The notes beneath the pieces are model-generated. The model was not told where the DNA came from, did not search any database, and worked only from the letters and a program-made list of their open reading frames with translations. A stretch of 35,823 nucleotides of DNA, taken from assembly GCA_009908385.1 (NCBI GenBank), contig JAAAPE010000096.1:1-35823 (forward strand). Direction: 5' to 3'. This document shows positions 1 to 35,823 of the stretch, piece by piece. Made by a program: the position numbers and the translations under genes. The number at the start of each line of letters is the position of its first letter. Position 1 is the first letter of the stretch. The DNA is from Gammaproteobacteria bacterium. GTDB lineage: Bacteria; Pseudomonadota; Gammaproteobacteria; Xanthomonadales; Wenzhouxiangellaceae.

Positions 1-741
1 CGCCAGCTGCTCGAAACGCCGCCGGCGCGAGCCCGACCCGACAAACCGATCGCCATCAGGCCAGGGCGATCCTGTCGCGTGAAGGTGGCGGAACTGTCGC
101 TGTCGCGGCCCGGGCGCGGGGTCGTTCTGGACCGGGTGAGCTTCTCAGTCCGTGCGGGTGAGCGGCTGCTGATCCGCGGCCCGAGCGGCAGCGGCAAGTC
201 GACCCTGCTCGATCTGCTCGGCGGCTTCCTGGCGCCCGGCTCGGGCAGTATCCGCATCGACGGCGCCGACCTGTCGCGAATCGATTCCGAGTCCCTGTCG
301 GCGCTGCGCGCCTGGATGGGCCAGCAGGGCGGCCTCTTCGAGGGGACGCTCGGCGACAACATCCGGCTGTCCCGACCGGATGCCGGGCAGGAGGCGCTGG
401 CGACCGCGATTCGGGCCGCCGGACTGACCGGCTGGGTCGAGCAACTGCCTCGCGGCATGGACACGCCGGTGAGGGCTTCTGGAGAAGGGCTTTCGGGCGG
501 GCAGGCCCGGCGCGTTCTGCTCGCCCGGGCACTGCTGCGACCACGCCCCCTCCTCCTGCTCGACGAACCCACCGCCAGCCTGGACGCGGAGACCGCAGGC
601 GCCCTGTGGCGGACCCTGGCGGCTCTGTCGCGCGAGGACGGTCCGACGATGATCTGTGCAAGCCACGATCCGGCGGCGACCGGCTGGGCCGAGCGGATTC
701 TCGAAATCGAGGGCGGTCGCCTCGGGGAGGTGACGCGATGA
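1..741 (+). CDS. cydD: CydD, ATP-binding half (5' partial): cytochrome bd assembly ABC transporter subunit
   Basis: The reading frame is open from the first base of the window, so this is the C-terminal part of a longer protein; the transmembrane part lies outside. A complete ABC nucleotide-binding domain is visible: Walker A GPSGSGKST, signature LSGGQARR and Walker B LLLLDEPTASLD. CydD forms a heterodimer with CydC in the inner membrane; the family exports reductant thiols or handles haem and is needed to assemble cytochrome bd oxidase. The stop codon overlaps the start of the next gene (ATGA), so the two are translationally coupled. Identity as CydD rather than a generic exporter rests on the partner being CydC-like and on the cydD-cydC order. 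No cydAB is in the window. Confidence 0.85.
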   Translation, partial: RQLLETPPARARPDKPIAIRPGRSCRVKVAELSLSRPGRGVVLDRVSFSVRAGERLLIRGPSGSGKSTLLDLLGGFLAPGSGSIRIDGADLSRIDSESLSALRAWMGQQGGLFEGTLGDNIRLSRPDAGQEALATAIRAAGLTGWVEQLPRGMDTPVRASGEGLSGGQARRVLLARALLRPRPLLLLDEPTASLDAETAGALWRTLAALSREDGPTMICASHDPAATGWAERILEIEGGRLGEVTR

Positions 742-2381
742 GGTTTCGGCGACTGATCCGGGACGCATGGCGCGAACAGTGGCGCTGGCTGGCGCTGGGC
801 ATCCTGCTGATGCTCGGCTCGACGGCCGCGTCGCTGGTGTTGCTCGGCCTCTCCGGCTGGCTGATCACCGCCAGCGCCCTGGCGGGACTGGGCATCATCG
901 CGGCACTCGATATCTTCACGCCCGGCGGGGGCATCCGCCTCGCCGCCATCACACGGACGCTCGCCCGCTACGGCGAGCGACTGGCCACGCACCGGGCCAC
1001 GCTCGGGCTGCTGGCTTCCATCCGTCTGGGCCTGATGCGCCGCCTCCTGAGACTCGACGAGGTGCAGCTCAGACGGCTCCAGCGCGGGGATACACTCAAT
1101 CGCTTCACCAGCGACGTCGAGTCGCTCGACCATCTCTTCTCGGGTGTCGCCGGGCCGCTTGCGACCGCGACACTCACGACGATGGGAGTGTCTCTCGCCC
1201 TGTTCCTGCTTGCCTCGGTCCCGGCAGCCGCCGTCGTCCTCGGGCTGGGAGTGGTCGGGCTGGCGATCACCGCCATCATGGGCCGGGCCGGTCAGGCCGC
1301 CGGCCGGACGCTGGCCCTGGAGGAACCCCGCCTGCGGCGTCAGTGCAGCGAGAGCCTCGAGGGGCTCAAGTCGCTGCTGGCCGAAAGCCGTGTCGACGAC
1401 TTCGCCGCAATGGTGGAAAAGCTGTCGGAGTCCCGGGTGTCGGGACAGGAACGTCTCGATCGTCTCGATGCGCTCGGCCGCGCGCTCATCAACGCCGCCG
1501 GCTTCACCACCGCCTGGCTCGTCCTGCTCATCCTGCTCGGGGCGGCAGCGGCCGGTACGCTCTCCGGCCCGGTCGCCGTCCTGGGCGTCATCGTCGCGCT
1601 TGGCCTCAACGAGGCCTGGCAGGCGCTGCCCGCGGCCTGGCGGCAGCTGACACGGACCCGGCTGGCCGCTGACCGCGTCGGGGAACTCGCCGGACTCGAG
1701 CCCGCGCTGGCCCCGTGTGGGGAAGAGCCCGTTCCTCCCGGCCCCGCCGGGATGCAGCTGTCGAGGGTTCGATTCACCTGGCCGCAGGCTTCCGGCCCGG
1801 TCTTCGAGTCGCTCGACCTGGACCTCGAAGCCGGCGAGCGTCTGCTGGTCACCGGTCCCAGCGGCAGCGGCAAGACCACCCTGGCGCTATTGCTCATGCG
1901 GCAGGTCGACCCGGACGCCGGCGCCGTGCGGCTCGGCGGGAAGGACCTGCGTCGCATCGATCCCGATGCCCTGCGCCGCCATGTCGGCTACCTGCCCCAG
2001 CAGCCCGTCGTCTTTGCCGACACCCTGGCCGCCAACCTGCGCGTGGCGGCGCCCGGGGCGCAAGACACAAGACTGCGAGACGTCCTGCAAGCAGCCGGCC
2101 TCGGGGCGTGGCTGGAAACACTCGAGCAGGGACTGGAGACATGGCTCGACGGGGGTGGCGCCAACCTGTCCGGCGGCGAACTGCGTCGAATCGGACTGGC
2201 CCGATTGATGCTCGTCGATCCGGCCGTGGTCATACTCGACGAACCCACCACCGGGCTGGACCAGACTACGGCCCTCGCTCTGGCGGCCGGCCTGGAGCAG
2301 TGGCTGAACGGCCGCACGACGGTGATGATCAGCCACGAACCGCAATGGCTGCCGCGCTACGACCGCGAGCTCTGCCTGTAA
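738..2381 (+). CDS. cydC: CydC, thiol reductant/haem ABC exporter subunit
   Basis: A 547-residue half-transporter, the usual family length. The N-terminal region holds hydrophobic segments (the first near residues 15-50, further ones to about 310). An ABC ATPase domain follows, with Walker [10 protein letters not shown], signature LSGGELRR and Walker [13 protein letters not shown]. The start at 738 is preferred over longer in-frame options because it overlaps the cydD stop as ATGA and begins directly before a basic-then-hydrophobic membrane entry. It works with CydD in the inner membrane to support cytochrome bd maturation. The 3' end overlaps the convergent DUF4105 gene by 25 bp. Confidence 0.9.
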
Positions 2382-3526
2382 CTCGAGCGCGACACCCACA
2401 GCATGACCGCAAGCAGCGGCAGAAGGCCGAAGACGACTTCGGGCCGGAACTGCGGGCTGCCCGGCCAGGCCAGAAGCACGGCACCGGCAGCCGCAGCAGC
2501 CACGATCATCCACCACAGCACAACGAAACCCGCACGGGGAACCGGCAGCAGCATCAACAACCAGGCCGGATTGAGGAGGAGCACGACCCGGTTGCCGTCT
2601 ATGACCTCGTGGCCGCTACCGAACCACATCAGCAGCACCAGCACGCCGCCCAGGCCGGTGGCCAGGACCGCGCTTCGCCACGGCAGCAGGCTCCAGAAAC
2701 CCGGCTGGAAGCGGAGCGCCACCGCCACCAGGAGCGCCGCGAGCAGGGACACGAGGCCGTAGGACCACCACTGCAGGGAGGGCGAATCCGGGGGATGATG
2801 GCGGCGCGAGACGTAAAGCGTTTCGGATTCGGCCACCAGCGGTTCGCCGCCGACGCGCACCGTGCCCACCCAGGCGGCCAGCGCCTCCGGCACGAAGCCT
2901 TCCTCCCAGGCCGTACGCGGCCGGTCGATCATGGGCCCCAGCAGGAGCATCAGGCCGGCATGCAGCTCCAGGCGGCTCTGATTGTAGCGACGGATGTGGT
3001 CGCGGAAGTTGAGCTGTGCCGGCCGAGTTTCGAGCTGCGCCCGGACCTCGCCGTCGACGACCCGATCGATGAGATCGCGCAACCAGGTCGAGCAATTGGC
3101 GAAGAAGTAGTCGTAGTCGTAGTACTGCGGTATGGGAAAGACGTTTTCGTGCAGCAGACCGTAGAGCTCGCGCACCTGCCCCGGGTCGAGGGCGAGGCGC
3201 TGCACGCGGATCGACCGATCGCGCGAGCGGTAGAAGGCGAACTCGTCCTCGGGGCTGGCGACCGACCCGAAGTACTTCATGATGCCGCGGGCGAAATCGA
3301 CATGGAAGCCGGGCCGATCCATCTCGAAGTAGCCGAAGCTGAACACATGGTCGACTTCGAGCTCGGCGTCCCGCACCCAGATGGCGTTGTGGCCGAACCG
3401 TTCCCAGACGTCCTGCCCCGGCCCGTAGGTGACCAGCCAGGCCTCCTGCGCGAGCGCGGGCAGCGCCTGGAAAGCGAGCAGGAGCATCGCCAGCACCCTC
3501 GTGCGGGCCGCGAATTTCGTTCTCAT
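2357..3526 (-). CDS. DUF4105 family membrane protein
   Basis: About 389 residues if started at the Met followed by RTKF, which gives a clean signal peptide (basic start, LLLAF core, ALA cleavage region). An ATG 33 bp upstream is also possible. The exported N-terminal half has features of the DUF4105 family: a GHNAIWV segment near residue 45, the FSFGYFEMDRP stretch, and a conserved NCS segment (Asn-Cys) around residue 143 that suggests a papain-like or NlpC-like catalytic arrangement. The C-terminal third has about four hydrophobic membrane helices. DUF4105 proteins are envelope proteins of unknown role. It sits alone between cydC and the hydrolase-OsmC gene and converges on cydC. Confidence 0.75.
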   Translation of the reverse strand: MRTKFAARTRVLAMLLLAFQALPALAQEAWLVTYGPGQDVWERFGHNAIWVRDAELEVDHVFSFGYFEMDRPGFHVDFARGIMKYFGSVASPEDEFAFYRSRDRSIRVQRLALDPGQVRELYGLLHENVFPIPQYYDYDYFFANCSTWLRDLIDRVVDGEVRAQLETRPAQLNFRDHIRRYNQSRLELHAGLMLLLGPMIDRPRTAWEEGFVPEALAAWVGTVRVGGEPLVAESETLYVSRRHHPPDSPSLQWWSYGLVSLLAALLVAVALRFQPGFWSLLPWRSAVLATGLGGVLVLLMWFGSGHEVIDGNRVVLLLNPAWLLMLLPVPRAGFVVLWWMIVAAAAAGAVLLAWPGSPQFRPEVVFGLLPLLAVMLWVSRSSYRQSSRS

Positions 3527-3604
3527 CCCGGGGAAAATCCGTATCGCGCGAGCCGCCATTGTGCCCCAGAATGGCAGCTTCGCTCATCCCGAAACAGATC
3601 CGCC

Positions 3605-4801
3605 ATGTCATCGATCGAATTCAGCAACCGCGACGGCCTGACGCTCGTCGGCGACCTGGAGCTGCCTCCCGGCGGCCGGTTCCACGCGACGGCCCTGTTT
3701 GCCCACTGCTTCACTTGCGGACGCGATATCCGGGGGGCGCGCGAAATCAGTCGCGCGCTGGCCGAGGCGGGCATCGCCGTTCTCCGGTTCGACTTTACCG
3801 GGCTGGGGGAAAGCGAAGGCGAGTTCGCCGACACCACCTTCTCGAGCAACCTCGATGATCTGGAGGACGCCGCCGCCTTCCTGGCCGATACCCTGGAAGC
3901 CCCGCAGTTGCTGGTCGGGCACTCGCTCGGCGGGGCCGCGGTACTCGCCGTGGCCGGACGCCTTCCGTCCACGCGGGCCGTAGCCACGCTGGCCGCACCC
4001 TCGAGCCCCACCAACGTGCTCCGCCATTTCGACGAACATCTCGACGAGATCATGCGCAGCGGCAGCGCCGAAGTCGAGCTGGCCGGTCGCTCCTTTCGCA
4101 TCCGTAGCGATTTCGTGGAGGATGCGCGATCGCATGACCTGGAAGCGCGGCTGGACCGCCTCGACCGAGCCCTGCTCGTGCTGCACTCTCCCCTGGACGA
4201 AACGGTTTCGATCGAACACGCGCAGCGCATCTTCTCCGCGGCCAGGCACCCGAAGAGTTTCATCAGTCTGGACCGGGCCGACCACCTGCTCACCCGCGAA
4301 CCCGACGCGCGCTATGCCGCCGGTGTGATCGCTGCCTGGGCCGGGCGCTTTCTCGACATCGACCGGCTCGTGCAGGAAGAAGGCGTCAGGGTTCGCGGCC
4401 GCACGGACGACGGCTTTGTGTGCCGTGTGGACGCAGGGCACCATCGCCTGCTGGCCGACGAGCCCGAATCGATGGGTGGCGGCGATGCCGGACCGGATCC
4501 CTACGAATACCTCGCCTCGGCGCTGGGCAGCTGCACCGTGATGACCCTCAACATGTACGCCCGGCACAAGGGATGGCCCGTAGAGCGAGTGAGCTGTCGC
4601 GTCCGTCACCGTCGGGTTCACGCCGACGATTGCCGCGACTGTCCGGACTCGGAGAGACGGATCGACGAGTTCGAACGCGAAATCGACATCGAGGGTCCGC
4701 TGGATCCCGGGCAGCGGCAACGGATGCTTGAAATCGCGGATCGCTGCCCGGTCCATCGCTCGCTCGAGAACGAAGCGCGAGTGCGCTCGAGCCTGGCTTA
4801 G
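3605..4801 (+). CDS. Bifunctional alpha/beta hydrolase-OsmC family fusion protein
   Basis: A 398-residue two-domain protein. Residues 1-255 form an alpha/beta hydrolase with an N-terminal FDFTGLGESEG segment, a nucleophile elbow GHSLGG, and a candidate catalytic His in RADHLL. Residues 265-398 are an OsmC/Ohr-like domain with the two cysteines of the family, in GSCTV and in the CPVH near the C-terminus. OsmC/Ohr proteins reduce organic hydroperoxides with these thiols; the hydrolase partner may release or process an acyl substrate, which is inference. Such fusions are known in proteobacteria. Its stop overlaps the stop of the convergent corC gene. The start is the first Met that gives a complete hydrolase fold. 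Confidence 0.85.
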   Translation: MSSIEFSNRDGLTLVGDLELPPGGRFHATALFAHCFTCGRDIRGAREISRALAEAGIAVLRFDFTGLGESEGEFADTTFSSNLDDLEDAAAFLADTLEAPQLLVGHSLGGAAVLAVAGRLPSTRAVATLAAPSSPTNVLRHFDEHLDEIMRSGSAEVELAGRSFRIRSDFVEDARSHDLEARLDRLDRALLVLHSPLDETVSIEHAQRIFSAARHPKSFISLDRADHLLTREPDARYAAGVIAAWAGRFLDIDRLVQEEGVRVRGRTDDGFVCRVDAGHHRLLADEPESMGGGDAGPDPYEYLASALGSCTVMTLNMYARHKGWPVERVSCRVRHRRVHADDCRDCPDSERRIDEFEREIDIEGPLDPGQRQRMLEIADRCPVHRSLENEARVRSSLA

Positions 4802-5664
4802 GGAACCTCCGAAACGGCGCGCACTTCCATGGCGTGAAGCCGGCGATCGTCGGCGCTGGTGATCTGGAAACTCCAGCCGCCGATATCGACCGATTCCCCG
4901 TTTTCGGGCAGTCGGCCGAACTCGGACACGACCAGCCCGCCGATTGTGTCGAACTCGTCGTCGCTGAAATCCGTCTCGAAGGTTTCGTTGAACGTATCGA
5001 TCGAGGTCAGGGCCTGGACCAGAAAGCGGTCCTCGTCGAGTTTCTGGATGTCCTGGACCGGAACGGCGTCGTGCTCGTCGTCGATATCGCCGACGATCTC
5101 CTCGAGTACGTCCTCGATGGTGATCAATCCCGAAACGCCGCCGTACTGATCGACCACGATCGCCATGTGGTTCTTGCTGACCCGGAATTCGCGCAACAGC
5201 ACGTTGAGACGCTTGGACTCGGGGATGATCACGGGAGAACGCAGCAGATCCGACAGGGCGAGCTCCTCGCCGTCGGAAACGAGCCGCAGCAGGTCCTTGG
5301 CCAGCAGGATGCCCTTGATCTGGTCTCGATCCTCGCCGACGACGGGAAAGCGGGAGTGCCCGGACCCGATGATGATCGGCAGAACCTCCTCGAACGGAGT
5401 CCCGGCCGGAATCACGACCATGTGCGAGCGCGGAATCATGACGTCGCGAACCTGCAGCTCGTCGACCTCGAGCGCGCCTTCGAGCATGGCAAGGGTGTCG
5501 GCCTCGATCAGGCCCTGCTCGGCGACGCCGCGCAGCAACTCCACGAGATCCTCGCGGTTACGGGGGTCGCCGCCGAAAGCGCGTCCGAGTCTCTCCAGCC
5601 AGCTCCTGGAACCGGAGCCGGCGCTGCTACTACCATTCGAACTGTCGGTTGATTCGTCGTTCAT
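4798..5664 (-). CDS. corC: CorC/YbeX-type CBS-domain transporter-associated protein
   Basis: A 288-residue protein without obvious transmembrane segments. A Ser/Gly-rich, poorly conserved leader (1-22) is followed by the EADTLAMLEGALEV linker. Two CBS repeats come next, at about residues 68-190 (VRDVMIPRSHMVVIP and the VVDQYGGVSGLITIEDVLEEIVGDI signature), and then a C-terminal CorC/HlyC domain (about 205-285). Family members are linked to Mg2+/Co2+ efflux and to ribosome/RNA homeostasis in the ybeZYX cluster. It follows ybeY by 51 bp on the same strand and is the last gene of the miaB-phoH-ybeY-corC run; the apolipoprotein N-acyltransferase gene that often follows is absent. Confidence 0.92.
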   Translation of the reverse strand: MNDESTDSSNGSSSAGSGSRSWLERLGRAFGGDPRNREDLVELLRGVAEQGLIEADTLAMLEGALEVDELQVRDVMIPRSHMVVIPAGTPFEEVLPIIIGSGHSRFPVVGEDRDQIKGILLAKDLLRLVSDGEELALSDLLRSPVIIPESKRLNVLLREFRVSKNHMAIVVDQYGGVSGLITIEDVLEEIVGDIDDEHDAVPVQDIQKLDEDRFLVQALTSIDTFNETFETDFSDDEFDTIGGLVVSEFGRLPENGESVDIGGWSFQITSADDRRLHAMEVRAVSEVP

Positions 5665-5715
5665 GTCACAGAGGATACCGGCCGAACGTCTGGTACGACA
5701 GCGGATATCTGGAAT

Positions 5716-6189
5716 TCACTCGATTACGTACGGGTTGCCAAAACCCAGATCGGCCAGCAGCCCGATTTCCCTGGACTCCATGACCTCGGCGCTTTGGGCT
5801 GACATATGGTCGAACCCCCTCAGATGCAAGATGCCGTGGATCAGCATGTGTGCGAAATGCGCCTCGAGCGTCTTGCCCTGCTCGGCGGCCTCTCGGTCGA
5901 GCACCGGGGCACAGATGACGATGTCGCCGAGCAGATTCACGCCGGCGCCCTCGGGGAGGTCGGCAGGAAAGCTCAGCACGTTCGTGGCGTAGTCGCGCGA
6001 CCGCCACCGATGGTTGAGCTCTCGAGCCTCGGACTCGTCGACGATCCGGACGTTCAGAACCGGGTGGTCAAGATCGCCCAGGGCCGCGGCGGCAATCCGC
6101 TCGATCTGGCGGTCGTCGGGTAGATCCTCCCGGTCGAAGGCACGCTGGATGCTCAGGTCCAACGAGTCAATCCTGGTTGCGGCTTTCAT
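5716..6189 (-). CDS. ybeY: YbeY endoribonuclease (rRNA maturation factor)
   Basis: A 157-residue protein with the metal-binding histidine motif of the UPF0054 family: H118 and H122 in HGILHLRG, and H128 in the following [13 protein letters not shown] segment (about 67-75) is also typical. YbeY is a zinc-dependent RNase in 16S rRNA 3'-end maturation and ribosome quality control. The gene overlaps the end of phoH by 23 bp, indicating translational coupling. Length and motif order are normal. Confidence 0.95.
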
Positions 6190-7156
6190 CCGCCCTCTCG
6201 TAGGCTTCGACGATGCGCCGCACGATGGGGTGTCGAACCACGTCTCGCGCGTCGAAGAAGGTCGTGCTAACGCCTTCGACCTCCTTGAGCAGGCCGATGG
6301 CCTGGCGCAGGCCGGAACCGACCTTCGGCGGCAGGTCGACCTGGGTGAGATCGCCGGTGATGACCGCCTTCGAGCCGAAACCGATGCGCGTGAGGAACAT
6401 CTTCATCTGCTCGGAAGTGGTGTTCTGCGCCTCGTCGAGGATGACGAACGCGTCGTTGAGCGTGCGGCCGCGCATGTAGGCCAGCGGCGCCACCTCGATG
6501 ACGTTGCGCTCGGTCAGGCGTGCCGCCTTCTCGAAGCCGAGCATTTCGTACAGCGCGTCGTGCAGCGGGCGCAGGTAGGGATCGACCTTCTGCGCCAGGT
6601 CGCCGGGCAGGAAACCGAGTCGCTCCCCGGCCTCGACGGCGGGTCGAACGAGCACGATGCGCTGGACTCGGTCCGACTCGAGCGCGTCGACGGCGCAAGC
6701 CACGGCGAGGAAGGTCTTGCCGGTACCGGCGGGCCCGACGCCGAAGTTGACGTCGCATTCGCCGATGCGGCGGATGTAGCGCTTCTGATTCGGTCCCCGG
6801 CCGCGGATCATGCCGCGCCGGGTACGTATGCCGACCTCGATGTCCTCGTTTTCCGGCTCGTCAAGGCCGGACTGCTGAAGCTGCAGATTGACGGCCGACG
6901 GGCTCAGGACTTCTCCTTCGGACTGGCGATAGAGCTGGCGCAGAACGCGTCGCGCAGCAGTAACGGCATCGGGCTCGCCCTCGATGCTGAAGAGATTGCC
7001 GCGCGCGGCGATTGCCACGCCCAGCCGATTCTCGATCAGGCTGATGTGTTCGTCGAGGTGGCCACAGAGGTTGGCCAGCCGTTCGTTGTCGACCGGCTCG
7101 AGTTCGAGCGTGACGGCCGTTTCGGGAGCGGATGCGGGCATTTCAGGCGGCGGCAT
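6167..7156 (-). CDS. ybeZ: PhoH-like ATPase (YbeZ)
   Basis: About 329 residues (324 if started at the second Met at 7141, which lies one base past the miaB stop; neither start has an ideal ribosome-binding site). An N-terminal region of about 110 residues, KH/R3H-like in this family, precedes a P-loop ATPase with Walker A GPAGTGKT near residue 143 and Walker [10 protein letters not shown] near 242. PhoH-like proteins act with the YbeY RNase in RNA metabolism. The position between miaB and ybeY is the standard order. Confidence 0.93.
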
Positions 7157-8486
7157 CCTGCTTGCGGTCGAGACGCCCGCGAAGCGAATTGGCGAGTGCG
7201 CCGGTGATCACGACGTCGGCCATGCCGCCCACCAGTTCGGGCGGGCCGGGGAAATTCACGACCCGGTTGTTCTCGGTGCGGCCGGCCAGCTCGTTGCCGT
7301 CCTTGCGGCTGGTGCCTTCCACGACGACGCGCTGGCGCGAGCCGACCATCGCTTCGGCGTAGCCGCGTGCCTGCCGGTTGAGCTGATCCTGAAGACGACG
7401 CAGACGATCCTTCTTCTCTTCAAGCGTCACGTTGTCGGGAAAGGAAGACGCCGGCGTGCCGGGACGAGCCGAGTAGATGAAGCTGAAGCTCTGGTCGAAC
7501 TCGAGATCGCGCACCAGGTCGAGCGTCTGCTGGAAGTCCCGCTCGGTCTCGCCCGGAAAGCCGACGATGAAATCCGAACTCAGCGCGATGTCCGGACGTA
7601 CTTCGCGCAGTCGGCGGATCTTCTGCTTGTACTCGAGAATGGTGTGACCGCGCTTCATCAGCGACAGCACGCGGTCGGATCCGGCCTGGACCGGCAGGTG
7701 CAGATAGTTGGCCAGCTTGGGCACGTCGCCGAAGGCCTCGACCAGGCTGTCGGAGAATTCCACCGGGTGCGAGGTCGTGAAACGGATGCGTTCGATCCCG
7801 TCGATGTGGTCGACATAGCGGATCAGCAGCGCCAGGTCGGCGGTGCCGCCGTCGTGCATCGGCCCGCGATAGGCGTTGACGTTCTGCCCGAGCAGGTTGA
7901 TCTCGACCACGCCCTGCCCGGCGAGCTCGGCCACCTCCGCGATGACGTCGTCGAGCGGACGGCTGACTTCCTCGCCGCGGGTGTAGGGCACGACGCAGAA
8001 GGAACAGTACTTCGAGCAGCCCTCCATGATCGACACGAAGGCGCTGCCGCCCTTCTTGCCCGGGCTCGGCAGGTGGTCGAATTTCTCGATTTCGGGAAAG
8101 GAGATATCGATGGCCGGCTTGCCGGCCTGCCGGACATTGTCGAGCATCGCCGGCAGCCGGTGGATGGTCTGCGGCCCGAACACCATGTCCACGAACGGAG
8201 AACGTCTGACGATATTCTCGCCTTCCTGGCTGGCCACGCAGCCGGCCACGCCGATCACCAGGTCCGGACGCGCCTCCTTGAGCGGCCGCCAGCGACCGAG
8301 TTGCGAAAAGACCTTTTCCTGGGCCTTCTCGCGGATCGAACAGGTATTGATCAGGATGACGTCGGCCTCGTCGGGGCTGTCGGTCAGTTCCAGGCCGTGG
8401 GAGGCCGCCAGCACGTCGGCCATCTTTTCCGAGTCGTACTCGTTCATCTGGCAGCCGTGGGTCTGGATGTAGAGCTTGCCCGGCAT
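7143..8486 (-). CDS. miaB: MiaB, tRNA-2-methylthio-N6-dimethylallyladenosine synthase
   Basis: A 447-residue radical-SAM methylthiotransferase acting on i6A37 of tRNAs. The N-terminal UPF0004 domain carries three cysteines (in [20 protein letters not shown] and VAGCVAS) for the auxiliary 4Fe-4S cluster. The radical SAM CxxxCxxC is at CSKYCSFC, about residues 157-164. A TRAM domain occupies about the last 65 residues. I chose the ATG at 8486; an in-frame TTG 12 bp upstream would add four residues. It is the first gene of the miaB-phoH-ybeY-corC run, and its stop lies next to or within the start of phoH. A palindromic element lies 66 bp upstream of the start. Confidence 0.95.
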
Positions 8487-8585
8487 GAAGTCGCTCAAGG
8501 GTTTGAAAGACCGTTCATTTTACCGCACGAAGGCCGCTGCTGCCGACCACCTAGTGGGCCATGCGGCAAGTTAGCTAACGCTCAG

Positions 8586-8682
8586 CCGCAACACAAGCGT
8601 TGTGGGCAAGGCGCGCGAGCGCAGGACTGGCCGTAGCCAATTCAAGCGAGTGCAACGCTGGCCCACGACGCTTGTGTTGTGG
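8586..8682. repeat. Inner hairpin A of the palindromic element
   Basis: The arms 8586-8607 and 8661-8682 are inverted repeats of 22 bp matching at 20 positions. They enclose about 53 bases without a strong further stem. Confidence 0.8.
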
Positions 8683-8690
8683 CCCTTCGG

Positions 8691-8788
8691 GAGCCACTGT
8701 GTGGGCGCGACTCGGCGTTGCGTTTCTTGCCAAGGGCAGCCAGCCTTGCCGGCGAAACGTGCCTTGATTCGCGCCCACACAGTGGCTC
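8691..8788. repeat. Inner hairpin B of the palindromic element
   Basis: The arms 8691-8710 and 8769-8788 are a perfect 20-bp inverted repeat (GAGCCACTGTGTGGGCGCGA and its complement). Inside, a shorter imperfect stem joins CGTTTC (8722-8727) to GAAACG (8754-8759). Confidence 0.8.
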
Positions 8789-8794
8789 TGAGCA

Positions 8795-9892
8795 TTAGCT
8801 AACTTGCCGCATGGCCCACTGGCGACTGCGGAAACGCACGCGCCGCGTGATGCGGCAGACGAGCTCGTAGGGAATGGTGCCGGCCGCCTCGGCCACGGTC
8901 TCGATCGGCAGGCCCTGCCCCCACAGCACCACCTCGTCGCCGACCGTCGCGTCGGGGCAGCCCGCCAGGTCGATCGTGATCATGTCCATCGAAACGCGGC
9001 CACACATGCGGCAGTGTCGTCCATCGACCAGCACGGGCGCGCCGTCGACCATGCTGCGCGGATAGCCGTCGCCGTAGCCGATACTGGCCACGCCGACGCT
9101 CATGTCCTGTTCGGCCCTGAAGCGCGCGCCATAGCCGATGCTCTCGCCCGCCGCGACCCGGTTGACCGCCATCAGCTCGGCGGTGAGCGTCATCGCAGGC
9201 TCCAGCTCCAGCTCCGGACCCGGCCGGCCCGGCAGCGGCGAAATGCCGTAGAGCACCAGGCCCGCCCTGACCCACTCGAAGCGGGCCTGGGGCAGGTTGA
9301 TCAGCCCGGCCGAGTTGGCCAGGCAGCGCTCGCCATCGAGCGCATCGGTGGCGCGGTGGAAGCGCTCGAGCTGCAGGGCGTTGAGCGGGTGCGAGGGCTC
9401 CTCGGCGCAGGCGAAATGGCTCATCAGGTTGACCTGCTCGACCCCGGGCAGGTCGAGCAGCCGACGATGCATCCCGGCCGCCGCTTCGACGGGAACGCCG
9501 AGACGGTGCATGCCGGTGTCGATCTTGAGCCAGAGCCGGCTCGCCGGAGAACGCCCGAAGCGCTCCAGCGCCTCGAGCTGGTGGGGATGATGGATGGTCA
9601 GCTCCAGCCCCAGATCGGCGGCAACCGCGAGGTCACCGTGGTCGTTGACGCCCTCGAGCAGGAGCACCGGGAGCCCGTTGCCGAGCCGCCGGATGGCCCG
9701 GGCTTCCTCGATCGTGGCCACTGCCAGCATGTCGGCGCGCTCGAGCGCGGGCAGGCACAGATCGAGGCGATGGCCGTAGGCGTCGGCCTTGACCACAGCC
9801 ATGATACGACTGTCGGGCGCGAACTTCCGCACGCGCCCGAGGTTGTGGGCGATCGCGGCCGGATCGATGTGGGCGATTGTGTTGCGAGCCAT
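8795..9892 (-). CDS. alr: Alanine racemase (C-terminus rewritten by an inserted palindrome)
   Basis: A 365-residue PLP enzyme that makes D-alanine for peptidoglycan. The N-terminal TIM barrel carries the PLP lysine K35 in AVVKADAYGH. The second catalytic base is Y254 in SIGYGARF, and the C-terminal beta domain includes the GRVSMDM segment. The start at 9892 opens directly at the conserved N-terminus and lies 28 bp after the dnaB stop, the common dnaB-alr order. The last eight residues (from Q358) and the TAA stop are encoded by the right end of the palindromic element, just after the conserved RITRRVRF segment; the original terminus appears to have been replaced. The catalytic core is intact, so the enzyme is probably functional. 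Confidence 0.93.
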   Translation of the reverse strand: MARNTIAHIDPAAIAHNLGRVRKFAPDSRIMAVVKADAYGHRLDLCLPALERADMLAVATIEEARAIRRLGNGLPVLLLEGVNDHGDLAVAADLGLELTIHHPHQLEALERFGRSPASRLWLKIDTGMHRLGVPVEAAAGMHRRLLDLPGVEQVNLMSHFACAEEPSHPLNALQLERFHRATDALDGERCLANSAGLINLPQARFEWVRAGLVLYGISPLPGRPGPELELEPAMTLTAELMAVNRVAAGESIGYGARFRAEQDMSVGVASIGYGDGYPRSMVDGAPVLVDGRHCRMCGRVSMDMITIDLAGCPDATVGDEVVLWGQGLPIETVAEAAGTIPYELVCRITRRVRFRSRQWAMRQVS

Positions 9893-9920
9893 ACGGTCGA
9901 CTAAGGCAGCAAGCGCGGGA

Positions 9921-11294
9921 TCAGCCGTCCTGGCCGTAGTGATCCGGCGTGAAGTCGCGGAATCGCACGAACTCGCCCTGGAACGCCAGCTTGAAGTTGT
10001 CGGTGGCGCCGTTGCGGTGCTTGCCGATGATGATCTCGGCGGTTCCCTTGTCGGGGGAATCCTCGTTGTAGACCTCGTCGCGATAGATGAACAGGATGAG
10101 GTCGGCATCCTGCTCGATCGCCCCGGACTCGCGCAGGTCGGCCATCTTCGGCCGTTTGTCGGGGCGCTGTTCCAGCGCGCGGTTGAGCTGCGAGAGCGCC
10201 ACGACCGGCACGTCGAGCTCCTTCGCCAGGGCCTTGAGACTGCGCGAGATCTCGCTGATCTCGTTGGTGCGGTTCTCGGCCGAGCCGGGTGCCTTCATCA
10301 GCTGCAGGTAGTCGACCAGGATCAGCCCGATGTCGTGCTCGCGCTTCATCCGGCGGGCGCGGGCGCGCAGGTCCGTGGTGGTCAGCGAGGGCGTCTGATC
10401 GATGAAGATGTTGGCACCCTTGAGCAGGGTCATGGCCGAGCGAAGATTGACCCAGTCCTGGCCCTCGAGCCGGCCGGTGCGCAGGCGCTCCTGGTTGATC
10501 TGGCCGAGCGAGGAAAACAGGCGCATCACCAGCTGAATGTCGGACATCTCCATCGAGAACACCGCGACGGGCACCTTGTGACGGATCGCAGCTCGTTCGG
10601 CGATGTTCATCGCGAAAGAGGTCTTGCCCATCGAAGGGCGGGCGGCGACGATGATCAGGTCCGTCTTCTGCAGTCCGGACGTGCGCTTGTCCAGGGCCGC
10701 GAAGCCGGTCGGCACGCCGGTCAGCTCGCCTTCGTTCTGCTGCAGCTCGTTGAGCAGGTCCATGGCGCTGGCCATGACGTCGCGGACGCTGACGTAACCC
10801 GAATTCCGGTGCGCTCCCTGGTCCGCGATCGCGTAGATGCGCTGCTCGGCCTCCTCCAGCACTTCCTTGGAACTGCGTCCCGCCGTCTGCAGGGCATTGT
10901 CGGCGATGTCGGTCCCGATCTGGATGAGCTGGCGCAGGATCGACTTTTCGCGCACGATCTGCGCGTAACCCGACGCATTGGCCGGTCCCGGCGTCTCGTT
11001 CGCCAGCATGGTGAGATAAGCGCCCGAATCGACCTTCTCCAGCTTGCCGTGCCGGGAGAACCATTCCGTGACCGTCACCGCGTCGCAGGGCTGACCGTCG
11101 TCGATCAGATCGGCGATGGCGCGAAATACCAGGCGATGATTCTCGCGGTAGAAATCGACCTCGTCGACCTGCCCGGCCACCCGATCCCAGACATCGGGCC
11201 CGAGCATGAGTGCCCCCAGCAGTGACTGCTCCGCCTCGTTGGAGTGGGGCGGCGCCTTGACGTTGCTCAGGGTGGAAATGCGGGGTTCTGCCAC
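9921..11294 (-). CDS. dnaB: Replicative DNA helicase DnaB
   Basis: A 457-residue hexameric 5'-3' helicase. The N-terminal DnaB domain spans about residues 15-120, a linker helix follows, and a RecA-like domain carries Walker A ARPSMGKTS at 218-226, Walker B LILVDYLQLM, and the AIEQDADLILFIYRDE segment. It starts at GTG (GTGGCAGAACCC). No intein or insertion is visible; the length is normal. It is followed by alr at 28 bp. About 190 bp separate it from rplI upstream. Confidence 0.97.
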   Translation of the reverse strand: MAEPRISTLSNVKAPPHSNEAEQSLLGALMLGPDVWDRVAGQVDEVDFYRENHRLVFRAIADLIDDGQPCDAVTVTEWFSRHGKLEKVDSGAYLTMLANETPGPANASGYAQIVREKSILRQLIQIGTDIADNALQTAGRSSKEVLEEAEQRIYAIADQGAHRNSGYVSVRDVMASAMDLLNELQQNEGELTGVPTGFAALDKRTSGLQKTDLIIVAARPSMGKTSFAMNIAERAAIRHKVPVAVFSMEMSDIQLVMRLFSSLGQINQERLRTGRLEGQDWVNLRSAMTLLKGANIFIDQTPSLTTTDLRARARRMKREHDIGLILVDYLQLMKAPGSAENRTNEISEISRSLKALAKELDVPVVALSQLNRALEQRPDKRPKMADLRESGAIEQDADLILFIYRDEVYNEDSPDKGTAEIIIGKHRNGATDNFKLAFQGEFVRFRDFTPDHYGQDG

Positions 11295-11405
11295 TGTCTT
11301 CGTTATGCCGGGGTCTCGGACGCGATAGGCGACTCAGTATAGTCCGTATTCGGCCCTGCCGGTCAATGCCGGCCCCGACGAAAGAGGCCACCGAGCCGTC
11401 CGGCA

Positions 11406-11425
11406 CCGCGGCGAGGACGCCGCGG
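11406..11425. terminator. GC-rich hairpin between rplI and dnaB
   Basis: A perfect 8-bp stem, CCGCGGCG with CGCCGCGG, around the loop AGGA. No T-tract follows on either strand, so it may be a weak terminator or processing hairpin after the rpsF-rpsR-rplI run. Confidence 0.35.
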
Positions 11426-11486
11426 GCACCGGGGATCTCGATGGCCTGGTGCTTCCGGACCGGCCACGGCGGGCCGATCGGGACGA

Positions 11487-11942
11487 TCAGCTCTCCGCGG
11501 CGACGATCGTGACCTTGATCTCGGTCTGCACGTCAGCGTGCAGGATCAGGCCGACGGTGAACTCGCCCGGCTCGCGGATCGGACCTTCCGGCATGTCGAC
11601 CTCGGCCTTTTCCACGGGGTAGCCCATCTCACTGAGCTTGCCGGCGATCTCGTGCGGATTGATCGAGCCGTAGAGGCGTCCTTCCGGGCTGACCGGAACG
11701 GCGAAGCGCACTTCTTCCAGGGAGTCGATGGCTTCCTGGCGCGCTTCGGCCGCGGCGAGACGCTCGTCGGCATGGCGCTGCAGTTCCTCGCGCCGGGCTT
11801 CGAACTTCTCGACGTTTTCCTTGGTCGCCGGCACGGCCAGACCGCGCGGCAGCAGGAAATTGCGTCCGTAACCGGCTTTGACCGTTACCGTGTCGCCCAG
11901 GTCGCCCAGGTTGTAGATATTTTCGAGCAGAATCAGCTTCAT
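11487..11942 (-). CDS. rplI: 50S ribosomal protein L9
   Basis: A 151-residue protein with the L9 N-terminal signature (MKLILLENIYNLGDLGDTV, then YGRNFLLPRGLA), a long central charged helix (about residues 42-78) and the C-terminal rRNA-binding domain. L9 binds 23S rRNA and stabilises the L1 stalk region. It is the last gene of rpsF-rpsR-rplI, 16 bp after rpsR. Confidence 0.97.
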   Translation of the reverse strand: MKLILLENIYNLGDLGDTVTVKAGYGRNFLLPRGLAVPATKENVEKFEARREELQRHADERLAAAEARQEAIDSLEEVRFAVPVSPEGRLYGSINPHEIAGKLSEMGYPVEKAEVDMPEGPIREPGEFTVGLILHADVQTEIKVTIVAAES

Positions 11943-11958
11943 GACGTCACCCTAGCGA

Positions 11959-12183
11959 TCAATGGTTGTCGGTGTAAGGCAGCAGGGCCAGGTAGCGGGC
12001 CCGCTTGACCGCCGTGCTCAGCTGACGCTGGTAGCGCGCCTTGGTGCCGGTGATACGGCTGGGAACGATCTTGCCCGTTTCCCCGATGAAATCCTTGAGC
12101 AGCTCCACGTCCTTGTAATCGACTTCCTCGATACCTTCGGCCGTGAAACGGCAGTACTTGCGTCTTCTCATGAATCGCGCCAT
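11959..12183 (-). CDS. rpsR: 30S ribosomal protein S18
   Basis: A 74-residue basic protein with the S18 signature: a YCRFTAEGI segment, then [17 protein letters not shown] and a basic C-terminal helix. It pairs with S6 on the 30S platform. It starts 3 bp after the rpsF stop. Confidence 0.97.
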
Positions 12184-12186
12184 GGA

Positions 12187-12678
12187 TCAGCCCTCCGCCT
12201 TGTCACGTTCGTTGTTGTCGTCCGACTCGTCGCTATCGTTCGATTCGTCATCGGAATCGCCGTCGGAATCGCCGTCGGAATCGTCGTGGTCGCTATCGTC
12301 GCTACTGTCGCTGTCGTCGGAACGCTCGCGACGCGCGCTATCGCGCTCGTCCTTGCTTTCCTTACGCTTGAGCATGACCGACGGTTCAGTCTCGGCCTTG
12401 TCCTTGCGAACGACGAGATGGCGCAGGATGGCGTCGTTGAACTTGAAGATGCCCTCGAGCTCGGCCAGCGTTTCGGCATCGCACTCGATGTTGAGCATCA
12501 GGTAGTGGGCCTTGTGCAGCTTGGCGATGGTGTAGGCCAACTGCAGCCGCCCCCAGTCCTCGCTGCGATGGACGCTGCCGCCCTTCTCCTCGACGAGGCC
12601 GCGGTAGCGCTCGAGCATGCCGGGCACCTGTTCGCTCTGGTCCGGGTGGACCAGGAGAACGATTTCGTAATGTCGCAT
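12187..12678 (-). CDS. rpsF: 30S ribosomal protein S6 with a long acidic Asp/Ser tail
   Basis: A 163-residue protein. Residues 1-96 are a normal S6 fold ([19 protein letters not shown], and HYLMLNIE near residue 58). A charged extension follows, and about residues 118-160 are almost entirely Asp, Ser and a few Gly, Glu and Asn. In E. coli the S6 tail is lengthened with glutamate after translation by RimK; here a comparable acidic tail is genome-encoded. The start at 12678 has a strong ribosome-binding site (AAGGAG, about 6 bases before the ATG). The leader of about 109 nt has a possible stem (GCCTG with CAGGC) that could host S6:S18 autoregulation, which I cannot confirm. Confidence 0.95.
12251..12286. 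repeat. Three tandem 12-bp repeats inside the rpsF acidic tail
   Basis: The unit TCGGAATCGCCG occurs at 12251-12262 and 12263-12274, and with one change at 12275-12286. The unit length keeps the frame, so copy-number change would lengthen or shorten the Asp/Ser tail in steps of four residues. Confidence 0.85.
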
Positions 12679-12793
12679 TGTGACTCCTTGTGGATTTCCA
12701 AGCCCGGGTTCTCCCGGCCTGCAAAGCCCCCGGCCAGGCTGGCTGTCAGCCGCCGTGGAGCAAGGGTTTGCCCGCTTTGCGGACAAGCCGAGT

Positions 12794-12823
12794 ATTGTAT
12801 ACCGCCGGTAGCGGGCCGGGCAA
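12794..12823 (-). promoter_or_regulatory. Sigma-70-type promoter for rpsF-rpsR-rplI
   Basis: On the minus strand, TTGCCC (-35) and TACAAT (-10) are separated by 18 bp. The predicted start is near 12787, giving a leader of about 109 nt before rpsF. Confidence 0.6.
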
Positions 12824-12873
12824 GACCGACGCCGCCTGTCTCGCTCTGGTGGGCCACCCGCGCGGAGGTGCCC

Positions 12874-12879
12874 TATACT
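12874..12879 (+). promoter_or_regulatory. Probable -10 element for mgtE
   Basis: TATACT lies about 41 bases before the mgtE start. No convincing -35 is visible. The leader is too short for an M-box Mg2+ riboswitch. Confidence 0.35.
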
Positions 12880-12920
12880 GCAGGCCCGTCGCCCCCTACC
12901 CAGCGGAAGGATCCAGGCCC

Positions 12921-14276
12921 ATGTCGGACCAAGGCGTACTCGTCGATCTGCTCACCCTGCAGAACCTCGGTCGCGAGGAAGCGCTGGCCGAAAAGCTCGA
13001 TGAAACGGCGGTACAGGACATCGCCGGTGCGATGTCGCAGATGCCCCCGGAAGGCCGGCTGCAGGTCCTTCGCGCCCTGCCCGAGGAGCGTCGCGCCGAT
13101 GCCTTTTCCTACCTGAGCCACGGCATGCAGCAAGAGGTCATCGGCCAGCTCGAGCCCGACGAGGCCAGACGCATCCTGCAGGAACTGGTGCCCGACGACC
13201 GGACGGCCTTTCTCGAAAGCCTGGCCCCGCCGGATCTCGAGGGATTCCTAAAGCTGCTCGGCCCGGAGGATCTCAACCAGTCGCTGAAACTGCTCGGCTA
13301 CCCCGAGGAATCGGTCGGCCGCCTGATGACGACGCGCTATGTCTCGGTGCGACCCGAATGGACCGTGACCCGGGCGCTCGACCACATCCGCCACGAGGCG
13401 CACAGGGGCGAAACGGTCAATTTCGTCTTCGTGACCGACCGGCGCGGCAAGCTGCTCGACGCGATCCGGCTCAAGGACTTCATCCTGGCCCGCCAGGACG
13501 CGCGCGTGGAAGCCCTGATGGACGAAGACGTCATCCAGATCGAGGCGGATGCCGATCGCGAGCAGGCGGTCCAGACCATTCAGCACTACGACATCAGCAC
13601 CCTGCCGGTCACCGACCGCAGCGGCGTCCTGCTGGGCATCGTCACGGTCGACGACATCATGGACGTCGCCGAGCAGGAAATCACCGAGGATTTCCACAAG
13701 TTCGGCGGCAGCAGCCGGCTTAACGTCTCGATGCGCGAGGCCAGCCCCGCCTTCCTCTACAGAAAGCGAATCGGCTGGCTGATGGTCCTGGTGGTCGTGA
13801 ACCTGTTCAGCGGGCTGGCCATCGCACTCTACGAGCAATCGATCGAGGCGGTCATCGGTCTGGTTTTCTTCCTGCCGATGATCATTGCCGGAAGCGGTAA
13901 CGCCGGCAGCCAGTCGGCCACGCTCATGGTACGTGCGCTGGCCACCGGCGACGTGGAGGCCGGAGACTGGCTCAGGATGTGGGGAAAGGAACTGTCGGTG
14001 GCCGTCATGCTGGGGCTGACCATGGCGGCCAGCGTGGCAGCCATCGGCGCATGGCGCGGCGGCCAGGAGTCAGGCTACGAACTGGCCCTTGTCGTGGGCC
14101 TCGCGATGTTCGCGGTGGTCATCCTGGGCGGGATGATCGGCGTCCTGCTGCCCTTCCTGCTGCAGCGCTTCAGGATGGATCCCGCCACCGCCAGCACGCC
14201 GCTGATCACTTCCGTGGCCGACGTGGGCGGCATCCTGATCTACTTCTCGATCGCCAGCGCCGTGCTGGGACTGTAG
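12921..14276 (+). CDS. mgtE: Magnesium transporter MgtE
   Basis: A 451-residue protein with the MgtE architecture. A helical N domain (residues 1-130) carries repeats such as [17 protein letters not shown] pair follows (about 132-255; [14 protein letters not shown] and [17 protein letters not shown]). A plug helix precedes five C-terminal membrane helices (about 285-450), which include the [22 protein letters not shown] pore segment. It is a Mg2+-gated inner-membrane Mg2+ channel; in the family the cytosolic domains sense Mg2+. It is monocistronic, transcribed divergently from rpsF, and converges on the methyltransferase gene. Confidence 0.95.
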
Positions 14277-14292
14277 GGGCGCAATCCGCCCC
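14276..14292. terminator. Short GC hairpin between convergent mgtE and methyltransferase genes
   Basis: GGGGCG and CGCCCC form a 6-bp stem around CAATC immediately at the mgtE stop. No T-tract is present, so termination is likely inefficient or Rho-assisted. Confidence 0.35.
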
Positions 14293-14297
14293 GGCCG

Positions 14298-14900
14298 TCA
14301 GGGCGCGGGCGTGCTGACCTGCCAGGTGTAGAAGCGCATGGGCGGGATGTTGAGCACTTCAAGCTCGACGTCGGGCTCACCCATGACCTCCTTGCCGAGG
14401 CGACCGACCGCGCCGCGAAACTGGTAGGCGACGAAACGGCCGCCGGGCGCCAGGTTGTCGCGAATCGCGGCGATGATCGCCAGACCGATCTCACGCGGCA
14501 TGGTGGAAAAGGGAATTCCCGAAATGACCACGTCGGGCGCGCCCAGGCCATGCTCGGCGAGGATCTCGGCGAGCTCCACGGCACTGCCGGTATGCGGGAT
14601 GAGACGCGAATCCCCGAAACTCTCGAGAATCGACGAGAACTGCGGATCGAGCTCGATGGTGAGCAACTTCGCGTCCTCCGGCATTGCGGCGAGGATGGCG
14701 CGGGTGGTGCCGCCGGTACCGGGCCCCAGCTCGACCACGGTTCGCGCGGAAGCCACCGCCGAGGTGTTGATGATGCGGCGTTCCAGGAAGCGCGAGCTGG
14801 GGATGATGGATCCGACCTGCTCGGGACTGCGCAGAAACCCCCGAAAGAAATCGATAGTGCGGGACGACCGCCGGGACGCCGCCTTTCCGTTGCCTTCCAC
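14298..14900 (-). CDS. Class I SAM-dependent methyltransferase, phospholipid N-methyltransferase-like
   Basis: About 200 residues from a GTG start chosen for its strong ribosome-binding site (AGGAG five bases upstream). An SAM-binding motif I, VELGPGTGGTT, is at residues 56-66; an acidic TIELDP follows and then VVISGIPFSTMP. The segment FFRGFLRSPEQVGSIIPSS near the N-terminus resembles PmtA/rRNA dimethylase-like enzymes, which methylate phosphatidylethanolamine in other bacteria. The substrate cannot be read from the sequence. It is on the minus strand, convergent with mgtE, with no operon partner. Confidence 0.75.
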   Translation of the reverse strand: MEGNGKAASRRSSRTIDFFRGFLRSPEQVGSIIPSSRFLERRIINTSAVASARTVVELGPGTGGTTRAILAAMPEDAKLLTIELDPQFSSILESFGDSRLIPHTGSAVELAEILAEHGLGAPDVVISGIPFSTMPREIGLAIIAAIRDNLAPGGRFVAYQFRGAVGRLGKEVMGEPDVELEVLNIPPMRFYTWQVSTPAP

Positions 14901-15035
14901 GAATGCTCCTAGATCTTCAGGCAGAACAGCCACCCATTCTATCGCGAAATTCCGGCCCCGCCGGGGTTTACCCGGGGGACTTTTGCCGCTATCCTTTCGC
15001 GCCTCGGCTGGTGAGCAGCACAGTAGCGCTTGCGA

Positions 15036-15041
15036 TACAAT
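15036..15041 (+). promoter_or_regulatory. Probable -10 element for the tRNA-Ser(GCT) locus
   Basis: TACAAT lies about 52 bases before the partial tRNA copy. The -35 region is poor. No equally good element is seen in front of the intact tRNA at 15285, so the transcript may run through the partial copy. Confidence 0.35.
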
Positions 15042-15093
15042 ATGCGTTCCGCTCGTGAAGCACGTCACCGGGCCGGGCAGACAAGCAGTTACG

Positions 15094-15142
15094 GGAGAGG
15101 TGGCCGAGTGGCTGAAGGCGCTCCCCTGCTAAGGGAGTATGG
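15094..15142 (+). pseudogene. 5' half of tRNA-Ser(GCT), exact partial duplicate
   Basis: These 49 bases are identical to nucleotides 1-49 of the intact tRNA-Ser(GCT) at 15285. The match begins exactly at the first tRNA base and ends just after the anticodon stem. The variable arm, T arm and acceptor 3' strand are missing. The offset between copies is 191 bp; the 142 bp between them (15143-15284) holds no recognisable gene. Confidence 0.9.
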
Positions 15143-15284
15143 AGGAGAGCCGAAATCGACCGGCTGCTTACCGAAGCCCCTCAGGGCGATCGCGAGCGGC
15201 TTCGCGAACGCGGAGAAGCGAGCGGCAACACCCGGGCCGTAGACGCCCGATGCAACGGCGGCACATGCCGGCTACAGAGTTCAA

Positions 15285-15377
15285 GGAGAGGTGGCCGAGT
15301 GGCTGAAGGCGCTCCCCTGCTAAGGGAGTATGGGGTTTATAGCCTCATCGAGGGTTCGAATCCCTCCCTCTCCGCCA
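15285..15377 (+). tRNA. tRNA-Ser (anticodon GCT)
   Basis: A 93-nt class II tRNA including an encoded CCA. The acceptor stem is GGAGAGG/CCTCTCC with discriminator G. The anticodon stem CTCCC/GGGAG encloses loop CTGCTAA with GCT at 15319-15321, reading AGC and AGU. A long variable arm and the T loop GGTTCGAATCC are present. A strong terminator follows directly. Confidence 0.97.
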
Positions 15378-15386
15378 GCAATGAAG

Positions 15387-15411
15387 AACCCCGCCCTGTG
15401 CGGGGTTTTTT
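15387..15411 (+). terminator. Rho-independent terminator of tRNA-Ser(GCT)
   Basis: CCCCGC and GCGGGG pair around CCTGT and are followed by six T residues. Confidence 0.9.
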
Positions 15412-15556
15412 ATTGCTGGGGGAGAGGGGGACCACGGATGAGAACCCCGGTTCGACCCAAACCAGCTCAGAATCGCTTGACCCTCAACATAGAATCTGAA
15501 CCCTGAAAACTGAACCCTATCAACCTATCCCGCGATCGAATCCTCCGGCGCCTGGA

Positions 15557-16771
15557 TCATGTTGCCCTGCATGTAATCCGCGCCCGAGCGCCACCGCCCG
15601 AGCGCCACATGCTGGCGGCAGTCTCCGGATTCTCGATCATCGGCATGATGATGCGCGTGCCCTGCGCCCGGACGGGATCGGCAAGCGTCCCGAAACGCTT
15701 CTCGAGCGAGGGCTCTTGCGTCAGCCGGGACACGAAATTCGCCGCCATGCGCACGTAATCCGGCTTCAGCTCGCCTTTCAGGAGCTCCCACCGGCTGTGT
15801 TCGTCGACCTGCGACAGGCAGATGCCGACGCCCCGCCGGCGCGCCAGCTCGAGCAGGTGGCGCGCCCCGCGCAGGTGGGCCATCGCGTCGTCCAGCGGCA
15901 GCTCGAACACCATGTGCCCGGCCAACGCGGGATCCCGCGCCAGCTGGCGATCCAGCCACTCCCGACGCTCCGCATCGCCGACCAGCGCCTCGGACTGGTT
16001 GATGAACAGCCGCAGGTCCCGGTCCTTGAGCGGCCCGCGCAGAAGCCGCATGGCGTGGACGGTCATCCAGCGATCGATGACGGGCAGCAGTGAGGAGCGG
16101 CGGGCCAGCGGCAGGAACTCCGCGGCCGTGATCAGCTTGCCGTCTCCGGCGGCCAGGCGCGGCAGCATCTGGTAGCTGTCGGTCGCGTCCTGTCCGCTGG
16201 TGGCCAGCAGCGGCTGGAAGACGACCCGGATGGAGTCGGTCCGCAGGGCCTCCATCAAAAGCCCGAGCATGTGATCGCTTGAATCGAGCACCTCGCGCGC
16301 CGACACGCCGGCGCGAGCCTCCGCCATCGCGTTGCCGCCGCCGGCTTCGATCCGCTCGACCTGCTGCACCAGCGGAAGCAGCATGTCGTCGACGCTCGTG
16401 AATCGGTGATCGAAGCGGGCGTAGGACAGGCTGACGGTCAGGGCGACATCGTCATCGGAACCCTCGAAGGACTTGTCCGCGAAGGACGAGAAGAGCGCGT
16501 TGACCGCCTCGTCGAGCGCCTTGTCGGTCAGGCCCGTGACGATCGTGAGCAGGCTCGACCACTCGAAACGCACCGTATGGTGTTCGGCGTCGAGTCGCTC
16601 GTCGATATATTCGGCGACCCGGTCGCCGAGTTCGACCAGCCCCGAGAAGCCCAGCTGGTCGCGCAATCGCGTCGAACGGTCGAAGCGCAGCAGGATCAGA
16701 CCGCCCCGCCCTTCCGGCGCGCCGGTCTTGAGATGTTCGGACAATTTCTGAAGAAGCTGTTCAGGCGCCAT
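15557..16771 (-). CDS. Degenerate GGDEF-EAL protein, C-terminus frameshifted
   Basis: A 404-residue product. Residues about 20-150 resemble a GGDEF domain without the GGDEF signature; residues about 165-395 resemble an EAL domain in which the catalytic EAL is replaced (YQMLPRL), the FELPLDD position lacks the usual EITE, and LSQVDEHS stands where DDFGTGYS is expected. It is therefore unlikely to make or cleave c-di-GMP but could bind it or a partner protein. After residue 388 the frame is broken by a 14-bp duplication. Removing one copy restores a 410-residue protein ending in the normal SGADYMQGNMIQAP motif with its stop at 15525. The start at 16771 follows AAGGGGG. Neighbours give no functional clue. 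Confidence 0.8.
   Translation of the reverse strand: MAPEQLLQKLSEHLKTGAPEGRGGLILLRFDRSTRLRDQLGFSGLVELGDRVAEYIDERLDAEHHTVRFEWSSLLTIVTGLTDKALDEAVNALFSSFADKSFEGSDDDVALTVSLSYARFDHRFTSVDDMLLPLVQQVERIEAGGGNAMAEARAGVSAREVLDSSDHMLGLLMEALRTDSIRVVFQPLLATSGQDATDSYQMLPRLAAGDGKLITAAEFLPLARRSSLLPVIDRWMTVHAMRLLRGPLKDRDLRLFINQSEALVGDAERREWLDRQLARDPALAGHMVFELPLDDAMAHLRGARHLLELARRRGVGICLSQVDEHSRWELLKGELKPDYVRMAANFVSRLTQEPSLEKRFGTLADPVRAQGTRIIMPMIENPETAASMWRSGGGARARITCRAT
15581..15608. repeat. 14-bp tandem duplication causing a frameshift
   Basis: CGCCCGAGCGCCAC occurs twice back to back (15581-15594 and 15595-15608) inside the EAL-like gene. One unit is not a multiple of three. Deleting one unit makes 16771-15525 exactly 411 codons and restores a canonical EAL C-terminus. 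Confidence 0.95.
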
Positions 16772-16972
16772 GAATCCCCCTTGGATGTTTAGCGAGAACA
16801 ACGAACCTGGGCGCTGCCGCCCGACCCCGTTGTACCCGAGTTTGACATAACTCGCGCTTGAATCAAAATCTTGACAGGGGCCGGGCCGGCGCCCGGCCTG
16901 CTCAGCCACCTTGAAGCCGGCAGCTTACCCATCGACCGGCAACGGAATGTCCAGGAGCGCCGAACCGTTCGA

Positions 16973-17347
16973 TCAGGACGCCCGGTCGGCGAAGAGCTCG
17001 TCGAGCAAGCGGGCATGAAAAGCCGCGGGATCCCCGCCGTCGAAAAGCCCGAGCCGCTGCGCGCGGTCGAAGAACCCGCGGGCGGGCAGCCCGCGATTGA
17101 CGCGGCTGGTGGCCAGCGCCGCCCTGAGCGGCCGGCCTGCTTCGGCATCGCGCTTGAGCAGGATCTCGAGCAAGCGGGTGGTCTTGTGGATGCGCCTGGG
17201 GCCCGGCATGTCGAGGGCATCGGCCACTTCGAGGTAGGTCAGCGTCTGCCGCTGAACGCGGGCCCGGTCGAGGAGCGCGCCGAGCCGCTCGAGGTCGCGA
17301 TCGCGTTCCGAGCGATCCGGTTGGGCGAACTCACCCACGCCCGCCAC
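16973..17347 (-). CDS. Conserved hypothetical protein downstream of lipA
   Basis: A 124-residue, mainly helical, soluble, Arg-rich protein with a GTG start 4 bp after the lipA stop, so it is probably co-transcribed. Recognisable blocks are LTYLEVADALDMPGPRRIHK and the ATSRVNRGLPARGFF segment. The second resembles a short nucleic-acid-binding helix-turn motif but is not diagnostic. I do not recognise the family and assign no function. Confidence 0.6.
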   Translation of the reverse strand: MAGVGEFAQPDRSERDRDLERLGALLDRARVQRQTLTYLEVADALDMPGPRRIHKTTRLLEILLKRDAEAGRPLRAALATSRVNRGLPARGFFDRAQRLGLFDGGDPAAFHARLLDELFADRAS

Positions 17348-17351
17348 GCGA

Positions 17352-18356
17352 TCAGGCGACGTCGGAATCGATGCCGCAGTTGTTTTTCTCGAAAACGCGG
17401 TCCGCCCGGTAGCTGGAACGCACGAGCGGACCGGAAACGACTTCCAGGAACCCCTTTTCCAGACCGATTTCGCGCAGTTCCCTGAACTGTTCGGGGGTCA
17501 CGAAACGATCGACGGGAAGGTGATTGACGGTCGGCCGGAGGTACTGGCCGAAGGTCACGATATCGACCCCGATCGAGCGCAAGTCGTCCATGGTCTCGAT
17601 CACTTCCTCGGTCGTTTCGCCCAGCCCCAGCATCAGGCTGGTCTTGGTCAGCACCGCGGGCTTGTGCTGCTTGGCGTGTTCGAGAACCCGGAGGGTCTGA
17701 TCGTAGCCGGCGCGCGGGTCCCTGACCGGGTGCGTCAGCCGCCGGACCGTCTCCACGTTCTGGGCGAAGACCTCCAGACCGGAATCGACGACCGTTTCGA
17801 CGTCGTGCAGACGGCCCTGGAAATCGGGCGTCAGGGCCTCGACAGCGGTCTGCGGATTGACCTTCTTGATTTCACGAACGCATTCGGCGTAGTGAGCCGC
17901 GCCGCCATCGTCTAGATCGTCTCGATCGACCGAGGTCAGGACGACGTACTTGAGGTCCATGATGCGCACCGATTCGGCGGCGTTGGCCGGCTCATCGGGA
18001 TCCAGCCAGCCCCTCGGGTTGCCGGTATCGACCGAACAGAATCGGCAGGCGCGCGTGCAGACGTCGCCCATGAGCATGATGGTGGCCACGCCGTTGGACC
18101 AGCACTCGCCGATGTTGGGGCACTTGGATTCCTGGCAGACGGTGGCCAGCCGGTGCTGGTTGACGTTGCGCCGCACTTCCTCGTACTTGCCGCCCTGCGG
18201 CAGGCGTGCGCGGAGCCAGGAGGGTTTGCGCCCGATCGGCGCCGGCTCGGCGCCGGCGCGCGCCTTGATGCCGTCGCGGATGGCGGTGAAGCCCTGCGGC
18301 TTGCGGATCTTCTCGCCACTCTTCACGGCGAGGGGGATGCGTCTGGCTTCAGTCAC
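17352..18356 (-). CDS. lipA: Lipoyl synthase LipA
   Basis: A 334-residue radical SAM enzyme inserting two sulfurs into protein-bound octanoate. The auxiliary cluster cysteines are C74, C79 and C85 ([12 protein letters not shown]); the radical SAM cysteines are C100, C104 and C107 (CTRACRFC). The conserved C-terminal serine is in [10 protein letters not shown]. The GTG start at 18356 is chosen for the AGGAG ten bases upstream and the family N-terminus. LipB is not adjacent; the gene is instead followed closely by a small unknown gene. Confidence 0.96.
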
Positions 18357-18397
18357 GCTTGGCGGACTCCTGCGATTCCGGTGGACCAAGGCGCGCA

Positions 18398-18652
18398 TTA
18401 TCCCATTGATGGCGACGCCTTTCCATGAAATGCCGCGATTCCGGGCGGGCCGGCCGAAGCCCGACCGGGGCGGAGCCACTCGGGAACGCTCGCCCGCCCC
18501 GGACGGGCGCCCCCGTGCCCGGCCTGCGGACCGGGCAACGCGTCGTCCAGCAGCGGACAATCGGCCGCGACCGGCACGTTCGTGGCCGCGACCGGCCAGC
18601 CCCAGCGCCGCTTGAGCCGAGCGGGCAGTTCGTCGATACACAGGGTCGTCAT
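18398..18652 (-). CDS. Possible small ORF coupled to the sortase gene
   Basis: An 84-codon frame whose ATG overlaps the sortase stop as ATGA. The first half ([21 protein letters not shown]) looks protein-like; the second half is Gly/Ala/Arg/Pro-rich, like noncoding high-GC sequence. I do not recognise it. The ATGA overlap is the only positive evidence, so it may be spurious; otherwise the 292 bp between lipA and the sortase hold nothing recognisable. Confidence 0.25.
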
Positions 18653-19215
18653 ACCGAAACCTCCTTTGCCGGCGCGAGCGGCCTCAGGCGCACGACAAGG
18701 CGCTGAGGACCGCCCGCGACCGGCGCATCGAACGGGAAACAGGTGATCAGGGTCATCGCATGCTCCGGCCACTCGAGGTCGATGCCGACCCGCCGCGAGT
18801 CGACCACACGGATGGTCTCGACCCGCCACCAGCGCCGCCGGCCCTCCGCCTCGATGAGCTCGAATCGGTCGCCGACCCGTACCGATCGCAGGAATGCGAA
18901 ATGCGTATCGCGATGGGCCGCGAGCACGTGATGACCGCCCTCGCCCACCGCCATGCCGGGCCCCCAGGCCATTACCGGCGTCGCCAGCCCCTCGAGGACC
19001 AGATGATCGACCGACAGGCGCGGCATGCGCAGGCGCGCGACGGGATGGCTGACCGCGCCCGGCCAGGGCTCGACCGCCTCCCCGCTCTCGAGCCTGTGCT
19101 GCCAGGACCGTTCGAGAAGGAACTGGCCGAGCCCCGCCTTGGCCTGAATCCATCCGGCCGACCCGAGTTGCCAGGCGGACAGCACCAACAGTGAGACGAG
19201 CAAGAGGCGCCGCAT
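18649..19215 (-). CDS. Class GN sortase (dedicated sortase system)
   Basis: A 188-residue sortase. One N-terminal membrane anchor (residues 4-20) leads into an extracytoplasmic domain with the catalytic His ([10 protein letters not shown], about residue 101), the catalytic Cys in [11 protein letters not shown] (about 159) and the Arg of QRLVVRLR (about 176). This is the single-target sortase type found in Gram-negative, often marine, proteobacteria. Its ATG shares one base with the stop of the VIT-vWA substrate gene (TGATG), so enzyme and substrate are co-translated. It probably acts at the periplasmic face of the inner membrane. Confidence 0.92.
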
Positions 19216-21170
19216 CAGGAACGCCCCTCGTCGCGGTTGATCCGCCGCTGGAAGAGCAGCAGCCCGACCAGCAGCAGGGCCAGGGCCCCGCGCAGCGCGG
19301 CCGGCACGGATCCGGCATCGGTGGCCGGCATCGCCTGCAGACCGCCGGCGCGTCCGTGCGCCGGGCTGGTGTCGAGCCGGTGACGCTGCAGGGCGGCCTC
19401 CCGGCTGCGCGCGGGGGTGCGGTCGACGGCGACCAGGCTGGTCCGCGAGCTCACCAGCGAATAGGCCAGCGCCGTGTCCAGGATCCCGGCTTCGACCTGG
19501 TCCTTCTCGGCCGGGGGAACGATGCGGTTTTCCAGCGACTCGATCCGGGCACGCCCCCACTGGCTGGCCACGCCCGGTGCCGGCTGGAAGTCCTCCAGGG
19601 GCAGCACGCGCTCGAAGGATCGACCGTTGCTCGTGCCGCGAACGATCACGTCCCCGCTCAAGCGGTCGGCGCGGGCGATCACGCTCAGCGGCTGGCCGAC
19701 GTAGAGATCCGGGACGGTTTCCGGGTAGAACTCGACCGGGCGCGGCCAGACGACCTCGATGTCGTGGATCACCGGGCTCTCGAGCTGCAGCACCAGTTCA
19801 CTCATCCTCTCCGAAATGCGCGAGGACTCCGCGATCGCGGTGTAGCTGCCGCGGCCGGCCATCGCCAGACGGCGCAGGAAGCTGCCGTTGACGCCGTGCC
19901 CGATGCCGACGGTGAACAGCCGGCTCTCGCCCAGCTCCCGGCTGGTGCGCTCGAGGAGCTCCTGTTCGTTGCCCACCATGCCGTCGGTGATGAACACGAC
20001 CTGGCGGAGATGATCATCGGTCGGCGCAGCGCGCAGGGCCAGTGAAAGCGGCGGCCCCATGTCCGTACCGCCCCCGGCGGCCAGTCGATCGACCCACTGC
20101 GCGGCCTCGAGGTGGGAACCCTCGTCGAAGGGCCGCGGCTGCGGATACAGCGACCGCGCCTGGTGGTCGAACTCGATGACGTTGAATCGATCCCCGGGTT
20201 TGAGACCGGCCAGAGCGTAGTGCAGCGACTCGCGCGCCTGCTCGATCGGCTGCCTGGACATCGATCCCGAGGTGTCGATGATCAGGATGACTTCACGCGG
20301 GGTGTCGCTGGCTTCGAAGGCCTGCGGGGGCACCAGGGTCAGCATGACGTGCTCTTTCCCGCCAAAGGATTCGGCGAAGGCCGCCGTAGCCGCCTCTCCG
20401 GTATCTTCGGGCTCCCAGATCAGTTCGAAGTCGCGTCCGGACCAGTCGGCTCCCTCGCTCAGGGTCACGAGCCGATCACTTCCGAAGGACTCGACCTCGA
20501 TCGCGTGGTGCGTCGACTCGACCCGGCCCAGGCGAAGCCCCGGACGAAGATCGACCGTCAACCGGACCGGACGCTGCGGCAGTTCACCGCCGCGCAGGGA
20601 TTCGAGCCGCTCGCGGACCACCCGCTCGAGCTCGCCGGTACGGCGGAACTGCGGCGCCGCGGTGGTCGGAAAGGCCAGCCGGAAGCGGCCATGTTCATAG
20701 CGAACCGGCTGGGTGAAACCGATCCGGATTTCGACCATCTCTCCCGGCGGCACGTTGGCCACGCGGGTCGTGAAGAGGTTGCCCTGTTCACGCTCGACCA
20801 GGCCGGCCACCTGGCCCCGCTCCCGCGCCGCCTCGTAGGTTGCACGGGCGGCCTCCTTTTCCTGGATTTCGCCTTCGATCAGCCGCTGGCCGAGCCGGAT
20901 GCTGAGCTGCTCGACCGCGGAGCGGTCCGGCAGCGGGAAGCGATAGACGCCTTCCGCCCAGCTGCCGGTCTGGTTGAAGAACTGCTGACGGACCTCGACC
21001 ATGGCCACCAACCCGGTGACCTGGATATCGACTTCGGTCGCCAGCGCAAGCGCTTCGGCACGGCCCTGCGACTCGGCGACATCGAGCCACAGCCCGGAGC
21101 GGGCCGCCGAAAGCGGTCCCGAGGCGGCCAGGAACACCAGCAGCAGGCAGAGAATGGTTCGGCGCGTCAT
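19215..21170 (-). CDS. Sortase target protein with VIT and vWA domains
   Basis: A 651-residue exported protein. The signal peptide occupies residues 1-23. A VIT (inter-alpha-trypsin inhibitor) domain follows at about 25-170. A von Willebrand A domain spans about 292-460 with a complete MIDAS DxSxS (D299, S301, S303) and the later ITDGMVGNE. A sorting signal MPATD at 614-618 is followed by a single membrane helix and a basic tail (QRRINR). The motif differs from LPXTG at its first and last positions but keeps the Pro and Thr. This is the usual sole substrate of the adjacent class-GN sortase. The start follows GGGAGT. MIDAS vWA domains bind metal-dependent protein ligands; the ligand is unknown. 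Confidence 0.92.
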   Translation of the reverse strand: MTRRTILCLLLVFLAASGPLSAARSGLWLDVAESQGRAEALALATEVDIQVTGLVAMVEVRQQFFNQTGSWAEGVYRFPLPDRSAVEQLSIRLGQRLIEGEIQEKEAARATYEAARERGQVAGLVEREQGNLFTTRVANVPPGEMVEIRIGFTQPVRYEHGRFRLAFPTTAAPQFRRTGELERVVRERLESLRGGELPQRPVRLTVDLRPGLRLGRVESTHHAIEVESFGSDRLVTLSEGADWSGRDFELIWEPEDTGEAATAAFAESFGGKEHVMLTLVPPQAFEASDTPREVILIIDTSGSMSRQPIEQARESLHYALAGLKPGDRFNVIEFDHQARSLYPQPRPFDEGSHLEAAQWVDRLAAGGGTDMGPPLSLALRAAPTDDHLRQVVFITDGMVGNEQELLERTSRELGESRLFTVGIGHGVNGSFLRRLAMAGRGSYTAIAESSRISERMSELVLQLESPVIHDIEVVWPRPVEFYPETVPDLYVGQPLSVIARADRLSGDVIVRGTSNGRSFERVLPLEDFQPAPGVASQWGRARIESLENRIVPPAEKDQVEAGILDTALAYSLVSSRTSLVAVDRTPARSREAALQRHRLDTSPAHGRAGGLQAMPATDAGSVPAALRGALALLLVGLLLFQRRINRDEGRS

Positions 21171-21259
21171 GGAGCAACTCCCTTCGTGGTCGTTGCGGGC
21201 CATTTCAGCGCACGCCCATGGCATCGGGCTTGCCGTCACGTGCCGAAGTCCTGACCGAA

Positions 21260-21281
21260 TGTGGCAAACTTGTGGCAACCT
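21260..21281. promoter_or_regulatory. 11-bp direct repeat in the divergent sortase control region
   Basis: TGTGGCAAACT at 21260-21270 is followed immediately by TGTGGCAACCT. It lies between the divergent substrate and regulator genes. An 11-bp period places both copies on one face of the helix, the usual layout for an OmpR-type regulator dimer. A role as the response-regulator operator is inference. Confidence 0.45.
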
Positions 21282-21317
21282 CGCTGCCGACCGCACGCAA
21301 TCGCCTGCAAGGCTTCC

Positions 21318-22010
21318 ATGAGTCAGCGCCTGATCGCTATCGTCGAAGACGAAGAACACCTGCGCGAGAACTATCGCGAGGCGCTCGAACGCTATGGCTT
21401 CTCCACGCGCGGCTACGCCGGCCGGGCCGAAGCGCAATCGGCGCTCTCCGGCCCCCTCCCCGACTTGGTGATCATCGACATCGGCCTCGGCAACGAGCCC
21501 GAGGGCGGATTCGAGCTCTGCCGAACGCTCAGGCAGCGCTCATCCTCGCTGCCCATCATCTTCCTCACCGCGCGCGACAGCGACCTCGACGCGGTTTCGG
21601 GCCTGCGGCTCGGGGCCGACGACTACCTGACCAAGAGCATTTCGAACCAGCATCTGCTCGCGCGCATCCTCGCCCTTTTCCGGCGGATCGAGGCGGTGCG
21701 CGAACCCGACGGCAAGGAGACGCCGATCCGGGTCGGCGCGCTCGAACTCGAACCCGGCACGATGCGGGTTCGCTGGCGCGAGCGCGAGGTCGGCCTGACG
21801 GTGACCGAGTTCTGGATCGTTCACTGCCTGCTGGCGCATCCGGGGCACGTGCGCTCGCGAGAGCGACTGATGGAGGCGGCCAACCTGGTCGTCGACGAAA
21901 CGACGATCACCTCCCACGTCAAGCGAATCCGCAGGAAGTTCTCAGCGGCGGACCCCGAGTTCGACGCGCTCGAGACCGTGCATGGGGCCGGCTATCGCTG
22001 GCACGCCTGA
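21318..22010 (+). CDS. pdsR: Dedicated sortase system response regulator
   Basis: A 230-residue OmpR/PhoB-type regulator. The receiver domain (1-125) has the acidic pocket E10-D12, the phospho-acceptor D54 in LVIIDIG, the FLTARD threonine and the LTKS lysine. The winged-helix DNA-binding domain (about 135-230) ends in the typical ETVHGAGYRW. The start at 21318 opens at the conserved IAIVEDE; upstream in-frame codons lie in the promoter region. It is followed by its kinase after 5 bp and diverges from the substrate-sortase pair. Confidence 0.92.
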   Translation: MSQRLIAIVEDEEHLRENYREALERYGFSTRGYAGRAEAQSALSGPLPDLVIIDIGLGNEPEGGFELCRTLRQRSSSLPIIFLTARDSDLDAVSGLRLGADDYLTKSISNQHLLARILALFRRIEAVREPDGKETPIRVGALELEPGTMRVRWREREVGLTVTEFWIVHCLLAHPGHVRSRERLMEAANLVVDETTITSHVKRIRRKFSAADPEFDALETVHGAGYRWHA

Positions 22011-22015
22011 ACCCG

Positions 22016-24019
22016 ATGAGGCTGCGTACCCGGCTGGCACTGATCTCCCTGCTGATCCTTCTCGTCCCGCTGGCGATCTGGCAACTGGTGCATTCGCTGG
22101 AGCGCAGTCTTCGGGAGAGCTACCAGGCCAACCTGGTCGATACCGCGCGCTCGGTCGCGGGGCGGCTGGCACAGTCGGACTACGCGTGGCCTTCCCCCGG
22201 CGGGCTTTATGTCCACCCGGCCGAACGCGGCTTCGCGATCGATGGCCGGCGGGCGGAGTGGGAACCCTGGCTCGACTTCGCCCAGCGCCTGGGGCATGAG
22301 ACGGAGGACACGCCCGGCGCTTCGGTCATCGCCGCCGAGCGAGGGCGACGCCTGCACCTGCTGGTGGACGTCGAAGACGAACGACTCGTTCTGGCCGACC
22401 CGGAAAACGGCGCCGGGGATCGATTGATGCTGGGCATCGCCGCCGACGGGCGCGATTCGACGGTCGAGATCATCCCGCTGGCTCCGGGCTGGCTGGAAGT
22501 GGCATCGCGGGACGGACTCGCCAGGGTCCAGGCCGCCCTGCAGCCGACCGAACGGGGCTGGCTCCTGGAGCTGGTCGTCGTCGAGCCGGCACAACCGGAC
22601 GCCGTGGATCTGGCGGTCACCGATGTCGATGATGACGGCACGAGGGCGGCGGCGGGCGCAACGCGCAAGCGCGGCTTTCGTCCCCTGATTCGGCGCTCGC
22701 CGCAAATGGCCTCGGCTCTGGAAGGCTTGCTGCCGGCCAACGCCCGCGGCTGGCTGGTGAACCCGCAGGGATGGGTTCTCGCCGGGAGCGCCGTGCGCGC
22801 GCCGGGCGAAGCGGACGGCGGCGAGACGGGCAGCGAGTTGCTGACCACGCTGGCGGCCGGCCTGCTCGGCGCCCTGCCCCGCGCCCGCGACGAGCGCGAA
22901 CTCGAATCCGCGCGCCTGGTCGGCGATGAGATCGGCGACCGCCCGGCCGCCGTCTGGTACCAGGCGGGTCAGGGCACCGGCTTCGTCGTCAGCGCGGCGG
23001 CACCCTTGACCGGCCCGGATGGCCGGCTCGGCCACGTGGTGATCGAGCGGCCGGCCGACCGCTTCGTGAGCGCGGCCTACCGCGCCCTCCTGCAGCTTTT
23101 CGTCGTCGCGCTTTTGGGGATGCTCGTCGTCGCGGCCGTCACCATACAGTTCGGCGTGGGCCTGTCGCGCAGGATCCGCCGGCTGAAACGGGCTGCGGAA
23201 GATGCCGTCAGCCCCGACGGGCGCGTTCGCGGCGCGCTCAGAATTTCCGGCGGCGCCGACGAACTATCCGAGCTCGGGCGTGACCTCGCCGCGATGATCG
23301 ACCGGCAGCAGGAACATCAGGAGCACCTCCAGGCACTTGCCTCGCGCCTTTCGCACGAACTGCGAACGCCGCTGGCGATGATCCGCACGTCCCTCGACAA
23401 CCTCTCGGAAGTCGAGGACGAGGCGGCCCGCGAACGCTACCGCATCCGGGCCGAAGCCGGTTGCAGGCGACTGCAGAACACCTTCGATGCGATGAGCCAG
23501 GCCGCCCGGATCGAAGCGAGCCTGACCGAGGAGCCCCTGACCACCCTCGACCTCGGCAAGCTGGTGGACCACTACGTGCAGGGCTGCCGCCAGACCTTCG
23601 GGACCCATCGATTCGCGGCCACCGTCCCGACGACGAGACCGGCCCGCATTCGCGCTTCAGGCGAACAAGTGGCGCAGTTGCTCGACAAACTCGTGGAAAA
23701 CGCCGTCGACTTCACCCCGACCGGCGGCCAGATCACGCTGCGGGTCGTACCGCAGGGGCCGTCAATCAGCCTGCAGGTGGACAACCCGGGTTCGCGGCTG
23801 CCCGAGAACCTGCGATCCGGCCAACTGTTCGACTCGATGACAGCGTCGCGGCAAAGCGGCGACGAGCGGTCCCACCTCGGCCTGGGACTGCACATCGTGC
23901 GACTGATCGCCGGTCGCCACGGCGCGAGCTGCCGCGCCGTCGACCGGCCGGACGGCGTTCGCTTCCAGGTGGATTTTCCGCGGGCGGCGGCGTCCGGCCC
24001 GCGTCAGGATCCGCTGTAG
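22016..24019 (+). CDS. pdsS: Dedicated sortase system histidine kinase
   Basis: A 667-residue inner-membrane sensor kinase. TM1 is at about residues 8-25. A large periplasmic domain of roughly 330 residues follows, then TM2 at about 358-380, a HAMP-like region, the dimerisation/phosphoacceptor box SHELRTP with H447, and an ATPase domain with an N box (KLVENAVDFTP) and a G box (HLGLGLHIVRLI). The big periplasmic sensor is characteristic of the kinase tied to these sortase loci and presumably monitors the envelope; its ligand is not known. It overlaps the convergent lytic transglycosylase gene by 16 bp. Confidence 0.92.
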   Translation: MRLRTRLALISLLILLVPLAIWQLVHSLERSLRESYQANLVDTARSVAGRLAQSDYAWPSPGGLYVHPAERGFAIDGRRAEWEPWLDFAQRLGHETEDTPGASVIAAERGRRLHLLVDVEDERLVLADPENGAGDRLMLGIAADGRDSTVEIIPLAPGWLEVASRDGLARVQAALQPTERGWLLELVVVEPAQPDAVDLAVTDVDDDGTRAAAGATRKRGFRPLIRRSPQMASALEGLLPANARGWLVNPQGWVLAGSAVRAPGEADGGETGSELLTTLAAGLLGALPRARDERELESARLVGDEIGDRPAAVWYQAGQGTGFVVSAAAPLTGPDGRLGHVVIERPADRFVSAAYRALLQLFVVALLGMLVVAAVTIQFGVGLSRRIRRLKRAAEDAVSPDGRVRGALRISGGADELSELGRDLAAMIDRQQEHQEHLQALASRLSHELRTPLAMIRTSLDNLSEVEDEAARERYRIRAEAGCRRLQNTFDAMSQAARIEASLTEEPLTTLDLGKLVDHYVQGCRQTFGTHRFAATVPTTRPARIRASGEQVAQLLDKLVENAVDFTPTGGQITLRVVPQGPSISLQVDNPGSRLPENLRSGQLFDSMTASRQSGDERSHLGLGLHIVRLIAGRHGASCRAVDRPDGVRFQVDFPRAAASGPRQDPL

Positions 24020-24603
24020 CGTCGAAAGAGGATATTGACTCGACGCAGGTACTCGCGCGTCTCGTCATAGGGCGGCACGCCACCATGCCGTCGAACGGCG
24101 TTTTCGCCGGCGTTGTAGGCGGCGATGACCCGCTCGAGATCACCCCCGAACTCCTCGTGGAGCCAGGCCAGGTAGGCCACGCCGGCCGTGATGTTGTCGA
24201 GGGGGTCGAAGGGGTTTCTCACGCCGAAGCGGCGCTGGGTCGCCGGCATCAGCTGCATCAGTCCCTGCGCGCCCGAGCGGGAGACGGCCTCGGGCTCGAA
24301 CCAGGACTCGGCATGCATGATGGCCCGAACGAGATCGTCGTCGATCCCGAAGATCTCGCTGGCGGCGCGGATCTCGGCGTCGAAGGCGCGCCGCTTCAGC
24401 GGCGTGCGCTGCCAGTCCACGCCAGTGCGGCAGGTGCCGTAACAACCGAGATTGTGTACGCGGTAACGGCTCTCGTCCGGCTTCCGGTCGGTAAAGACGG
24501 TGACGCCGTTCTCGTCGACGTAGGTATAGATCTGGGCATGAGCCGACTGGAAGCCCAGCAGCAGCGCTGTCAGTATCGCGATCGAAAAAAGTATCCGCTT
24601 CAT
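24004..24603 (-). CDS. DUF4124 and lytic transglycosylase (SLT) domain protein
   Basis: A 199-residue exported protein. A signal peptide (residues 1-23, ending AHA) precedes a DUF4124 domain (IYTYVDENGVTVFTDRKP, 25-42). A goose-lysozyme-like SLT domain follows (about 75-195) with the catalytic E99 in HAESWFEPEA, then GAQGLMQLMPAT and AAYNAGE. It should cleave peptidoglycan glycan strands to 1,6-anhydromuropeptides in the periplasm. It is the last gene of a minus-strand run, 9 bp after the SDR gene. Confidence 0.92.
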   Translation of the reverse strand: MKRILFSIAILTALLLGFQSAHAQIYTYVDENGVTVFTDRKPDESRYRVHNLGCYGTCRTGVDWQRTPLKRRAFDAEIRAASEIFGIDDDLVRAIMHAESWFEPEAVSRSGAQGLMQLMPATQRRFGVRNPFDPLDNITAGVAYLAWLHEEFGGDLERVIAAYNAGENAVRRHGGVPPYDETREYLRRVNILFRRYSGS

Positions 24604-24612
24604 GATCCCTTC

Positions 24613-25371
24613 TCAGAATCCCCCGGTCACCGAAAGGCCGCCGTCGGCGGTGATGACCTGGCCGGAAAGCCACTGCGAGTCGTCGTCGGCAAGAAAGGCG
24701 ATGACCCGGCCGATATCCTCCGGTTCGGCCAGACGCCTCAACGGCGTCGTCTTTTCAAAATACTGGACCATGCGCTCGTTTTCCAGCAGGGCCTGCGCGA
24801 AATCGGTCCTGACGAGCCCGGGCGCCACCGCGTTGACGCGAATGCCGTCGGGCCCGAGTTCGAGTGCCAGGTTGCGGACCAGCTGGTTTTCGGCAGCCTT
24901 CGACAGGCCGTAGGCGCCGATCAGCTTGTTCCCGAACTGGCCGGCGATCGACGACACGAGAACGACCGCGCCGCCGCCGGACTCCGCGAGGTGCGGTCGG
25001 CTGATGTGCGCCAGTCGCATCGAGCCGTAGACGTTGTTGTGCATGACCACGTCGAAGGCCTTGAGATCGACCTGGTCCGACGGCCCGTAAACGGGATTGC
25101 TGGCCGCGTTCATGACCACCGCGTCGAGGCGTCCGAAATGCGATACGGACTTCTCGACCAGCGCGGAGAGGGCTTCCTCGCGACCGATATGGCAGGCGAC
25201 CGCGACGGCTTCGCCGCCGTTCGATCGAATGTCTTCCGCCACGGCTTCGCAACTGTCCTGGTTGCGGCTGGAGATCACCACGCGCCATCCCCGAGCGGCC
25301 AGCAGTTCGGCGGCAGCCTTGCCGATACCCCGGCTGGATCCGGTGATGATCGCGACTTTCGATTCGCTCAT
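24613..25371 (-). CDS. Short-chain dehydrogenase/reductase (SDR), DHRS4-like
   Basis: A 252-residue classical SDR. The cofactor motif TGSSRGIG is at residues 10-17, with SRN at 35-37 where NADP-preferring enzymes often carry basic residues. A VMNAAS segment corresponds to NNAG. The catalytic Ser is in VLVSSIAGQ, and the YxxxK is in AYGLSKAA. The C-terminus GLSVTGGF is family-typical. It is an oxidoreductase of unknown substrate, co-oriented and closely spaced with the phosphatase and SLT genes. Confidence 0.9.
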   Translation of the reverse strand: MSESKVAIITGSSRGIGKAAAELLAARGWRVVISSRNQDSCEAVAEDIRSNGGEAVAVACHIGREEALSALVEKSVSHFGRLDAVVMNAASNPVYGPSDQVDLKAFDVVMHNNVYGSMRLAHISRPHLAESGGGAVVLVSSIAGQFGNKLIGAYGLSKAAENQLVRNLALELGPDGIRVNAVAPGLVRTDFAQALLENERMVQYFEKTTPLRRLAEPEDIGRVIAFLADDDSQWLSGQVITADGGLSVTGGF

Positions 25372-25399
25372 GCGACTCTCCCTCGATGTCTGTCTGGAG

Positions 25400-26107
25400 T
25401 CAGGCCAGGGTCCTCAGCCCCTCGTCGTCGAGGTGACGGGTGCAGTTGCAGGTCTCGATCGTCCATGTGTCATCCCGCAACGCCAGCTCGCTGACCGACG
25501 CATTGTACAGTTTCACGGCCAGCGCACGCTGCCAGGCGAGGTCGCGACCGGCCAAAGCGGCCACCACGGTGGCGATCACGCCGGCCGAGGTCACGACGAT
25601 CACGCTGCGTCCGCGATTCAGGCTGGACGCCCATGCGCGACTCGGCCGCAGGACCCGTCGGCTGAACGCCGCCCAGGAGCCGACCTCGGGATCGCGGAGC
25701 CGACCGTCCTGCCACGCGGCCATGACCGGCCCGAACCACAGGAGGAGACGATCGAGGTGCACTGCGGGATCGGCGAGATGCTCGCGCGGCGGGATATCCA
25801 TGCCCAGCTTGGAGGCTTCGCGCAGTCCCGCGCGAACCAATCCGCGCGTCGAGAATTCGTTGAGGTCGGCACTGGTCTCGACATCGCTCGAAGCGCCGGA
25901 GTCGAGCAAAGCACTCAGGGTTTCGCGGTGGCGCCTGAGCGTGCCCGTCCAGAAAACCGCCGAGGCCATCGAGGCGCCGGACAGCCGCCCTGCGACTCGC
26001 TGGGCCTGGCGATGGCCGAGCGGCGAGAGTCGATCGTAGTCATCGCTGCCCAGGCTGGCCTGGCCATGGCGCACCAGGACCAGGCGCGCCCCGTCACTTC
26101 CGCTCAT
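25400..26107 (-). CDS. Histidine phosphatase superfamily protein, variant second motif
   Basis: A 235-residue protein with the RHG phosphate-binding motif (R13, H14, G15) and a second Arg in LRRHRET. Where most members have a second catalytic His (VxxHGG), this one reads VIVVTSAGVIAT, so that His is absent. A branch of the superfamily with Ser/Gly at this place exists and its activity is uncertain. The substrate is unknown. It lies 45 bp after msrA and 28 bp before the SDR gene. Confidence 0.82.
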   Translation of the reverse strand: MSGSDGARLVLVRHGQASLGSDDYDRLSPLGHRQAQRVAGRLSGASMASAVFWTGTLRRHRETLSALLDSGASSDVETSADLNEFSTRGLVRAGLREASKLGMDIPPREHLADPAVHLDRLLLWFGPVMAAWQDGRLRDPEVGSWAAFSRRVLRPSRAWASSLNRGRSVIVVTSAGVIATVVAALAGRDLAWQRALAVKLYNASVSELALRDDTWTIETCNCTRHLDDEGLRTLA

Positions 26108-26152
26108 GAGCCGGTTGCCGGTGCGGCAGCGATCTCGAACGGGAAACCGCGA

Positions 26153-26632
26153 TCAGTGGCCGGAAATCGAGCAGCTGCCGCCATTCTTGGCCAGATACTG
26201 CTGGTGGTAATCCTCCGCCGGCCAGAACGTCGCCACGGGCTCGATGGAGGTGGCGATGGGCGCTCTGTATCGACCACTTGCGTCGAGTTCCGCCTTGACC
26301 CGCTCGGCCACCTGGCTTTGCCCGTCGTCATGCGCGAACACCACCGAGCGATACTGCCTGCCGCGGTCCGGCCCCTGCCGATTGACCTGGGTCGGATCGT
26401 GCAGTTCGAAGAAGGCGCGAACGAGCTTCTCGTACCCGATGCGCTCGGGGTCGAAAACGACCTGGCAGACCTCGGCGTGGCCGGTCTTGTCGCTACAGAC
26501 CTGCTTGTAGGTCGGCTGCTCGACGTGGCCGCCCATGTAGCCCACGGTGGCGTCGATGACACCGTCCATTTCTCGGAATCGCATCTCGACGCCCCAGAAA
26601 CAGCCGGCGCCGAACGTTGCTTTCTCCGACAT
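26153..26632 (-). CDS. msrA: Peptide methionine-S-sulfoxide reductase MsrA
   Basis: A 159-residue MsrA. The catalytic C11 is in the GAGCFWG motif; YMGGHVEQPTYKQVC and GHAEVCQVVFDP are family blocks, and a resolving Cys lies near the end in NGGSCSI. It repairs S-methionine sulfoxide in oxidised proteins, using thioredoxin. It is the first gene of the msrA-phosphatase-SDR-SLT run, with an AGGAG ribosome-binding site. Confidence 0.96.
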   Translation of the reverse strand: MSEKATFGAGCFWGVEMRFREMDGVIDATVGYMGGHVEQPTYKQVCSDKTGHAEVCQVVFDPERIGYEKLVRAFFELHDPTQVNRQGPDRGRQYRSVVFAHDDGQSQVAERVKAELDASGRYRAPIATSIEPVATFWPAEDYHQQYLAKNGGSCSISGH

Positions 26633-26787
26633 CGATTCAACTCCTGCCCGGCAATCCGGGTGCTTTCAGAAACCAGAATGATATCCGACCATGGCGGCGG
26701 GAAAAAATTCGTGAGCACTGCTCCGGACCGGCTCGAAGGGAACCCGCCGCTGGCCTGGGCGGAGCGGCTGTGAAATGATGCACGACC

Positions 26788-28215
26788 ATGAACGAAGAAA
26801 CCTTTCTCTGGCACGATTTCGAGACCTTCGGCGCCGACCCGCGCCGTGACCGCCCCGCGCAGTTCGCCGCCCAGCGCACCGACGCCGAACTGCGCCCCGT
26901 GGGCGATCCGATCATGATCTATTGCCGCCCCGCCGACGACGTGCTGCCGCAGCCAATGGCCTGCCTGATCACCGGCATCACGCCACAAACCGCCCGCGAG
27001 CGCGGTGTACCGGAAAACGAGTTCGCGGCCGCCGTCTTCCAGGCGATGGCCGAGCCCAACACCTGCAGCGTGGGATACAACAACTTCCGCTTCGACGACG
27101 AAGTGACCCGTCACCTCTTCTGGCGCAACTTCATCGACCCCTACCGCCGCGAATGGGCCGACGGCAACAGCCGCTTCGACCTGATCGACCTGCTGCGAAT
27201 GATGCGCGCCCTGCGGCCGGACGGTCTCGAGTGGCCAGATCATCCCGACGGGCGGCCCAGCTTCCGTCTCGAAGACCTCGCGGCCGCCAACGGATTCGAC
27301 ACGTCCAACGCCCACGACGCGCTGGCCGACGTACGTGCCACGATCGAACTCGCGCAACGAATTCACGAGCTTCAGCCGCGCCTGTGGGAGTGGTCGCTGA
27401 GCCTCAGGAACCGCGACAAGGTAGTCGACCTGCTCTCCGGGGGCGTGCCCCTGCTGCACGCTTCGTCCCGGTTCCCCGCCCTCCCGGCCTGCGGCGTGGC
27501 GCCGGTCCTGCCGATTTGCAAGCATCCCCACATCGCCAGCCAATGGATCGTCTGGAACCTCGGCGTCGACCCCCGGCCGTTTCTCGAATTGGACAGCGCC
27601 GAGCTTGCCGATCGCTTCTGGACGCCGAGCTCGGACCTGCCGGAGGGCATCGAGCGACTGCCGATCAAGCTGGTGCGCAGCAACCGCTCCCCGATCCTGG
27701 CGCCGATGAGCGTCCTCCACGAGACCCGTGCCTCGGCGCTCGAGATTCTTCCGCCCCGGGTCGAAGATCACGCGCGGCTGCTTGGCCGACACCCCGAGTT
27801 CGCTTCTCGTCTCGCCGGCCTCTTCCAAAAGCCCGGAGGGAGCGACGCGGATCCGGAACTGGATCTCTACGGCGGCTTCCCGCCTCGCAGCGATCGCCCG
27901 GTCATGGACCGGGTCTTGCGCATGCGGCCCGGGGAACTGGGCGATCTCGACGCCCCGTTCGTGGATGAACGCCTCAACGAGCTCCTGTTCCGGTACCGTG
28001 CGCGGCTCTGGCCGGAATCGCTCGACGCCTCGGAACGGGCGCGTTGGGAGCAGTTCCGCCAGCGCCGGCTGCGGGAAGACCCGGATCTGGCCAGTATCCG
28101 CCTGGACGAGTATCGGGCAGCGCTCGAAACGCTGCGCCTGGAGCGCCCCGAGGCGGCCGCCATTCTCCAACAGCTGGAGGAATGGCCCGGCGAGATCGGA
28201 CTGCCGACGCCCTAG
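26788..28215 (+). CDS. sbcB: Exodeoxyribonuclease I (ExoI)
   Basis: A 475-residue 3'-5' single-strand DNase. The DEDDh exonuclease domain (about 1-185) begins LWHDFETFGADP with D10 and E12 and contains AHDALADVRATI. An SH3-like central domain (about 200-355) and a C-terminal helical domain (about 360-475) follow. It works in recombination and mismatch repair. It is monocistronic, transcribed divergently from msrA. No clear ribosome-binding site is seen. A long AT-rich region follows. Confidence 0.95.
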   Translation: MNEETFLWHDFETFGADPRRDRPAQFAAQRTDAELRPVGDPIMIYCRPADDVLPQPMACLITGITPQTARERGVPENEFAAAVFQAMAEPNTCSVGYNNFRFDDEVTRHLFWRNFIDPYRREWADGNSRFDLIDLLRMMRALRPDGLEWPDHPDGRPSFRLEDLAAANGFDTSNAHDALADVRATIELAQRIHELQPRLWEWSLSLRNRDKVVDLLSGGVPLLHASSRFPALPACGVAPVLPICKHPHIASQWIVWNLGVDPRPFLELDSAELADRFWTPSSDLPEGIERLPIKLVRSNRSPILAPMSVLHETRASALEILPPRVEDHARLLGRHPEFASRLAGLFQKPGGSDADPELDLYGGFPPRSDRPVMDRVLRMRPGELGDLDAPFVDERLNELLFRYRARLWPESLDASERARWEQFRQRRLREDPDLASIRLDEYRAALETLRLERPEAAAILQQLEEWPGEIGLPTP

Positions 28216-28260
28216 CGCCCTGGGGCCCGCAGTCTCTAACACCACGAATCAAGGGGTTAT

Positions 28261-28491
28261 AGCCACTTAATCAAGTAGTATCTTCGAATGTTATGCACAA
28301 CTGTTTGATTCGTTCTTTGACACGAAATTGACGGCTGCATGAATGTTCAGCGACACCGAAAAACACTCTAAATATCTGTTTATACACAATAAAAACAAAT
28401 TGGGCAGTTTTTGACCAAAATGCTTGATGGCCGAGGAACAGCCCTTCCGCGACCAATTGCCCACAGAGTTATCCACAGATTTTGTGGATAA
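28261..28491. other. AT-rich island with DnaA-box-like sites
   Basis: By direct count, 28261-28440 is about 38% G+C, against roughly two thirds for the window. It holds matches to TTWTNCACA: TTATGCACA (28291-28299), TTATACACA (28380-28388), TTATCCACA (28469-28477) and its complement TGTGGATAA (28483-28491). The last two are perfect consensus boxes facing each other five bases apart. A weaker TTGCCCACA is at 28457-28465. No gene is visible in the 316 bp after sbcB. It could be a replication origin, a DnaA-titration site or a DnaA-regulated promoter. No dnaA, dnaN, gyrB or mnmG is in the window. Confidence 0.6.
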
Positions 28492-28505
28492 GCGTCTCGA
28501 GGCCC

Positions 28506-28524
28506 CACAAACACGCGGTTTGTG
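28506..28524. repeat. 7-bp inverted repeat CACAAAC/GTTTGTG
   Basis: A perfect palindrome around ACGCG lies just after the stop of the small minus-strand gene. No T-tract follows on either strand, so it is not an evident terminator and may be a protein site linked to the neighbouring DnaA boxes. Confidence 0.4.
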
Positions 28525-28531
28525 ACGGAGA

Positions 28532-28777
28532 TCACGCCGCCAGACCGGTCAGGGGGAGCTGCGGCTGTGCCTCGCTGACGGCGCCCGGCGAAGCCATCGC
28601 CCTGCGCAGCAGGCGGTCGCCGCGCGGCGAGACGAACTCCACCACGCTGCCGTCGTCGAATCGCATCATCATCACCACCGGCGGCTCGCCCCGGCGGCCC
28701 GGCCGGGCGATCACCCCGCTCACGCGCTTTCCAACAATCTGGTCGCGGAATTCCCGGCTGTCCGTGCGCTTGCTCAT
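28532..28777 (-). CDS. Small conserved-looking hypothetical protein (81 aa)
   Basis: The start is chosen for a perfect ribosome-binding site (AAGGAGG) upstream of the ATG. It is a basic protein with a central stretch GKRVSGVIARPGRRGEPPV followed by VVMMMRFDDGSVVEFVSPRGD, which looks like a small beta-barrel or SH3-like fold. I do not recognise the family. It lies between the AT-rich island and the divergent ComEA-like gene. Confidence 0.6.
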   Translation of the reverse strand: MSKRTDSREFRDQIVGKRVSGVIARPGRRGEPPVVMMMRFDDGSVVEFVSPRGDRLLRRAMASPGAVSEAQPQLPLTGLAA

Positions 28778-29009
28778 CGTCTCGTTCCTCCTTGGATGTG
28801 CATTCATCGGGTACAGCCGCATTGCAGCACGCCAATTTCTCAAAAGCTGAGAAGGCGGTTTTCGCAACGATCAACGAGGCGATTTGCCACATCAGGGCGA
28901 GCTTTTCTGCCACTGCGCAGAACGGGGTGCGCGTCGACAATGTCACCGACGTCGGGCATCCGCCGGGCGTTTTGGAAACGAACGCACTGAATGCGAAGGA
29001 GGAAACACC

Positions 29010-29300
29010 ATGAATACGATTCGAACCATTCTCATCGCCCTCGTCCTGTCGATTTCCCTCTCCCAGGCGGCCCTGGCCGAGGAAATGACGGTGGACATCA
29101 ACACCGCCAGCGCGGAGCAGCTCGCCGAAGCGCTCGACGGCGTCGGCCCGGCCAAGGCCGAAGCCATCGTCGCTTATCGCGACGCGAACGGCGAGTTCGA
29201 GCACATCGACGAGCTGGTCAATGTGCGGGGCATCGGGCTGCGCACGCTCGAGAGCAACCGCGAACGGATCGAAGTGTCCGGCGAAGCGGGCGAACGATAA
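29010..29300 (+). CDS. ComEA-like helix-hairpin-helix protein
   Basis: A 96-residue exported protein. A signal peptide (residues 1-23, ending ALA) precedes two helix-hairpin-helix motifs (VDINTASAEQLAEALDGVGPAKA and IDELVNVRGIGLRTL). ComEA-type periplasmic proteins bind incoming DNA during natural transformation. The start has a GGAGG ribosome-binding site. A strong hairpin follows. No other competence gene is adjacent, although pilus assembly genes lie about 4 kb downstream. Confidence 0.9.
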   Translation: MNTIRTILIALVLSISLSQAALAEEMTVDINTASAEQLAEALDGVGPAKAEAIVAYRDANGEFEHIDELVNVRGIGLRTLESNRERIEVSGEAGER

Positions 29301-29319
29301 GTGCAAGCTGCCGCGATCG

Positions 29320-29352
29320 ACGCACCCCGCCTGTCCGGCAGGCGGGGTGCGT
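29320..29352. terminator. Bidirectional hairpin between comEA-like gene and recR
   Basis: A 14-bp perfect stem (ACGCACCCCGCCTG with its complement) around TCCGG, in the gap between convergent genes. T-tracts on either side are short. Confidence 0.7.
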
Positions 29353-29353
29353 T

Positions 29354-29950
29354 TCAGCTCATTGGAAGGCGGGAACTGAAGGCGTGCGCGAGCGTGGAGC
29401 GATCGGTGTGCTCGAGCTCGCCGCCCAGGGGAACGCCCTGGGCCAGGCGAGAGGTGCGGATGCCACGCGAGCCGGCCATCTCCCGCAGGTACTGGGCCGT
29501 CGCTTCCCCCTCGACGGTCGTGTTGGTGGCGATCACGATTTCCCGGACCCCTTCTTCATCGAGTCGCCGCGCCAGCAGGTCGAGCCCGAGGTCTTCCGGG
29601 CCGATGCCGTCGAGCGGCGAAAGGCGGCCGAGCAGTACGAAGTAACGCCCCTCGAACGCCGTCGCGCCCTCGATGGCCAGCACGTCGCCAGGACTTTCGA
29701 CAACGCACAGCACCTCGCTGGACCGGCGCGCGCTGGCGCAGATCCGGCACAGCTCGTCGGCCGTGAAGTTGCGGCAGCGCTCGCAGCGCCGGATGGTGCG
29801 CATGGCCGAATCGAGGGCGTTGGCCAGGCGACGCCCGCCTTCACGGTCGCGTTCGAGCAGCTGAAGGGCCATTCGCTGGGCCGAACGGGCCCCCACACCG
29901 GGCAGGCAGCGGAGCGCTTCGATCAACTCGTCGAAGGGATCGACGCTCAC
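29354..29950 (-). CDS. recR: Recombination protein RecR
   Basis: A 198-residue protein: an N-terminal helix-hairpin-helix ([13 protein letters not shown]), a C4 zinc finger with C56, C59, C68 and C71, and a Toprim domain (about 79-175; [12 protein letters not shown], and later [11 protein letters not shown]). RecR loads RecA at gaps with RecF and RecO. It is the last gene of dnaX-ybaB-recR, 10 bp after ybaB. Confidence 0.97.
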
Positions 29951-29960
29951 CGGTCGCGGC

Positions 29961-30275
29961 TCAGAGGTTGAAGCCAGGCGGCATCGGCATCCCGCCGGTC
30001 AGCCCCGACATCCTCTCGCGCGTCGTCTCGGCGATGCGCTTGACCGCATCGTTGATGGCAGCGGCAACGAGGTCCTCGACCATTTCCCGGTCGTCGGCGA
30101 CTTCCGGATCGATGGTCACGCGCCGGACCTCGTGGCGACCGTTCATCGACACCTTGACCAGGCCGCCGCCGGCCTCTCCGGTCACCTCCAGGTCGGCGAG
30201 TTCTTCCTGCGCTTTCTTGAGGTTTTCCTGGACTTTCTGTGCCTGCTGCATCAACTGTGAGATGTTGCCTTTCAT
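29961..30275 (-). CDS. ybaB: YbaB/EbfC nucleoid-associated protein
   Basis: A 104-residue protein starting [16 protein letters not shown], with the [18 protein letters not shown] block and a Met/Pro-rich C-terminus. The family forms a DNA-binding dimer. The start is one base after the dnaX stop; a longer frame would run into dnaX and is not needed. Operon position is standard. Confidence 0.95.
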
Positions 30276-30276
30276 T

Positions 30277-31896
30277 TCAGTGACTCCGTGTATTGAGAGG
30301 TCGGATCGACTCCCGGACGACTTCGGCATCGAATCGGCCGATCAGCCGCCGCACCATCGGGTCTTCGTCGATCGAGGCTTCGGCATCCGCCTGGCTACGC
30401 GCGATCTGTTGCTCCTGAAGGGCCGCCGGCGTTGCAAGTTCGGAATCGTCGACGGGCTGGACGGTCACCTTCAGCCGTTCCCCGGCCCACTCGCAAACCG
30501 CTTCTTCCAGGGCTTCGCGGAACCGATTGCTGATCAGCACCATATCGTCGCGCGCTGCCGTGAATAACAGGTTGGGTCGCTCGAATCGCCCCACAACCAG
30601 CAGGGCCGCCACCGTACGGAATGAGTCGCTGAGTGGCAGCTCCTCGAGAATGCGAGGCCAGTCGGCGGGCGCCAGCCTCAGATCGGCCTCGGGCTCGCGC
30701 ACGGCTTCCCGCTCCGCTCCCGCCTGCGTAGCCCTGCCGTGGGTCCGGCTTTGCGATGCAGCCGGTCCCTGCGACCGACTCTCCGCCCCGGAATCGAGCG
30801 AACCGGCGGGCTCCTCGTCGGGCCGGAAAGCGAACATCCGCAGCACGGTCATCTCGCAACCGCTGCGCTCGGTCGGCGCGAGAGACAGATCACGCCGTCC
30901 GGTGATCGCGATCTGGTACCAGAGCTGGATATCCTCCGGATCGAGCCGTCCGGCCAGGGCCACCAGCTCGTCCCAGTCCGCGCGGCTGTCGTCGCGGTAA
31001 TCGGGCAATTGCTGGACCAGGGCGATCCGATGCAGGGCCTCGGCCAGGTCGGCCAGGAGCTGCCCCATCCCCCGCGCCTGGGCGAACACTTCCCCGACTG
31101 CCGCCAACGCTTCGGCCGGCGCGTTGTCAGCAAGGGCCTCCAGTATGCCGTGCACATGACGTTGCTCGACGCTGCCGAGCATGTCGCGCACGTCGCTTTC
31201 GACAAGACTGCTGCTGCCGGCAAGCGCCTGGTCGAGCAGGCTGAGTCCATCGCGCATGCTGCCGTCGGCCGCACGCGCCAGCAGCTCGACGGCGGCCTGC
31301 TCGGCCTCGATGCCCTCGGCCTCGATAATGCTCCCGATCTGGCCGGCGATCTCGTCGGTGGTCAGCCGGCGCAGATTGAACTGCAGGCAGCGCGAGAGGA
31401 TGGTGACCGGGATCTGCTGCGGATCCGTCGTGGCCAGGACGAACTTGACGTGATCCGGCGGCTCTTCGAGCGTCTTGAGCAGCGCGTTGAAACTGTGCCG
31501 GGAAAGCATGTGCACTTCGTCGATCAGGTAGACCTTGTAGCGCCCGCGCGTCGGCGCGTATTGCACGTTGTCGAGGATCTCCCGCGTGTCGTCCACCTTG
31601 GTGCGGGACGCCGCGTCGATTTCCAGCAGGTCGACGAAACGCCCCTCGTCGATCGCCACGCAGTTCTCGCATTCGCCGCAGGGCGTGCTGGTCACGCCCT
31701 GCTCGCAGTTGAGGGACTTGGCCAGTATCCGGGCAATGGTCGTCTTGCCCACGCCGCGCGTGCCCGTGAACAGGAATGCGTGATGAACCCGGCCTTCGGC
31801 CAGGCCGTTGCCGAGGACCTTGACCACGTGGGACTGCCCCACGAGCTCGGAGAAGTTGCGCGGTCGCCATTTCCGAGCGAGAACTTGATAACTCAC
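30277..31896 (-). CDS. dnaX: DNA polymerase III subunits gamma/tau (short form)
   Basis: A 539-residue clamp-loader ATPase with a GTG start. Walker A is GTRGVGKTT (K51), the zinc module is C64, C73, C76 and C79, Walker B is [10 protein letters not shown], and the SRC motif is ILSRCLQF. The collar domain is at about 245-360, then a shorter linker (Ser/Ala/Arg/Glu-rich, about 365-405) and a C-terminal domain. It is about 100 residues shorter than E. coli tau (643), mostly in the linker. I see no A-rich slippery site for a programmed frameshift. Confidence 0.95.
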
Positions 31897-32038
31897 TGAT
31901 TCAACACCTTTTCAGCTTGCCGTCCGGTCGGCCGCGGACCCCCACGGGACCACGGACCACCCTGGTGCCACGAGTTTACACGATCGCTCATTCAGCCAAG
32001 GGCGGCGTCCCGTTCCGAGGTTTCAGGCCCGCAGCGGC

Positions 32039-32068
32039 TTGTCACGCCCCCGGGAGCAATGGGATAAT
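32039..32068 (+). promoter_or_regulatory. Promoter of the 4.5S RNA gene
   Basis: TTGTCA (-35) and GATAAT (-10) are separated by 18 bp, ending 8 bases before the predicted RNA start. Confidence 0.7.
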
Positions 32069-32076
32069 CACCGACT

Positions 32077-32183
32077 GGCCTCCACCGGTCTTCCCACACT
32101 GGTCTTCCCGTCAACCCCGTCAGGCCCGGAAGGGAGCAGCGGCAGCGAGATGAACAGGTGCTGGGGTCGGGCTGGTGGGGGCC
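32077..32183 (+). ncRNA. ffs: Signal recognition particle RNA (4.5S type)
   Basis: A 107-nt hairpin RNA. The ends pair as GGCCTCCACC with GGTGGGGGCC. The apical domain has the diagnostic GTCAGGCCCGGAAGGGAGCAGC (shown here only as its name region, 32119-32140), including the GGAA tetraloop and the asymmetric loop that binds Ffh. It targets membrane proteins co-translationally with Ffh and FtsY. A promoter precedes it and a terminator follows. Confidence 0.95.
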
Positions 32184-32204
32184 TTCTCCGTTCCGGCCAG
32201 ACAC

Positions 32205-32232
32205 AAAAAAACCCGCAGGAAGCGGGTCTTTT
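32205..32232 (+). terminator. Terminator after the 4.5S RNA
   Basis: ACCCGC pairs with GCGGGT around AGGAA; T residues follow (CTTTT) and seven A residues precede it. The same hairpin recurs at 32373-32399, so this copy is part of a 167-bp-offset duplication. Confidence 0.75.
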
Positions 32233-32237
32233 GATGA

Positions 32238-32256
32238 TGGCGGAGAGGGAGGGATT
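32238..32256 (-). pseudogene. 3'-terminal fragment of tRNA-Ser
   Basis: The minus strand carries the encoded CCA, the acceptor 3' strand and part of the T-stem of a serine tRNA, identical to 32405-32423 of tRNA-Ser(TGA). With the adjoining terminator hairpin the repeat spans about 50 bp. The match ends at GGGATT; the rest of the tRNA is missing. Confidence 0.85.
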
Positions 32257-32372
32257 GACTGCGCGCCTCTCGGCGCTTGCCCTCCGCTTCGCTACGGGTC
32301 GCTTCGCATCGTCCTCGCTGACGCTCGGGTCGAACCGGGATTCGAATCCGTGATCCCCGCTCCCCGATCATC

Positions 32373-32399
32373 AAAAAACCCGCAGGAAGCGGGTCTTTT
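32373..32399 (-). terminator. Terminator of tRNA-Ser(TGA)
   Basis: A hairpin of ACCCGC with GCGGGT; on the minus strand it is followed by six T residues just past the tRNA 3' end. Confidence 0.85.
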
Positions 32400-32404
32400 G
32401 ATGA

Positions 32405-32494
32405 TGGCGGAGAGGGAGGGATTCGAACCCTCGAAGGGCATCAACCCTTGCCGGTTTTCAAGACCGGTGCATTCAACCGCTCTGCCACCTCTCC
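32405..32494 (-). tRNA. tRNA-Ser (anticodon TGA)
   Basis: A 90-nt class II tRNA with encoded CCA. The acceptor stem is GGAGAGG/CCTCTCC, the anticodon arm CCGGT-CTTGAAA-ACCGG carries TGA (reads UCA), a long variable arm AAGGGTTGATGCCCTT follows, and the T loop is GGTTCGAATCC. Confidence 0.97.
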
Positions 32495-32562
32495 GTTCTG
32501 AAGGCTGAATTGTAAACGCTTCGCCGCTTGCGAACACGAGGTCCGCACAAGCGCCGGCAATG

Positions 32563-32589
32563 AAAAACCCCGCTCGGGGCGGGGTTTTT
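32563..32589 (-). terminator. Terminator of tRNA-Ser(GGA)
   Basis: CCCCGC pairs with GCGGGG around TCGGG and is flanked by A5 and T5, so it can act on both strands. It lies immediately past the tRNA 3' end. Confidence 0.9.
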
Positions 32590-32595
32590 CTGATG

Positions 32596-32687
<92 letters not shown>

Positions 32688-32829
32688 GTAAAACTCTTTA
32701 AATCATATCTACCGGCTCCGCAGCCCCACGCGGCGACGAGGGCGAGCCTCATGAACCAATCGTGCGACCGGAGCGGTTTTCAGACCGCGTCAGCGGGCTG
32801 AAAGAAGTGCCGGCCGCATTCCCCGGCAG

Positions 32830-32859
32830 GAGCCCGTTCGACCGCTCCGGCACCTCTCC
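32830..32859 (-). pseudogene. 5' fragment of tRNA-Ser(GGA) with duplicated upstream region
   Basis: These 30 bases match nucleotides 1-30 of tRNA-Ser(GGA), offset by 172 bp. The similarity continues into about 35 bp of the upstream region with several substitutions, including a copy of TATGAT. The anticodon, variable and T arms are missing. About 140 bp between the two copies contain no recognisable gene. Confidence 0.85.
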
Positions 32860-32861
32860 GT

Positions 32862-33399
32862 AGAACCTTTTAATCATATCGACCAGTTCCGCAACCCGGG
32901 CACGCCACAGCGGAAGCCGTTGCGCCGGTCCGAAACCAAACCGCCATTATACTCGAACGCACGAGGCTGACCAAACCGATCCGGCCTCGAAACCGAACGC
33001 CGTACCATCGCATCATCACGGCCTGACGCCGGTGCTTCACCACGGGTGTCGTTCGCCGTCATTGTCTGATGGGCGAAAACCGCGGCCACTCGCGAACATG
33101 AGCAGTGAATCACATTTCCGTGTCGCCAGGGCGGGCCTCGTCACGAAGGGCCTGCCGGGGCACGCGTCTTGATTGCATACTGGGTAGTCGAAACCGTGAA
33201 CGCGCCCGATTCATGTCAGATCACTCGATTGACGCTCGACCGCCCCTGGGATACGTTTTCTCGTGACTTCAGGCGGTTGCCCGAGTTTCATGACCGCCGA
33301 TCTCGGATCGATTCTTCCTGCACACGACCACTGCGCCGTGCAACCGGAAGCCGGATTCAGGACCTCGACACGTAACGGGCCAGACCAAGGGGAGAATTC
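32862..33399. other. Noncoding stretch upstream of the MSHA operon
   Basis: About 540 bp without a convincing gene. A 79-codon minus-strand frame (33113-32874) has no ribosome-binding site or recognisable motif and I do not call it. A hairpin (GGCGGGCC with GGCCTGCC, one G-U pair, 33130-33156) of unknown role and the promoter at 33229 are the only structures seen. Confidence 0.6.
33229..33257 (+). promoter_or_regulatory. Probable promoter of the MSHA operon
   Basis: TTGACG (-35) and TACGTT (-10) with a 17-bp spacer; the predicted start is near 33264, leaving a leader of about 135 nt. Confidence 0.45.
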
Positions 33400-34323
33400 T
33401 TGAAACTGTTTCGCAAGGGAAGCCGAAGCCAGAACGTCACGGGTCTGCACCTGACTCCGCGCGTGCTGGCCGCCGCGACGATCGACCAGCAACGCGGGCG
33501 ACGACCCCGCCTCCTGGCCGCTCGATGCATCGCCGTGTCCGGCAGCGATGACCCGGCCGATGCCCTCGCGGCCGCCCTGCCCGCACGCGACGCCTCGGTC
33601 AATCTGGTCATGGCCGAAGGCCAGTACGAGCTCTTGCTGGTGGAAGCACCGCGAGTCGAGCCCTCCGAGCTTCGCGCAGCCGTGCGCTGGAAGGTCCGCA
33701 ACCTGATCGACTTCCACATCGACGATGCCGTCATCGACGTCTTCGAGATTCCGGGACAGAACAACCGGCCCCAGGGCCAGGCGATGATGTACGCCGTCGC
33801 CGCCCGGGCCCGCGAAGTCCGCGACTACGTCGACCTGGTCGAGGGTGCGGATCTAGGCCTCCGGGTCATCGACATCACCGAAATGGCAATGCGGAACCTG
33901 GCGTCTCGACTCGAAGAGGACGTGCGCGGCGTCGCCATGCTCTACTTCGACGAAGATCACGGCGTCATCAGCGTCACGCGCCAGGGCAGCCTCTATCTCA
34001 GCCGTCGCCTGGCGACGGGGACGGCCCAGCTGCTCGAGGACGCCGAAAACTCCTACGACCAGGTCGCCCTGGAAGTGCAGCGATCCCTCGACTACTACGA
34101 CAGCCACTTCGGCCAGCCTCCCGTGGCGGCGTTGTCCGTCTTGCCGGGTTTCGCGGCCCATGAAGGGCTGGTGCAGTCGCTCGGGGATTCCCTGAGCATT
34201 CCGGTGGCCGGCTACGAGCCCGAAGCCGTGGTCGCCATCGAGACGGAGCTGCCCGACGAACACCTCGGCGAGCTGCTGATCGCGCTCGGCGGGGCGTTGC
34301 GCCAGGAGGAGATCAGCCTGTGA
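33400..34323 (+). CDS. mshI: MSHA/type IV pilus assembly protein, PilM-like (MshI)
   Basis: A 307-residue actin-like (PilM-type) cytoplasmic ATPase homologue. It begins MKLFRKGSRSQNVTGLHL and shows the LVEAPRVEPSELRAAVRWKVRNLI block typical of MshI. It uses a TTG start, supported by GGGGAG six bases upstream and by the family N-terminus; no ATG is nearby. It should link the cytoplasmic assembly machinery to the inner-membrane PilN/MshJ-like proteins. Its stop overlaps the next start (GTGA). Confidence 0.85.
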   Translation: MKLFRKGSRSQNVTGLHLTPRVLAAATIDQQRGRRPRLLAARCIAVSGSDDPADALAAALPARDASVNLVMAEGQYELLLVEAPRVEPSELRAAVRWKVRNLIDFHIDDAVIDVFEIPGQNNRPQGQAMMYAVAARAREVRDYVDLVEGADLGLRVIDITEMAMRNLASRLEEDVRGVAMLYFDEDHGVISVTRQGSLYLSRRLATGTAQLLEDAENSYDQVALEVQRSLDYYDSHFGQPPVAALSVLPGFAAHEGLVQSLGDSLSIPVAGYEPEAVVAIETELPDEHLGELLIALGGALRQEEISL

Positions 34324-34925
34324 ACCAGCAGATCAACCTCTACCAACCGATCTTCCGCAAGGAGAAGATCGTCTTTTCCGCGCAGACCATTACCTGGCTT
34401 TCGCTGGGCCTGATCGTGCTGCTGGTGCTCTGGTCCGCCCTGATCGGTCAGCGGATATCCGGCCTGGAATCTGAACTGGAGCGACAGCAGCAGGCCGAGC
34501 AACGGGCCGTTCGACAGGTTGCCGAACTGCAATCGAGCATGCCTCCCGACGAGCCGGACGCCGCCCTCGTGGCCCGGGTGGAGAACCTCAGGGAGCGAAG
34601 GGACGGTCTTCGGGAAAGCCTGGCTGCGCTGGAACGCAGAATGCCGGCGGCCGAGCTCGACCTGCTGGCGCGGCTCGACGCGCTGGCTTCGCAGGTGCCC
34701 GCCGGCCTCTGGCTGACCGAGCTTTACATGGCCGACCAGGGCGAGACGCTCACCGCCGAGGGCGAGGCGCTGGAAGCGCGACTGGTACCCGTCTGGCTGG
34801 CCGGCCTGTCGCGAATCGAGACGTTCTCCGGCCTGGGATTTCGCCAGGTACAGCTGACCCGTCGGGGCGAAGGGAAACCCGGCATCCGCTTCACGATCTC
34901 GACCACCGCGAGGGATGAGGGATGA
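34320..34925 (+). CDS. MSHA biogenesis protein, PilN-like
   Basis: A 201-residue bitopic membrane protein with the diagnostic N-terminal MNQQINLYQPIFRKE motif that binds PilM-type partners. A membrane helix lies at about residues 24-42, a coiled coil at about 45-110, and a PilN ferredoxin-like domain at the C-terminus. The start is GTG, overlapping the previous stop; its own stop overlaps the next start (ATGA). The tight overlaps indicate a coupled assembly operon. Confidence 0.88.
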   Translation: MNQQINLYQPIFRKEKIVFSAQTITWLSLGLIVLLVLWSALIGQRISGLESELERQQQAEQRAVRQVAELQSSMPPDEPDAALVARVENLRERRDGLRESLAALERRMPAAELDLLARLDALASQVPAGLWLTELYMADQGETLTAEGEALEARLVPVWLAGLSRIETFSGLGFRQVQLTRRGEGKPGIRFTISTTARDEG

Positions 34926-35575
34926 CCCTACGAGCCCGCATCGAACGAATCGCCGAGCGCGTCAACGGCCTGAGCCTGCGCGAGCGCGCCTTGCTGATGC
35001 TGGCCGTATTCGCCGTCATCGTGCTCGTGTGGGACTTCTCCACGATGCAGCCGCTGGGCCAGCGCCAGGAAACCGCCAGGACCGAGCTGGAGAACGTCCG
35101 CCAGCGTGTTTCGGAGCTGACGCAGAATCTCCGCGATCTCGCCGGCGAGCGCGGCCGCGACCCGAATCGCCAGCTGCAGAACGAGCTTGACACCCTGCAG
35201 CAGGAGATCGACCGCCTCGAATCCCGGCTGGCCGAGCGGCACGGGGGCATCGCCACGTCCCGGGAATCGGTATCGGTGCTGGCCGGACTCCTGGCGCGAC
35301 AGGCCGGCGTCGAGCTCGTGGAACTGGAAAACCTGCCGCCTGGCCGTCTGGAAGGCGCCTCGGGAAATCCCGTACCCGGCCTGTTCGTCCACCGGGTCCG
35401 GCTGCTCATCGAGAGCGATTTCGAAGGCATCCGCCGCTACCTCGAGCGCACCGCCGAACTGCCGCGTGGCGTATTCTGGGAGTCGCTTCGCCTGGAAGTC
35501 GATGAATGGCCGACCAACCGGGTGGAACTGATGCTCTACAGCGTCACCCTCGACGACCGCTGGCTGGGAGTCTGA
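34922..35575 (+). CDS. mshJ: MSHA biogenesis protein MshJ (PilO-like)
   Basis: A 217-residue bitopic membrane protein. A short cytoplasmic start (LRARIERIAERVNGLSLRER) precedes a membrane helix (about 23-38), a long coiled coil (about 42-112) and a C-terminal periplasmic domain with the GLFVHRVRLLIESDFEGIRRYLE segment of PilO/GspM-like folds. It partners the PilN-like protein in the inner-membrane platform. Confidence 0.85.
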   Translation: MTLRARIERIAERVNGLSLRERALLMLAVFAVIVLVWDFSTMQPLGQRQETARTELENVRQRVSELTQNLRDLAGERGRDPNRQLQNELDTLQQEIDRLESRLAERHGGIATSRESVSVLAGLLARQAGVELVELENLPPGRLEGASGNPVPGLFVHRVRLLIESDFEGIRRYLERTAELPRGVFWESLRLEVDEWPTNRVELMLYSVTLDDRWLGV

Positions 35576-35577
35576 CC

Positions 35578-35823
35578 ATGCGAACGATCTCCATTCTGCT
35601 GCTTCTCGCCCTGGCCGGCCCCGCGCTCGCGCGCGAGGACGTGCGTGATCCCACGCGCCCTCCCACGCCGGCCGAAGTCGCCGCCTGGTTCGGCAACGGG
35701 GCCGAACAGAGGGAGCGCGCACCGTTTCGCCTTCAGTCGATCCTGCTGGCCCCGGAACGGCGGATCGCCATCATCGACGGACAGCGCCTGCGCGTGGGAG
35801 ACCGCCTCGACAACGCCGAAGTC
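35578..35823 (+). CDS. mshK: MSHA biogenesis protein MshK (3' partial)
   Basis: The first 82 codons only. A signal peptide (residues 1-18, ending ALA) is followed by the DPTRPPTPAE motif shared by MshK and PilP proteins and then FRLQSILLAPERRIAIIDG and GQRLRVGD, the start of a small beta domain. It starts 2 bp after mshJ. MshK normally precedes the secretin gene mshL, which would lie beyond the window. Confidence 0.85.
   Translation, partial: MRTISILLLLALAGPALAREDVRDPTRPPTPAEVAAWFGNGAEQRERAPFRLQSILLAPERRIAIIDGQRLRVGDRLDNAEV

Follow-up and report, generated by a model that had tools for sequence, protein, structure and literature searches.

Between miaB and alr, the window (the whole stretch of DNA analyzed here, 35,823 nt) carries a structure that raises two questions: what kind of element folds so elaborately, and does its interior have a function? 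An earlier note, made from the letters alone, had described a nested palindrome at 8553-8820 as more elaborate than a simple MITE, and we found the palindrome to be real. Its outer arms (8553-8585 and 8788-8820; 33 nt) are 97% complementary (32/33, the first 26 bases perfectly so), and they enclose inner arms that are 88% complementary in the first pair (8585-8610 and 8658-8683) and 96% complementary in the second (8691-8713 and 8766-8788). RNA folding of 8545-8828 gave -199.3 kcal/mol on the + strand and -198.9 kcal/mol on the - strand, with z-scores of -14.6 and -16.5, respectively, and none of 200 shuffles was as stable on either strand. In the predicted fold, the outer stem encloses two long hairpins separated by a short CCCTTCGGG hairpin or linker, in keeping with the nearly fully paired, multi-arm fold that had been anticipated. 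No ORF of at least 90 aa lies wholly inside the element, whose features are listed in Table 1.

Table 1. Features of the element and its neighbors at the miaB-alr junction of the window
Feature	Position	Strand	Basis or remark
Left boundary CTAG	8551..8554		TA at 8552-8553
Mobile element proper	8554..8819		266 bp, assuming duplication of TA; four relatives have the empty site
Left terminal inverted repeat, ~27 bp	8555..8581	+	Matches ends of L129:3041-4187 and L165:3556-4702 (IS630-type carriers)
TCAG junction, terminal repeat to module	8582..8585	+	Such junctions in other twin elements: TCAG 34/62, TCTG 6/62
Module 1	8586..8682	+	Stem of 22 bp, 8586-8607/8661-8682; core 8608-8658 (AAGG...AACGC)
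Linker CCCTTCGGG	8683..8691		CCCnnnGGG in 27/31 facing pairs elsewhere
Module 2, opposite orientation to module 1	8692..8787	-	Same module
CTGA junction (8788-8791) and right terminal inverted repeat (8792-8818)	8788..8818	-	Arm complementarity, end matches
Right boundary CTGG	8819..8822		Probably a former CTAG with one substitution at 8821
alr (alanine racemase)	8795..10108	-	Pfam PF01168, PF00842; frame compared with relatives
miaB, downstream neighbor	7143..8498	-	Pfam PF00919, PF04055, PF01938

Dispersed copies, CTAG boundaries, and empty sites

A 291-bp query matched 29 of the 61 genomes searched (its own and 60 relatives), and one genome had as many as 36 BLAST pieces. The further copies that the earlier note had asked about therefore exist, and far from being a single-copy sequence with pairing unconserved in relatives, the element is dispersed and its pairs covary (see below). 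Of 39 copies, 27 have CTAG at both ends and 8 have it at one end; the other 4 lack it. This tetranucleotide is strongly avoided in the window (1-35823), with 6 occurrences versus 36.6 expected. Abutting elements can have one CTAG in common, as in G027, a genome in which L016 contains a head-to-tail row of three elements (1391-1559, 1556-1826, and 1823-2093), all bounded by CTAG but differing in their ends. We also observed two abutting insertion sequences joined by a single CTAG (L165:3556-6166), one with a DDE_3 transposase (1,147 bp) and the other with a DDE_5 transposase (1,468 bp). The end motif occurred in at least 115 stretches, and the matches listed include Wenzhouxiangella, Thioalkalivibrio, Microbulbifer, Thiodiazotropha, and Solemya and tubeworm symbionts, among others.

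Empty sites were likewise found. The alr-miaB junction is uninterrupted in four relatives (L249-L252, from genomes G003, G010, G011, and G024), and the window without the element and one CTAG has the same length as these relatives. The spacing from an AGTCG-like block to TGGTCGG is five bases in all four relatives and in the element-deleted window. Read along alr, the target CTAG places a TAG in frame right after ...RFRSR. The alr genes of the four empty-site relatives have no stop at that place and continue for 12 further codons, so that a TAG stop before the insertion is one we infer for the lineage of the window. That site is CAG today, and alr reads on into the element, whose right end now provides its last eight codons (QWAMRQVS) and its TAA stop (8795-8797).

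CTAG on both sides together with an empty site holding one CTAG is compatible with duplication of TA or of CTAG alike. The boundaries of two copies (L199 and L213) are CTAA...TTAG, which favors TA as the duplicated target. A preference for TA in CTAG was reportedly described by Tenzen and Ohtsubo in 1991.

Other CTAG-bounded sequences vary in size and content. One element forms a size series (both CTAGs counted) from 404 bp (L043) through 335 bp (L046), 232 bp (L052 and L053), and 166 bp (L055) to 40 bp of bare ends (L056:306-345), across which hairpins have been gained, lost, or extended. Three further palindromic elements of 168-169 bp (L083:5220-5388, L145:6691-6858, and L016:1391-1559) have a different core, which looks alike by eye and is possibly a second structured payload family. 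The element itself had no match in plasmid, phage, and E. coli collections. When the plasmids were searched with the element and its flanks, matches were confined to the miaB and alr parts of the query, and plasmid searches with two related elements yielded one 57-bp match (on an Azotobacter plasmid) for one and none for the other.

IS630-type transposases with matching ends

The earlier note had suggested looking for a transposase whose ends match AGTGGGCC, and two such elements turned up, both in other genomes. The carriers in L129 and L165 (Table 1) are 1,147-bp, CTAG-bounded elements with ends as in the window element, each encoding a DDE_3 transposase (354 and 357 aa, 68% identical to each other; PF13358 E-values of 1.4e-22 and 2.7e-24). 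Since the scan of genome contigs required 16 bases at one end, only the remainder of that end and the other end count as independent: the left ends were identical to the element ends at 23-29 of 30 positions, with 16 of those bases preselected, and the unselected right ends at 21-24 of 30.

Relatives of the L165 transposase at an E-value of ≤1e-20 were absent from the window's own genome (85% complete), and across the 60 relatives at the same threshold they were limited to a 44% homolog (G034), whose ends appear to differ, and a partial match (G060). Judged from the shared ends, the type of engine is known, an apparent IS630-type transposase, and no such transposase was detected in the window's host at that threshold. 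One IS630-type copy (in G034, beside CTAGTGGGCC) was considered as a partner and rejected, as it appears to have other ends, flanked by TA. Six source genomes of module elements with TACTCTTTCAA-like ends contained no DDE_5 transposases.

A pair search over the examined loci recovered a partner for TTAACCCGGCA ends alone, along with three poor TGGGCC pairs (13-14 of 25 matching). This second IS630-type element, with ends TTAACCCGGCA and a PF13358 transposase, is present in four copies in G027 (L070 and L072-L074), with TA on all eight outer sides. Module-bearing elements with the same ends were found at five loci (L210, L212, L045, L058, and L050). One of these is composite: at L050:436-1549, a TTAACCCGGCA-ended element is nested in a CTAGTGGGCC-ended one, and modules occur in both parts. 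The best stretch between the L070-type and L165 transposases is 36% identical over 76 residues (pairwise E-value of 3e-7), and they are therefore distant relatives in one family. The covariance model of the hairpin module (R1, described below) detected no module in the transposase-bearing elements of L070, L072-L074, L129, and L165. Together with the matching MITEs for both transposases, this indicates that the module is common to MITEs of two transposase lineages.

The window element is short and non-coding, with terminal inverted repeats, many copies, and empty orthologous sites. It shares its ends with autonomous elements, those of L129 and L165, both outside its own genome, and its partner elements encode a DDE_3 transposase. 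Since the terminal ends match IS630-type insertion sequences, the best reading is that of an IS630-type MITE. From these sequence comparisons, we consider it very probable that the element is a MITE that an IS630/Tc1-mariner-type transposase mobilizes in trans and that carries twin conserved hairpin modules in its interior. The description of the structure as more than a simple MITE thus holds for the two conserved structured modules, while the whole still resembles a MITE belonging to a DDE (IS630-type) transposon.

Plan and covariation of the hairpin module

Both inner hairpins are copies of one module in opposite orientation. The R1 model matched module 1 at 8588-8680 on the + strand (80.1 bits) and module 2 at 8694-8785 on the - strand (80.5 bits), both sequences being among the 28 from which it was built. 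Read 5' to 3' from AAGG, the module has a 22-bp stem, an AAG bulge, a GCG/CGC helix, and an NAA bulge on the 3' side, followed inward by a 6-bp stem, GC(A/C)G against (C)AA, a 7-bp stem, and a loop. The stem is almost free in sequence, and the core of ~50 nt has fixed AAG and AA bulges. In ~80 modules, AAG is conserved at 94-99% and AA at 100%, bases that the R1 model itself favors, and most stem bases vary. GANTC-type motifs also occur inside module 2 (GACTC at 8709-8713 and GATTC at 8766-8770), perhaps by chance.

Covariation was assessed in two sets of modules. Set A1 comprises 28 different modules, 27 of them collected with a pattern requiring AAGG, AACG, and a paired outer stem (G-T counted as paired) and the 28th, the window's second module, added by hand. 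Because the pattern demanded them, the invariance and outer-stem pairing in A1 are partly by construction. The covariation score of A1 was 0.750 versus 0.196 for shuffled alignments and 0.118-0.172 for slid controls, and that of the three helices not demanded by the selection was 0.524 versus 0.157. Set A2 consists of 80 matches from a run over 53 other loci with the R1 model, which was built from A1 and favors G-U over A-C; its score was 0.845 versus 0.193 shuffled and 0.099-0.134 for slid controls. The number of double-change pairs in A2 (32) did not stand out from that in shuffles (31.1; 170 of 500 shuffles reached it). Overall, covariation of the module is very strong.

Compensatory changes, which had been proposed as a check, were also evident within the window's own family, of which 34 copies were compared. 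Both sides had changed in 32 of 111 pairs versus 17.7 after shuffling, with 146 double-change cells versus 37.4, and RNAalifold reported 31 of 103 pairs. The end stem (helix 1) of these copies had paired changes in 12 of 23 pairs. At the gathering score, no family of Rfam release 15 matched the element. At relaxed scores, two microRNA matches on the element and one in 20 module loci fell far under the gathering scores and were judged spurious.

Distribution and layout of the module

A search of the window's own genome and relatives gave R1 matches in 29 of 41 genomes (E ≤ 1e-3). In two wider samples, each including the window's own genome, matches were present in 91 of 230 genomes for the class and 95 of 299 for the phylum (both E ≤ 1e-4). 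Roughly one in three of the Pseudomonadota genomes sampled thus has the module. Copy numbers per genome are lower bounds; one genome assembled as a single 3.0-Mb contig (G175) has at least 107 R1 matches.

The layout analysis took in 78 of the 80 A2 matches. A module pair was present in 31 of the 43 loci with entered matches. Adjacent modules faced each other in 31 of 32 pairs and were spaced 13-18 nt apart in 30 of 32, and TCAG or TCTG marked the outer end of the module stem at 40 of 62 places. The 31 left ends fell into 19 kinds when 11 of 15 bases had to match and into 15 kinds at 9 of 15. Elements of the Thioalkalivibrio type (164 bp) carry a single module each.

Stop codons, orientation, and strand bias

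In the window, the element lies at the 3' end of alr. Elsewhere, we examined 86 CTAG-bounded elements, chosen by CTAG and end symmetry and not all module bearing, which offered 147 boundaries with at least 600 bp of flank. No long coding frame read into 108 of these boundaries. Among the 39 that were read into by a long frame, 28 frames ended exactly on the TAG of CTAG, 10 did not, and 1 was ambiguous; shifted control frames were evenly distributed (71, 79, and 77 of 440, with none in 213). These elements show a tendency to lie in TAG stop codons, a placement that may reflect a preference or the survival of CTAG in genes mostly as a stop.

Single-module elements were in sense behind the upstream gene in 17 of 26 and 33 of 54 cases in two sets that overlap by about four elements, one of them called differently. 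This slight lean is weak as evidence for an RNA function. The second set counted all 60 loci, including 15 without a regex core, for which the model position was used, and 3 truncated at a contig end. Genes were called by a GC-by-codon-position heuristic rather than by a gene finder, and its noise can be seen at L108 and L275, which seem to be one element with the upstream gene called differently.

On the AAGG strand, G-U exceeded A-C (191 versus 41 cells; 25 versus 7 positions, with 4 ties), with the opposite in the GCG helix, where A-C exceeded G-U by 14 to 2. Within the window's own family, the modules had 33 distinct G-U versus 23 A-C events, compared with 14 versus 13 in the end-stem control; a count of cells gives the end stem a lean toward G-U as well (31 versus 17). 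We did not find the within-family excess convincing.

Candidate roles of the module

By analogy with its family, an IS630-type transposase would bind the ~27-bp ends, excise the element, and join it to the TA of a CTAG, with duplication of the TA. Because the two modules lie in opposite orientation, each strand holds one in sense. Where a gene reads into an element, its TAG stop is usually inside the boundary CTAG, so that the protein stays intact and the message would run into the folded element. There, in the 3' untranslated region, the module may fold as RNA and serve as a signal for message stability or processing, and such a role at the 3' end could make insertions tolerable and help the element persist. 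The placement right behind stops, the G-U excess on the AAGG strand, and the precedent of NEMIS and ERIC point toward this RNA role, and the weak orientation bias of single-module elements and the weak within-family G-U excess count against it; as an extrapolation from sequence patterns, we regard it as a serious possibility that falls just short of probable. That the module works instead as folded single-stranded DNA appears rather unlikely.

An alternative is that the element is an ordinary palindromic MITE with a functionless interior, in which hairpin-templated repair copies one arm from the other and so keeps the two complementary. To our knowledge, many bacterial MITEs have no demonstrated function. 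The palindromy of these elements extends over their whole length, and paired changes are seen in the end stem, too (12/23 in helix 1). However, arm repair would not preserve the unpaired AAG and AA (94-99% and 100%, bases that the model favors), nor would it keep the stem lengths and the layout constant in elements with 15-19 kinds of ends or make G-U exceed A-C on one strand, an excess that is weak within the family. We consider this explanation unlikely. More doubtful still is that the structure is a single-strand DNA substrate, as the earlier note had proposed, recognized by an HUH transposase or a tyrosine recombinase in the manner of REP or integron attC. The long hairpins, conserved extrahelical bases, and paired copies would suit such a substrate, but the CTAG boundaries, the clean empty site, and the ends held in common with a DDE transposon argue against it, as does the TA at every outer side seen of the second IS630-type element and of MITEs with its ends. 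A cis-regulatory RNA or noncoding RNA gene native to the miaB-alr locus, to which the position between two conserved genes and the stable fold on both strands might point, is scarcely credible, being refuted as a locus-specific feature by the element-free orthologous junctions of four close relatives and further opposed by the copies elsewhere in many genomes and the lack of a credible Rfam match.

Returning to the reading of the element as an IS630-type MITE with a structured interior, we tentatively propose, as an idea that approaches but does not reach probability, that the twin module represents a previously undescribed family of structured nucleic acids, untied to any one transposon. MITEs from more than one lineage of transposase would have acquired it as portable cargo, functional in either orientation as folded RNA or single-stranded DNA and making stop-codon insertions tolerated or turning them into useful 3' ends.

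Comparison with known systems

MITE interiors are usually treated as filler. An interior module that is conserved in structure across a phylum, independently of transposon ends, is hard to explain unless it is functional, and it makes testable what MITEs carry and whether the payload pays the host or the element. With the covariance model, many repeats that lack a name can be annotated, and the placement at stop codons shows a way in which such elements could spread with little damage.

Several described repeats share features with the window element. IS630-type transposases such as that of ISY100 (Tc1-mariner type) insert at TA and duplicate it, according to extracts from PMC2170065, and the partner elements found here likewise encode a DDE_3 transposase; those elements are autonomous, unlike the window element, and the IS630-type elements tested lack the module. 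RUP of Streptococcus pneumoniae, a MITE of IS630-Spn1, resembles the window element in its IS630-type ends, TA target, lack of coding use, and many copies, but it is 107 bp long and has no further signature of structure or function in extracts from PMC2229807, whereas the window element is ~270 bp long with two conserved hairpin modules. The same extracts describe NEMIS/Correia and ERIC as MITEs reported to affect messages through RNA structure and RNase III or RNase E; by description, they differ from the window element in size and layout. CIR repeats of Caulobacter and relatives also have two inverted-repeat arms and a linker, but at ~110 bp and with GANTC in the terminal loop, they are unlike the window element, a comparison made by description alone (extracts from PMC2229807).

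REP, BIME, and REPIN sequences are, in extracts from PMC3733652, hairpins that are often paired in opposite orientation and lie downstream of genes. They are palindromes of 20-40 bp with GTAG or CGTC tags, and no such tag was found at the palindrome in the window, where the boundary is CTAG, the ends are of the DDE type, and the modules are 91 nt long. MITEPsy1 of Pseudomonas syringae is likewise a MITE at CTAG or YTAA, but it is 100 bp long with ISPsy2-like ends and a 4-nt duplication, and extracts from PMC3189936 mention no module. The P. fluorescens repeats R178 and R200, listed by Silby et al. 2009, could be related to the module elements. Searches of open PubMed Central papers turned up no description of the module. 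Compared with these systems, the element is a MITE, and as such of a known kind; what is new is the phylum-wide twin module that is common to MITEs with many different ends.
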